Assembly (NCBI RefSeq): GCF_004116465.1
Contig: NZ_PDJV01000020.1
Span: forward strand, 1-48,446
Origin: Arcobacter sp. F2176
GTDB taxonomy: Bacteria; Campylobacterota; Campylobacteria; Campylobacterales; Arcobacteraceae
Length of the DNA: 48,446 nt
Direction: 5' to 3'
Shown: in pieces, positions 1 to 48,446 of the stretch
How positions within the stretch are numbered: position 1 is the stretch's first letter
Layout of the letters: each line of letters opens with the position of its first letter
The notes under the pieces: model-generated
Seen by the model: the letters and a program-made list of their open reading frames with translations, nothing else
What the model was told of the DNA's origin: nothing
Databases searched by the model: none
Position numbers and translations under genes: made by a program

Positions 1-464
1 AATATATTAATTTCTTCTTCATTATGTAAGATTTTATCTATTGTAACTACTAATTCACTACGCTGAAAATCATCTTTTCCATATATAAGTGAAGATAAAT
101 TATTAATAGTTTTAAATATTTCTATGTTTTCTTGATCATTATAGCTATACGGAACTCTTGCTTTTCCATCTATAAACCACAACAATGATTCTTTTTCGAG
201 CTCTTCCCTAGTAAGACTACTTTTTATGCTTAATTCTTTACCTGAAGATAACTTCCTAATTTTTTTTTTACCTTTGAGAAAGAGATCTATAGTTTCACTA
301 TCCAATTTAAAATTTAATTTGCTATGAAGAAGTATATTTGAAAGTTTTTGCGCTTTTAAATTCTTAAATGTATACGGAATATCTTTTTCAAAGCTATTGT
401 TTTTATATAAAGAGAGCTTTTTATATAAGTCATTAATTAATTCATATTGGTAGTTATGTAACAT
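1..464 (-). CDS. Unrecognised protein coupled to qatD, C-terminus cut by the window edge
   Basis: An open frame runs from the ATG at 462-464 to the left edge, giving at least 154 residues without a stop. An in-frame TAA at 474-476 with no other ATG between fixes the start. The visible part is soluble, lysine- and leucine-rich and mostly helical in character; I see no signal peptide, membrane segment or catalytic motif and recognise no family. Its start lies 11 bases inside the end of qatD, so translation is probably coupled to it, and it would then be the fifth gene of the qat transcript. It could be an accessory defence protein specific to this Qat variant or an unrelated island gene. Function unknown; that it is a real gene is fairly sure because of the continuous coding pattern and the overlap. 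Confidence 0.7.
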   Translation of the reverse strand, partial: MLHNYQYELINDLYKKLSLYKNNSFEKDIPYTFKNLKAQKLSNILLHSKLNFKLDSETIDLFLKGKKKIRKLSSGKELSIKSSLTREELEKESLLWFIDGKARVPYSYNDQENIEIFKTINNLSSLIYGKDDFQRSELVVTIDKILHNEEEINI

Positions 465-1215
465 GCTTATTTCTTACTTCTCCATAATTTTTGCCTAATA
501 AAGTATTTAAATTTATTTTTAACTGGTAAATAACATCGTCATGATTACATTGCCATATCTTTTCTAATGTATTTACAATATTAATCGCTTCCCACGGATA
601 TATAGTTTTATTTTTAACTGCTGTAAAAGGGCCATCTGACTCTGGTAAGATTCTATTTTTAGGTATTCTGCTTATTAAAGATATCCCTTTTTTACTGTTA
701 CACATTATTGGGTTTATACTAAACCAGCATCCAAGACTAATGGCTTCTTCTAGTTCTTTTATCTTTCCAGAGAACCAATGTAAAATAGGTGTTCCACAGT
801 TTTTATGATTCTTTAATAAAGTTAATACCTCTGATTCTGCTCCACGAGAGTGAATACTAATAAATTTCCCATTTTGTATCTCACACTCTTCTAGTACTCT
901 CTTAAAAATACTTGTTTGGAGAGGTAAAGACTTAGAAAACCTTGTGCTTCCATCAATCCCTACTTCACCAACAAAATTAGTATTTTTAATACAATCTATT
1001 AACAAGTCTACTTCATTAGCCTTAGCTTCAGCAATTTCAGGATGTAACCCTACTGATACATGAATATTTTCATACTTCTCAAAGACTTTTGATGTTGCTA
1101 ACCATGCTTTTGGACTTGTTGTTACTGCTAATGTAAATATATTAATCTTATTAACTTTATCAATTATTTGTAAAGCATCAGGATATAAATCAAGATGTGT
1201 ATGCATATCAATCAT
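454..1215 (-). CDS. qatD: QatD, TatD-family metal-dependent DNase of the Qat anti-phage system
   Basis: A 253-residue TatD-like amidohydrolase-fold nuclease. The N-terminal metal motif HTH is at residues 5-7 (MIDMHTHLD), followed by the family landmarks VGLHPE, GEVGID, the HSRGA histidine, LHWFSG and the C-terminal PESDGPF with the metal aspartate. All expected metal ligands seem present, so it should be an active nuclease. Length is close to the usual 250-260. Its ATG (1213-1215) overlaps the qatC TGA by four bases (ATGA), and its own end overlaps the next gene. Housekeeping TatD proteins look similar, but position as the fourth gene behind KAP ATPase, QatB and a QueC-like protein is the defining Qat arrangement. 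In Qat the nuclease is presumed to be an effector or processing enzyme; the exact role is not shown by sequence. Confidence 0.88.
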   Translation of the reverse strand: MIDMHTHLDLYPDALQIIDKVNKINIFTLAVTTSPKAWLATSKVFEKYENIHVSVGLHPEIAEAKANEVDLLIDCIKNTNFVGEVGIDGSTRFSKSLPLQTSIFKRVLEECEIQNGKFISIHSRGAESEVLTLLKNHKNCGTPILHWFSGKIKELEEAISLGCWFSINPIMCNSKKGISLISRIPKNRILPESDGPFTAVKNKTIYPWEAINIVNTLEKIWQCNHDDVIYQLKINLNTLLGKNYGEVRNKHVT

Positions 1216-2489
1216 AATACTTCATGTTCCTCTAACAATTTACCTAACTCTGTTAAGCCTCTCTCAACTACTCCAACATACTTATGTCTATCATTAGTAG
1301 ATGAGAAAGATAAAGCACCACAAATAATTCGTTCAATACCTTTATTTTGATATTTTACATATGCAGATGCTACAGCGTTGACGTCGTTAGGTCCTTGTGT
1401 TTTACTAAATCCATTATTATTTAAATCTCTATATTTATATATAGTAAAATCTGCTATTCCTGCTTTTAAAAAAGCAGCTCTTCTTACCATACAAGGCACA
1501 CAGCGTCCACAATGAGTACGTCCATGTGTTAAATATTTACCACAGCTTGTTGTACTACATACTAACGATTGAACTAAATCTTGATTTTTACATTCTTGTA
1601 GCATTTCACCTTTTGTTTTGAATTGATAAGGAGTTACTATCTTTGCATTGATTCCTAAGTTATTCCAAATGTCTTGAATTAATCCTAAAAATACTGGATG
1701 TGTTGTTTTAGTACTAAGACTTCCTAGTCTTCCTGAGTTTAATGCAATATTAAGACTAATAAAACCATTCTCAGGTACATATATATCTACTGTACTTGTT
1801 TTCCATTTACTTAATGTAGTTGCTGCTAAAAGAGCATATCCCAAAAATATTATTGAACGACCTCTTGTAGATGATTCATTTCTGCCACTTAAACTTATAG
1901 GATTCTTCCATCGAAAGTGTTGTTGAGATGGTGCTAATTGACGTGTAAATGCTTTTTGTTTTTCAACATCTCCTTTTGCTTCTTGAGAAACAAAACAAGG
2001 CTTAAGTCCATTCGTAATTAAATCAATTGCACCAATTAAACTATCCATTCCACCTGAGAGTAAAGATACGCAATCTACATCAATTTCTATGGGTATAATT
2101 GATGTAGGAGCTTGTACCCCATTATTAACAAATTCAAATTTCCATATATCTCCAGTTAAAAATCTAAAAGCTTTTTCTAGTGATTTATATTGTGATCTCC
2201 ACGGTTCTGGATTACATAAATAGACTTTTAGTTCTATTTGTCTTGTCCAACCATCTTCACTTTTTTCTCTTTCACAACTTAAATCTGAAGCAGCTACGGA
2301 TAAAGCAATTGTCACAAAATCCCAAACTAAATTTGATGGTGCTATGTTATCTCTTTTTAAAGCTCGTAACCAATCATTAGAAATAAAACTTATATTAGGA
2401 CGGCCACTGTTTGAATATAAAGAAAAATATTTCGTATTACTATCTAATATAGTTGGTAGTTCATTTACTGGTGCACAAATTACTTTCAT
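1212..2489 (-). CDS. qatC: QatC, QueC-like PP-loop ATPase of the Qat anti-phage system
   Basis: A 425-residue protein, nearly twice the size of housekeeping QueC (about 230). After an N-terminal extension of about 135 residues specific to QatC-type proteins, the PP-loop SGGMDS appears at residues 145-150. A cysteine cluster near residues 311-333 (C311, C316, C327, C330, C333, with the CGRCVPC stretch) matches the zinc site of QueC. QueC makes the nitrile of preQ0, a 7-deazaguanine, using ATP and ammonia, so QatC is expected to do similar chemistry on a deazapurine. The start shares one base with the qatB stop (TAATG) and the end overlaps qatD by four bases. No queD, queE or tRNA-modification gene is nearby, so tRNA queuosine synthesis is unlikely to be its job. 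Confidence in the Qat assignment is high. Confidence 0.9.
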   Translation of the reverse strand: MKVICAPVNELPTILDSNTKYFSLYSNSGRPNISFISNDWLRALKRDNIAPSNLVWDFVTIALSVAASDLSCEREKSEDGWTRQIELKVYLCNPEPWRSQYKSLEKAFRFLTGDIWKFEFVNNGVQAPTSIIPIEIDVDCVSLLSGGMDSLIGAIDLITNGLKPCFVSQEAKGDVEKQKAFTRQLAPSQQHFRWKNPISLSGRNESSTRGRSIIFLGYALLAATTLSKWKTSTVDIYVPENGFISLNIALNSGRLGSLSTKTTHPVFLGLIQDIWNNLGINAKIVTPYQFKTKGEMLQECKNQDLVQSLVCSTTSCGKYLTHGRTHCGRCVPCMVRRAAFLKAGIADFTIYKYRDLNNNGFSKTQGPNDVNAVASAYVKYQNKGIERIICGALSFSSTNDRHKYVGVVERGLTELGKLLEEHEVL

Positions 2490-3331
2490 TATAGTTCTCC
2501 TTCAAAAACGATAAAAGTGCTTTCTAAGGCTAGTTGAGTTACAGCATTTAATTTACTAATATCAGGATGTTTATCAGAAGATTTATATTGTTGTAACTGA
2601 GCTGAAATTTCAGACTTAAGATAATCCCTCATTTCATCTACTCTTTGAACCATCTCCTTTGGGCTAAGTGTTCTTTCCAATAATTGACCAATATCCAACT
2701 GAAGTCTATTAGAAGCTTCATATGCTAGAAAACCTTCTATTAAATCCCAGCTCTCATCATCTCCTAAATTCAATAATTCTATATCTGGATTTTGTTCTAA
2801 CAAATCTGACATAGCATTAGCCATTGAATCTTTAATGGATTCTTCATCTATTATTCCACCTTCACTTGTAACTCTATCAATAATTGCATCTATTACTTCA
2901 TTAGCACTTGGAGACTTAGACATAAGATTTTGTGCCCAGTCTTTAATATCAGGTAATGTATTGTCTTTAACATCTCTTAAAAATGATACCAATCCAGAAA
3001 CAGAACTTGTAGAAGCTCTCATCCTTTTAGCTACATTAGATGCACCACCCATTCCTTTTTTAGAATAGTGTCCTACTGCTTTTTTAAATGAGTTTTGACT
3101 TCCACTTCTAGCAAATTCACCAAGATTTTTTCTTGCTGTCCCAAACCTTGCTATTGGGGCTAATACTACCGGTTCTTGAATACTAGGTTGTTCTGTAGTT
3201 ATTCCATTCTCTTGTTCAGAACTAGAATCAGAATCTATTGGTACAGTTATATCACTATTAATATCATCAAGCCAAGGTGGATCCATTGATATACCTGATA
3301 CTGGTCCTGTACTAGAAGTTGATGTACCCAT
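2489..3331 (-). CDS. qatB: QatB, partner protein of the Qat anti-phage system
   Basis: A 280-residue protein opening MGTSTSSTGP and soon PPWLDD, the typical QatB beginning. Residues 1-60 are low-complexity, rich in Ser, Thr, Pro, Glu and Gln and likely disordered. Residues 70-120 are basic and glycine-rich (around KKGMGGASN), and the remainder is helical. No enzymatic motif is visible. After methionine removal the first residue would be glycine, which matters because QatC-type QueC homologues have been proposed to attach a deazaguanine to a partner N-terminus; I recall this from recent work and cannot verify it here. The ATG shares one base with the qatA stop and the TAA shares one with the qatC ATG, so the three are tightly coupled. 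Confidence 0.87.
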   Translation of the reverse strand: MGTSTSSTGPVSGISMDPPWLDDINSDITVPIDSDSSSEQENGITTEQPSIQEPVVLAPIARFGTARKNLGEFARSGSQNSFKKAVGHYSKKGMGGASNVAKRMRASTSSVSGLVSFLRDVKDNTLPDIKDWAQNLMSKSPSANEVIDAIIDRVTSEGGIIDEESIKDSMANAMSDLLEQNPDIELLNLGDDESWDLIEGFLAYEASNRLQLDIGQLLERTLSPKEMVQRVDEMRDYLKSEISAQLQQYKSSDKHPDISKLNAVTQLALESTFIVFEGEL

Positions 3332-5125
3332 TACTGTCCTCCAAATTTATGATTAATTGCTTTTTGAGTACTTTTAGGTGTTTCTGTATCTTTTGACCAT
3401 TCCAGGAGAGTACTTTTTGCCCACTCTTCATTAGAGAGTAATGGGACAAAAGAAGCTAATCGTTTTGATGAAGGTATCTCTTCTAATAAATCAGTAAGTG
3501 AACTACCTAAAGAAGGATAAGCTCTAATTACATGTAAAACACCTTGAAGTGAATTACCATTCCATTCTTGAGCTCTTAGTTTTCTCTTTAAGCGAATTAA
3601 AATTTGATTAGCTTCCATTTCATGAAGTGATTTAATTTTAGTTACTAATGTTGCTTGACTTGATTTTACTACAAGCAATGCATCATAAATTTCTTTTGCC
3701 TCTTGAGATAATTCATCAACACTGGAAAGAGAAACAATTGTATCTTTACTAAGGTGTAGTAAAGGTCTTAAATCAACACCTGATAATAAAGGAGTTATTT
3801 GTAACCACTCTTCTATAAATGGATCTTTCCAGCTTTGGTCTGGTGATTCATAATCTTCACCACTTTTAAGTTTTTCTTCTATTTCTATTAAAAAATCTAC
3901 TTTCCCATCATCACTTTCAGAAACTTTTTTAGCAAGAAATTCAAATGCACGTGGAGATGCACAACGCTCAAATAGTTGTAATTTAACAAGCTCTTCAAAA
4001 GCTATTCCTATACCTTGTGTATTCGCAATAGTTTCTCTAATTATTAAATTGTTCAAAAAACGTTTTATTAATCTAGGGTTTCCAGCCAATTGTTCTACAG
4101 TAGCCATAATATGAGCTAATTGTTCTGCTATATCTATTTGCTTTTCAAGTGAATTACTAGACGCACCAAATGCTTCGTTTATAGCCTGTTCTTTCAATCC
4201 CCCTAACCAAGGTTTTTTAACTGTCTCTAAAATTTTTTCTCTTGCTTCATCTAAAACTTCTTGTGTAATAACAGCTTTTTTAACGGCTTGTTCTGCAAAT
4301 AAAAGAATTAAATATGCTTTAACTTCACTTACTCCTAATCTTGGAACTCGTAAAGGGACTTGAATCAATTTATCAAAATAGCTTGTTACTAATTCATCAT
4401 CTATTTGAATTTTAGAAAAATGTGAACGGACAGCACTTCTAATCATTTTTTCATCTGCTGCAATAATAAAAGAAGTTCGTGGTAAAAATAGAAGAAGCCT
4501 CATAGCTTCAAGAGTTGAAATAGCAGTATCTGGCATACAACGATCAAGATCATCTACCAATACTACTAATTTTATATTTAGACCTTCTAGTATTTCTTCA
4601 AAGGCTTGTCTTAAACTTGATATCTCTTTAGGTAAGGATGTTATTTCTTCCTCTTTTAGAATACTTTTCAATTCAGGTTCAAGTCCTTTATATGCTTCTT
4701 GTGCTTTTACTAATTCTTCTTGACTGGGTAAATCAGCACCTTTAAATAAGCCTCCAAAAGCACCAACTGCTGCTCCAATAGGTCCTCCTATTGCCCCTCC
4801 AAGTATTGCTCCTGAGGCTACTGGTGCACCTAATTTTAAAACTTTAAACCTCTGATACAGATTGTAATAAAGCCATTTTAGCATCATCAAAGCCTTGATA
4901 AAGCCATGCATTAAATTCTAGAAATAAGTACTTTTGTTCAGCTTGTTCTCCTTCATTTAATGATTTTCCAATCATTTTAACAAGTGAAGACTTTCCACTC
5001 CCCCAGCTTCCTGAAATACCTATAGATAAAGGTTCATTCCCTGAATCACGAATTAACTGTGCAGCTGTATCTGCTACTACACCAAAATTTAGCAAATCAT
5101 TAGTTGTTTCAATATCATTCCACAC
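3331..5125 (-). CDS. qatA: QatA, KAP-type P-loop ATPase of the Qat system, broken by a +1 frameshift
   Basis: Two frames together make one KAP NTPase. The upstream frame carries Walker A GSWGSGKSS and the family strand around FNAWLYQG, then stops at 4844-4846. The downstream frame continues with a glycine-rich hydrophobic hairpin (GAILGGAIGGPIGAAVG, probably a membrane insertion typical of KAP proteins), Walker B VVLVDDLDRC and a long helical C-terminus. Dropping one T from GTTTAAA at 4844-4850 joins them into 597 residues. I place the start at the GTG at 5123-5125: it gives a VWNDIETTNDLLNF opening like other QatA/KAP proteins and has AAGGA (5133-5137) seven bases upstream; a TTG at 5156-5158 is the alternative. 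The lesion may be a sequencing error, a real mutation or programmed slippage. The TAA shares one base with the qatB ATG. Confidence 0.85.
4844..4850 (-). other. Probable frameshift site in qatA
   Basis: Read on the minus strand this is GGTTTAA with another A following. The 5' frame ends here as GTT TAA. The 3' frame is open across the same region and carries the rest of the KAP domain. A +1 shift at GTT-T, or a reference with one T fewer, restores Val-Lys-Val-Leu and the conserved continuation. The homopolymers are only three bases long, so a simple homopolymer read error is possible but not the obvious explanation. The context resembles a slippery codon before a stop (as in prfB), but no Shine-Dalgarno-like stimulator is clearly placed. 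Confidence 0.7.
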
Positions 5126-5224
5126 ATTTACATCCTTATATTTATTATAATTTTTCAAACCTTATAAAGTTACTATTTGTATACTCATTTACAATACCAT
5201 TAAAAAAGTTATTAAAATTCAATT

Positions 5225-8200
5225 CTAACTAAAGTTAATTTCCTCTTTATATTCATTAATATGCTCTATTAATTTTGTTGTCAAACTGCCATTCTCTAAT
5301 TGTAAATTCTTAATATTACCAACGACAATAAGTTTGCTCTTAGATCTAGAAACAGCAACATTAATAACATTAGGTTGTGCCTTATTAATCATATAAGTAT
5401 CAGAAGTAGATGTATTATTTATACCAACTGTAGTTGAAAAATAAATAGTTTCTTTTTCAGATCCTTGAAATTTATGTACAGTTCCAAAAGTTATCTTATT
5501 ATTCCAACCTTTACTTTTTAATAAATCATACAAAATATTCTCTTGTTTACTATATGGAGTAATAATTCCAATATTTTTTAGCTGTGTATCAATACAAATA
5601 TCTTTTTCTAGCTTTTCTTCAATATCATTAATAATAAGTTGTGCTTCATCTCTGTTATATCTACTTTTACCATCTCTTTTTGCTGTAAATTCATGATTTA
5701 TAGAATCTAAATGAATTTGATTTTCTTCATCTTTTATTCTTGGAATCATATAGTTATTATAGTAGTTCTCATTACAATACTTGATAATACTTTCTTTACA
5801 TCTAAAGTGTTCTAATAACCATAAGTCTCCATCTAAATCAATCTTATTCATTGGATTTTTTATGGATACAGCTTTATTTGCAATTTTCATCGCATTTGAA
5901 GTATTAATTGCATAATAGTCTAAAACTCTTTGTTTATCTTCATTATTATCAAAATATCTATTAATCAAATAGTCATATATTCTTTTATTTTCAGAAAATG
6001 GATAAACGGGCTCTATTTGCTTTTCATCTCCAAATAAGAAAACCTTTTTTCCAGCTAGTAAATTAATCATATATGGAGAAAGAATCATCCCCGCTTCATC
6101 AACAAAAAGATGTTCTATTAAAGATTCAGGGACTGTATTGTCATCATTTATTGCAAACATTGTTCCAAAAGAATGACATGTAGTATTTAATAAGGGAAAT
6201 AATACACTACATCTTTTTAATATAGAAAGCTTATCTGAACTTATAGTCTTGCTTCCTTGTGCAACATTCCAATATTTTGGGTTGTCCTCATTTACTCTTA
6301 ACATAAATGTTGTATTATCGATGGTTACATTCTTAAAAGTAATAATTGTTACTACTTCACTTTGAGTTAGTGGTCTGCCAATTTTTTTAACAGTATTATT
6401 TATAAAGGTTGAACCACAACTAGAACAATAATATTCTATTTTATCATCATTTCTATTTGCTCGTTTTAGGTCTCTTTTCCCACATTTATGATTAAAACAT
6501 CTATTAACTTTATTCTCTTTTACAATTTCTAATTCTCTTATTACATCATAAAGTAATAATCCCTCTAAGATATGTAATGAATAAAACATAGCTTTTGTTC
6601 TTAGATTAAAATCACTACCTACAAAGTCTTTTTCTAATCGTAGAGAAAATTCATCATAAAACTCTATATCAATATTTGAAAAACTTTCTACTAGTTTTTT
6701 GAATGCAATAATTTTTTTATATGCCTCTTTATGATTGAGATTATGGAGTTGAAATAAAACTGTTGCTTCATCATATTTATTTTCATAATCCTGTATCTTT
6801 TTTATAAAATCATTTCTTATAGTTTCAGAACTTTTTTCAGACTGTTCAATAATTGTATTAGTAATAATATTTTTTTCGTCCATTAATCTTTTTGACTTAA
6901 CTTTATAAACTTTTGATTCATTATCAATCTTAACTTCAATATCTTCCATAATCTTTTTTACTTGACTATCATAATTTTGTGAAACATCTTCAAGTTGTTT
7001 ATCTTTTTCTTTTGTGAAAATATTTTTTATCTTTGGTATAAAAGAGTCAAATCTCTTTAAGATTTTATCTGTTTCCTTATCTCTTTTTTCTTTTAGTTTG
7101 TTTAGTCCTTCTTCTAATGAAGTACTAAAAATACCAACTTTTTTAGTAAATTCATTAGATAAATTGTCTATTTGTTCTTCTAAATATTTACAGTCTTCAC
7201 TAATGCTATTATCACTATCCTCTTTAATCTTTTTTATCGCACGTTCTGAGTCTTCATGCAAAGAATCAATTTTATTCTGAATTGAATTATATTTTTTAAA
7301 AAAAAGATTTATTTTAGTATTTAAGTGATTACAATAACTATCAAACTGTATTCTATTTTGTATTATGAAATCTTCGCTATTTTGAAACCGTTGAATTTGA
7401 GATAAAAGTGCTTTAAATATTTTATAATTATTATTTATAAAAAAATTATCGGCTTTTTCCTCTATTTGTGATTGAATAGTATTTAGTTCCAAAAATAAAT
7501 ACTCTAAAGCAAGCTCAAGAGATTGTTTCCTAAATTCTAAAATATTTTCCTTAGGAATTTTAAAACCTAAATCAAGTATGTTAAAATTCTCTAAAAATTT
7601 AGATATTATATTAATATTATCTGAAGCAACTGCATCTATAATTGATGATAAGTTATCCCAACTTATTACTGTTTCCTTAGGATTATCAATATTTACATTT
7701 CCCCAGCTCTTAAATAATGGAGAATAAATATTAGCTTCGTTTATCGTTATTGTTTTAAATTTATTATCTTCATAATAACTTATTGGAGCATTAATCCATC
7801 TTTTATATAATACTTTAGAAGTATCATCAATATCACCTCTTCCCTTTATCTTTTCAAGAACTTCATTTATACCAGATGCAATATTCTCAAGGGCTTTATT
7901 ATTAGTTGAGAATGAAATTATTGGTGTAGAAAAATTTATATCACCTGTTTTCAAAAAATCACTATAAGTTCTTATTGCATTACTAACAATAATATCTCCA
8001 ATAATTGCTCTTAGTAATGATGTTTTACCTGTACCGGGAGGACCATTTACTGGTATAACATTCAAGTGTGATTTACATGCATTTAAACAATACTTTTGTG
8101 ATATTGTTAAATCATGCTCTTCTGTTAATGCGCCTAAATGACTTCTCGATAATTCAATAATTTTATCATAGTCTAAAAGAAGTTCTTTTTTTAAATCTCT

Positions 8201-9130
8201 ATCCTTAATATCTAAAGATACAGGTGAATATTTTTCTTCAGAACCTGATAAGAAATAATATAAAAGATTAGAATCATTAAAAGAATTGTCTTTTATATTT
8301 TGTTCAAAAGATTCATATGTTTTTAAAAGTCCATTAATATTTGACTTATCATCTTGATTAGACTCAACTTTAACTATAATATGAGGGTTAAACATCAATT
8401 TTATTTTCTTTTCAACAATATCATCTTTTTCTTTTGATATTTGTTGCTCTTTATATAATTTTTCAAAAGAGTAAACTAACCCTTTATTTAACCTCTCAAA
8501 ATCACATTTTTCAAGAGGTAGATTTTCATCAAGCCAAGTATTTATTGCCTTTATTAAAATATCCTTCATTTGTTCAAAATTATCAATCCTAAGTCCTCTA
8601 TTTTCTCTCTCAAGTTCATTAAGTAACTTCGATGTTAAATCATGATCAACTAATTCGAATGGTTCTAATATTAATAAAGGATTAAATATTAATTCTTCAC
8701 CATTAAAAATATTTTCATCAAAGTTATTATTTTCATAGTTTTCAATGATTTTTGAAATATTATCTAAAGACTGAACTTTTATAAAAAAAGGATTAATATA
8801 AAAATCATTAATTTGAAGCATTGCCGGAGAATAATATAATGTAAATTCATCTTGAAATTCTTTTTTATTCTTTTTACTACTATTTAATTTATCAAGTAGC
8901 ATAAAACAATATTCTTTTGCTAACTCAAATGTATACTCATCTTTAATACCAAATATTAAATATTCAAGATTATCTTTTAAATCACTGTTAGATTGAATAA
9001 AATATTCTTTTTTAAATTTATGTTTAATTAACTCTGTAACTTCTAAAGTTCTTTTATAATAATTTATAAGATCGATAAAAAAAGATTGTTCATTTTTCAA
9101 TAAAATTCCTATACAATAATATCTAATCAT
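5225..9130 (-). CDS. Large SF1 (Upf1/Dna2-like) helicase with coiled coil and zinc-binding segment
   Basis: A 1301-residue protein. About 350 unrecognised N-terminal residues are followed by Walker A GPPGTGKTS near residue 360. A long, highly charged lysine/glutamate insertion of roughly 250 residues (about 560-790) looks like an extended coiled coil. Near 877-905 four cysteines (CFNHKC then CSSC) suggest a zinc ribbon. The second helicase half has motif II VDEAGMI (about 1010), motif III GDEKQIEPVYP, ITPYSKQ, HKFQGSE and the motif VI-like NVAVSRSKSKL (about 1265). It is thus a complete SF1B-type ATPase split by the insertion, related to the AAA_11/AAA_12 (Dna2/Nam7) families common in defence islands. 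The stop is about 100 bases upstream of the qatA start on the same strand, so joint transcription is possible. Whether it is part of Qat, or a stand-alone defence gene, is unknown. Confidence 0.82.
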   Translation of the reverse strand: MIRYYCIGILLKNEQSFFIDLINYYKRTLEVTELIKHKFKKEYFIQSNSDLKDNLEYLIFGIKDEYTFELAKEYCFMLLDKLNSSKKNKKEFQDEFTLYYSPAMLQINDFYINPFFIKVQSLDNISKIIENYENNNFDENIFNGEELIFNPLLILEPFELVDHDLTSKLLNELERENRGLRIDNFEQMKDILIKAINTWLDENLPLEKCDFERLNKGLVYSFEKLYKEQQISKEKDDIVEKKIKLMFNPHIIVKVESNQDDKSNINGLLKTYESFEQNIKDNSFNDSNLLYYFLSGSEEKYSPVSLDIKDRDLKKELLLDYDKIIELSRSHLGALTEEHDLTISQKYCLNACKSHLNVIPVNGPPGTGKTSLLRAIIGDIIVSNAIRTYSDFLKTGDINFSTPIISFSTNNKALENIASGINEVLEKIKGRGDIDDTSKVLYKRWINAPISYYEDNKFKTITINEANIYSPLFKSWGNVNIDNPKETVISWDNLSSIIDAVASDNINIISKFLENFNILDLGFKIPKENILEFRKQSLELALEYLFLELNTIQSQIEEKADNFFINNNYKIFKALLSQIQRFQNSEDFIIQNRIQFDSYCNHLNTKINLFFKKYNSIQNKIDSLHEDSERAIKKIKEDSDNSISEDCKYLEEQIDNLSNEFTKKVGIFSTSLEEGLNKLKEKRDKETDKILKRFDSFIPKIKNIFTKEKDKQLEDVSQNYDSQVKKIMEDIEVKIDNESKVYKVKSKRLMDEKNIITNTIIEQSEKSSETIRNDFIKKIQDYENKYDEATVLFQLHNLNHKEAYKKIIAFKKLVESFSNIDIEFYDEFSLRLEKDFVGSDFNLRTKAMFYSLHILEGLLLYDVIRELEIVKENKVNRCFNHKCGKRDLKRANRNDDKIEYYCSSCGSTFINNTVKKIGRPLTQSEVVTIITFKNVTIDNTTFMLRVNEDNPKYWNVAQGSKTISSDKLSILKRCSVLFPLLNTTCHSFGTMFAINDDNTVPESLIEHLFVDEAGMILSPYMINLLAGKKVFLFGDEKQIEPVYPFSENKRIYDYLINRYFDNNEDKQRVLDYYAINTSNAMKIANKAVSIKNPMNKIDLDGDLWLLEHFRCKESIIKYCNENYYNNYMIPRIKDEENQIHLDSINHEFTAKRDGKSRYNRDEAQLIINDIEEKLEKDICIDTQLKNIGIITPYSKQENILYDLLKSKGWNNKITFGTVHKFQGSEKETIYFSTTVGINNTSTSDTYMINKAQPNVINVAVSRSKSKLIVVGNIKNLQLENGSLTTKLIEHINEYKEEINFS

Positions 9131-9328
9131 TCTATCTTAATAATATTTAATATAAATTTAGTTACATTAAAATTACTTTTATGAAATAAATAACAGTTTA
9201 CAACACTTACTCTACACAATTAAAATATTCATTAAATTTTTAGAAAAACCATACAAAGTTTTATAGCAAAATAAAAATCATTTCAATAATATTGAGACAT
9301 AAAAAATATTATTCAAAAAGGAAATAAG
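9131..9328. promoter_or_regulatory. Divergent control region between helicase and AlpA-like gene
   Basis: About 200 bases, very AT-rich, with no gene visible. It must hold the outward promoters of both the helicase and the AlpA-like gene. Several TATATT/TATTAT-like -10 candidates exist but none is decisive. An inverted repeat TCAAT-AAT-ATTGA lies at 9283-9295, about 35 bases before the AlpA-like start, and could be an operator for that DNA-binding protein. This is suggestive only, since short AT-rich repeats arise by chance here. Confidence 0.4.
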
Positions 9329-9499
9329 ATGACAAAATTTATAAGAATACAAGAAGTAATGAAAAAAACAGGTATTGCAAGAAGTACTTTATGGCTATGG
9401 GTAAATGAGAAAAAATTTCCTCAACCTATAAAATTAAGTCCTAGAATTACAGTATGGGAGGAAGAAAAAATCGAAAATTGGATGAAAGAAAAATTATAA
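9329..9499 (+). CDS. AlpA-like small HTH regulator
   Basis: A 56-residue protein (ATG 9329, TAA 9497-9499) preceded by AAGGAAATAAG, a good ribosome site. It reads MTKFIRIQEV, then TGIARSTLWLWV and KFPQPIKLSPR, ending in WEEEKIENWM. This is the AlpA/excisionase-type winged helix-turn-helix: the recognition-helix pattern STLWLWV, the FPQPIKLSPR wing and a tryptophan near the C-terminus are typical. Such proteins regulate integrases and satellite-prophage or genomic-island genes, and some act as excision factors. It sits divergent from the helicase and 25 bases ahead of mntA, and is the best mark that this end of the window is a mobile island. No integrase is seen within the window. Confidence 0.85.
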   Translation: MTKFIRIQEVMKKTGIARSTLWLWVNEKKFPQPIKLSPRITVWEEEKIENWMKEKL

Positions 9500-9511
9500 A
9501 AAATTTTATGC

Positions 9512-9517
9512 TATAAT
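9512..9517 (+). promoter_or_regulatory. Perfect -10 hexamer immediately before mntA
   Basis: A consensus TATAAT ends seven bases before the mntA ATG, so a transcript begun here would start at or next to the start codon (leaderless). No ribosome site precedes mntA. TATAAT is not rare in so AT-rich a sequence and no convincing -35 is seen, so read-through from the AlpA-like gene is an equally good source of mRNA. Confidence 0.4.
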
Positions 9518-9524
9518 TATTATT

Positions 9525-9827
9525 ATGAAAAAAGAAGAAATAAATAAAACAAACATTTTAAATTATTTGAAAGAACATTATATTGAGTTTAAAAATAAAT
9601 ATGATGTAGAACAAATAGGACTATTTGGAAGCTACGCAAGAAATGATGCGTCAAAAGATAGTGACATTGATATTTATGTAAAAATGAAACCATCGCTATT
9701 TGATTTAATTGCAATTAAAGAGCAAATAGAAAATGATTTAAATAAAAAAGTTGATATTATAAGAGAACATAAAAATATAAAACCTCTTTTTTTAGAAATG
9801 ATTAAAAAAGATATTATATATGTCTAA
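9525..9827 (+). CDS. mntA: MntA-type nucleotidyltransferase antitoxin
   Basis: A 100-residue minimal nucleotidyltransferase. The motif GSX10DXD is exact: GS at residues 35-36 (LFGSYARN) and DID at 47-49. In type VII toxin-antitoxin pairs MntA transfers AMP from ATP to a tyrosine of the HEPN toxin HepT and so silences it. The length (about 100) fits the family, and all catalytic residues are present. The stop lies eight bases inside the start of hepT, giving translational coupling, with the antitoxin first as expected. There is no ribosome site before the ATG, only a TATAAT. Pairs of this kind are frequent on genomic islands and defence islands. Confidence 0.92.
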   Translation: MKKEEINKTNILNYLKEHYIEFKNKYDVEQIGLFGSYARNDASKDSDIDIYVKMKPSLFDLIAIKEQIENDLNKKVDIIREHKNIKPLFLEMIKKDIIYV

Positions 9828-10194
9828 CCAAACAGAAATGATATTGTCTACTCTTGATGATATTATTTATTCTCTAAAATTAATCCAAAAAAGGTCTAAA
9901 AATATAAATTCTAGTGACGACTTTATAAAAGATGAAGATGGTATTGAAAAACTTGATAGTATCTCAATGAGATTAGTAGCTATTGGAGAAGGATTTAAAA
10001 ATATAGATAAATTATCTAACACTCTACTAATTGATTATCCAACTATTCCATGGAAACAAGTCAAAGGAATAAGAGATATTTTATCTCATCACTATTTTGA
10101 TTTAGATGCAGAGGTAATTTTTAATATTTGTAAAAATGAATTAAACGAATTATTAGATATAAGTTTGCAGATACAAAAAGACTTAAGAAAATAA
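9820..10194 (+). CDS. hepT: HepT-type HEPN toxin (DUF86)
   Basis: A 124-residue all-helical HEPN protein with the RNase motif RX4HXY intact: R85, H90 and Y92 in RDILSHHYF. HepT proteins cleave RNA, with mRNA or tRNA targets reported, and are blocked when MntA AMPylates the motif tyrosine. Both partners keep their active residues here, so the pair looks functional. The gene overlaps mntA by eight bases. It could serve island maintenance or abortive phage defence next to Qat; the sequence does not distinguish these. HEPN/MNT pairs are sometimes annotated as DUF86 protein plus nucleotidyltransferase. Confidence 0.92.
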   Translation: MSNQTEMILSTLDDIIYSLKLIQKRSKNINSSDDFIKDEDGIEKLDSISMRLVAIGEGFKNIDKLSNTLLIDYPTIPWKQVKGIRDILSHHYFDLDAEVIFNICKNELNELLDISLQIQKDLRK

Positions 10195-10197
10195 TCT

Positions 10198-10264
10198 TAG
10201 GGTACTTTTTAGGGGTATTTTTAGAATTTAATCTCTCAAAGTCCGATATAGATTCAACTTTGAG
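10198..10264. repeat. Repeat-rich strip at the right edge of the island
   Basis: Directly after the hepT stop lie two imperfect tandem 12-mers (TAGGGTACTTTT at 10198-10209, TAGGGGTATTTT at 10210-10221, then TAG). An 8-bp inverted repeat CTCAAAGT / ACTTTGAG follows at 10235-10242 and 10257-10264 with a 14-base loop. It separates accessory genes from core genes and lies between convergent hepT and the diguanylate cyclase, so it could be a terminator, an attachment-site remnant or a decayed gene end. No long U-tract follows the hairpin, which weakens the terminator reading. Confidence 0.4.
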
Positions 10265-10292
10265 TGACCACATCCCAGCAAAAATATAAAAA

Positions 10293-12206
10293 TCAGTCCT
10301 TTGAAGTTCTATTTTTACCTTCGTGTTTTGACACATACATTAACTTATCTATTCTTTCATATATAGAAGCTGGGGTATCATTTTCTCTTACTTGTGTAAT
10401 TCCTATACTTATAGTAACTTTTTTATTTTCAACTAAATTCATATTAGATACATCGACTCTAATTTTTTCAATAACAACAAGAGCTTCTTCAAGTAATGTT
10501 TTAGGGAAAAGTATTACAAATTCTTCTCCTCCTACTCTAAAAATAAAATCTGTTTTTCTTATATGCTGTTTTATATATTTTGTCATATCAATTAGTACTC
10601 TATCACCAATATCATGTCCAAATGTATCATTTATATATTTAAAATCATCTATATCATACATAGCAATACAAAATTCATTTTTATATCTATAGTATAAATC
10701 AAACTTCTCTTCTATTCTTTCATTAAATGCTTTTCTGTTAAAAATATTTGTAAGTTCATCATGATAAGCTTCTTTTTTTAACTTTTCATGTGCTTCATGG
10801 AGTTCTGTTATATCTCTACATATTGCTAATATCCCCTCTTTTTTTGTTTTCTTATATTTAAAAGGTATTACTTTTGATTGAAGAATTATTTTTTTATTTT
10901 CATATATTACACACTCATGATTTATCTGTATTGAATTTAAATTAATAGCTTCCATGTCCCTTTTTCTAAATAATTTGGCATATTCTTTAGAAAAAAGTTC
11001 AAAATCATTTTTCCCTATTATTTCAGGTTTCTTTTTGCCAACAAACTTTTCAAAGCTTTTGTTACAGCCTAAGTATCTAAACTTATTATCTTTGTATAAT
11101 ATAAAATCGTCTGTAGCATCTATTACTGTTTGCAATTGTTCTTTTAACTGTTTATTTTTCTTTAATATAAAAAGTACAATTAGAAATACTATTATAATAA
11201 AAAATAAGATTATAAAAAATAGTTTTTGTTTTGCAGGAGAGATTTCTAGATTCATTGTTTTATGTGGATTTTCATCATATATAAAAGAATCAATATCTAT
11301 ATCATTTTTTACTAAACCAAATAATTTAAATACATTAAAAATACTTTGTAATTTTTTATTACTTATATCACCTATATCTGTATTGTTTGCATATGCTAAT
11401 TTTTCTAAAATCTCACCTTCTTTTATAAGATGAATATATGATTTATTTTGAGAATTATATTTTTTATATATTATTTCTGCAGTTTCTGCTTTGTGTTCAA
11501 AGGCATATTTCCAGCCTTTTATACTTGCTTCATAAAAATCCTTTGTTATTTTCGGATTATTTATTATAAATGAATTAGAAGTAAAAAGAATGTCACTATA
11601 AAAATCAAATCCATAATCTTTTGGTTTAAAAATTTTATATTTAATCTCTTTTTCATCTAAGTTGATTGGTTCATTTGATAAGTATGATGCCATAGCATCT
11701 GTATTTCTTGAGATTAAATCATCTAATTTGAAGGAATGCCTTTGGATTGTAAAATCATTTTTATTTAATCCATTAGCACTTAGCATTGCAAGAAGAGATG
11801 CTGAAAAGGCAGCATCTGGTGTAATCATGATTTTTTTATCTTTTAAATCACGAACACTAACTATGTGGGAATCTTTTCTTACCAAAAGCATCAAAGGTGA
11901 CTCTTGAAATATAGCACCTAAAGCAACTACATCTTCACCTTTTGCTTTTTCAATTAATAAAGAAGACCGCCCTATTGCAAAATCAGCTTTTTTGGTCTTA
12001 ATTGAGTTTACTAAATCAGTATTAAAAGTGTACTCTTTTATATCAACATCTAGGCCTACATCTTTATAAAAGCCTTTTTCTTTTGCAACATAATAACCTG
12101 CAAATTGAAACTGATTTAACCAGTTTAACTGAAGAGTTACTTTTTTATACTCATCAGCAAATAATAAAATTGGTAAAATAATAAATAAAAATAGTGCCTT
12201 TTTCAT
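10293..12206 (-). CDS. Membrane diguanylate cyclase with NMT1/THI5-like periplasmic sensor and PAS domain
   Basis: A 637-residue sensor enzyme. A signal peptide (residues 1-17) is followed by a periplasmic substrate-binding domain of the SsuA/THI5 type (about 20-300; note LNWLNQFQFAGYYVA). A membrane helix lies near 330-350, a PAS domain near 360-470 and a GGDEF domain near 480-635. The active-site signature GGEEF is near residue 558 and the inhibitory I-site RKTD lies exactly five residues before it, so it should make cyclic di-GMP and be feedback-inhibited. The THI5-like domain suggests it senses a small molecule such as a pyrimidine, sulfonate or nitrate-like ligand; which one cannot be told. 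It stands alone, and a TATAAT on its strand at 12229-12234 is a likely -10 element. Confidence 0.9.
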   Translation of the reverse strand: MKKALFLFIILPILLFADEYKKVTLQLNWLNQFQFAGYYVAKEKGFYKDVGLDVDIKEYTFNTDLVNSIKTKKADFAIGRSSLLIEKAKGEDVVALGAIFQESPLMLLVRKDSHIVSVRDLKDKKIMITPDAAFSASLLAMLSANGLNKNDFTIQRHSFKLDDLISRNTDAMASYLSNEPINLDEKEIKYKIFKPKDYGFDFYSDILFTSNSFIINNPKITKDFYEASIKGWKYAFEHKAETAEIIYKKYNSQNKSYIHLIKEGEILEKLAYANNTDIGDISNKKLQSIFNVFKLFGLVKNDIDIDSFIYDENPHKTMNLEISPAKQKLFFIILFFIIIVFLIVLFILKKNKQLKEQLQTVIDATDDFILYKDNKFRYLGCNKSFEKFVGKKKPEIIGKNDFELFSKEYAKLFRKRDMEAINLNSIQINHECVIYENKKIILQSKVIPFKYKKTKKEGILAICRDITELHEAHEKLKKEAYHDELTNIFNRKAFNERIEEKFDLYYRYKNEFCIAMYDIDDFKYINDTFGHDIGDRVLIDMTKYIKQHIRKTDFIFRVGGEEFVILFPKTLLEEALVVIEKIRVDVSNMNLVENKKVTISIGITQVRENDTPASIYERIDKLMYVSKHEGKNRTSKD

Positions 12207-12277
12207 TAACAGCCCTTTTAATAATTATATTATAGTAGCCTTTTTATTATTATTATTTATTTACATAAAAAAAGTAA
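12207..12277 (-). promoter_or_regulatory. Promoter region of the diguanylate cyclase gene
   Basis: Between the helicase stop and the cyclase start. A minus-strand TATAAT at 12229-12234 sits about 25 bases upstream of the ATG, and AAAGGG just before the start serves as a ribosome site. No clear -35 is seen. Confidence 0.45.
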
Positions 12278-13720
12278 TTAATCTTTTTGAACTCTTGGTC
12301 TTCTTTGTCTATTTGATCTGCTATCAGTTCTTGATTGACTAGGTTTTGAAGAAGCAAATTTTGAGTTACTAGAAGACTCTTTAAATTTTTTACCTTCGTT
12401 ACTTAGCTTTCCTTTTGGAGAAGATGATTTTTCACTTCTTTTTGGCTCATCACTATTTCTGAAAGGTTTTTTATCTCTTCTTCTATTATTTTCACTTGAA
12501 AACTCTTTTTTAGGTGTACTTCGTGAATTTGAGTTATTTCTGCCCTTATTTCTACCATTATTAATTGGTTCTGCTTTTATACTAGGATCTACTTCAAAAC
12601 CTTCTATTAAAACTTTTTTTATAGAAGTTTTGATAAGTTTTTCGATTCCTCTTAAATAATCATGTTCATCAATACATACTAAAGATACAGCTTGACCTTC
12701 ATTTCCAGCTCTTCCTGTTCTTCCGATTCTATGAACATAATCTTCAGCAACATTTGGTAATTCGAAATTAACCACATGTGGAAGTTGGTCAATATCTATT
12801 CCCCTTGCTGCAATATCAGTTGCCACAAGTACTCTTACAGCTCCTGCTTTAAAGTCAGCCAAAGCTTTTGTTCTAGCACCTTGAGATTTATTCCCATGAA
12901 TTGCAGTTGCACTTATTCCATCACTTTCTAAATGTTGGCTAAGTTTGTTTGCACCATGTTTTGTTCTAGTAAAGACAAGTACTTGTCTCCAATCACCCTC
13001 TTTTATAAGTTTAGATAAAAGTATTTTCTTTTTCTCTTTATCTACTAAATGTATTACTTGAGATACCATTTCAGATGAAGTATTTCTTCTAGCTACTTCG
13101 ATTAATTTTGGTTTATTTAATATTCCATCAGATAATTTTTTAATCTCATCAGAAAATGTTGCAGAGAATAAAAGATTTTGTCTATGTTCTGGTAAAAGTG
13201 CAAGTACTTTTCTTATATCTCTTATAAATCCCATATCTAACATTCTATCTGCTTCATCAAGGATAAAATGTTCAACATGTGAGATATCTATTGTTTTTTG
13301 TTCAATATGGTCTAACAGTCTTCCAGGCGTTGCAATAACTATATCAACTCCTTTTCTAATAAGTGCTTTTTGTGGATTTATTCCAACTCCACCAAAAATA
13401 ACTGCAGTTTTTAATGGAAGATATTTCCCATAATCATCAACACTTTGAGCAACTTGAGCTGCTAATTCTCGTGTTGGTATTAAAATTAAAGCTCTAATTT
13501 CTGGCTTAGTACTTTTTGATTCTTTACTGCTTAATATTTGTAATAGTGGAAGTGTAAATCCAGCAGTTTTACCAGTACCCGTTTGAGCACCTGCTAAAAC
13601 ATCGTGTTTTTCTAAAATAATAGGAATAGCCTGTTCTTGAATAGGACTTGGTTTTGTATAACCTTTATCCTGAATTGCTTTTAATAATGGTTCAATTAAA
13701 CCAAGTTCTTTAAATGTCAT
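12278..13720 (-). CDS. rhlE: DEAD-box RNA helicase, RhlE type
   Basis: A 480-residue ATP-dependent RNA helicase. The Q motif ([10 protein letters not shown]) is near residue 25, motif I AQTGTGKT at 45-52, PTRELAAQ near 82, DEAD at 155-158 and SAT near 186. The second RecA domain has HRIGRTGR. From about residue 385 the tail is basic and rich in Arg, Lys, Ser and Asn, as in RhlE proteins that use such tails to hold RNA. The likely role is unwinding structured RNA in ribosome assembly or RNA decay, with value in the cold. It is alone in its transcription unit. Assignment to RhlE rather than DeaD/CsdA rests on length and on the lack of the DeaD C-terminal domain. Confidence 0.88.
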
Positions 13721-14044
13721 AAATGCCTTTTGTAAATATATGTTGTTTTGCTGATTGGTTTTTCGTAAGGATTACTAGAAACGAAGAGTAATATATTTTT
13801 TTGTGATTATAGCATATATATTTGAATATTACTCAAATATGTATTAATCATTTATTCTTCTACCTTTGTTAGGAAGTAGATTTTTTCTTTTTTGGATTTT
13901 TTTTACTTATTATTTTAAATTTATCAATCTCTTTTTTAATAGTTATAAATTTTCTATAATTTGTTTTTGTCTTTTCTATAAAAAACTTGATATAATCAAA
14001 GTACTTATACAATAGAATAAATTATTTCAATAAAAGGCAAATAT
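13721..14044. promoter_or_regulatory. Intergenic region with promoter for the small membrane-protein pair
   Basis: About 320 bases between divergent genes, with no open frame of note. A plus-strand promoter TTGTCT (13967-13972), 18-base spacer, TATAAT (13991-13996) stands about 50 bases before the ATG at 14045, with AAAGG as ribosome site. Around 13858-13890 an imperfect hairpin (TCTAC paired with GTAGA, then a T-run) could stop transcription on the plus strand. The rest is AT-rich and featureless, and presumably holds the leader of the RNA helicase gene. Confidence 0.5.
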
Positions 14045-14341
14045 ATGGGGAATATTGATCAAATTATAATATTAATACTTACACTAGTATCAGCAATACT
14101 TACGTGGAAGATGGTCTTTGATTTTTATAAAACAAAAATTCATAAAGTAATTACTCACCTTATTGCAGTTATTACTGCTTCATTTATGCTTTTATCTACC
14201 ACTATTTTATTTATAAATCAAGATTATCAAAGGGGAAGTAATGAACCACAAATGGTGTTAAGTTTTTCTTCAGTTGGTATTTTATTTATCATGTTATTAA
14301 TTTTATACATATTTTTTAGATATATCCCTTCGAGAAAATAA
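14045..14341 (+). CDS. Small membrane protein, three predicted helices
   Basis: A 98-residue protein I do not recognise. Hydrophobic segments lie near residues 6-26, 37-57 and 74-92, with a short hydrophilic loop (around NQDYQRGSNEP) between the second and third and a basic C-terminus. The next gene begins directly after its stop codon (TAAATG), so the two are translationally coupled and may form a complex. Placement upstream of a Fur-box-bearing gene and fur/feoAB could hint at an iron or redox link, but its own promoter shows no Fur palindrome. No function is proposed. Confidence 0.65.
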   Translation: MGNIDQIIILILTLVSAILTWKMVFDFYKTKIHKVITHLIAVITASFMLLSTTILFINQDYQRGSNEPQMVLSFSSVGILFIMLLILYIFFRYIPSRK

Positions 14342-14560
14342 ATGTTTTTTTTAATACCAGAGGATAAAAGAGTTTTAATATTTTATATATTAGTAATAAT
14401 ATGTGGAGTTTTTCTGGACTACTTAGGGATTATTGCTACTGAAAAATTTATTGGTATAGTAATGCTTGCAGGGATTTTATTTTTTGTTATAAGAACTCTT
14501 ATTTTTGGTTATTGTACAAAGAATTGTGATGAAGAAAAAAAAGAAGAGGAAAATAAATAA
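14342..14560 (+). CDS. Small membrane protein with cysteine-containing acidic tail
   Basis: A 72-residue protein I do not recognise, starting immediately at the stop of the preceding gene. Two hydrophobic helices (about residues 11-28 and 37-54) lead to a short tail with two cysteines (GYCTKNCDEE) followed by Glu/Lys repeats. The two closely spaced cysteines after the last helix could bind a metal or form a disulfide; this is inference. The coupling to the 98-residue membrane protein suggests a two-subunit membrane unit. Confidence 0.6.
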   Translation: MFFLIPEDKRVLIFYILVIICGVFLDYLGIIATEKFIGIVMLAGILFFVIRTLIFGYCTKNCDEEKKEEENK

Positions 14561-14569
14561 AATATTAAT

Positions 14570-14584
14570 TGATAACAAGTATCA
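14570..14584. promoter_or_regulatory. Fur-box-like palindrome, distal to the DUF2325 gene
   Basis: TGATAACAAGTATCA fits the 7-1-7 Fur core TGATAAT-N-ATTATCA with two mismatches in each half, sharing the outer TGATA and TATCA arms. It lies about 100 bases before the DUF2325 start and shortly after the membrane-protein pair. Confidence 0.55.
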
Positions 14585-14622
14585 ATATTAACATTACTTT
14601 AAGTTTACTTCCAATACAATTT

Positions 14623-14637
14623 TAATAATTATTATCA
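14623..14637. promoter_or_regulatory. Strong Fur-box-like palindrome before the DUF2325 gene
   Basis: TAATAATTATTATCA matches the 7-1-7 Fur core in 13 of 14 arm positions. It lies about 48 bases upstream of the DUF2325 ATG, where a promoter is expected. Together with the palindrome at 14570-14584 it makes a two-site arrangement typical of tightly iron-repressed genes. In so AT-rich a genome some similarity is expected by chance, but the TATCA arm and the fur/feoAB context favour a real site. Confidence 0.65.
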
Positions 14638-14684
14638 ATAAGTACTATTTATTTGAAAATATAAATTAAAACTAAGGAAGTATT

Positions 14685-15026
14685 ATGAGTGTTTTAGTTA
14701 TTGGCGGGGATAAAATATCTACTATAATATCTACGTTAGAAGATTTAGGAGCAAGTTCTATTAGGCATTGGGATGCAAGAAAAAAATCATCTGCACCAAA
14801 GAAAAAAATTCCACAAGATACTGATTGTATTATCATGCTTACATCATTTTTAAATCATAATGTTATGCACAAATATAAAAATATTGCAAAAAAACAAAAT
14901 ATACCATATATTTGTACAAAGCACTCTTCTAATTGTGTTTATGATGAATATAAAAAAATGATTGATTCAAATAATTGTGGAGATTGCGATTTAAATTGCA
15001 ATAAAAGAAAAAATGAAAATTATTAA
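14685..15026 (+). CDS. DUF2325 protein, probably iron-regulated
   Basis: A 113-residue protein of the DUF2325 family: it opens with the Rossmann-like strand MSVLVIGGDK, continues with RHWDARK, then TDCIIMLTSFLNHNVMHK and IPYICTKHSS. These landmarks are the family core. The C-terminus adds a cysteine cluster, CGDCDLNC, that could bind iron or another metal. The function of DUF2325 is not established. It is preceded by AAGGAAG and by two Fur-box-like palindromes, and it converges on fur, sharing a bidirectional terminator with it. The position strongly suggests a role in iron limitation, possibly linked to FeoAB; this is inference from context. Confidence 0.8.
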   Translation: MSVLVIGGDKISTIISTLEDLGASSIRHWDARKKSSAPKKKIPQDTDCIIMLTSFLNHNVMHKYKNIAKKQNIPYICTKHSSNCVYDEYKKMIDSNNCGDCDLNCNKRKNENY

Positions 15027-15082
15027 AAAATTTCAAAAAATAAAAGAAGCTATTAAGCATAACTTGTATTTACAATCAGTGG

Positions 15083-15116
15083 AATAATATTTAAGGATTT
15101 ATCCTTAAATATTATT
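15083..15116. terminator. Bidirectional terminator between DUF2325 gene and fur
   Basis: A perfect 16-bp inverted repeat (AATAATATTTAAGGAT and its complement) with a two-base TT centre, 34 bases in all. It includes the fur stop codon at 15112-15114. The strength comes from length, not GC. The A- and T-rich flanks suit termination from both sides. Confidence 0.7.
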
Positions 15117-15564
15117 GACAATCACTGCATTTACCTAAAAGTTGCATAACATGGTTTGTAATTACAAAACCCTTTTCTTTTGCTATTTTAGTCTGTCTTT
15201 TTTCTATCTCTTCATCCATAAACTCAACTATTTTTCCACAAGAAACACATATTAAATGGTCATGATGATTTTTAGTATTTGATTCGTATTTTTTACCATC
15301 TGTTCCAAATGTGATTGATGTTATTAAATGAACTTCTTCTAAAAATGATAAAGATCTATATACAGTTGCTATTCCAATATTTGAATCAGGATTAGCATTT
15401 TTAACTTCATTGTAAATTTCTTCAGCAGTCAAATGGCCTTTTGCATTTAAAAGTACTTCAAGAACGATTTCTCTTTGTTCAGTGTATTTAAGGCCTTTTT
15501 GCTTTACAATTTTTTTAAGTTCTTCTTTTATATCTTCAAACTCTTCATTATTATTATTATTCAT
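15112..15564 (-). CDS. fur: Ferric uptake regulator Fur
   Basis: A 150-residue Fur-family repressor. The N-terminal winged helix covers residues 15-85 (GLKYTEQREIVLEVL, IATVYRSLSFLEE), with the recognition helix around ATVYRSL. The metal/dimer domain contains HHDHLIC (H100-C106), C109 and a C-terminal CSDC (C146, C149), giving the two CXXC structural zinc pairs. Fur with ferrous iron represses iron-uptake genes. The gene is divergent from feoAB across 166 bases containing a Fur-box-like palindrome, so auto-regulation and control of feoAB are likely. PerR or Zur are alternatives, but the Feo neighbourhood and the Fur boxes favour Fur. Confidence 0.9.
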   Translation of the reverse strand: MNNNNNEEFEDIKEELKKIVKQKGLKYTEQREIVLEVLLNAKGHLTAEEIYNEVKNANPDSNIGIATVYRSLSFLEEVHLITSITFGTDGKKYESNTKNHHDHLICVSCGKIVEFMDEEIEKRQTKIAKEKGFVITNHVMQLLGKCSDCQ

Positions 15565-15632
15565 TAATTATTCCTTTTGATTTAAACATAATAGTATAAC
15601 AAATAAAAGTAAAAAAATCAAAGAAAAGTAAT

Positions 15633-15647
15633 TGATAATTAGAATCA
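15633..15647. promoter_or_regulatory. Fur-box-like palindrome between fur and feoA
   Basis: TGATAATTAGAATCA matches the left half-site of the Fur core fully and the right half-site in five of seven positions. It is centred in the divergent fur/feoA region. A plus-strand TATAAT at 15682-15687 is a candidate -10 for feoA, about 45 bases before its ATG. Confidence 0.6.
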
Positions 15648-15730
15648 CTTAAGTTTTTATTTATATATTGTGGAGTAAAATTATAATCTTATAATTAACT
15701 TATAAAAAAAATCTAATATAAAGAGAAAAA

Positions 15731-15967
15731 ATGAATTTAAGTGAATTAAAAAAAGGTGAATGTGGAGAAATAATAAAAGTATCTGCAAATCAAATATTAA
15801 AATCTAGGTTAAACTCTTTTGGAATAACAAAAGGTGCAAAAATATATGTTATTGAGCAAACAATGTCAAAAAATACGATTGAAATCAGACTTAATAATAC
15901 AAAAATTGCATTAAGAACAAACGAAGCAAAAACTATCGAAATAGAGAGAAGAATATGCGAAATATAA
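15731..15967 (+). CDS. feoA: FeoA, ferrous iron transport accessory protein
   Basis: A 78-residue SH3-like FeoA: MNLSELKKGE at the start, LKSRLNSFGITKGAKI in the middle and IALRTNEAKTIEI at the end. The family length is 75-85. FeoA is a cytosolic partner thought to modulate FeoB. The stop is 13 bases inside the start of feoB, so the two are made together. No FeoC gene follows. The gene starts after GAGAAAA and is probably repressed by Fur through the palindrome upstream. Confidence 0.92.
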   Translation: MNLSELKKGECGEIIKVSANQILKSRLNSFGITKGAKIYVIEQTMSKNTIEIRLNNTKIALRTNEAKTIEIERRICEI

Positions 15968-18072
15968 ATGAAAATAAACTAATCAAAATAGCCCTTGTAG
16001 GGCAACCAAATGTTGGAAAATCGATGCTTATAAATTCTATTTCCAATTCAAAACTAAGAGTGGGAAATTTCTCAGGAGTAACTGTTGAAAAAAAACAAAT
16101 AGAATTTCAATATGAAGATTATCTTTTTCAAATTACAGATTTACCAGGTTCATACTCTTTAAATGACTACACAATTGAAGAAAAAGTTACAAAGAACTAC
16201 CTTGAAAAAGGTGATTATGATATTATATTAAATGTTTTAGACTCTACAAATCTAGAAAGGAATCTCTATTTAACAACTGAATTATTAGCTTTAGATAAAA
16301 AAATGGTTATTGCTTTAAATATGAGTGATGAAGCAGATAATGAAGGTATATCAATAAATGAAAATCAATTGGCAAAAATCATAGGGAAGCCTTGTGTAAA
16401 AACATCTGCTAAAAATAAAACAGGTATTGACACTCTAATAAATACTATGATTCAAAAATACAATTCTTCTAAATTTGAATCAAAACTAATTTTTTCAAAT
16501 GTAATGGAAGAAGAAATCTCAAATATAAAAAGACTTTTAAGCGAAAAAAAATATACAAATGATGTTGACTATAGAGAAATTGCAATTAAACTATTGCAAG
16601 AAGATAAAAAGACATATCTAAAATTTCATGATGAGCCAATTTGGACAGAATTACAGCCTGTATTAAAAGAAGCTTTAGAACATATATATTTACACTACAA
16701 TACAAAAGATTTAGATGAAATTTTTGCAGACGAAAAGAACTCTTTTGCAAGAGGTGCAGCACAAGAAGTTGTAAGTACTAAAAAAATCTATGGCAAAGAC
16801 TTAAGTTCAAAAATTGATGCTATTTTAATAAATAAGGTTTTAGGTATTCCTATCTTTTTATTTTTTATGTGGGGACTTTTTCAACTAACTTTCGTAATTG
16901 GTAATATTCCAATGGATATGATTGATTCATTCTTTGCTTCCCTTGTAGATGGAACAAAAAATATTTTAGGAGATAATGAGCTATCTTCATTAATAGCAGA
17001 TGGGGCAATAGCTGGAGTTGGGGCAGTAATATTATTTGTACCAAATATTGTAATTTTATTTTTTGGTATTGCTTTACTTGAAACTACTGGGTACATGAGT
17101 AGAGTTGCATTTTTACTTGATGGTTTTTTTCATAAATTTGGACTTCATGGAAAATCATTTATCCCTTTAGTTTCTGGATTTGGATGTTCAGTTCCTGCAT
17201 ATATGGCAGCAAGAACACTTAAAAATGACAGGGACAGACTATTAACTTTATTTGTTATTGGGTTCATGTCTTGTGGAGCTAGACTTCCAATATATGTACT
17301 TTTTACAGGAGCATTCTTTTCAGGTGATAGTGCAGGAAATATTTTATTTTTAATATATATTACAGGAGCTATTCTTGGACTTATAGCTGCAAAAGTACTT
17401 AAAATAACAGTTTTCAAAAGTGAAGATGAACCTTTTGTAATGGAAATGCCAAAATATAGACTTCCTACACTTAAACTTATTTGGCACACAGTTTCAAATC
17501 AAGCTTTAATGTACTTAAAAAAAGCGGGAACATATATTTTAGCTGCTTCAATTTTGATTTGGTTTGCTTCAAATTATCCAAAGAACCATGAATATACTCA
17601 AGAAATCAATGCAAAAATAGAACAAACTTTGGATGAAGCAAAAAAACAAGAGTTGCAAAATGAAATTGTTCAATATAATTTAGAAAATTCTTATTTAGGA
17701 ATTGTTGGTAAATTTTCTCAACCATTATTTGCACCTCTAGGCTTTGATTGGAGAATGACAGTTGCCTTAGAAACTGGACTTGCTGCAAAAGAAATAGTTG
17801 TTTCTACTTTAGGTATTTTATATGGTCTAGGAGATCAATTAACAGAAGAGAGTGATACATTACTTGATAAAATTAAAAATAATATACCAATTACTTCAGC
17901 ACTTTCATTTATTATGTTTGTAATGATTTATATACCTTGTTTAGCGGCATCAATGGTTTTTGCAAGGGAAGCAGGTGGATGGAAGTATCTAGTTTATCTT
18001 TTTATTTTCACAACAGGAACAGCGTGGGTTTTATCTTTCATAACTTATAATATTGCAAGAATAGTTACATAA
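15955..18072 (+). CDS. feoB: FeoB, ferrous iron transporter with GTPase domain
   Basis: A 705-residue inner-membrane Fe(II) transporter. The N-terminal G domain has G1 GQPNVGKS (residues 16-23), G2 NFSGVTVE, G3 DLPGSYS (62-68) and G4 NMSD (about 120). A helical spacer follows to about 260. The membrane domain has two Gate regions, recognisable by GFGCSVPAYMAAR and the later ETGLAAKEIVVSTLG, with the conserved gate cysteines (GFGCS and IPCLAASM). Nothing is missing, so it should be functional. It imports Fe(II) at the expense of GTP or ATP, important in the micro-oxic habitats of these bacteria. It is co-translated with feoA, and a palindromic terminator covers its stop. Confidence 0.97.
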   Translation: MRNINENKLIKIALVGQPNVGKSMLINSISNSKLRVGNFSGVTVEKKQIEFQYEDYLFQITDLPGSYSLNDYTIEEKVTKNYLEKGDYDIILNVLDSTNLERNLYLTTELLALDKKMVIALNMSDEADNEGISINENQLAKIIGKPCVKTSAKNKTGIDTLINTMIQKYNSSKFESKLIFSNVMEEEISNIKRLLSEKKYTNDVDYREIAIKLLQEDKKTYLKFHDEPIWTELQPVLKEALEHIYLHYNTKDLDEIFADEKNSFARGAAQEVVSTKKIYGKDLSSKIDAILINKVLGIPIFLFFMWGLFQLTFVIGNIPMDMIDSFFASLVDGTKNILGDNELSSLIADGAIAGVGAVILFVPNIVILFFGIALLETTGYMSRVAFLLDGFFHKFGLHGKSFIPLVSGFGCSVPAYMAARTLKNDRDRLLTLFVIGFMSCGARLPIYVLFTGAFFSGDSAGNILFLIYITGAILGLIAAKVLKITVFKSEDEPFVMEMPKYRLPTLKLIWHTVSNQALMYLKKAGTYILAASILIWFASNYPKNHEYTQEINAKIEQTLDEAKKQELQNEIVQYNLENSYLGIVGKFSQPLFAPLGFDWRMTVALETGLAAKEIVVSTLGILYGLGDQLTEESDTLLDKIKNNIPITSALSFIMFVMIYIPCLAASMVFAREAGGWKYLVYLFIFTTGTAWVLSFITYNIARIVT

Positions 18073-18085
18073 TTATGTAGCTATT
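18060..18085. terminator. Bidirectional terminator between feoB and the lipoprotein gene
   Basis: A 12-bp stem with one G-U pair (AATAGTTACATA against TATGTAGCTATT) and a two-base centre, followed by TCTTCTTCT on the plus strand. It contains the feoB TAA and the TAG of the convergent lipoprotein gene. Confidence 0.65.
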
Positions 18086-18419
18086 CTTCTTCTAAAACTT
18101 CAAAAGTAGTATTAAATACTTGGTCTTTATCTGTTACTCTAAAATTCCAAATACCTACTTCTCTACCACTTAGATATCTAAAATCATAAACAGAACCATG
18201 ACCTGAAGGTAAAAGTACATTTCTAGTTCTAGAAATCTCACCATCTGGATTAATCCACTCAACTTTTACAAACTTATCTTCTGTTGATCGTTGTGTCATA
18301 TATTTACAAATAATTGAGTTCTCTTCTTTTATTACTAAGCAATCAACTTCACTTCCTGCAGAATCACTTCCAAAACAAGATGAAAGTGCTAAAAGTGCAG
18401 TTAAAAATAATTTTTTCAT
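18081..18419 (-). CDS. Putative small lipoprotein
   Basis: A 112-residue protein opening MKKLFLTALLALSSCFG: a lipoprotein signal with lipobox LSSC, so mature residue Cys15 would carry the lipid. The mature part (about 98 residues) contains two further cysteines (CLVI and IICKY) that could form a disulfide, and beta-strand-like stretches such as VKVEWINPDGEISRTRN and GIWNFRVTDKD, like a small immunoglobulin-like or beta-sandwich domain. I do not recognise a named family. It converges on feoB and is followed on its own strand by nothing close. It may act in the periplasm or at the outer membrane; no role is proposed. Confidence 0.7.
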   Translation of the reverse strand: MKKLFLTALLALSSCFGSDSAGSEVDCLVIKEENSIICKYMTQRSTEDKFVKVEWINPDGEISRTRNVLLPSGHGSVYDFRYLSGREVGIWNFRVTDKDQVFNTTFEVLEEE

Positions 18420-18455
18420 AAGTATCCTTAAAATAATTGAACAAAAGTGATTTTA

Positions 18456-19193
18456 TTATACCTTATATTTATTCCAAATAGTCTCTTCTTCTAAAGAGGC
18501 TCTATTTTCTAGTACTTCAAAAGGGGTATATGCTTCTTTGTAACCCATAGAAAAATGATCTTTTATCCAATAACCTAAATAGATATAAGGGATTTTTAAT
18601 TGTTTTGCAACTTTTATTTGAGCTAATATTGAAAATTTGCCAATAGATAATTTTTCATAATCATGGTCATAAAAACAATAAATAGAAGATATAGATTTAT
18701 CTAAAATATCAGTTAAAGCTACACCAATTAATTTATCATCTCTCATATACAAAAACTCTTTTGTATATGAAGTTTTACCATCAATATAAGATCTACTATA
18801 TTCTATTGGTTCTATTGGTGCATAAGGCCATGATTTTTTATCATTCATAAACTTATGATACTTATCATATAAATTTAGATGATCTACAGAAATTGAAGGA
18901 GGTTGAATATAAACTTTTGTATCTTTATTTTTTGCCATTACCCTTTTTTCTGATTTAGAGAATTTATAATTTGCAACATCAATTCTGATACTTATACACT
19001 TAGTACAATTCTTGCACTCTGGAACAAAGTGCATTCTACCAAATCTTCTCCATCCATGCTCAAGCATGTTTTGGTAATCTTCTGGCGTGCAGTTTTTTAA
19101 GTATCTATATCTTATATCAGATATTTCATTGTCAAAATAAGAACAATCTTTATTATTCTCTACAAACTCTAATTCATCATCTATCAATTGCAT
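18456..19193 (-). CDS. bpt: Bpt, aspartate/glutamate leucyltransferase
   Basis: A 245-residue aminoacyl-tRNA-protein transferase of the ATE/Bpt family. The N-terminal landmark GWRRFGRMHFVPEC and the cysteine pair in CKNCTKC, then the C-terminal GNAT-like half with YLGYWI and MGYKEAYTPFEVL, are characteristic. Bacterial Bpt moves leucine from Leu-tRNA to proteins with N-terminal Asp or Glu, making them targets for ClpS/ClpAP, which are encoded about 7 kb away. The length fits (about 240). It lies two bases after trpA on the same strand, so the pair is co-transcribed although functionally unrelated. Confidence 0.92.
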   Translation of the reverse strand: MQLIDDELEFVENNKDCSYFDNEISDIRYRYLKNCTPEDYQNMLEHGWRRFGRMHFVPECKNCTKCISIRIDVANYKFSKSEKRVMAKNKDTKVYIQPPSISVDHLNLYDKYHKFMNDKKSWPYAPIEPIEYSRSYIDGKTSYTKEFLYMRDDKLIGVALTDILDKSISSIYCFYDHDYEKLSIGKFSILAQIKVAKQLKIPYIYLGYWIKDHFSMGYKEAYTPFEVLENRASLEEETIWNKYKV

Positions 19194-19195
19194 TA

Positions 19196-19936
19196 TTACT
19201 CGTTTATTTTTTCTTTTATCTCTTTTGCTATTGCAGTTATTCTTTGGATTTTTTCGTTATTACTTAAACTATCATCTATAAGATGTTTAACAAAAGCAGA
19301 TCCAACTATTACACCATCAACATTCTTTGCTTTTGCTTTTGCAGTTTTTTCATCTACCCCAAATCCAATAAATAAGGGAGTCTTCGTATACTTTCTAACA
19401 TTATCAATAATATCACTTAAGTCCTCTTCTACTCCACTTCCAGTAATACCTGCATAAGCTACCATATAAACAAACTCTTTAGAATGTTCAACAACTTTTT
19501 TAATTCTATTTTCACTATGAGTTGGAGCTACAAAAGAGATTAAAGCTTGTTCATAATGACTAGCTAATTTATTATATTTTAAACTCTCTTCAAAAGGAAA
19601 ATCAGGAACAATAGCGCCTTTTACTCCAAACTCTTGTGCTTTAGCAAAAAACTTTTCTATTCCATAATGATAAAAAGGATTAGCATAACCCATCCACAAT
19701 GTTTTCATCTCAGGAGCAATTTTACTTGAAACTTCAAATAAATCTTTTAATTTAAAACCATTTTTTAGTGCTATTAAATTTGCTTTTTCAATTACTGGAC
19801 CATCAGCTACTGGATCAGTAAAAGGAATACCTAACTCTAAAATATCAACACCTGCATCTTTCATATTAAAAGCTAAATCTACTGTAAAATTGTTTTCAGG
19901 CAATGATGCTGTAATATATCCAACAAGTTTTTTCAA
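19196..19936 (-). CDS. trpA: TrpA, tryptophan synthase alpha subunit
   Basis: A 246-residue TIM-barrel enzyme that cleaves indole-3-glycerol phosphate to indole and glyceraldehyde 3-phosphate, passing indole to TrpB. The catalytic pair is Glu34 (ILELGIPF) and Asp45 (PVADGP), with the same spacing of 11 as Glu49/Asp60 in the enteric enzyme. The phosphate-binding GFGVD and VIVGSAFV are present. It is slightly shorter than usual (about 260), as in related bacteria. No trpB or other trp gene is close; trpA instead heads a two-gene unit with bpt. No leader peptide or attenuator is visible upstream. Confidence 0.95.
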   Translation of the reverse strand: MKKLVGYITASLPENNFTVDLAFNMKDAGVDILELGIPFTDPVADGPVIEKANLIALKNGFKLKDLFEVSSKIAPEMKTLWMGYANPFYHYGIEKFFAKAQEFGVKGAIVPDFPFEESLKYNKLASHYEQALISFVAPTHSENRIKKVVEHSKEFVYMVAYAGITGSGVEEDLSDIIDNVRKYTKTPLFIGFGVDEKTAKAKAKNVDGVIVGSAFVKHLIDDSLSNNEKIQRITAIAKEIKEKINE

Positions 19937-20119
19937 AATATAATCCTAATAAAATATTAATTTTTAATTATTCTATCCAATTTTTTCTTGAAGAGATATG
20001 AGAATAGGCTCTACAATGAATTTTAAAATGAATTTTTTAATAAAAATATTGTTTTTTAGTTTTTCAAAAAAAGGATATTTTAGATACAATATTTACCTAT
20101 AAATATTAAGGGTTATTCA

Positions 20120-20929
20120 GTGAGTATTATAAAAAATGAATTCGAAAAAATGAATATTAGTAAGATAAAAAAAGCAAAAAATGTAAAAAAACTTACAATG
20201 ATTACGGCTTATGATGCATTATTTGCAAAACTATTTGAAGAGATTGCAGATATTATTTTAGTGGGTGATAGTTTAAATATGAGTTTTGCTGGTAAACCAG
20301 ACACTTTATCTGCTACCTTAGAACAAATGATTTACCATACAAATGCAGTATGCAATGGTGCTAAAGAAGCTTTTGTTGTAATAGATATGCCCTTTGGAAC
20401 TTACATAAATAAAGATGAAGCACTTAAAAATGCAGTAAAAGTTTACCAAGAAACAAATGCTGCAGCTGTAAAAATAGAAGGTGGAGAAGATAGAGCAGAT
20501 ATAGTTTCACATCTTACATCTAATTCTATAGCAGTTATGGGACATATTGGTCTTATGCCCCAATATGTAAGAAGTGAAGGTGGATACAAAGTAAGAGGTA
20601 AAACACAAGAAGATAAAGAACAACTACTTCGTGATGCAATTGCAATTGAAAAAGCGGGTGCTTTTTGTATCGTAATTGAAGGGGTTATGAGTGATGTTGC
20701 CCAAGAAATTACAAAAGCTGTTTCAATCCCAACTATTGGAATAGGAGCAGGAAAAGAGACTGATGGACAAGTTTTAGTTTGGTCAGATATGTTAGGATTT
20801 TTTGAAGAATTTAAACCAAAATTTGTAAGACACTATTTAGATGGTGCAACACTTGTAAAAGATGCTGTTTCAAATTATAAATCAGATGTTCAGAACAAAA
20901 CTTTCCCAAGTAAAGAAGAGGAATACTAA
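20120..20929 (+). CDS. panB: PanB, 3-methyl-2-oxobutanoate hydroxymethyltransferase
   Basis: A 269-residue enzyme making ketopantoate from 2-oxoisovalerate and methylene-tetrahydrofolate, the first committed step to pantothenate and coenzyme A. Landmarks are [34 protein letters not shown], the VKIEGG metal/substrate loop, GHIGLMPQ and PTIGIGAG. The start is a GTG at 20120-20122 with AAGGG seven bases upstream. It is the first gene of a plus-strand unit with ruvB two bases after its stop. panC and panD are not in the window. Confidence 0.96.
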
Positions 20930-20931
20930 TA

Positions 20932-21948
20932 GTGGATGATAGATTAGTAAATGTAGAACAAATATCTTTTGAAGATGAAAAAGTTGAAGTAAATTTACGC
21001 CCCTCATCATGGGATGATTATATTGGTCAAGAAAAAATTAAAAAAAATCTAAGAGTTTTTATAGATGCAAGTAGAAAAAGAGGTGAAGCCTTAGATCATA
21101 TCTTATTTTATGGACCTCCTGGACTTGGGAAAACTACACTTTCATACCTAATCTCAAATGAGATGGACTCAAACATAAAAATAACAGCTGGTCCTATGAT
21201 TGAAAAATCAGGAGATTTAGCTGCAATTTTAACAAACCTTGAAGAAGGTGATATTTTATTTATCGATGAAATTCATCGTTTAAGTCCTGCAGTTGAAGAG
21301 ATACTTTATCCAGCGATGGAGGATTATCGATTAGATATTATTATTGGAAGTGGACCAGCCGCTCAAACTGTAAAAATAGACTTACCAAGATTTACACTTA
21401 TTGGTGCTACTACAAGAGCTGGTATGCTTTCAAATCCTTTAAGAGAAAGATTTGGTATGCACTTTAGAATGCAGTTTTATACTCATCCTGAACTATCTAA
21501 AATCATTCAAAAAGCAGGAACAAAACTTGATAAAGAGTGTGAAAAAGATGCAAGTTTGGAAATTGCAAGAAGAAGTAGAGGAACACCTAGAATTGCCCTT
21601 AGACTTTTAAGACGTGTAAGGGATTTTGCAGAAGTAGAAAATGAACAAGTAATCAAATTAAAAAGATGTGAATATGCTCTAAATGAATTAGGAGTAAATG
21701 AAACAGGCTTTGATGAAATGGATATAAATTTACTAGAACTGCTTGTCACAAATAGAGGAAGACCAATGGGACTTTCTACAATTGCTGCTGCTTTGAGTGA
21801 AGATGAAGGAACAATTGAAGATGCTATTGAACCATATTTATTAGCAAATGGATATATTGAAAGAACCGCAAGAGGAAGAGTTGCAAGTGTAAAAACCTAT
21901 GAACTTTTTAGACTCACAGCTCCTATTACAGAGGCTAAACTATTTTGA
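20932..21948 (+). CDS. ruvB: RuvB, Holliday junction branch-migration motor
   Basis: A 338-residue AAA+ ATPase. It has the [11 protein letters not shown] opening, Walker [10 protein letters not shown], Walker B FIDEIHRL, the sensor region [18 protein letters not shown], arginine finger [18 protein letters not shown] and the C-terminal winged helix ending in RTARGRVA. RuvB hexamers drive branch migration with RuvA before RuvC resolves the junction. Length and motifs are standard. The start is GTG, two bases after panB; its TGA overlaps the TTG start of the next gene (TTGA). Confidence 0.97.
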
Positions 21949-23012
21949 AACCACAATATTTTTTAATTTTAATTGGAGCTATAACTCTTTATTTTTTACT
22001 TGAACTATTTGATCCATTTTTAAAAGCAATGTCTGTTGCACTACTGCTTGCAGTTGCTACCAATACTTTTAGTACTAATGTATCGATTAAAATTAAAAAT
22101 AAATTTTTATCTTCAACTTTGATGACAATTATTTTAACCTTTGTATTCTTTATTCCACTTTTATATTGTGTATTCTCATTTGCTACACTAATAAATAATA
22201 TTGACCAACAAGCTTTATCTAAAATGCTAACAAAATTTGAATCTTGGGTTGCACTGTTACCAAATGATTTTTTAATAATAAAAGAACAACTAATGGAAGC
22301 AATAAGTAAAATCAACATTAAAGAATTTATAGAAAGTCTACTTTCTTTTGGAGCATATTTAGGTAAAAACTCTGCAAAGTTTATAATTGATATGATTATG
22401 ATATTAATATTTTATTTCTTCTTTAACTTTTATTCATTTGAACTATCAAGTTATTTGAAAAGTCTTTTGCCTTTGAAAAAAGAAGATGCTAGTGCACTAT
22501 TTTTTGAATCCTCAACTGTAATGAGTGTGGTATTATATTCTGTATTAGCAACTGCCATATTAGAAGGGTTTTTATTTGGTATTTTTATTACATTTTTTGG
22601 ATATGATGGAATTTTACTTGGAGTATTATATGGATTTGCTTCTTTGATTCCAGTAGTTGGTGGGTTGATTATGTGGCTTCCAATAGCTTTATATGAAGGA
22701 TTTACTGTATCCCTTACAAATGGTCTAATAATAGCTATATATTCAGTTGTAGCAATAGCAATTGTTGCAGATACATTTGTAAAACCAGTTATAATAAAAT
22801 ATATTAATTTAAAAGTTGTAAAAACAAAAGCAAACATAAATGAGTTATTAATCTTTTTCTCTATTCTTGCAGGATTATCAACTTTTGGTTTTTGGGGAAT
22901 GATTATAGGACCAGCTATGGTTAGTTTTTTTATCTCAATAGTACAACTATTAAAGAAATTTTCAATTGATTCTAAAATAAAAGATATAAACTCTTTGGAT
23001 AGTACAATTTAA
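21945..23012 (+). CDS. AI-2E family membrane transporter
   Basis: A 355-residue integral membrane protein of the AI-2E (PerM/TqsA) family, with about seven or eight helices. The hallmark late region [21 protein letters not shown] is present around residues 225-245, as is the C-terminal [14 protein letters not shown]. Members export or exchange small molecules or ions (AI-2 signal, sodium/proton); the substrate here is unknown. It starts at a TTG overlapping the ruvB stop by four bases, so it is translated from the panB-ruvB transcript. Its 3' end overlaps the convergent LRR gene by four bases. Confidence 0.88.
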
Positions 23013-24106
23013 GAAAATTTCATTATACTTTTTTGTATAAATTCATCAAATTCATTGCCAATAGATACAGTTTTATCAACTTCTAACCAAGATAAATCTT
23101 TAAGATAAGCTAACTCTATAGGTAAATGAACAATATTATTATTTGAGAGATTGAACTCTTTTAATCTTTTCAAACTATCTAAGCTATGTGGTAAATTAAT
23201 TAAACAATTATTTGACAACCATAACTCTTTTAAATTTGTTAGTTTTGATATCTCGTTAGGAATAGTTTTTAAGTTATTTGAATAAAGCCATAAATCAGTC
23301 AATTCACTTAAATTCCCAATACTGCAAGGAAGTCTTTCCAATCTATTTTCATATAACCATAATACTTTTAATTTTTTCAATTCACCTATGCTTTCAGGTA
23401 ATTCAACTAAATAATTATGATTTACAAGTAACTCTGTAAGATTTATTAAATTTCCTATATCACTTGGTAAAGATTCTAATTTATTATCAAAAATACTCAA
23501 AGAATCTAATTTTTCTAACTCACAGATGCTAGTTGGTAATATCCTTAATTCATTTCCTAATAAATTCAATTTTATTAAGTTTTTCAATTGTCCAATTTTA
23601 CTAGGCAATGAAGTAATAGAATTCTCAAAAAGTGTTAAAACTTCTAAGTTTTTTAATTCACAAATTTCATCTGGTAATCTAGACAAATTATTTTTTGATA
23701 AACTTAGTTCAACCAACATTTGTAAATTATTAATCTCTCTGGGAATAAACCTTAATCTATTTTTGTATAAATGTAATTTCTTTAGTTTAGTTAAATTACA
23801 TATTTCTTTTGGAAGATAAGTCAAATTATATTTTGAGAGATTTAATTCTTCTAAATTTAATAAAGTCTGTTTATCCCGTGGAAGTCCCCTTGGATATTTA
23901 TTATTAAAACCCTTTTCAATGAAATGTAACTCATCAATTTTATTTTCATCTGCCCAATCAAATATTCTAGTTATCCATGAGTCGTCTATTAAAACATCAA
24001 TGGGATTATTCAATATCTTTTGAGTATAAGATATAAGTGTTTTGCTTTTATAAAGCTCCATATATGAGGAGTTGTTTCTAATTATTAGTCCTGCTCTACT
24101 AGTCAT
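23009..24106 (-). CDS. Leucine-rich repeat protein, eleven 23-residue repeats
   Basis: A 365-residue protein. After an N-terminal part of about 80 residues (with an acidic IDDSWITRIFDWADE stretch), eleven consecutive repeats of exactly 23 residues fill residues 82-334 on the pattern LxxLxxLxLxxNxLxxLPxxIxx, closed by a short C-terminal cap. No signal peptide or membrane helix is seen, so it is probably cytosolic. Such solenoids bind protein partners; no enzyme domain is attached. It starts 11 bases after the J-domain gene on the same strand, suggesting a functional pair, for example a chaperone adaptor. The unit regularity suggests expansion by duplication. The partner is unknown. Confidence 0.85.
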   Translation of the reverse strand: MTSRAGLIIRNNSSYMELYKSKTLISYTQKILNNPIDVLIDDSWITRIFDWADENKIDELHFIEKGFNNKYPRGLPRDKQTLLNLEELNLSKYNLTYLPKEICNLTKLKKLHLYKNRLRFIPREINNLQMLVELSLSKNNLSRLPDEICELKNLEVLTLFENSITSLPSKIGQLKNLIKLNLLGNELRILPTSICELEKLDSLSIFDNKLESLPSDIGNLINLTELLVNHNYLVELPESIGELKKLKVLWLYENRLERLPCSIGNLSELTDLWLYSNNLKTIPNEISKLTNLKELWLSNNCLINLPHSLDSLKRLKEFNLSNNNIVHLPIELAYLKDLSWLEVDKTVSIGNEFDEFIQKSIMKFS

Positions 24107-24117
24107 TTTTACTCTTT

Positions 24118-25056
24118 TTATATTGTTGTTGAATATTGGCGCATTTTAGCAACTAGGTTCTCTTTCTCTTCTTTTAACTCTTGTTTCATCTCATATATAT
24201 ATTCATCTAAATTTTCTATTTTATTTATTAATCTAAAAGTTTCGTCTTTTTTTATAATTTCAATCTCTGTTTTTGCTAACTTTATTTTTTCTCTAGCTAG
24301 TTCAATTTTATTTTTTAAAATATTTTTGTCAAAAAGAGTATCTGATTCAAGTGAAAAACTCTCGCCATTTAAAAGATTATTTAATATTCTAGATACTTTT
24401 TTTAGATTGTTTTGTTGATATGCTGAATTTAATTCTTTAAAAATCTCTTCTGCTTTATCTTTTTTAGCCTCTTCTATAATATCTGGATGACACAATCTAC
24501 TAGCTTTTCGATAAAGTCTTTTTAATTCAGCTTTTTCTATTTTTGTAAGCTCATATGGGTCATCTAGCTTAAATTTTTTTATCTCTTCATGAAAGTTTTC
24601 AAAGTCTTTTTTTGCTTCAAAATATTCATACTCATATTTTTTACCATCTTTTTTATACAAAAATTCGAAATACTCTTCTCTTAAAATAAGTATCTCTTCT
24701 ATTAGTACACCAACTTCTTTATGGTATCTACTATTAAAATCATTTATTTTATTGTGATGTTCTTCAATCTTGCAACTTAGAGCTAAAAGTTCTTTTTCCA
24801 AAACTTTTAATTCTATTTTTAAGCCTTGAGTCTCTTTGTCTTCATGTACTACTAAACTTGAAAATTGACCTAAATACTGATCAATTAAGGATATAACTTC
24901 TTGAAAATTTGTCTCTTCAATAAGTTTTAGTATTTTTTTTACTTTTTCATCGATTTGTAAAGAGTAAAGTCTATGCACTTGGGGATAAAGACTCTCTTCA
25001 TCTTCAATAGCAATACAACTTTTAATGATTTCTAATCTCTTTAAAATCTCTTTCAT
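24118..25056 (-). CDS. J-domain protein with long coiled coils
   Basis: A 312-residue cytosolic protein. The central part (about residues 165-220) resembles a J domain: a helix KAELKRLYRKASRLCHPD with the essential HPD, then EEIFKELNSAYQQ. The HPD would stimulate the DnaK ATPase. Both flanks (about 70-150 and 235-312) are lysine/glutamate-rich helices likely to form coiled coils. It lacks the Gly/Phe region, zinc fingers and C-terminal domains of DnaJ, so it is a class C J-protein recruiting DnaK to a special client. The LRR gene 11 bases downstream is the obvious candidate partner. The family resemblance is clear, the client is not. Confidence 0.82.
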   Translation of the reverse strand: MKEILKRLEIIKSCIAIEDEESLYPQVHRLYSLQIDEKVKKILKLIEETNFQEVISLIDQYLGQFSSLVVHEDKETQGLKIELKVLEKELLALSCKIEEHHNKINDFNSRYHKEVGVLIEEILILREEYFEFLYKKDGKKYEYEYFEAKKDFENFHEEIKKFKLDDPYELTKIEKAELKRLYRKASRLCHPDIIEEAKKDKAEEIFKELNSAYQQNNLKKVSRILNNLLNGESFSLESDTLFDKNILKNKIELAREKIKLAKTEIEIIKKDETFRLINKIENLDEYIYEMKQELKEEKENLVAKMRQYSTTI

Positions 25057-25290
25057 AGTAGCCTTAAATCTTTATTATTACACTATATTATACAAAAAAA
25101 TTGATAGCGAATTTTGAAAAAGAGTTATGAATTTTAAAAATTACTTTTAGTATTATTTAATTGATTTAGATTATTTCTAGATAAAAATGCCTAGAAATGG
25201 CGATTATAAGAATTTTTATTTTGATTAAATTTTTATTAAGAAAGTATTTATACTAATTTTAAGAAATATAAAAATATATTTTTATATTTC
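25057..25290. other. Intergenic region with a stem-loop
   Basis: About 230 AT-rich bases between the J-domain gene start and the FTR/rhodanese gene end, so it holds the promoter for the J-domain/LRR unit. An 8-bp perfect inverted repeat ATTTCTAG / CTAGAAAT with a 10-base loop lies at 25173-25198; no U-tract follows, so it is not a classical terminator. No open frame or RNA gene is recognised. Confidence 0.4.
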
Positions 25291-25292
25291 TT
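25261..25292. terminator. 32-base perfect palindrome at the end of the FTR/rhodanese gene
   Basis: The 32 bases read identically on both strands (arm AAGAAATATAAAAATA). They run into the TAA of the FTR/rhodanese gene at 25291-25293, so the site most likely ends the clpS-clpA-cytochrome-FTR transcript. The stem is entirely A-T but for one G-C pair near each end. Confidence 0.6.
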
Positions 25293-26031
25293 ATTCACCT
25301 GAAAGCAGTTCACCTTGATAAGTCATAATTCCATAGTCTAAATTACATACGCTTTTAAATCCAGCACTTAACATAATATTTTGACAATAAGCACTTCTAC
25401 TTCCACTATGACAATAAACTACGACAGGAATATCTTTTTTATCTTCAAGGACTTCTATTGATTGATAAAAAGATGTTGTTGGAACTAAAAAGTCAGTTCC
25501 TTTTATTCTGTGACCTACCCACTCCATCCACTCTCTTACATCAACTAAATTAAAATTAATAAAACCTAATTCTCTAGCTTCCAATAAAGCTTCAACTTCT
25601 ATTGCATTTATTTGAGATTTATTTAAAATTTCTACACACTCTTCTTTTGTAAAACCTTTAGAATGAACAACTTCTTCTTTTTCTTTTTTACTATTATTTA
25701 AAGAATCAACATACTCTTTTGTGCAAAAAATACCACAGTGACAATGACCTTGTGAAGGAATCTCTTCTTTAAGGGCTGGGGTACAGGGACAAAGTCTATT
25801 ATCAGCTTTATCTTTTTCTTCTTGAGTTTCTCCTATTACCATAAAACATGGACAATATCTCTTATCATATATAAGTTTATTTCTAGTCAAACCCATTTGA
25901 ATAGATTCATTTACATCATCTTCTGGATTATAAACAAATCCATACTCTTCGCAAACTTTATCTGTAAACTGTTTTGTTAATTCAAATGTTGTTTGAAACT
26001 CATCACTATTTATATCAATCTTTTTAATCAT
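25291..26031 (-). CDS. Ferredoxin-thioredoxin reductase catalytic domain fused to rhodanese
   Basis: A 246-residue fusion. Residues 15-110 carry the FTR catalytic pattern: CPC at 60-62, CPC at 81-83 and CHC at 97-99, plus C103. These would hold a 4Fe-4S cluster and an active disulfide that passes electrons from ferredoxin to a thiol partner. Residues 125-246 form a rhodanese domain with catalytic C207 in YCHSGSRSA and the DVREWMEW motif, able to carry a persulfide. The fusion suggests ferredoxin-driven reduction or release of rhodanese-bound sulfur. It begins at the stop of the cytochrome gene (TAATG) as the last gene of the clpS-clpA unit. Which thioredoxin or sulfur acceptor is used is unknown. 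Confidence 0.85.
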   Translation of the reverse strand: MIKKIDINSDEFQTTFELTKQFTDKVCEEYGFVYNPEDDVNESIQMGLTRNKLIYDKRYCPCFMVIGETQEEKDKADNRLCPCTPALKEEIPSQGHCHCGIFCTKEYVDSLNNSKKEKEEVVHSKGFTKEECVEILNKSQINAIEVEALLEARELGFINFNLVDVREWMEWVGHRIKGTDFLVPTTSFYQSIEVLEDKKDIPVVVYCHSGSRSAYCQNIMLSAGFKSVCNLDYGIMTYQGELLSGE

Positions 26032-26648
26032 TATTTTCCTATTTTTGAAATATACTTTGATAAAGCTTTTATATCGGTTTCGCTTAATTGCATAACTTGA
26101 CCTTTCATTATGCCTTTCATATCTCCACCATAAGTTCCATTTTTATAACCTAGAAGAGAATCTTCAATCTTTTTTTCATCCCAGAAGCCTATTTTTTGTG
26201 ATTTTCCAAGGGCATGAAGTTCTCCATTTTTTCCATGACATCCAGCACATTTTACATAAAGACCTTTAATTCTTTCATCAATTTCATCTTCATTTGCAAT
26301 CACTTTATCTATACTTTTACTAATATCTTTTGCTACTTCATTTGCTTGTTTTACAACATCAACACTAACTTCTTTTGCTTTTGCAATAGCATCCTTTGTA
26401 GCATCTTTTGAATCATCAACTGCTTTTAAAGTCTCTTCTTTTACAGCTTTTACAATTTCTTTACTAGAATCAATTATTTCATTACTTTTTGTTTTTATAA
26501 TTTCGATATTATTATTAGTATCATTTTCTCTTGTTGTTTGTTCAGTTGATTTTTCAACTTTTTGTACCTTTTGAGTCTCTTCAGTACTTTCATTGCAACC
26601 TGCAAATATAAATAGTGCCACAACAGAACCTAATAAAATTTTTTTCAT
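26031..26648 (-). CDS. Lipoprotein cytochrome c, monohaem, with helical spacer
   Basis: I choose the ATG at 26646-26648 because GGAG (26655-26658) stands six bases upstream and it yields a proper lipoprotein signal, MKKILLGSVVALFIFAGC. This makes 205 residues; an upstream in-frame ATG would overlap clpA. After Cys18 comes a long Glu/Lys/Asp-rich helical spacer of about 110 residues, then a class I cytochrome c domain with the haem site CAGCHG and candidate axial methionines in GGDMKGIMKGQVMQLS. It would be anchored to a membrane facing the periplasm and carry electrons at the end of a flexible or helical tether. It shares the transcript with clpA upstream and the FTR/rhodanese gene downstream. 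Confidence 0.88.
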   Translation of the reverse strand: MKKILLGSVVALFIFAGCNESTEETQKVQKVEKSTEQTTRENDTNNNIEIIKTKSNEIIDSSKEIVKAVKEETLKAVDDSKDATKDAIAKAKEVSVDVVKQANEVAKDISKSIDKVIANEDEIDERIKGLYVKCAGCHGKNGELHALGKSQKIGFWDEKKIEDSLLGYKNGTYGGDMKGIMKGQVMQLSETDIKALSKYISKIGK

Positions 26649-26661
26649 TTTTTTCTCCATT

Positions 26662-28893
26662 TTATAACTCTTTATAATCAAATTTAAATTCATCTTTTAC
26701 AAAATCAATTTTAACCAAACCACCATTTTTTAGTTTTCCAAATAAAATTTCATCAGTGATTTTATCTTTTATTTCACGAGAAATAACTCTATTTAGTGGT
26801 CTTGCACCCATATCTTTGTCATATCCAAGTCTTGCTAACTCATTCTTAGCTTTTGAGCTTAGAACAATATCAATATTTTTATCTTTGATTTGCTCTTTCA
26901 TATCCTCAATAAATTTACCAACAACTTTTGAAACAATGTCTAATGTAAGTGGCTTAAAGGTTACAATATTATCAAGTCTATTTCTAAATTCTGGTGCAAA
27001 GAATTTCTTAATTGCTTTATTTTCATTTAAAGAATCATCTTTGGCAAATCCCATAACATTTGCTTCTGAAGAACCTAAGTTTGAAGTCATAATTAAAACA
27101 ACATTTTGAAAATCTGCTTTATTTCCACTATTATCAGTTAATTCTGCATTATCCATAACTTGAAGTAAGATTGACATCAAATCAGGGTGAGCTTTTTCTA
27201 TCTCATCAAGTAATAATACACTATGAGGATGTTTTCTAATAGCTTCTGTTAGAAGACCACCTTGCTCAAATCCAACATATCCAGCAGGTGCTCCAATCAA
27301 TCTTGAAACAGTATGTGCTTCCATATATTCACTCATATCAAATCTTTCAAAATGAATACCAAGTTGTTTTGATAACTCTTTTGCAACTTCAGTTTTACCA
27401 ACACCTGTAGGTCCTGTAAAAAGAAAACTTCCAACTGGTTTTGACTCACCACCTAGTCCTGCTCTATTAACTTTAATAGATCTTACAATTGAAATTATTG
27501 CATCATTTTGACCAAAAACTCTTTTTTGCATATTCTTTTCTAAACTTTTTAGAAGTGTTAAATCAGATTTTGTTGCTGATTTTGGTGGAATATTTGCCAT
27601 AAGAGCCACAGTATTTTCAATGTCACTTGCAGTAATATTTATAGGTTTTTTCTTTTTCCCATCTGCATTTAATTGTAGTTTTTTAGTGGCAGCTACCTCA
27701 TCAATAACATCAATTGCACTATCAGGTAAAAATCTATCGTTAATATATTTTTTACTTAGTTCTACTGCTACTTCTAAAGATTTTTTGTTGAATTTCACAT
27801 TATGGAACTCTTCATATTTTGATTTAAGCCCATCTAAAATAGCAACACAATCTTCACTACTTGGTTCACTTACATCAACTTTTGCAAATCTTCTACTTAG
27901 TGCTTTATCTTTTGAAAAGTCATTTCTAAACTCTGCAAAAGTAGTTGCTCCTATACATCTTAGTTTTCCATTTGAAAGCATAGGTTTTAAGATATTTGAA
28001 GCATCCATTGCTCCACCGCCAACACTTCCAGCACCTACTAAAGTATGTATTTCATCTATAAATAATATTGCATTAGGAATTTTACTTATCTCTTTTAAAA
28101 GTGTTTTTAATTTTTTCTCAAAATCCCCTCTATATTTTGTCCCTGCTAGCATAGAACCCATATCAAGAGAAAAAACTTTTGAATCTTTTAAAATAGAAGG
28201 TACATTATTATTAGCTATTTCTAAAGCCAATCCCTCTGCAATAGCAGTTTTACCAACTCCTGGTTCTCCTACTAAGATTGGATTATTTTTCTTTCTTCTA
28301 CTTAAAACTTGAATTACTCTATTTATTTCTCTTTGTCGTCCAATAACTGGATCAATTTCACCTTTTTTTGCAACTGCTACTAATTCAGTTGCATTGTTTT
28401 CCAAAGTTTCATTTTTTTTATTTAATCTTTTTTCTTCTTCAAAATTTTCATCTTGAACATCTACTTCCACATCTCTATGAGCTATCTCTTCTAGGATATC
28501 AATTCTTTCAATTCCTTGGCTTTTTAAAGCAAAAGTTGCATATGATTTTTCATTTTTTAAAATTGCTATAAACATATCATCAACACTTGCAAACCCCTTT
28601 CCAGAAGTTTGTGTATGTGCAACCATATGTTCAATAACTGAAGTTAAAGTTGTTGTTTCTATTGGCTCATCATTAACATTATCTGGAAGTCTTGGAGTAC
28701 TTATTTCAATGTGTGATTTTGTGTCATTAAATATTTTATTAGTGTCCAAGCCTAAATCAAGCAACATATTTGCTATAAATTCATCATTTAATAACATTAA
28801 GAAAATATGTTCCAATGTCAAATACTCATGTTTACTACTTTTAGCATAAGATACTGCTTGTGCAAATATCTCTCTTAATTCTTTACTTATCAT
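26662..28893 (-). CDS. clpA: ClpA, unfoldase of the ClpAP protease
   Basis: A 743-residue Hsp100 AAA+ protein. The N-domain (1-145) binds ClpS. The first ATPase ring has GEPGVGKT and LFIDEIHTLVGAG; the second has GPTGVGKT and LLLDEIEKAHPD. There is no ClpB-type middle coiled coil, which with the neighbouring clpS separates it from ClpB/ClpC. It unfolds proteins, including N-degron substrates brought by ClpS, and feeds them to ClpP. The start lies three bases after the clpS stop. ClpP is not in the window. Confidence 0.96.
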   Translation of the reverse strand: MISKELREIFAQAVSYAKSSKHEYLTLEHIFLMLLNDEFIANMLLDLGLDTNKIFNDTKSHIEISTPRLPDNVNDEPIETTTLTSVIEHMVAHTQTSGKGFASVDDMFIAILKNEKSYATFALKSQGIERIDILEEIAHRDVEVDVQDENFEEEKRLNKKNETLENNATELVAVAKKGEIDPVIGRQREINRVIQVLSRRKKNNPILVGEPGVGKTAIAEGLALEIANNNVPSILKDSKVFSLDMGSMLAGTKYRGDFEKKLKTLLKEISKIPNAILFIDEIHTLVGAGSVGGGAMDASNILKPMLSNGKLRCIGATTFAEFRNDFSKDKALSRRFAKVDVSEPSSEDCVAILDGLKSKYEEFHNVKFNKKSLEVAVELSKKYINDRFLPDSAIDVIDEVAATKKLQLNADGKKKKPINITASDIENTVALMANIPPKSATKSDLTLLKSLEKNMQKRVFGQNDAIISIVRSIKVNRAGLGGESKPVGSFLFTGPTGVGKTEVAKELSKQLGIHFERFDMSEYMEAHTVSRLIGAPAGYVGFEQGGLLTEAIRKHPHSVLLLDEIEKAHPDLMSILLQVMDNAELTDNSGNKADFQNVVLIMTSNLGSSEANVMGFAKDDSLNENKAIKKFFAPEFRNRLDNIVTFKPLTLDIVSKVVGKFIEDMKEQIKDKNIDIVLSSKAKNELARLGYDKDMGARPLNRVISREIKDKITDEILFGKLKNGGLVKIDFVKDEFKFDYKEL

Positions 28894-28896
28894 AAT

Positions 28897-29196
28897 TTAC
28901 TCTTCTTCCATTATAGCTTTTAAAGGAAAGCCCTTTTGTCTAGCTAAATTTTTTACTTGCATAACTTTTGTAGAAGCTATTTCATGGGTATATGTTCCAC
29001 AAACTTCTTTTCCATTATTATGTATGTTTAACATTATAACAGTTGCTTCATCAGTTGTTTTTTTAAAAATCTTTACAAGTATATCAATTACAAAATCCAT
29101 AGTAGAATAGTTATCATTTAATAATAACACTTTATATTTCTTTGGTTCTTGCACTTCTAAATCATCATTTAACTCTATTTCAAACTCATTTGCCAA
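28897..29196 (-). CDS. clpS: ClpS, N-degron adaptor of ClpAP
   Basis: A 99-residue adaptor: an acidic flexible N-terminus, then KYKVLLLNDNYSTMDFVIDIL, the NDN/TMDFV region forming the N-degron pocket, and HNNGKEVCGTYTHEIA. It recognises N-terminal Leu, Phe, Tyr and Trp and hands the protein to ClpA. The start is a TTG at 29194-29196 with AAAGG upstream; a minus-strand TATAAT at 29229-29234 fits as its -10. It is the first gene of the clpS-clpA-cytochrome-FTR unit and is divergent from bioD across 55 bases. Confidence 0.95.
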   Translation of the reverse strand: MANEFEIELNDDLEVQEPKKYKVLLLNDNYSTMDFVIDILVKIFKKTTDEATVIMLNIHNNGKEVCGTYTHEIASTKVMQVKNLARQKGFPLKAIMEEE

Positions 29197-29251
29197 AATT
29201 AAAACCTTTTAGGATAAAATCAATTAATATTATACCAAAAAAGAATTTACA

Positions 29252-29887
29252 ATGATAAAAAAGAAAAATTACGTTTCAAATCAAAGCTTATTTATAACTG
29301 CAACTAATACAGATGTTGGTAAAACTTATGCTGCATCTGTATTTTTAAAGAAATTTGCAAAAGATGGATTTAAGGTTGGATATTACAAACCTATTGAAAC
29401 AGGAGTCATAGATAAACCTATTGATGGTCTTTCTATGCTTGAATTAACAAAAAAATTAAATCCTGATTTTGATGTTGATATAGATTTTGTAGTACCTTAT
29501 CAATTTGAACTTCCTGCAGCTCCTTATGTGGCGAAAAAAGAAAAAGATATTGATATTGACTTTATAATAAAAAGAAAAAAAGAGTTAAAAGAATTTTGTG
29601 ATATTTTGATTATTGAAGGTGCGGGAGGTTTAATGGTTCCTATTTTAGAAGATTTATTTATGATAGATTTAATAAAAAAACTTGAAACAAAAGTAGCACT
29701 AATATGCCCTAGTAAGCTAGGAGGTATAAATGATACTTTGTTATCACAAGAAGCTTTGAAAAATAAAAATATTGATTTTGAATGGTATATTAACCTTTAT
29801 AAAGATAAAGATAGTTTTGAGGAAGTATCACTTCCATTTTATATAAATCATTTTAAAAAAATTAAATATTTACAAGACTTAATTTAA
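29252..29887 (+). CDS. bioD: BioD, dethiobiotin synthetase
   Basis: A 211-residue ATP-dependent carboxylase that closes the ureido ring of dethiobiotin from 7,8-diaminopelargonate and CO2. It has the P-loop TATNTDVGKTYAA near residue 16, KPIETGV and the IIEGAGGLMVPI metal/ATP motif. Length fits the family (about 215-225). It stands alone between clpS and the ectoine operon; other bio genes are not nearby. An intrinsic terminator with a T-run follows directly. Confidence 0.92.
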   Translation: MIKKKNYVSNQSLFITATNTDVGKTYAASVFLKKFAKDGFKVGYYKPIETGVIDKPIDGLSMLELTKKLNPDFDVDIDFVVPYQFELPAAPYVAKKEKDIDIDFIIKRKKELKEFCDILIIEGAGGLMVPILEDLFMIDLIKKLETKVALICPSKLGGINDTLLSQEALKNKNIDFEWYINLYKDKDSFEEVSLPFYINHFKKIKYLQDLI

Positions 29888-29890
29888 ATA

Positions 29891-29921
29891 AAAGAGGAAT
29901 CTTATATAGATTCTTCTTTTT
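29891..29921 (+). terminator. Intrinsic terminator of bioD
   Basis: A 12-bp stem with one G-U pair (AAAGAGGAATCT against AGATTCTTCTTT) and a five-base loop TATAT, followed by T residues. It lies just after the bioD stop and covers the last codon positions of the convergent ask gene; on the other strand the A-rich flank gives a weaker terminator for ask. Confidence 0.75.
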
Positions 29922-31281
29922 GTAATAAACTTTCATAAAGTGTTTCAAGTGCATTATTTGCAATATTTTGTGCAACCCCAATATGAAGCGAAATTTTAGA
30001 TGGACTCATATCAAGCATATCAAAGCTAATATTTTTATCTTTTAAAGCATTAATAGCATCAACAATTGCAAAAGTATTTTGTTTTAATCCAATTCCAACT
30101 AATGTAATTACACATAAATTATAAGAAACAATAATATTGTCTGTTTTTAGTCTTTTTTCTATCTCTCTTCTTAAATTATTTATCTTACCTTTTAAATCTT
30201 CTTGTTCTACTAAAATAGAGATATCATCTCTATCTGTTGGATAATGGTAAGTATTAATTCCAAACTCACTAAATATTTTTAATAACTCAGCAGTAAACCC
30301 TATCTCATCGGCCAACATATCTTTTTGAAGATAAATAGATGCCATATTATCAAGCTTTGCAATTCCAACTAAATCTTCCATAGGAACTCTTTCACTCAAT
30401 ATCATAGTTCCACAATGTTCTTTATTATTTGTATTTCTAATATTAATTGGAATTTTACTTTTTTTACAATTTAGCATTGCATTAAAGTGAAATACATTAA
30501 ACCCTTTTGAACTAAGTAATCTTAACTCTTTAAATGTAAGTCTTGGTATTACCTTCGACCCACTAATAACTCTGGGATCTACTTCATAAACACCATTTGT
30601 ATCTGTCCAGTTTTCATACTTATTGGCATCAAGAGCATAAGCTAGTTCTCCACCAGTAAGATCACTTCCACCCCTACTCATAACTGCTATTTCATTATTT
30701 TCTGTTACACCATAAAATCCAGGAACTAAATATTTTATATCTTTAGTCGTATCAAATTTTTCTTCTATATTTTTATAAGTTACTTTTTGTACTTTTCCAT
30801 CTCTAAAATCCTCACTTAAAATAAATCCAAACTCTTCTGGTAACATAAGTTTTATATTTAAGCCCTCATTTGAAAAATATCTTTGTATTATTTTTGCATT
30901 ATAATGTTCACCTCGTGACAAGAAAAAAGCCTCTTTTCTTTCGCCTTTTAACAATGAATTTGATAAATCTTTGTCCAAAGATTTTATTAAATCATCACCT
31001 TTAACATTTAAATCACTACATAATCTTCTATATTTATCTATAATCGCTTCATAACTTTGTTTTTTGCTTATACTTATAAAATTTTCTTCAAAATGTTTAC
31101 CTGAAGTTGCTATATTTAATAAATGATCAGTTATTTTTTCATCAAAATTATCATCTCTACCTGGTGCAGAAACTACAATTATTTTTCTACCATCATCATC
31201 TTTTACAATATCTAAGACTTTTTTTATTTGGGAGGCATTTTTTACAGAACTACCTCCAAATTTACATACTTTTATACTCAT
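29902..31281 (-). CDS. ask: Aspartate kinase of the ectoine operon (Ask_Ect)
   Basis: A 459-residue monofunctional aspartokinase that phosphorylates aspartate to feed aspartate semialdehyde, the ectoine precursor. The opening KVCKFGGSSVKNA and the LSRGEHYNAK, VMSRGGSDLTGG and WTDTNGVYEVDPR segments mark the kinase domain; two ACT domains follow from about residue 305. Its position as the last gene of ectABCD-ask marks it as the ectoine-specific isozyme, which is usually less sensitive to lysine/threonine feedback. It starts 11 bases after ectD. A housekeeping aspartokinase would be elsewhere in the genome. Confidence 0.93.
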   Translation of the reverse strand: MSIKVCKFGGSSVKNASQIKKVLDIVKDDDGRKIIVVSAPGRDDNFDEKITDHLLNIATSGKHFEENFISISKKQSYEAIIDKYRRLCSDLNVKGDDLIKSLDKDLSNSLLKGERKEAFFLSRGEHYNAKIIQRYFSNEGLNIKLMLPEEFGFILSEDFRDGKVQKVTYKNIEEKFDTTKDIKYLVPGFYGVTENNEIAVMSRGGSDLTGGELAYALDANKYENWTDTNGVYEVDPRVISGSKVIPRLTFKELRLLSSKGFNVFHFNAMLNCKKSKIPINIRNTNNKEHCGTMILSERVPMEDLVGIAKLDNMASIYLQKDMLADEIGFTAELLKIFSEFGINTYHYPTDRDDISILVEQEDLKGKINNLRREIEKRLKTDNIIVSYNLCVITLVGIGLKQNTFAIVDAINALKDKNISFDMLDMSPSKISLHIGVAQNIANNALETLYESLLQKEESI

Positions 31282-31292
31282 TTTTTACCTTA

Positions 31293-32180
31293 TTAGTTAC
31301 TTTTCATTGGTTCATAATCATCTAATGCCAAAAAGGAAGCCCTATTACTTTTAGCACCAAAAGGTTTTGTTGGAATATTTTCTACTGAATTAAAAACAAA
31401 AAATGCATTAGTTCTACTAAATGGTGATATATTATCACAGCTTCCATGCATAATATTTCCATCATGGATTACTAGTGTTCCAGCTTTTCCATATGCACCT
31501 ACTATATTACTATCTTTGACTAATTGTTCAATTGCTTTTAAGCTAGGTACACCATATTCTTGCTTTTTCAAAGATTTTTTATAGTTATCCTCTGGTGTTT
31601 TTCCTTTACAAGAAACATATTTTTTGTGACTATTTGGAATTAAGTATAAGGGTCCATTAAATTCTGTATTATCATTTAACATAACCCAAGCACTTAAACA
31701 CCTACAATTTGGCAAACCATCTTCTGTGTGCCAAGTTTCAAAATCACTATGCCATGGAAAAGATTTTCCTTGATAAGCTGGTTTTATATTAATCCTACTA
31801 TGATGAATATAAACATCACTTCCCAAAAGTTGCTTAACTTTATTTAGTATTCGAGGATCTTTTGAAAGCTTCTCAAAAAGAGTACTAAAAAGATGTTGAT
31901 TAAAAATCGTTCTTAATTTATTGCTCGTTGGTTCACAAATAAACTCTTCATTTTTAATCAAATCATCATTATCAGCCATCAAGTCTATCTCTTGGATCAT
32001 TTGCTGTATTTCATCTTCTTTAAAAATATTTGGAAATGTGATAAATCCATTCTTTTCATACTCATCTAACTCAATATTATTTAAAGAGTATTCACCTTGT
32101 TGTTTTTTACTATATACTGTTTTATCAACTCTTGGTATAATCTTTTCTTCATTTAGTCTTGATGGATATAAATCCTGCAT
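31293..32180 (-). CDS. ectD: EctD, ectoine 5-hydroxylase
   Basis: A 295-residue Fe(II)/2-oxoglutarate dioxygenase that converts ectoine to 5-hydroxyectoine, the better protectant against heat and drying. The iron ligands are visible as H144 and D146 (FPWHSDFETWH) and H245 (GNIMHGSCDN), at the positions known for EctD. The consensus stretch from FPWHSDFETWHTEDGLP onward is a hallmark of the true hydroxylase within the PhyH superfamily. Length fits (about 300). It sits between ectC and ask in one operon. The enzyme needs oxygen, in keeping with a microaerobic or aerobic host. Confidence 0.96.
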   Translation of the reverse strand: MQDLYPSRLNEEKIIPRVDKTVYSKKQQGEYSLNNIELDEYEKNGFITFPNIFKEDEIQQMIQEIDLMADNDDLIKNEEFICEPTSNKLRTIFNQHLFSTLFEKLSKDPRILNKVKQLLGSDVYIHHSRINIKPAYQGKSFPWHSDFETWHTEDGLPNCRCLSAWVMLNDNTEFNGPLYLIPNSHKKYVSCKGKTPEDNYKKSLKKQEYGVPSLKAIEQLVKDSNIVGAYGKAGTLVIHDGNIMHGSCDNISPFSRTNAFFVFNSVENIPTKPFGAKSNRASFLALDDYEPMKSN

Positions 32181-32197
32181 TTAATCTTCTCCTCTTA

Positions 32198-32593
32198 TTA
32201 ATCTTCTAATGGATAAACTCCATTTTCATCGTGGTTTTCTGTTCCTTTAATAGGAGGATTAAATACACAAATCAGTCTCATATCTTCTGTTCCACCATAT
32301 AAATTATGGTCATCATGTTCATTTAGTGCATACATAACACCATCATAAATCTCATGAACTTTTCCAGTTTTCAAATCTTCAATTTTACCATTTCCTGCTA
32401 CACAATAAACTGCTTCAAGATGGTTTTGATAATGAATATGCGTTTTCGTATTTGCTTTTATGATAGTTTCATGGAATGAGAATCCCATATTATCACCTTT
32501 TAAAAGCATTCTTCTACTAACCCATTGTCCTTCTTCTGCGTGAACTTCTTTATCTGTGCCTATAATATCTTTATTTATATCTAATACAATCAT
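32198..32593 (-). CDS. ectC: EctC, ectoine synthase
   Basis: A 131-residue cupin that closes N-gamma-acetyl-diaminobutyrate into ectoine with loss of water. Landmarks are GFSFHETII, THIHYQNHLEAVYC with the metal-binding residues, GNGKIEDL and LNEHDDHNLYGG. The length is exactly that of the family (about 130). It follows ectB by four bases and precedes ectD by 17. Confidence 0.97.
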   Translation of the reverse strand: MIVLDINKDIIGTDKEVHAEEGQWVSRRMLLKGDNMGFSFHETIIKANTKTHIHYQNHLEAVYCVAGNGKIEDLKTGKVHEIYDGVMYALNEHDDHNLYGGTEDMRLICVFNPPIKGTENHDENGVYPLED

Positions 32594-32597
32594 CTTC

Positions 32598-33878
32598 TTA
32601 AAATTCCTCTGTTAATTTTTCTTTTTTATCTGCAACTAGTTTTGAAATAGCTATTTCAAGTCTATTTAAACCTTCTACTAGTGTCTCTTCATCAATAATT
32701 AATGGTGGTAAGAATTTTACAACTTGATCTTCACTACCACAAGTTTCTATAATTAGTTTTTCTGCAAATGCATATTTTGAAATCTCACCAGCAACTGAAT
32801 TATCACCTTTGATTTCAAATCCATAAGCCAAACCTCTACCTCTAATTACAATATCAAAGGTATCTTTGTATTTATCAGCTATTTTTTTTAAACTCTCTTT
32901 TAATAGTTTTTCTTTATATTTAACTGCATTTGATAAATCATCATTTTGCCAATAATGTGAAATTGCAACTGTTGCAGCGACAAAGGCTAAGTTATTTCCT
33001 CTAAAGGTACCTGTGTGTTCACCTGGTTTCCATTGGTCTAAATCTGGTTTTAATAATACAATTGCCATTGGTAATCCACCACCAATTGATTTTGATACAG
33101 TTACAATGTCAGGATTAATTCCTGCAAATTCAAATGAGAAAAATTCACCAGTTCTTCCATTACCAACTTGAATATCATCAATGATTAATAAAATATCATA
33201 TTCTCTACAAATAGATTCAAGTTCTTGTAACCACTCTTTGCTAGCTACATTAATTCCACCTTCACCTTGAATAGTCTCAACAATTACAGCGGCTGGAATA
33301 TCAAGTCCACTACTACTATCTTCTAAAAATTTTCTAAAGATAGTCATAGTATTCATATCACCAAAATAGCCATCAAATGGCATAAATGATACATTTGATC
33401 TACTAATATAACTTTCATCTCTGTAATCATTGTTTCCAGTTACTGAAGATGAACCTTGAGTAAGACCATGAAAACCATTAGTGAAAGAAACAACATTACT
33501 TCTTCCTTTTACAAGTCTTGCAAGCTTAAGTGCAGTTTCTACTGCATTTGTTCCTGTTGGTCCTGTAAATTGAATTTTGTAATCTAAGTTTCTAGGTACT
33601 AATATTGTGTCATTAAATGTTTGTAAAAAATCTTTTTTTGCACTTGTTGCCATATCAAGCCCATGAATAACACCATCTTTTTGTATATATTCAATCAATG
33701 CTTTACTGATATGTTCATTATTATGTCCATAATTTAAAGTTCCAGCTCCTGCAAAAAAGTCAATGAATTCTTCACCTTGTTCATTAGTTAAAACAGTTCC
33801 TTTTGAAGTTTCAAATATTGTTGGAAAACTCCTAATATATCCTCTTACTTCTGATTCTAAATTTTCGAATATTCTCAT
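32598..33878 (-). CDS. ectB: EctB, diaminobutyrate 2-oxoglutarate aminotransferase
   Basis: A 426-residue class III aminotransferase converting aspartate semialdehyde and glutamate to 2,4-diaminobutyrate, the first ectoine step. It has the family opening FENLESEVRGYIRSFP, DFFAGAGTLNYGHN, TGTNAVETALKLAR and the PLP lysine in VTVSKSIGGGLPM. Length and motifs fit EctB rather than the related DABA transferases of siderophore pathways, as does the operon. The ATG shares one base with the ectA stop. Confidence 0.97.
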   Translation of the reverse strand: MRIFENLESEVRGYIRSFPTIFETSKGTVLTNEQGEEFIDFFAGAGTLNYGHNNEHISKALIEYIQKDGVIHGLDMATSAKKDFLQTFNDTILVPRNLDYKIQFTGPTGTNAVETALKLARLVKGRSNVVSFTNGFHGLTQGSSSVTGNNDYRDESYISRSNVSFMPFDGYFGDMNTMTIFRKFLEDSSSGLDIPAAVIVETIQGEGGINVASKEWLQELESICREYDILLIIDDIQVGNGRTGEFFSFEFAGINPDIVTVSKSIGGGLPMAIVLLKPDLDQWKPGEHTGTFRGNNLAFVAATVAISHYWQNDDLSNAVKYKEKLLKESLKKIADKYKDTFDIVIRGRGLAYGFEIKGDNSVAGEISKYAFAEKLIIETCGSEDQVVKFLPPLIIDEETLVEGLNRLEIAISKLVADKKEKLTEEF

Positions 33879-34378
33879 TATTTTTCTTCCTTTATTTTAA
33901 ATGGCCCTATTTCGTATAGAGTCTCATCTTCATGACTGTTTTTAAAATCATTTTTTTCAAAAAATGTACTACTAGTCATTTTTGTATTTAGCCCTTTGGC
34001 AACCTTTTCAAAAACCTTTATTGATGATATATTGCTAGGTGACACTGTTGTATAGATTTTTTCAACATCTAAAAAATCTCTTTTAATTATATTCATGATT
34101 AGTCGACCTGCTATATCATTTCCTCTATATTTTCCATCAACTGCAACTTGCCATATGAACAAACTGTTATTTTCATCTGGTTTTAAATATCCAGATACAA
34201 AACCTATAACTTTATCTTCATGTAATGCAACTGCACAAGTTGATGAAAAATGTGTTGATTGAAGTAAATAAAGGTACTCAGAATTTAAATCTAAAACCTT
34301 ACTCTCTTTTACCAAATCATAAATTTGGATTGCATCAGATTTTTCTGGTTTTCTTATCATAATATTATATGATGACAT
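33878..34378 (-). CDS. ectA: EctA, diaminobutyrate acetyltransferase
   Basis: A 166-residue GNAT enzyme that acetylates diaminobutyrate at the gamma nitrogen. The opening IMIRKPEKSDAIQIYDLV, then LDLNSEYLYLLQSTHFS and the acetyl-CoA loop region VAVDGKYRGNDIAGRLI, match EctA. It heads the ectABCD-ask operon, with AAAGGT before the ATG. A strong promoter with an overlapping palindrome lies 50-80 bases upstream, and a MerR-type gene is divergent. Confidence 0.96.
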   Translation of the reverse strand: MSSYNIMIRKPEKSDAIQIYDLVKESKVLDLNSEYLYLLQSTHFSSTCAVALHEDKVIGFVSGYLKPDENNSLFIWQVAVDGKYRGNDIAGRLIMNIIKRDFLDVEKIYTTVSPSNISSIKVFEKVAKGLNTKMTSSTFFEKNDFKNSHEDETLYEIGPFKIKEEK

Positions 34379-34424
34379 AAATTTTACCTTTTTTTGTATT
34401 TTTTTTCATACAATATGTTTTAAA

Positions 34425-34458
34425 TTAACATAATAAATGTTAATTTTTTACATATCAA
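34425..34458 (-). promoter_or_regulatory. ectA promoter with overlapping palindromic operator
   Basis: On the minus strand, TTGATA (34453-34458), a 17-base spacer and TATTAT (34430-34435) make a near-consensus sigma-70 promoter about 50 bases before ectA. A perfect 7-5-7 inverted repeat TTAACAT-AATAA-ATGTTAA (34425-34443) covers the whole -10 and the start region. A protein bound here would block RNA polymerase. The divergent MerR-type regulator is the natural candidate, though classic MerR sites lie in a long spacer, which is not the case here. Confidence 0.7.
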
Positions 34459-34534
34459 GTGTTTATTATTACATAACTTTCTTAATTTAATCTTAGTTTC
34501 TATGTAATTTAAACATTATTTATAGTAAAAAATG

Positions 34535-34540
34535 TATAAT
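34535..34540 (+). promoter_or_regulatory. -10 element of the MerR-type gene
   Basis: A consensus TATAAT 17 bases before the GTG start, giving a leader of only about 11 bases that still holds the ribosome site AAGGAA. No good -35 is seen at the standard distance. Confidence 0.5.
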
Positions 34541-34557
34541 TGTGAAAAAGGAAATTA

Positions 34558-34896
34558 GTGGCTTTAATAGATAATGACAAGGAAATATTACCTTTAAGTA
34601 GTATTGCAGAACTTTTAGGAACAAAAGTAAGAACTTTAAAAATGTACGAAGACAAAGGACTTTTACCTGAAAAGAAAGAGATTAAAAAACTATATTCAAT
34701 CAATGATACAAAAATGGTCTCTTTTGTTCACTACTTAGCAAGTGTAAAAAAAATAAATGCAAATGGTATAAAATATATTACTGAAATGGTTGAAAATAAT
34801 ATGGATGAGAATAATAAAGCTCTGTTTTTAAATATAGTTGAAGAGAAAATGGAGAAATTATCTACAGATGATATAAAAGATATAGAACTTTTATAA
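34558..34896 (+). CDS. MerR-type regulator divergent from the ectoine operon
   Basis: A 112-residue protein starting at GTG (34558), preceded by AAGGAA. Residues 10-80 form a MerR-type winged helix: LSSIAELLGTKVRTLKMYEDKGLL is the signature helix-turn-helix and the YEDKGL(L/I) turn; LYSINDTKMV starts the second HTH. A short helical tail follows that could dimerise. There is no cysteine effector site, so it is not a metal sensor; it looks closer to HspR-like or minimal MerR regulators. Its divergence from ectA and the operator-like palindrome suggest it controls ectoine synthesis in place of the usual MarR-type EctR; this is inference. The end overlaps the convergent MFS gene by six bases. Confidence 0.85.
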   Translation: MALIDNDKEILPLSSIAELLGTKVRTLKMYEDKGLLPEKKEIKKLYSINDTKMVSFVHYLASVKKINANGIKYITEMVENNMDENNKALFLNIVEEKMEKLSTDDIKDIELL

Positions 34897-36075
34897 AAGA
34901 ACTTTTACAACTTTTTTATAATAAAAAGCGACAAGAATAAAAGCAAAACCTAAAATAATAGTAATAAAACTAAGAGGAATAATATCTGCTAAAATACCAA
35001 TAAAAAATGTGGTAAGTACATTTGATAGCATAAATATCATGTCATTATATGATATTACTCGTCCCAAATATTTGTGCTCAACTCTTTCTTGTATAAAGGC
35101 ATAAGTCATTGACCAAATAGTTGTTGTCGTAAAGCCAGTTAAAAAAACCATGATTAATGCCAAATAAAAATTAAATTGGAAAATCCCCCATAAAATTATA
35201 CCTAAGCCTTGAAAAATAAATAAAAGTGTTAATCTATCTTTATTTACCCAATTTGTAATAATAAATGGACCTACCATAAGCGCCATTGCTCTAATAGCAT
35301 TTGTTATACCTATTGATAAGGGTACTGCTATTACATACTTATACTCATTTTTAGCTAGTAATGTTACTAGTGTATCAAAAGAAGTTAATCCAACTGATGC
35401 ATGGAGCAACAATAAATGTAGAACATGTTTATTACTTTTTATATATAAAAAGCCACCTTTTATCATAGATAAAACTTTCTCTTTTGTATGTACAATTTCT
35501 ACTTTAAATTCAATATTAAAAAAAACCAATATCGCTATAATAAAAAATAAAGAATCTAAAATAATAGCTATCTTAACTCCAAAATAATTTACAACAAGCC
35601 CACTCATTGCCATACCAAAAGCATAAGTAAATGACCAAATAATAGAGTGGATTTCATTTGTCTTTTTTAAAACATCACCAGAGACTATTTTAGGTAACAG
35701 TGTCATTTCTGCAGAAAAAAACATAGAAGCACTACTCATTCTTATAAAAATAAGTATCAACAAAAGCCAAATATCATCTTTATCATTAATAACAAGAAGT
35801 AGTAAGGTCATGCATAATTCTGTACTTAAAAGTGTTAGCATTAGTGGTTTGATTCTGAATCTATCTATAATGGCACCAGATAAAGGCGCTATCACGATTG
35901 CTGGAATAAAGAACATAGCAGTAACAAGTGAAATTATAAAGGCACTAGAGCCAAAATTTACAAGCATAGTATAAATAGCAACATTTGAAAACCAAGCTCC
36001 AAAATAAGCTATTAATTGAAGAATTGAGAGCTTTCTTACAAGTGGATAATTAACTAAAAGTTCTTTATAGTTCAA
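34891..36075 (-). CDS. MFS transporter
   Basis: A 394-residue permease with about 12 hydrophobic helices. The loop 2-3 region PLSGAIIDRFRIKPLMLT carries the MFS motif A variant (G-x-x-x-DR), and the N-terminal half resembles the enterobactin-exporter/MFS_3 type drug and siderophore exporters. The substrate is unknown. It is the last gene of the minus-strand run behind a periplasmic adaptor-like protein, 11 bases downstream, and converges on the MerR-type gene. The adaptor plus permease could form an exporter; no outer-membrane channel gene is present. Confidence 0.85.
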   Translation of the reverse strand: MNYKELLVNYPLVRKLSILQLIAYFGAWFSNVAIYTMLVNFGSSAFIISLVTAMFFIPAIVIAPLSGAIIDRFRIKPLMLTLLSTELCMTLLLLVINDKDDIWLLLILIFIRMSSASMFFSAEMTLLPKIVSGDVLKKTNEIHSIIWSFTYAFGMAMSGLVVNYFGVKIAIILDSLFFIIAILVFFNIEFKVEIVHTKEKVLSMIKGGFLYIKSNKHVLHLLLLHASVGLTSFDTLVTLLAKNEYKYVIAVPLSIGITNAIRAMALMVGPFIITNWVNKDRLTLLFIFQGLGIILWGIFQFNFYLALIMVFLTGFTTTTIWSMTYAFIQERVEHKYLGRVISYNDMIFMLSNVLTTFFIGILADIIPLSFITIILGFAFILVAFYYKKVVKVLL

Positions 36076-36086
36076 GTTTTTCTATT

Positions 36087-36797
36087 TTATTTAAATTCTA
36101 TTTTAACAAGTCTAGAAAATGTTTTAGGATTGGGCACTATTATTTCTACTTTATATGAAGAGATGTGTTTACTATCAGCTACTTCATAAATTTTGTCAAC
36201 TTTCAAATCACTTTTTTTACCATCTAAGTATATTGTTTTATTAGAAATTGAAGCATAATCAGAAATAGGAATATAAATTTCTAATTTGGCTTTACTTAAA
36301 TCTTTTGATTCATATAATAAAGTACCAGGAGTCACATAATCTCCTTTTTTAACACTTATATTATAAATATAAATTTTATCTTCCCACAAGATTTTATTTT
36401 TAATTGTATCTTCAAGATTGGCTATATTTATTATCAAATCACTTTTTGTTGATTCTAAATTTAAAACTTGTATTTTTTGATTATCTTTTTCAAAAGCTGA
36501 TTTTGAAGATATCTTATACAGTCTATTATAATTTTTTTCTTGAATATTTAGCATAGAATCTAAAACTTTTAATTTATTCTTTGTTTGAGCAAGCTCTATT
36601 TTATCAACATTATTATCTATTTCTATAATTTTTGTTTTTTTATTTAGGTATTTTCCCTCTACTTCTTCATTTGTAAAAAGTATTTTTCCACTTACAGCGG
36701 ATTTTACTACAAAACTATCATATGGTTCTAGTTTTGAATAATATTCCATTGCAAATAATAAATGTGCACTTAGAAGAAAAACAGCAACAATTTTCAT
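36087..36797 (-). CDS. HlyD-like periplasmic adaptor
   Basis: A 236-residue protein with a cleavable signal peptide (MKIVAVFLLSAHLLFA). The first half-lipoyl strand VVKSAVSGKIL, a helical hairpin at about residues 70-130 (long Lys/Leu helices around KLKVLDSMLNIQEKNYNRLY) and the second half-lipoyl segment VKKGDYVTPGTLLYES are those of membrane-fusion proteins. It is shorter than usual (300-400) and has no membrane anchor. Such adaptors bridge inner-membrane exporters to outer-membrane channels. The neighbours are batD upstream and an MFS permease downstream. A role beside the flagellum instead of in efflux cannot be excluded. Confidence 0.78.
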   Translation of the reverse strand: MKIVAVFLLSAHLLFAMEYYSKLEPYDSFVVKSAVSGKILFTNEEVEGKYLNKKTKIIEIDNNVDKIELAQTKNKLKVLDSMLNIQEKNYNRLYKISSKSAFEKDNQKIQVLNLESTKSDLIINIANLEDTIKNKILWEDKIYIYNISVKKGDYVTPGTLLYESKDLSKAKLEIYIPISDYASISNKTIYLDGKKSDLKVDKIYEVADSKHISSYKVEIIVPNPKTFSRLVKIEFK

Positions 36798-36807
36798 AAA
36801 TATCCTT

Positions 36808-38283
36808 TTACAAGTCTAAAGTTTCTAATATTTTAATAATCTTATTTTTAGCAATTTTCAAGTCAATAGACTTGTCTTTTTCAAGTTTAAAAATCATTTC
36901 ATCAAGATTTTTATTATATCCAATATAAGGAAGAAGTATCTTCATAATTTCATTTTCATTTTTAGATTTTTTTACTAATTTTATAAGTGGTAAATCGTTT
37001 ATTTGTTTTAAATTCTTTTTAGCTTTAACATAAAAATAAATAGCAAAAGCTATTATTGTCAGAAAAACACCTAAAATGAATGATAATATCATTTTATTTA
37101 AAGATGTTTTATACACTATTTTTTCTTTTACAACTTCTACTTGTTTTTCAGGTTGAGCTATTTCTAAGCCGGAAAAACTCTTTTGTTTTTTTACATTTTT
37201 TACTTTTATTTTATAACTTGGAGTATTTTTGATAACAACTTTTTGAGTAGCTTTATCGAAGTATTTAAGCTGTATTTGTGGTATTTCAAAATCTTTATTT
37301 GCAATTATTGAAAAAGACTTTTTATATGAACCTGTATATTTGTCATTTACAATTTTTGTTTGGATTTTTGGTTTATCTTCAAATATTGTTGCATCTTTGA
37401 TATTCAATTTAATATCATCCATGTCATCAAGGTTCCCAGTTCCATCAATCTCTACTTTAAAAGATAAAGAATCACCTGCAATTATCTCAGTTTTAGAAAT
37501 AGAAGTTTTTATGGAAAAATCACCTACTAAATTAACACCTTTTGGTAATGGTTTAACATCTAAATTAAGAGAGTTAGAGTATATATTTTCTAATTTTTCA
37601 GCTTGCGAAAATAAAGAATAACTAAAAGCATTTTCATCAATTACTTTTGCTTGTATTTTTATAGGATCTATTCTTAACTTACCAGCTTTTTGAGGAGAGA
37701 TTAAGAAGTTTAACTCCTGAACAATAAAGCCATTTTCTTCATAACTTTTGTTTTTCTCATCAATTTTTTTACTCCAAATATCATTAAAAACTGGCATATT
37801 AAAACCTAAATCTGATATTTGTATATCTTTTTTATATTTGAATTTCATATTTAAAATTGCATCTTCACCACTATATAAAGAGGTTTTATTTAATGAAATT
37901 TTAAAATCAAAATTTTTTGAGTTTGTTTTACTTGGAATTACTTCTTTTACAAACTTTTCTTTTGTTTTAAAAGATTTTCCATCAACTTTTATTTCAAAAG
38001 ATGGCAAGGTAAACTCTTTTGTAGGTTTTATTGCATATGTTTTTTTAATCTTATTTACTACATTGCCATTAGTGCTTGTCATTGTTCTACTAGTACCCAA
38101 ATTAGACACTACATAATTATCTATTTTGTCTATCTTAGGAAACTCAACATCTGTACCATCTGCTTGTATTTCAAAAACATAATTTTCATTTAAAATGAAA
38201 TTATCACTTGATTTTACAACAACATTTCCATAAAGAAAAGATGTAAAAATTATTAATATAAAAAGTCTAAAATATAAATTCAT
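36808..38283 (-). CDS. batD: BatD-family protein
   Basis: A 491-residue membrane-anchored periplasmic protein. After a signal peptide (about 1-19) come repeated beta-rich domains (residues 25-350) with the BatD pattern: LNENYVFEIQADG, GKSFKTKEKFVKEV, SLYSGEDAILNMKF and AGDSLSFKVEIDGTGNL. A single membrane helix near 395-418 is followed by a cytosolic tail of about 70 residues. BatD belongs to the aerotolerance operon in Bacteroides and Leptospira, usually with the von Willebrand proteins BatA/BatB, which are missing here. It is three bases after flhA, so it is likely translated with the flagellar genes. Its role here is open. Confidence 0.82.
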   Translation of the reverse strand: MNLYFRLFILIIFTSFLYGNVVVKSSDNFILNENYVFEIQADGTDVEFPKIDKIDNYVVSNLGTSRTMTSTNGNVVNKIKKTYAIKPTKEFTLPSFEIKVDGKSFKTKEKFVKEVIPSKTNSKNFDFKISLNKTSLYSGEDAILNMKFKYKKDIQISDLGFNMPVFNDIWSKKIDEKNKSYEENGFIVQELNFLISPQKAGKLRIDPIKIQAKVIDENAFSYSLFSQAEKLENIYSNSLNLDVKPLPKGVNLVGDFSIKTSISKTEIIAGDSLSFKVEIDGTGNLDDMDDIKLNIKDATIFEDKPKIQTKIVNDKYTGSYKKSFSIIANKDFEIPQIQLKYFDKATQKVVIKNTPSYKIKVKNVKKQKSFSGLEIAQPEKQVEVVKEKIVYKTSLNKMILSFILGVFLTIIAFAIYFYVKAKKNLKQINDLPLIKLVKKSKNENEIMKILLPYIGYNKNLDEMIFKLEKDKSIDLKIAKNKIIKILETLDL

Positions 38284-38285
38284 AA

Positions 38286-40397
38286 TTAAAACTCTAATGT
38301 ACCTTCAATTGAAAAATTAGCTTTAGAATCAAGTTCTGCATGACTTAATACAGCAATTTCTAAGCCAAATTTTTCATAAATTTCAGAAATTCTTTTTCTC
38401 AACACTGGATCTACAACCATAGCAACTTTATTATAACCTTTTGCTTCTACAGTTTTAACTAACTCTTTTGTATGAGTAACTAAGTCATTAATCTCACCAA
38501 TTGATAACAATAACTGTGACGCTCCACCTTTATCTTGAAGCTTACCAATAAAGCCTTGTTCAAGTTCTGGTTTAATAGTAATAATATGTAAAATATTATC
38601 AGTATCTAAATATCTATTAGTAATAAGTCTATACAACTTACTTCTAACATGTTCTAATAATACATCAGGAACTTTAGTATACTCTGCGATATCAGCTACT
38701 GCTTCAATTATTGTTAACATATCTACTATTGGTATACCTTCATGAAGAAGATCTTTTGCAACTTTTAAAAGAGTCCCATGAGAAGTTAATTTCATAGCTT
38801 CATCTACAACTATTGGGAAATCTTTTTTTAATCCATCAACAATATCAACAATATCTTGTCTAGTAAGAATATCTTCCGCATGTCTTTTTATTATCTCAGA
38901 AATATGAGTAGAGATAATAGTTGGAGCATCAACAACTGTAAACCCTTTTAATAATGCATCATCTTTTAAATCAGGATTTATCCATGTGGCATCAAGCCCA
39001 AAAACAGGTTCTTTTACTCTTTTACCATCTAATTGAGCCTTAGAAGTTCCTCCCATAGCAAGAAGTCTATCAACTTCTACACTTGCAACAGCAAGAGGTA
39101 TTCTTTTTAAGAATAAAGAGTATTGATTTGAATTCAAAGTTGCATCATCTGAAATCTTTATTTGAGGAATAATAAATCCTAAATCAGCAGCTACAGTTTT
39201 TCTTATACCTCTAATTTTATCTAATAATTCAGAATTACCCTGAACAAGTTGTAAAAGCCTCATTCCAAGTTTTAATTCTAAAACTTCCATTTTCATAATA
39301 TTATCAATAGTTTCTTTATCGCTTTCTGGCTTAGAAGCTTTATCTTTTTGATCTTTTATTTTTTCTAAAATATCTTGTTTTTCTGTTTCTTGTTTTTTAG
39401 CAAAGAATTTAGTTATACTATTTTCTTTACCTGAATCAACCATATAAATTATATATCCAGTTCCACCCAATAATAAGCCCATAACTATTAGTATACCAGT
39501 TGGGAAACCTGGAATAAATGAAAATAAAATTAAAGTAATTCCAAGTAAAATTAATACTTTAGAATCTTTTACAAGTTGATTAATTGCTTGATCTGCAAAA
39601 TTATCTTTATCAAGATTAGATCTTGTTATAATAATACCCGTTGCTGTTGATAAAATCAAAGCAGGAATTTGAGCAACTAATCCATCTCCAATAGTTAAAA
39701 TAGTGAAAATTCTAGCACTTTCTGAAATACTCAAATCATGTTGAAATACCCCAATTAAAAGCCCACCAATAATATTTACTATTGTGATAATTATCCCAGC
39801 AGTTGCATCACCTTGAACAAATTTTGAAGACCCATCCATTGCCCCATAAAAATTTGCTTCTGCAATTAGTTCATGTCGTCTATCTGTTGCTTCTTTATCA
39901 TCAATAAATCCTGCATTTAAATCAGCATCAATTGCCATTTGTTTACCAGGCATAGAATCAAGTGTAAATCTTGCTGTTACTTCAGCAACTCTTGTAGACC
40001 CTTTTGTAACAACCATAAAGTTAATAAGTACTAAGATAATAAATACAACAATCCCAATTACCATATTTCCACCAACAACAAAGTTACCAAAAGCAGAAAT
40101 AATAGAACTTACAGCATCTGGACCATTATGCCCATCTGTTAAAATTGATCTTGTCGTTGCAATATTTAAAGATAATCTAAATAGTGCAAATATTAAAATA
40201 AGTGTTGGAAAAGTTGTTAAATCAGTAGGTTTTTGTATATACAAACCAATAAGTAAAATTAATAAAGAAATAGACAAAGATAAAATCAAAAAGAAATCTA
40301 ATATAAGTTTCGGTAACGGAACAATTATAATAGACAATATTGCAATAAAAAATATTACTGCAAATAAATCTTTTGAAAATATCTTTCTTATGTTCAT
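38286..40397 (-). CDS. flhA: FlhA, flagellar export gate protein
   Basis: A 703-residue core protein of the flagellar type III secretion system. The N-terminal eight-helix membrane domain (to about 330) has FALFRLSLNIATTRSIL and the FHIPEP-family stretch FTLDSMPGKQMAIDADLNAG in the cytosolic loop. The C-terminal cytosolic domain from about 350 docks chaperone-substrate complexes in a nonameric ring. Length and signatures are normal. It lies 15 bases after flgL, unusual company, since flhA often stands apart in related bacteria. Confidence 0.96.
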   Translation of the reverse strand: MNIRKIFSKDLFAVIFFIAILSIIIVPLPKLILDFFLILSLSISLLILLIGLYIQKPTDLTTFPTLILIFALFRLSLNIATTRSILTDGHNGPDAVSSIISAFGNFVVGGNMVIGIVVFIILVLINFMVVTKGSTRVAEVTARFTLDSMPGKQMAIDADLNAGFIDDKEATDRRHELIAEANFYGAMDGSSKFVQGDATAGIIITIVNIIGGLLIGVFQHDLSISESARIFTILTIGDGLVAQIPALILSTATGIIITRSNLDKDNFADQAINQLVKDSKVLILLGITLILFSFIPGFPTGILIVMGLLLGGTGYIIYMVDSGKENSITKFFAKKQETEKQDILEKIKDQKDKASKPESDKETIDNIMKMEVLELKLGMRLLQLVQGNSELLDKIRGIRKTVAADLGFIIPQIKISDDATLNSNQYSLFLKRIPLAVASVEVDRLLAMGGTSKAQLDGKRVKEPVFGLDATWINPDLKDDALLKGFTVVDAPTIISTHISEIIKRHAEDILTRQDIVDIVDGLKKDFPIVVDEAMKLTSHGTLLKVAKDLLHEGIPIVDMLTIIEAVADIAEYTKVPDVLLEHVRSKLYRLITNRYLDTDNILHIITIKPELEQGFIGKLQDKGGASQLLLSIGEINDLVTHTKELVKTVEAKGYNKVAMVVDPVLRKRISEIYEKFGLEIAVLSHAELDSKANFSIEGTLEF

Positions 40398-40412
40398 ATA
40401 TTAAAAATTTTA

Positions 40413-41531
40413 TTAACTTAAATAGTTAACTAAAGATAATTTGCTTGCCTTGCTAATGCTAGAATAAAGTGATGTATAAATTAACTGTAACTGTTGTGAC
40501 TCAATTGCTACTTTAGTCAAATCTGCGTCATTATTTTGGATTGCTAAAACATCAAAATGAGTAACCTTGGTACTTATTCTTTCTTCTGCCGCTTCAAATG
40601 TCGCATTTCTTGCACCTAATTCTCCATGTGCAGTATTTGCAGCATTCCATGCCTTATTTATATCATCTAAAGCCTTAGACATAGCATCACCATCATTACT
40701 TTTTAAAGCTGCTATAGCATCATCAATAGCATCAAAAGTATTATGTTTTGCAGTAAAAGTTTTTTCACTACCATCTTCATTTTTAGGAAGTTCAGCTATT
40801 TCATGTACCTTATCAGGTGATTCCCCTGTTGTCGTTACTTCAATAAAGTTTTTAGTTGATTTACCATCTTCATCATACTCGACAAGAACAGTCTGTGCTG
40901 CATTTAATTTCCACTCTCTACCATTCTCATCAATTATTCTTTCACCCTCTTCAAAACTTAAAGGTTGTCCAGAAACTCCAGCTGTTGTAGTATATGACAT
41001 AATATCTAATCCTGTAACTCCTCTATCTCTATAAGAGTCTACTTCAACAGCACTTTTTCTTAAAGTTGTGTTACCATTATATGAAACTTTTCCATTTGCA
41101 TCTTGTGTAAAAGCTTGCTTATTAGTCTCAGAACCAGAGAATATATATTCATCTTGAACTCTTTCATTAACCATAGTGTATAAGTTCTCTTTTGCCCCTT
41201 CGATTTGTGTTGCAATAGATTTTCTCGAAATGTCATCATTTGTATCATTTCGACCCTTTATAATCTCTTGTTTAATGGTATCTAATAAATCTTTTATTGA
41301 TGCAAGAGTTGAATCTGATACATCATTTTGTGCTGTAGTATTGTTAATTTGAGTTTTCAATCCACCATAAACATTAAGTTTATCTTCTAAAAACAATTGC
41401 TGAGAATAAACAACCGAATCATCACTCCCATCATCAATTTTCTTTTTTGTACTTTGTTGATAATTAACTCTTAATTGTTGTTGATTCAGTATATCTAATC
41501 TGTATAGGGTTGATCTGTCTGTATTAATCAT
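40413..41531 (-). CDS. flgL: FlgL, hook-filament junction protein
   Basis: A 372-residue flagellin-like junction protein (HAP3). The N-terminal coiled-coil region (MINTDRSTLYRLDILNQQQ and the following DDGSDDSVVYSQQL) and the C-terminal FDVLAIQNNDADLTKVAIES with the end helix match FlgL. The middle (about 140-290) is a variable surface domain. The start overlaps the fliI stop by four bases (ATGA), so production is linked to the export ATPase. FlgL caps the hook before the filament grows. Confidence 0.9.
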   Translation of the reverse strand: MINTDRSTLYRLDILNQQQLRVNYQQSTKKKIDDGSDDSVVYSQQLFLEDKLNVYGGLKTQINNTTAQNDVSDSTLASIKDLLDTIKQEIIKGRNDTNDDISRKSIATQIEGAKENLYTMVNERVQDEYIFSGSETNKQAFTQDANGKVSYNGNTTLRKSAVEVDSYRDRGVTGLDIMSYTTTAGVSGQPLSFEEGERIIDENGREWKLNAAQTVLVEYDEDGKSTKNFIEVTTTGESPDKVHEIAELPKNEDGSEKTFTAKHNTFDAIDDAIAALKSNDGDAMSKALDDINKAWNAANTAHGELGARNATFEAAEERISTKVTHFDVLAIQNNDADLTKVAIESQQLQLIYTSLYSSISKASKLSLVNYLS

Positions 41532-42835
41532 TTAATCACCTCCATAAATTGGTTAAAAATCTGGTTAAAGTCATGTTTTTCAACTGTTCCTTGAAAAAGA
41601 AAGCTTTTTATCTTCTCTCTTTTTGCTAACGCATCATCCAATTCTTTATCCATACCTTGCTTGTAAGCACCAACACGAATTAATATTTCGTTCTCTTTTA
41701 TTAGTGATAATACTCTTTTTAACTTTAAAAATCCATTATAATGTTCAGGACTAACTACTTTATCCATTACTCTTGATGCAGATTTAAGTAAATCTATAGG
41801 AGGATATTGACCTTGTTCTGTTAATTCTCTTGTTAAAACTATATGTCCATCAAGAATTGATCTACTTTGATCTGCGATTGGGTCATTCATATCATCACCA
41901 TCAACTAATACAGTAAAAAATGCGGTTATAGAACCTAATTGTGTATTTCCAGCTCTCTCCATCAATTGGGGCAAAAGAGCAAAAACAGAAGGTGGATATC
42001 CCCTACTCACAGGTGGTTCTCCAATACTAAGTCCTATTTCTCGTTGTGCCATTGCAAACCTTGTAACTGAATCCATCATAAGTAAAACATCATGCCCTTT
42101 ATCCCTAAAAAATTCAGCAATTGCCATAGCTGTAAAAGCACCATACTTTCTCATTAAAGCAGATTCATCAGAGGTTGCAGCAATAATTATTGTATTTTCT
42201 AAATTATTATTTAAATTATAGTGAATAAACTCAGGTATTTCCCTTCCCCTTTCACCTATTAGTGCCACAACTTTTATTTGTGCTTCACATCCTTTTACAA
42301 TCATCCCCATCAAAGTAGATTTACCAACACCACTTCCAGCAAATATACCTACTTTTTGACCTTTCCCAGATGTTAGCATTGAATCTATTGCTTTAACTCC
42401 TGTTGAAAACCTTTCATCAATAATTCCCCTTTCTAAAGCAGGAATTGATAATTTATTTATTGCAGAATTTTGTTCTAAATCCTTTACTTTACCTTTTTTA
42501 TCAATAGGTTCACCTAAGGCATTTACAACTCTTCCTAATAATCCATATCCACTTTTTACGGTTAGTCCATCTTTTTGTAAAAAAACCTTATCATTAATTC
42601 TAAAACCCTCAATAAAAGAAAAAGGTACTATTTTAAACCCATCACTTTCGACAGAAGCAGTCATTCCCAAAACAGTATATAAGTGTTGCTCAGACTCTAT
42701 TTTTACAATATCTCCAACAGCAACTTCTATTCCTACTGCTTTTATTGTAGTGGAACTTATGTGAGTAATTCTTCCAAAAGGAATTATTAAATTATTTTTA
42801 TCAATATTATCTATAAACTTATCTAAATCTGTCAT
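41528..42835 (-). CDS. fliI: FliI, flagellar export ATPase
   Basis: A 435-residue F1-beta-like ATPase. Walker A AGSGVGKST is at about 166-174, followed by ALIGERGREIPEF and the Walker B region VLLMMDSVTRFAMAQREIG. GEPPVSRGYPPSVFALLPQL marks the FliI/SctN family. It energises unloading of substrates from chaperones at the FlhA/FlhB gate. It lies one base after the TPR gene and overlaps flgL by four bases. No FliH or FliJ gene is seen in the window. Confidence 0.96.
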   Translation of the reverse strand: MTDLDKFIDNIDKNNLIIPFGRITHISSTTIKAVGIEVAVGDIVKIESEQHLYTVLGMTASVESDGFKIVPFSFIEGFRINDKVFLQKDGLTVKSGYGLLGRVVNALGEPIDKKGKVKDLEQNSAINKLSIPALERGIIDERFSTGVKAIDSMLTSGKGQKVGIFAGSGVGKSTLMGMIVKGCEAQIKVVALIGERGREIPEFIHYNLNNNLENTIIIAATSDESALMRKYGAFTAMAIAEFFRDKGHDVLLMMDSVTRFAMAQREIGLSIGEPPVSRGYPPSVFALLPQLMERAGNTQLGSITAFFTVLVDGDDMNDPIADQSRSILDGHIVLTRELTEQGQYPPIDLLKSASRVMDKVVSPEHYNGFLKLKRVLSLIKENEILIRVGAYKQGMDKELDDALAKREKIKSFLFQGTVEKHDFNQIFNQFMEVIK

Positions 42836-42836
42836 T

Positions 42837-44831
42837 CTACATCTTATCGCACATAGCTTTATATAAAGAATCTTTCGTATTTTTAATATCTTTACACTTT
42901 GTTATAAATTCATTTTTCAAATCACTTAAACCTATACTATCATATAACCTAATTAATTCATAATCAACTCTTGCTTGATCATTTGCTTGCATATTTCTTG
43001 TATTTTTAATAGCATCTGTTAAATATACTATTGCTTTTGAAATATTGTTTTTCTTTTTTTCTATCATCGCTAATTCAATATCAACAAAAGGAGAATAAAC
43101 ATATGCTTTAAACTCTTTTTGTTTAGAATAAAGTTCATTTAAAATTTTTTCTGCTTCATCTTCTTTATTTTTTCCAATTAAATATAAATAATATTGGTAA
43201 TAAAAATCTATAATAAGTGGATTATTCTCATTTTTTGTTATAAATTCAGGAAATCTACTTGCATAATAGAAGAATTTTTCCATTGCAATTGAGTCTTTTT
43301 TGGCACTATAAACTAAAAATCTATATAAAAATTCTTTCTCTAAAACATCTTTATTATTTACCATTTCAACTTTCGAAGAAAAATCCATAGCATCGTCTAT
43401 TAAGTCTAAAGAGTAAGCCATTCTTTCTAAATACAAATATAATGTTGCATCACGACTTGTATTAAAAGTCTCTTTTAAAAGATCATATGCTCTTTCATAA
43501 GGAACCTCAATTAAACATTCAAAAAAATTATATTTTACATCTTTATCTTTAATTAGAAGTTCTAATGTCTCTTTTCGAGAAGTTTTAAGGGCTTTATTCA
43601 TTAAAAAACACTGATCATTTTTTAAATATTGTTTTATTAAATCAACATTAACTTCATCAAAAATTTCACCAACATTTTTATATGCAAATCTTTTTGTAAT
43701 TGTATCTGCAATTTTACCATAAACTCTTTTTGATTTTAAAATAAACTCATATTTTTTTTCTTTTTTAAAATTCAATAACTCTTGAAGCAATGCTTTTTGT
43801 TTCATAGCCTCTGAATTTGGATATTTTGAGACAATCAACTGGGGCGTAATATTCCCTTCTCTCATTAATATCTCGTCAATATACATTTTTGCATCATTAG
43901 CATATAAACCATTTGGATAATCAGTTAAAATATCTTTATATAATTCTTTTGCTTTATATAAATAATAGTTTGTTCCATCATACATTTCCATATAAACATT
44001 TGCTAATTTGAACTTAAATTCTTCTATAAATTCTTCTTGTTTTGCCCGATTTAAAAGCTCTTTTAATATTTCAACCGCAAATTCTGGCATATTAGCATCA
44101 ACTAATTTATCAACTTTTCTTAACGCAACATATGAGTCTTCTGAATAATAATCAATATTTTTACTCAAAACTTTTGATATAAGTTCATAAGCTTTTTCTT
44201 TTTGATCATCTAAGATATAAATGTCAAATAACTCATCCGCAACAATAGTCGCAACCAAAACATCAGTTGTATTTACTAAAATATTATATAAAGTTTTAAT
44301 CGCTTTTGAGTAGGATTTTGTATGTTTATAGACCTTAGCTAAATAAATTTGTCCATAGGCATTTGTAATTTTATCTGAGAAGTTATTTATAATAATCTCA
44401 GCAAAATATTTTGCTTCTTTTACTCTATTTGTTTCTAATTTAAAATCAACCATCAACATATATGCTTTTGACAAATCATCCTCATTTATTTGACTTGTAT
44501 TTATAGCTAATTCTAACTCATTAGAAGCCTCAGAGATAATTCTCTTACTAGCTTTTTTAAGAGCAATTTCTGAATAAGTAAGTAGAATATCTGAATTTAA
44601 GATCTCAATTTTATTTGTTGCTTTAAAACTTTCAATTTCAGCAAAAGCTTCATCGACTTTTCCATTTTTAGCTAATTTTTTTATTTGTTTCAGTAATTCA
44701 AATCCATCTTTAATATCATTTTTTCTTTTCTCTGAGATTTGTGTTCCTGATGGGTCTATAAAACTATAATAAAAATCTACTTTTGCACTTGAAATAGTAA
44801 ATAGTAAAAACAGTATTATTAAAAATTTCAA
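42837..44831 (-). CDS. Periplasmic TPR protein of the flagellar operon, PflA-like candidate
   Basis: A 664-residue secreted protein: signal peptide MKFLIILFLLFTISSA, then almost entirely helical hairpins of the tetratricopeptide type (for example around LAKVYKHTKSYSKAIKTLYNI and KAKELYKDILTDYPNG). No catalytic motif is seen. It sits between flhB and fliI with only a few bases on each side, so a flagellar role is nearly certain. Campylobacter motors have the large periplasmic TPR proteins PflA and PflB forming the medial disk and stator scaffold; this is a good candidate for a PflA-like part, somewhat shorter than the nearly 800 residues known there. That equivalence is inference. Confidence 0.75.
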   Translation of the reverse strand: MKFLIILFLLFTISSAKVDFYYSFIDPSGTQISEKRKNDIKDGFELLKQIKKLAKNGKVDEAFAEIESFKATNKIEILNSDILLTYSEIALKKASKRIISEASNELELAINTSQINEDDLSKAYMLMVDFKLETNRVKEAKYFAEIIINNFSDKITNAYGQIYLAKVYKHTKSYSKAIKTLYNILVNTTDVLVATIVADELFDIYILDDQKEKAYELISKVLSKNIDYYSEDSYVALRKVDKLVDANMPEFAVEILKELLNRAKQEEFIEEFKFKLANVYMEMYDGTNYYLYKAKELYKDILTDYPNGLYANDAKMYIDEILMREGNITPQLIVSKYPNSEAMKQKALLQELLNFKKEKKYEFILKSKRVYGKIADTITKRFAYKNVGEIFDEVNVDLIKQYLKNDQCFLMNKALKTSRKETLELLIKDKDVKYNFFECLIEVPYERAYDLLKETFNTSRDATLYLYLERMAYSLDLIDDAMDFSSKVEMVNNKDVLEKEFLYRFLVYSAKKDSIAMEKFFYYASRFPEFITKNENNPLIIDFYYQYYLYLIGKNKEDEAEKILNELYSKQKEFKAYVYSPFVDIELAMIEKKKNNISKAIVYLTDAIKNTRNMQANDQARVDYELIRLYDSIGLSDLKNEFITKCKDIKNTKDSLYKAMCDKM

Positions 44832-44834
44832 AAC

Positions 44835-45887
44835 TTACCTTTTATTTTTATTTAATTCATACACATAAGAAAATACCTCGGCCATGGCTTGATAAAATTC
44901 TCCAGGTATTTCTTGATCAATTTGGATTTGATCATACAACGCCCTTGCCAAAGCAGGATTTTCAATAATTGGGATTTTATTTTCTTTTGCAACATCTCTA
45001 ATTTTCAAGGCCAAAAAATCAATCCCTTTTGCTACAATTTTAGGTGCAGAATTTACAGTGCTATCATATTGTAAAGCTACAGAATAATGTGTAGGGTTTG
45101 TAATAACAACATCTGCATCTTTTGCACTTGCTCTCATTCTTTCGTAATGCAATTTATATTGAATCCCTTTTATTTTAGCTTTAACCTTAGGATCCCCTTC
45201 CATATTTTTATGCTCATCTGAAACCTCTTGTTTACTCATTTTGAGAGATTTAAAATAGTAATGCCTAGTAAAAAAATAATCTATTATAGCAAATAATATT
45301 ACTATAAATAATATAGCTCCAACAAAATATAATAAAAGTGTAAACATTGCATCTAAAGAAGAAGTAATGTCCTTATCCATCATTGCTAAAAAGGCTTTAT
45401 AAGTAAGCCCAAACAAGATAGTCATAACAAAAACAATTAAGGTCAATTTAGCTAATAATTTTGTAGCTTCTAATAATTTTTTTAGAGAAAATAGACCTTT
45501 TAATCCACTCACAGGATTTAATTTCTCAAACTTTAGTTTTATTGGATTGATTAAAAATCCAAATTGAACTATATTTAAAATAATAGCCAATAAAATCACC
45601 ACTAAAAAAAATGGAGCTAAAGAATAAAATATTGTAGTAATAATAGTATTTGTAATATTATAATAATCAGAAGAAGTTAATTCTTGCCCAATCTGATTAA
45701 AAATATAAATCATGAGTTTTTTTATAGAGTCATAAGTGTATGTACTCCAAAAAAGCATATATACAGTTCCAAAAAGAAGAATAGCAGCACCTACAACTTC
45801 ACCTGATTTAGGAACATTTCCTTCACCTCTTGCTTTTTCTAATTTCTTGGCGGTGGGTTCTTCTGTCTTATCTAGTTCTTCAGCCAT
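44835..45887 (-). CDS. flhB: FlhB, flagellar export switch protein
   Basis: A 350-residue membrane protein of the export gate. The opening LDKTEEPTAKKLEKARGEGNVPKS, four helices to about 205 and the cytosolic domain with autocleavage motif NPTH at 264-267 are all present. Cleavage between Asn264 and Pro265 lets the apparatus switch from hook to filament export. It lies 12 bases after fliR and three before the TPR gene. Confidence 0.96.
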   Translation of the reverse strand: MAEELDKTEEPTAKKLEKARGEGNVPKSGEVVGAAILLFGTVYMLFWSTYTYDSIKKLMIYIFNQIGQELTSSDYYNITNTIITTIFYSLAPFFLVVILLAIILNIVQFGFLINPIKLKFEKLNPVSGLKGLFSLKKLLEATKLLAKLTLIVFVMTILFGLTYKAFLAMMDKDITSSLDAMFTLLLYFVGAILFIVILFAIIDYFFTRHYYFKSLKMSKQEVSDEHKNMEGDPKVKAKIKGIQYKLHYERMRASAKDADVVITNPTHYSVALQYDSTVNSAPKIVAKGIDFLALKIRDVAKENKIPIIENPALARALYDQIQIDQEIPGEFYQAMAEVFSYVYELNKNKR

Positions 45888-45899
45888 AATAAACCCTCC

Positions 45900-46649
45900 C
45901 TATTGAAATTTTGTAATAAAATAATTAGTAAAAGCTTCAGTGAAAACTTCCATACCCATCATAATAAATATCATAATTAAAGCAAATTTTAACTGAAAAG
46001 TAATAACAAAAGGTGAAAATGCTGGCATAGATTTTGTACCATAGGCATAATAAATATCAATTACAAAACCTATAAAAAATAAAGGAAAGGCAAAAGCAAA
46101 AGTAAAAGCAAACATTCTATTAATCTCATCAATAAGTAATTTTATTCCATCATATGAATAAATATCAAATGCACCTAAGTGAACTATTGTAAAACTTTTT
46201 GCTAAAATTGAAAAAGTCATTTCATACATTCCAGATTCAAAAAATACTGCAAGACTAATGTAGAACATTAACCTTGCTAGAATACCTTCATTTGTACCAG
46301 AAGCGGGATCAAAAAAACTAGCCATTGAAAGAGCAGTTGCATAACCAACAAACTCACCAATCATTTTTACAGCATTAAATATAATATTTACAAGCATAGA
46401 TGCAATTAATCCTAAAGTTGCTTCTGAAAGTATGGCAATTAAAAATCCACTTGAAGTAACTTGAGACTCAATCTCAAGCATAGGAAACAAAAAAAGTGTT
46501 ACATAAAAAGATAAAGCTGCTCTCATTCTAACATTTACAACTTTATGTCCAAATATTGGCATAAAAGCCATAAAAGCTAAAATTCTAGCAAAAAGTAATA
46601 AAAAATTTATTACCGTACTTTCATTAAGTAAAGATAATAATGCTTCCAT
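45900..46649 (-). CDS. fliR: FliR, flagellar export gate protein
   Basis: A 249-residue membrane protein with about six helices, FliR family: LLLFARILAFMAFMPIFG at the start, EATLGLIASMLVNIIFNAVKM and EFVGYATALSMASFFDP in the middle. It belongs to the FliPQR export channel. The ATG shares one base with the fliK stop. FliP and FliQ are not in the window. Confidence 0.93.
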   Translation of the reverse strand: MEALLSLLNESTVINFLLLFARILAFMAFMPIFGHKVVNVRMRAALSFYVTLFLFPMLEIESQVTSSGFLIAILSEATLGLIASMLVNIIFNAVKMIGEFVGYATALSMASFFDPASGTNEGILARLMFYISLAVFFESGMYEMTFSILAKSFTIVHLGAFDIYSYDGIKLLIDEINRMFAFTFAFAFPLFFIGFVIDIYYAYGTKSMPAFSPFVITFQLKFALIMIFIMMGMEVFTEAFTNYFITKFQ

Positions 46650-48446
46650 TACATGTATTTACTATCTTTTACTTCAGTCTCTTCTATTTTGTTATTTACA
46701 CTTATAGTTTCACTTGAAAATTCTTTATTTTGATTCATATTTGGATTTTCAGAAGGAGTATTATCACCTTCATAACTACCAAAATCTAAATCAAAAGATG
46801 TAGCACCACCAGCAAAACTTTTAAATAAACTATCTTTTAGCATTGATTGATTTTCAACTAAGTTTTCTTTAGTTGAATTATTACTTGACTTCATACTAAT
46901 TGATAAGGAATTATTTTTAGCATCACCTCTAATAAGAATAGCAATATTTCCTAAAGCAGAAGGATTTAAATTTACCCTAAATGCAGTTACAGGTGGATTA
47001 TAGTTTTCATACATTACTCTAGCTAAATCTGACATCATAGTAGACATGTGTTGTCTTGCACCTATAATTCTATTTTGTATTGTTTGAGCAGCAGCTGAAC
47101 TAACAGTTAAATTAACTAACTTCGAATCAAATAATTTATCATCAAGTTTTTTATTTTGTATTAAAAAACTTCCTTTTTCATCTTTAAATTTCTCTTCAGA
47201 AGAGTCTTTTGAATCTTTTGAGTCACTTGTTCCATTTTTAATCATTGATAATCGTTCAAAAGTTGATGATAATTTAGTTTCATTTTGTGGTTCTATACTT
47301 TTTTCTATTTTTACTTCAACTTTTTCCAAACCTAAATTCAATACTTTTGCACTTTGTTCAACTTCTTTTGTAGTGGTTGCATTTTTTGCGATTTCTACAC
47401 CTTCATGTTTTGTTTCAAGTTTTTTTACATCTACAGATTTTTTCTGCGTACTCATATAAATATTAGTTAATAAATCATTTTTTGACTTAGACAATTCACT
47501 TGAATTACTCGCTGTAGGTTTTATCAATTGTTGCGTTGGAATAGTCTCTTTTTTTGAATCATTCTCCTTCAAGAGTTTGTCAATTAAAGATTCTTTTTTT
47601 ATATCTTTATCTTCAGAAGATAATATTTTTTCACTAGTTAAGATATTTTTTTCATTTTTAGGTTCGCTATTTAACTTAGATAAATCATTTGAAACTTTTT
47701 CATTTTTGACTTCTTTATTTATATTTTTTAAACTATCACTTTCTAAAGTTGGTTTAAATTTTTCTTCAATATTCGTTACTACTTGTTTATCAATTTTTTC
47801 ACTTGATAATGATTTATTTATATTTAGACCTTTTTGATCTTTAGCATCTGTATTAACATTAACAATTTTTTCATTAACAAACTCTTTTTCAACTTTTTTA
47901 TTTGACAAATTATTTAAATCACTTTGAATATTTTTTGTAATATTCTCTGTTTTGTTTTCACTCTTCAAATCTATTTTTACATCAATATTAGTTGAAGCAT
48001 TCTTTACTTCATTTTTTAGAGTATCTACTTTTTCTTTCTTTTGAGAAATAGAGTCTTTTTTTACTTCTACATTATTTGTACTTATTTCTTGTGTTAAATT
48101 ATTCATTAAAGAAGTTGTTTTTGCATCAGTTTTTGTTGTATCTACTTTTGTTTCAGTTTTAGCTTCACTTTTTGTAGCATCAGTTTTTTCTGTTTTCTCT
48201 GTATTTGTATCTTTTTTTACTTCTTTTACATTTGATTTTGTTTCTTGGATTAATCTATCCATCAAAGAAGTTGTTTTTGCATCAGTTTTTGTTGTATCTA
48301 CTTTTGTCTCAGTTTTAGCTTCACTTTTTGTAGCATCAGTTTTTTCTATTTTGTCTGTATTTGTATCTTTTTTTACTTCTTTTACATTTGATTTTGTTTC
48401 TTGGATTAATCTATCCATCAAAGAAGTTGTTTTTGCATCAGTTTTT
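46649..48446 (-). CDS. fliK: FliK-type hook-length control protein, N-terminus beyond the window
   Basis: The frame is open to the right edge, giving at least 599 codons. It belongs to the FliK family by its C-terminal domain (residues about 150-60 from the end): TAFRVNLNPSALGNIAILI, then SISMKSSNNST and a helix ENLVENQSMLKDSLF, the Flg_hook pattern that binds FlhB. The rest is a long, lysine/glutamate/serine/threonine-rich unordered stretch with at least two 52-residue tandem repeats. FliK acts as a ruler and switches export specificity through FlhB, so variable length of the unordered part would alter hook length. It is first in the run fliK-fliR-flhB. An apparent TTG at the repeat start (48419-48421) is not a true start, because the repeat continues beyond it. 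Confidence 0.85.
   Translation of the reverse strand, partial: KTDAKTTSLMDRLIQETKSNVKEVKKDTNTDKIEKTDATKSEAKTETKVDTTKTDAKTTSLMDRLIQETKSNVKEVKKDTNTEKTEKTDATKSEAKTETKVDTTKTDAKTTSLMNNLTQEISTNNVEVKKDSISQKKEKVDTLKNEVKNASTNIDVKIDLKSENKTENITKNIQSDLNNLSNKKVEKEFVNEKIVNVNTDAKDQKGLNINKSLSSEKIDKQVVTNIEEKFKPTLESDSLKNINKEVKNEKVSNDLSKLNSEPKNEKNILTSEKILSSEDKDIKKESLIDKLLKENDSKKETIPTQQLIKPTASNSSELSKSKNDLLTNIYMSTQKKSVDVKKLETKHEGVEIAKNATTTKEVEQSAKVLNLGLEKVEVKIEKSIEPQNETKLSSTFERLSMIKNGTSDSKDSKDSSEEKFKDEKGSFLIQNKKLDDKLFDSKLVNLTVSSAAAQTIQNRIIGARQHMSTMMSDLARVMYENYNPPVTAFRVNLNPSALGNIAILIRGDAKNNSLSISMKSSNNSTKENLVENQSMLKDSLFKSFAGGATSFDLDFGSYEGDNTPSENPNMNQNKEFSSETISVNNKIEETEVKDSKYM
48107..48446 (-). repeat. 156-bp tandem repeats within fliK
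   Basis: Two full units of 156 bases (48418 down to 48263, and 48262 down to 48107) encode nearly identical 52-residue blocks starting MDRLIQETKSNVKEVKK and ending TDAKTTSL. Part of a third unit reaches the window edge. Only a few codons differ between the units. A decayed third-type block (MNNLTQEISTNN) follows downstream. Confidence 0.95.

Follow-up and report, generated by a model that had tools for sequence, protein, structure and literature searches.

The helicase gene and its surroundings

The window analysed here is the whole 48,446-nucleotide contig NZ_PDJV01000020.1 of Arcobacter sp. F2176. It encodes a helicase of 1301 residues, followed on the same strand by qatABCD and flanked on the other side by a divergent nucleotidyltransferase/HEPN gene pair (Table 1). 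This pair is type VII toxin–antitoxin-like and shares 76% DNA identity with a Sulfurimonas aquatica plasmid. The helicase reading frame is single and unbroken over 1301 codons, with an ATG start, and since relatives of approximately 1310 residues and about 30% identity exist, it is considered to be a real gene.

The frame of qatA is broken. Here, QatA residues 1–91 are in one frame, and the match resumes in a second frame from approximately position 107 of the profile; a short piece is therefore missing together with the loss of frame. The frameshift may be an artefact of assembly, the genome being a draft of 98 contigs; unless it is, the Qat system of the window may be inactive. The earlier note placed the end of the helicase gene about 100 bases before qatA on the same strand, which is correct if the likely start of qatA, GTG at 5125, is used.

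To the right of the helicase, genes for a GGDEF protein and RhlE are syntenic with those of two congeners. At the same site, one congener (G001) has a CBASS-type phospholipase gene (locus L143, 1737–2684) and a HipA-like gene, and the other has metabolic genes. The site is a hotspot of changing defence cargo. Its left side lies beyond the window, as the contig begins at base 1.

Table 1. Features of the helicase gene and its neighbours in the window.
Feature	Coordinates	Strand	Remarks
Helicase gene, UPF1/MkoC-type SF1, 1301 aa, without PLD nuclease	5225..9130	(-)	
N-terminal region, residues 1–250	8381..9130	(-)	no recognised domain; weakly conserved in clade
Pre-motor region common to MkoC, residues 251–340	8111..8380	(-)	weak basis
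Start of RecA1, residues 341–470, Q motif and Walker A	7721..8110	(-)	Walker A (363–370) at 8021–8044
Long antiparallel helical hairpin/coiled coil inside RecA1, residues 527–871	6518..7552	(-)	from composition and AlphaFold2; absent from short-form homologues
Zinc-ribbon-like C-x4-C-x18-C-x2-C, residues 878–905	6416..6499	(-)	
Remaining RecA1 (Walker B 1011–1014) and RecA2, residues 970–1295	5246..6223	(-)	best MkoC match
Gap from helicase stop to likely qatA GTG start, 99 bases	5126..5224	(-)	no terminator-like site found
qatA, frame broken	3331..5125	(-)	N part in ORF 4844–5158 (QatA 1–91), rest in ORF 3331–4911
qatB, qatC, qatD	454..3331	(-)	qatB 2489–3331, qatC 1212–2489, qatD 454–1215
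MntA-like nucleotidyltransferase and HepT-like HEPN RNase pair	9525..10194	(+)	divergent from helicase

Motor domains

The motor can be defined by its motifs: a Walker A box of sequence GPPGTGKT, a Walker B box of sequence DEAG, and the equally intact SF1 motifs GDEKQ (residues 1034–1038), TVHKFQGSE (from 1217) and NVAVSR (1257–1262). Pfam recognises AAA_11 at residues 342–421 (4e-6) and AAA_12 at 1108–1273 (5e-21). AlphaFold2 was used to model residues 331–1301 from 14 sequences, which resulted in a model of modest confidence (mean pLDDT 60, pTM 0.55) in which the RecA cores are mostly at pLDDT 70–90. Structure comparison of this model returned senataxin, DNA2, UPF1, IGHMBP2 and ZNFX1; the TM-scores are low, since the insertion takes up a large share of the model. 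Searching PDB sequences by profile led to the same result. In addition, structure matches among viral proteins are generic SF1 helicases, and a search of PHROGs matched the helicase core only. The motifs, the AAA_11/AAA_12 domains and the fold matches identify a UPF1-like SF1 helicase, which bears out the earlier note on this point. The protein shares motor fold and motifs with UPF1, SMUBP2, senataxin, DNA2 and ZNFX1 but differs from these in its insertion, N-terminus and genetic context.

The insertion, the zinc site and the N-terminus

The two Walker boxes are separated by 648 residues. Measured in the same way, this distance is approximately 150–175 residues in short UPF1-like helicases and MkoA, and approximately 390–400 in most MkoC proteins that carry a PLD nuclease. 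Much of the additional sequence is highly charged, as residues 560–840 are 36% charged and 1.4% proline plus glycine, compared with 22–32% and 4–8% in the rest of the protein. AlphaFold2 predicts three helices here (527–704, 710–819 and 822–871; mostly pLDDT 45–63), followed by the four-cysteine site. A charged coiled coil splitting the motor had been noticed before at a size of about 250 residues; the coiled coil stands, and the helical insertion is larger, at approximately 345 residues.

The four-cysteine segment, also seen previously, is well founded: C878, C883, C902 and C905 are invariant in eight of the eight relatives aligned. In the homologue from Hydrogenimonas (L012), which is on a plasmid, one cysteine of the zinc site is replaced by histidine (HxxC).

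Of the approximately 350 N-terminal residues thought to be without known counterpart, only the first 250 remain so. Residues 252–340 weakly resemble the pre-motor region of MkoC (E 0.002, probability 13%). Residues 1–250 cannot be assigned to any domain, since an AlphaFold2 model of residues 1–560 reached a pLDDT of only 40, and nothing credible was found when eight N-termini were compared with Pfam or when PDB was searched by profile.

Kinship to MkoC

The best named match of the helicase in PADLOC is MkoC of Mokosh type II (E 2e-85), followed at a distance by MkoA (6.5e-28). MkoC consists of an N-terminal RNA helicase and a C-terminal PLD nuclease (PMC11672841, PMC10013915). The match stops at position 963 of the 1136 in the MkoC profile, which is where the helicase itself ends, so that the PLD part is missing. 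By comparison, a PLD-bearing MkoC (P0006) matches positions 6–1135, and a control protein from a Hymenobacter plasmid spans the whole profile and has an HKD-like motif. Consistent with this, Pfam finds no PLD in the helicase.

Relatives were gathered from Campylobacterota genomes, plasmids, bacterial and archaeal species genomes, and viral contigs. The scans were pattern-based, with 80 loci among the matches listed, and homologue numbers are therefore lower bounds. A scan of the bacterial and archaeal species genomes with the single protein gave no relative; one based on an alignment did find some. At least 13 helicases form a clade, referred to here as the zinc clade, with 12 from Campylobacterota and one from a Burkholderiales metagenome-assembled genome (MAG; L023). 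The zinc site occupies an equivalent position in every one of the 13, and none has a fused PLD or an HKD motif. In a tree of the motor domains, the zinc clade is sister to the PLD-bearing MkoC proteins; the joint group is supported at 100/99, and the zinc clade alone moderately, at 76/71. Within it, a long-form branch with the coiled coil (97/94) has eight members, including the window helicase and one fragment at a contig end, and a short-form branch without the coiled coil (100/100) has five. Thus, the coiled coil is optional within the clade and the zinc site is kept throughout. A small upstream partner common to the clade helicases was sought and not found.

Judged by sequence, the helicase belongs to the MkoC branch of the UPF1/COG1112-type SF1 helicases. 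The domain layout can therefore be named, contrary to the earlier note, and a coiled-coil insertion following Walker A has already been described for CnuH (PMC11090510). The helicase has in common with Mokosh type II the motor, the pre-motor region, an enlarged insertion between the Walker boxes, a single-gene architecture and a defence-island setting. It differs from MkoC in the missing PLD nuclease, in the zinc ribbon and in about 250 extra coiled-coil residues: its best score is to MkoC and yet the C-terminal PLD is not there. Mokosh type I, which comprises the kinase-helicase MkoA and the PLD protein MkoB, also has a UPF1-type motor and directly adjoins a clade member in locus L021. The window helicase, however, has no kinase domain by Pfam, its match to MkoA is the weaker one, and no MkoB-like PLD protein was matched elsewhere in the source genome, so that it is not part of a type I system either.

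Several clade members show features of their own. The short forms in L022 (8282–11605), L027 (9275–12697), L028 (1380–4787) and L029 (2–2965) have extra CxxC zinc-ribbon motifs at the C-terminus. The copy in L013 (7068–10990) is split by frameshifts or stops, with a near-identical intact copy in L021, and the copy in L032 (4320–7755) is similarly fragmented by frameshifts or stops.

Distribution and genetic context

The family is rare and sporadic, being present in at least four of 397 Campylobacterota genomes, which is not the broad presence expected of a housekeeping helicase. Several relatives are carried by plasmids or conjugative elements and adjoin defence genes. In L021, the helicase is directly beside a DUF2779 gene, a gene for a PLD protein resembling MkoB, and a gene for the kinase-helicase MkoA. 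On plasmid pM830MA, the order is sbcD-sbcC-NACHT-DUF2779-helicase-dgt, the helicase being split in two frames. In L023, the order is sbcD-sbcC-helicase, with 2 bases separating sbcC from the helicase. In L015, the helicase is accompanied by conjugation genes together with genes for a tyrosine integrase and an AAA_21 protein; a type I restriction subunit is nearby in L028, and Abi_2 in L030. As the family is rare, often mobile and often located beside defence genes, it is not a housekeeping one. Two of the short forms are solitary within regions of metabolic genes, one between cobalamin genes (L027) and the other among genes for surface-sugar biosynthesis (L022), a placement that is at best neutral for a role in defence.

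A dedicated system of SbcDC, the DUF2779 protein and the helicase was considered and given less weight, as the same genes also flank qatABCD in L132. For this reason, the SbcDC/DUF2779 pair may mark a plasmid hotspot in Arcobacteraceae. L132 (1–10979) and L119 (10823–23882) both show the arrangement sbcD-sbcC, variable defence cargo (qatABCD, or a NACHT ATPase with the helicase) and a DUF2779 gene. The only independent link between SbcDC and the helicase is in L023, which is a MAG. A search of the source genome with the SbcC of L023 gave no match, at a divergence too great for this to be decisive, and DUF2779 occurs there once, on another contig.

Proposed function and alternatives

The reading we favour, with a probability of roughly 0.6, is that the helicase is a zinc-ribbon relative of MkoC that lacks the PLD nuclease, an SF1B motor of the UPF1/SMUBP2/DNA2 type, and an accessory, probably anti-phage, gene in a defence hotspot. 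Its substrate and polarity are inferred. On sequence grounds, it probably acts in defence alone or with a borrowed nuclease. This is compatible with the stand-alone defence helicase put forward in the earlier note, given the nearest named family, the sporadic distribution, and the location of relatives on mobile elements or beside defence genes. No membership of a housekeeping family free of defence linkage, the result that the note named as fatal to its proposal, was found.

In such a protein, the two RecA domains would translocate along single-stranded RNA or DNA, and dimerisation, substrate recognition or partner docking could be the task of the helical hairpin and zinc ribbon within RecA1. 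Harm to the invader might come from the motor itself, which would remodel invader transcripts or replication intermediates. Alternatively, it might come from a nuclease supplied in trans, for which the neighbours seen elsewhere (SbcD/SbcC, the DUF2779 protein and the MkoB-like PLD protein) are candidates. It is doubtful, though conceivable, that the clade represents a defence helicase class of its own, one that lost or never had a fused PLD and whose coiled-coil arm and zinc ribbon bring in a nuclease in trans; at some loci this would be the Mre11-Rad50-like SbcD-SbcC of the same operon.

The current view of Mokosh is of a helicase plus a PLD nuclease. A maintained, nuclease-less sister clade that has its own zinc site and coiled coil would show that an MkoC-type motor can be coupled to different effectors or can work by itself; the zinc clade offers a direct route to asking what such a motor senses. 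In practical terms, a defence finder that relies on the MkoC score alone may assign proteins without PLD to Mokosh type II when the effector is missing.

Four other explanations were weighed against that of a PLD-less defence helicase. The protein could be an accessory helicase that assists plasmids and conjugative elements in their replication, repair or transfer and plays no part against phages. The relatives on plasmids or in tra loci, the two loci adjoined by SbcDC and the two solitary short forms fit this idea, which is nevertheless unlikely, as the closest family with a name is that of a defence protein, unrelated defence systems often lie next to the gene, and few plasmids carry a close relative.

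Slightly less probable is that the helicase is a true Mokosh type II MkoC, now a decaying remnant, whose PLD was lost in its own lineage. The MkoC match across motor and pre-motor region, the absence of the PLD and the lack of an MkoB-like protein elsewhere in the genome are what such a loss would leave, but the motor motifs are intact, and the PLD is missing from all 13 clade members while the zinc site is kept. This pattern indicates an old, maintained architecture and not a recent loss.

It is similarly improbable that the protein comes from a CoCoNuT (coiled-coil McrBC) system as its CnuH-type helicase, with the partners lost or displaced. CnuH, of CoCoNuT types II and III and known here by its description, combines a UPF1-like SF1 motor with a large helical insertion of coiled-coil type that follows Walker A (PMC11090510), as does the window helicase. 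Where the two differ is in the company they keep: McrB and McrC (CnuB/CnuC), CnuE (a wHTH-nuclease) and TerY-P are absent among the window proteins scanned, and no such partners were recognised beside the relatives scanned. On the basis of modelling, the CoCoNuT authors suggested that the coiled coil of CnuH may touch the wHTH domain of CnuE, the nuclease that partners it (PMC11090510), and by analogy it is plausible that the arm of the window helicase contacts a nuclease partner, although none was recognised among the window proteins scanned.

The proximity to qat was addressed by locating qatC with the PADLOC QatC profile across the 397 Campylobacterota genomes. It is present in ten, and only the genome of the window has both qatC and the helicase; none of the other nine qat loci has a helicase relative. 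The GC content of the qat genes is mostly 31–34%, and that of the helicase 24–26%. Because of these differences, and because the site is a defence hotspot, the adjacency is regarded as co-location, and the Qat-associated helicase envisaged in the earlier note is not supported. That the helicase is a fifth Qat component, co-transcribed with qatABCD and acting with the ATPase QatA and the TatD nuclease QatD, which would supply the missing nuclease, is thus highly improbable despite the shared strand and the short gap in which no terminator-like site was found, and the frameshift in qatA beside an intact helicase also speaks against it.

A separate operon with an MkoA-like helicase lies near the clade helicase in L025 (1637–8871). 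Its five genes encode the MkoA-like helicase, proteins of 467 and 575 residues with no Pfam match, a 128-residue protein, and a protein resembling radical-SAM activases; it is possibly an undescribed defence system.

Follow-up and report, generated by a model that had tools for sequence, protein, structure and literature searches.

The question raised by this locus is how a cluster of ectoine genes is controlled, and what part is played by the small MerR-like gene that diverges from it. The window (the whole stretch of 48,446 nucleotides that was analysed) carries the following genes on the two sides of the intergenic region:

34558..34896, plus strand: MerR-like protein, 112 amino acids, GTG start (Pfam MerR_1, 29.2 bits, cutoff 21.6)
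33878..34378, minus strand: ectA, diaminobutyrate acetyltransferase (TIGR02406, 173.5 bits, cutoff 120.6)
32598..33878, minus strand: ectB (TIGR02407, above cutoff)
32198..32593, minus strand: ectC, ectoine synthase (Pfam Ectoine_synth and NF009806, above cutoff)
31293..32180, minus strand: ectD-like hydroxylase (Pfam PhyH above cutoff; ectoine_ThpD 317.7 bits, against a cutoff of 336.5)
29902..31281, minus strand: aspartate kinase, last gene of the cluster (TIGR00657, 232.6 bits, cutoff 208.7)

The first gene of the target operon is presumed to be ectA, and the aspartate kinase is Ask_Ect-like by position and would have that role. An earlier note had drawn attention to a palindrome in the intergenic region and had taken it for the operator of ectA. 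Direct inspection confirmed TTAACAT-AATAA-ATGTTAA at 34425-34443, and the full perfect palindrome proved longer than the 19 bases first described, reading AAATTAACAT-AATAA-ATGTTAATTT:

34422..34446, no strand: full palindrome, 10+5+10, made up of the inner half-site pair of the array described below and AT-rich flanks

Judged by its arms, the palindrome is less striking than it had appeared. When the intergenic region was dinucleotide-shuffled 2000 times, arms of at least 7 bases (loop 3-8) arose in 48.6% of the shuffles, and arms of at least 10 bases in 3.5%; perfect inverted repeats with arms of at least 7 number 83 in the whole window (nested ones counted apart), compared with 66.3 on average in 40 shuffled versions. 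In an AT-rich region the palindrome alone is weak evidence, and its arm length is compatible with chance. A chance origin, which passes by arm length alone, was rejected by conservation in relatives: the palindrome stands above chance because it is conserved there as part of an array. Three perfect inverted repeats elsewhere in the window exceed it, and each is perhaps a terminator: 15083-15116 (arms 15, loop 4), 18743-18770 (arms 12, loop 4), and 25260-25293 (arms 15, loop 4).

In relatives, the 6-bp half-sites ATGTAA and TTACAT were found to alternate at a pitch of 11 bp, often as five or six half-sites. The palindrome of the window consists of the third and fourth half-sites of a six-half-site array of this kind, so that what the earlier note had regarded as the whole operator is the inner pair of at least six half-sites:

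34404..34464, minus strand: candidate operator array, six half-sites, 11-bp pitch, 5-bp spacers
34464-34459, minus strand: half-site 1, AAACAC
34453-34448, minus strand: half-site 2, ATGTAA
34442-34437, minus strand: half-site 3, TAACAT
34431-34426, minus strand: half-site 4, ATGTTA
34420-34415, minus strand: half-site 5, AAACAT
34409-34404, minus strand: half-site 6, ATGAAA

A four-core pattern is matched without mismatch at 34415-34453. Among 42 upstream regions near merR (28 of ectA, 8 of BCCT, 3 of proV, and 3 of putA), the dyad ACAT-N5-ATGT was present in 30, compared with 0.46 in shuffles, and the dyad ATGT-N9-ACAT likewise in 30, compared with 0.44; the two are adjacent portions of a single array. 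In 47 ectA regions, the only offsets between TGTAA and TTACA with counts of at least 8 were -34 (23), -12 (49), +10 (43), and +32 (20), which differ by 22 bp; averaged across 121 offsets, the count was 1.2. Conservation in relatives, to which the earlier note had looked for confirmation of its palindrome, was borne out, the inner two half-sites matching at 5/6 positions or better in 36/40 and 39/40 aligned ectA regions (this count leaves aside the first half-site, h0, and its row h6 is based on 4 sequences only). As to the pair that one dimer would hold, the cores of ATGTAA-N5-TTACAT and TTACAT-N5-ATGTAA are equally frequent (30/42 each); by analogy, the orientation of the GlnR site favours ATGTAA-N5-TTACAT.

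When 50 unique ectA upstream regions were each scored against 200 of their own shuffles, 45 scored above all of them. Weak scores were obtained for L064 (1/200 shuffles as high) and L065 (8/200), and no array was found before ectA in L069, L164, and L165. In L009/L046, L019, and L147, the best array and the start codon are separated by 65-140 bp. L009 (genome G020) has two arrays upstream of ectA: the strong one is about 140 bp away from the start codon, the weaker one about 20 bp, and promoter-like elements occupy the interval.

Alignment of 21 of the 28 ectA regions (L019, L046, L064-L067, and L069 were left out) revealed a common order of elements: TTTAAG, about 21 bases, a -10 preceded by TG, the array, an AAGGA-like sequence, and the start codon. 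In the window, the first two correspond to:

34492..34497, minus strand: probable -35 of ectA, ACTAAG (most relatives have TTTAAG), separated by 21 nt from the -10 hexamer
34465..34473, minus strand: probable extended -10 of ectA, TG T AATAAT, a conserved column in relatives

Promoter columns were counted in 40 of the 50 ectA regions; seven of the ten left out do have an array. The -10 column (AATAAT in the window, 34470-34465) matches TATAAT at 5/6 positions or better in 31 of the 35 regions with a letter there, and the TTTAAG-like column (34497-34492) reaches at least 5/6 in 31/40. The window's own elements, ACTAAG and AATAAT, are weaker than consensus, the -35 matching TTTAAG at 4/6. According to PMC3824568, promoters of C. 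jejuni combine TATAAT with TTTAAGTnTT (or TTnAAGTnTT), their spacers measure 15-19 bp, and the -10 is preceded by a TG-containing element; the conserved ectA promoter fits this type, with a 10-base element and a 17-bp spacer. From the position of the -10, transcription of ectA would start near 34458. The array runs from the edge of the -10 across this predicted start into the leader.

The protein encoded opposite ectA has a MerR-superfamily winged helix-turn-helix (wHTH) domain, as indicated by Pfam MerR_1 and by an AlphaFold2 model (28 sequences, mean pLDDT 84.6) that aligns with MerR-type structures. Only MerR-type families matched at E <=0.001, with no MarR domain, and the protein falls below the equivalog cutoffs of HspR, CadR-PbrR, and MerR. 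It has no cysteine and no recognised sensor domain. The model is nearest to GlnR/TnrA (4r4e, Z 9.7; 4r24 and 4r22, Z 9.5), other MerR proteins following close behind at Z 8.7 and below, and the Foldseek E-values are modest (best 0.012). The C-terminus was modelled as one helix, residues 84-100, followed by low confidence to residue 112. Beyond the gene, an MFS transporter gene (34891-36075, minus strand) converges on merR, the two sharing 6 bases at the end of merR, and a very similar ORF follows merR in L002 and L038. Near merR in three distant genomes (L004, L068, L150) there are ORFs of about 280-290 amino acids with a signal-like N terminus.

The reading that we favour, at a probability of about 0.65, is cooperative steric repression of compatible-solute genes by this short, GlnR/TnrA-like MerR protein acting through the array. 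Dimers of the divergently encoded protein (34558-34896) would bind the ATGTAA and TTACAT half-sites, and adjacent dimers, 22 bp or about two helical turns apart, would lie on the same face of the DNA and could thus bind cooperatively. With an array that extends from the -10 of a Campylobacter-type promoter over the predicted start and most of the leader, bound protein would block RNA polymerase; salt stress would presumably release it, turning ectoine synthesis on. In relatives, the same protein and array may also serve betaine and ectoine uptake genes. Repression is suggested because protein on sites that begin at the -10 and continue downstream would be expected to stand in the way of polymerase; in Paenibacillus, according to PMC6191146, GlnR bound downstream of a promoter represses by steric hindrance, and GlnR/TnrA promoters have ordinary spacing, unlike MerR targets. 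The earlier note had proposed steric block in place of the DNA distortion of MerR activators. Its mode of action agrees with the ordinary spacing and with sites running downstream from the -10, whereas its geometry was built on a promoter that is not conserved, and transcription probably begins elsewhere than that promoter would imply. That the signal is direct sensing of ionic strength is a guess. A wider picture, in which a sensorless 112-residue repressor forms an unbroken row on the alternating half-sites, beginning at the -10 and extending in the direction of the ribosome-binding site, and in which the steep cooperativity of this row lets its release report intracellular ionic strength directly with neither ligand nor kinase, governing an unrecognised osmotic-stress regulon of free-living Campylobacterota, is put forward tentatively and is rather doubtful as a whole.

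The MerR superfamily includes activators, and the few loci with 65-140 bp between array and start codon indicate that other layouts exist; the array-bound protein might therefore recruit or help RNA polymerase under salt stress, in the manner of MerR or TnrA. We consider such activation unlikely, since the promoter spacing is ordinary and the alignment of ectA regions places the array from the -10 across the predicted start, a position in which bound protein would be expected to block.

The distribution of the array was compared with that of the MerR-like protein, which is present in 57/104 genomes of the window's family and in 37/397 genomes drawn from the phylum Campylobacterota (17/68 genera), two samples that overlap. 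A search for close relatives in one named collection yielded 34 loci, by title all from Campylobacterota except one labelled just 'bacterium'; this search and the phylum sample bear on Campylobacterota only. An array precedes ectA in 40/40 family genomes having both ectA and the MerR-like gene, and these 40 are all among the 45 ectA regions that score above all 200 shuffles. Genomes G003 (99% complete; L164) and G022 (95%; L165) have ectA with no merR match and no array before ectA; they belong to the same genus, and hence represent one evolutionary event. This genus (g2) has kept ectAB and has neither merR nor array. A third ectA genome with no merR match, G029 (84% complete), yet has an array (L166), and its merR may be absent from the assembly, given that the array is present and the genome 84% complete. 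At L069 (Helicobacteraceae, outside the family), merR and ectA share one locus that has no array.

Across whole genomes of the family, the four-core pattern with at most 1 mismatch was found in 37/57 genomes with merR, compared with 3/47 without (G011, G078, and G094, the site in G094 lying inside an ORF); 20/57 merR-bearing genomes have no array at this threshold, and the reversed pattern, as a control, occurred in 6/104 genomes. In the phylum sample, the corresponding numbers were 23/37 genomes with merR and 3/360 without (G011, G233, G276), with the reversed control in 10/397. Outside the window's family, the pattern was present in 5/12 phylum-sample genomes with merR, compared with 2/342 without. 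Three of these five matches (G272, G452, G453) adjoin merR; the other two (G417, G419) are located elsewhere and are perhaps fortuitous. Some pattern matches in merR genomes, e.g., G061, G121, and G125, are probably chance as well. The pattern places outside the inspected set are G061, G078, G079:C4, G011, G121, G125, and two in G116.

These counts bear on whether the array might belong to a different transcription factor, the MerR-like gene being merely adjacent. The array lies far from merR in many genomes, and binding by the MerR-like protein is a step that we infer; nevertheless, array presence tracks merR across the 397 genomes and in the ectA genomes of the family, and merR is repeatedly found beside array-carrying osmolyte genes, a pattern that a factor co-inherited with merR would also fit. 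We judge a different factor to be improbable.

The earlier note had placed its operator over the -10 of a promoter that is indeed present upstream of the EctA-equivalog gene, TTGATA (34458-34453, minus strand) being separated by 17 nt from TATTAT (34435-34430):

34430..34458, minus strand: first-named promoter TTGATA-17-TATTAT, probably not the true promoter

A single 19-bp operator over this -10 has in its favour that the motif exists and that no other promoter-like site between the two genes scores better than this one (10 of 12). Promoter-like sites are as common in this region (32) as in its shuffles (mean 33.4, sd 5.1). The single operator is very improbable, however: TATTAT, named as the ectA -10, stands in a column with at least 5/6 matches to TATAAT in just 5/40 aligned regions, and TTGATA, named as the -35, in one with at least 5 matches in 1/40 (the window only), against the 31/35 and 31/40 of the conserved pair 35 bp upstream, and the palindrome belongs to the longer array. 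Least credible of all is that the repeats work as leader-RNA hairpins (TTACAT-N5-ATGTAA), which a transcript from the conserved promoter would contain and which could form base pairs, but which were rejected because on 31 arrays neither pairing (86.6%, compared with 85.9% in shuffles, 196/500 as high) nor the covariation score (0.063, compared with 0.048, 134/500 as high) rises above shuffles, and the letters themselves are conserved, both dyads are present, and the pitch is 11 bp.

Repression through the array by the MerR-like protein has partial parallels among known regulators. In modelled structure, the nearest DNA-binding fold appears to be that of GlnR/TnrA (Bacillus, Paenibacillus), a separate branch of the MerR superfamily, and the half-site TGTAA/TTACA fits the TGTNA/TNACA given in PMC6191146; GlnR/TnrA also have a sensor at the C-terminus by which they contact glutamine synthetase. 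The array differs in its 5-bp spacer (7 bp in the GlnR/TnrA box), in being repeated, and in its targets, which are osmolyte rather than nitrogen genes; the box TGTNAN7TNACA, with at most 1 mismatch, has 30 matches in the window and 0 in 34379-34557. The dedicated regulator next to ectoine genes, in PMC5924519 and PMC13342039, is the MarR-type EctR/CosR, described there as having an unknown cue; EctR binds over a -10 and represses the ectoine genes, and its gene adjoins them, as the MerR-like gene does here. However, EctR/CosR belong to the MarR family, whereas the present protein matches MerR-type families only, and the EctR site is described as two 8-bp half-sites 2 bp apart, in contrast to the 11-bp array. 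The GntR-type BusR of Gram-positives represses betaine uptake and, according to PMC8517857, requires two motifs 22 bp apart on one DNA face, a spacing that the array shares; BusR, as described there, is a tetramer with a c-di-AMP-binding domain and is controlled by c-di-AMP, whereas the 112-residue protein has no such domain.

HspR, a short MerR-family heat-shock repressor, is the best NCBIfam match by E-value, and both proteins are short, but the score is 33.2 bits against an equivalog cutoff of 105, and its HAIR operator, an inverted repeat, had 0 matches in the window at <=3 mismatches. The classic activators MerR, CadR, and CueR, whose C-termini comprise a long coiled coil for dimerisation and a part that binds the effector, share the superfamily and a similar wHTH fold. 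Here, by contrast, the array lies outside any lengthened (19-20 bp) -35/-10 spacer, the MerR and CadR-PbrR cutoffs are unreached, and the protein lacks cysteine. BldC and CarH are MerR relatives with repeated sites (CarH reached Z 7.1 in the structure comparison); they bind direct repeats, whereas the half-sites of the array are inverted and alternating.

In a genome survey of Arcobacteraceae, ectoine synthesis was correlated with aquatic species, and the term MerR is absent from its text (PMC10336517). No report of such a MerR-like osmolyte regulator was found among the titles, abstract openings, and term counts listed for the open-access literature searched, subscription papers and preprints being outside its scope. 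The small MerR-like protein is a new candidate regulator of ectoine synthesis and of betaine and ectoine uptake in Campylobacterota, with a testable operator, and would give the MerR superfamily an operator in the form of a long periodic array rather than a single dyad. What sets it apart from its known relatives is that a member of the MerR superfamily, which probably represses, is combined with an operator in the form of a periodic array and with a regulon of osmolyte genes.

Genes near merR in relatives are ectABC, a BCCT transporter gene, ProV or ProX genes, or PutA; ProV, ProX, BCCT, PutP, and PutA were named from sequence, with ProV and BCCT profile-checked at L158 alone. The survey of array targets covered 383 kb in 50 loci, of which 34 had been retrieved by means of merR and 16 picked from pattern places. 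Thirty arrays scored at least 21, with 0 inside an ORF, and they precede ectA (18), proV (6), BCCT (4), ehuB (1), and a KamA-family gene (1), EhuB and KamA being assigned by profile and the other targets by sequence; the array of L147 lies between ectA and proV. In the merR-fetched loci alone there are 19 high-scoring arrays, every one before ectA, proV, or BCCT. Of the 16 hand-picked regions, 9 lie before ectA and three (L148, L155, L158) before other transport genes, that of L148 encoding a TRAP binding protein; the targets are less clear at L149, L150, L151, and L159 (inside an ORF). The array is found in related marine Campylobacterota before genes that make or import salt-stress protectants.

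The array travels with the osmolyte gene rather than with merR. Among loci in which merR and the gene upstream of it are not divergently oriented, an array was found upstream of merR in 0/40, and within 350 nt downstream in 20/38. Autoregulation of merR was accordingly set aside as unsupported, given the absence of an array before merR in all 40 codirectional loci, though the window array, which ends about 94 bp before the merR GTG, could also affect merR itself. In the window's own genome, the best match to a profile (R1) built from 31 of the 42 sites, those scoring at least 18, was the window array, at 14.3 bits and E 0.196 (150 of 10346 candidates scored). A gapped pattern fitted the window site without mismatch and, at 2 mismatches, a single additional place, C12:56476; counts were equal for the reversed control, and a second target in this genome is not claimed.

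Two of the array sites lie beside genes of amino acid metabolism or transport. At L150 (G035), an array (3037-3097 region) is located 28 bp before a KamA-family aminomutase gene (1843-3009, minus strand). In other organisms, beta-amino acids that KamA-type enzymes can produce act as osmolytes, and the gene in G035 may be a further array target. At L151 (G014), an AgcS-type amino acid carrier gene (1534-2976, minus strand) adjoins a weaker array, and G116 has a site nearly identical to this one.
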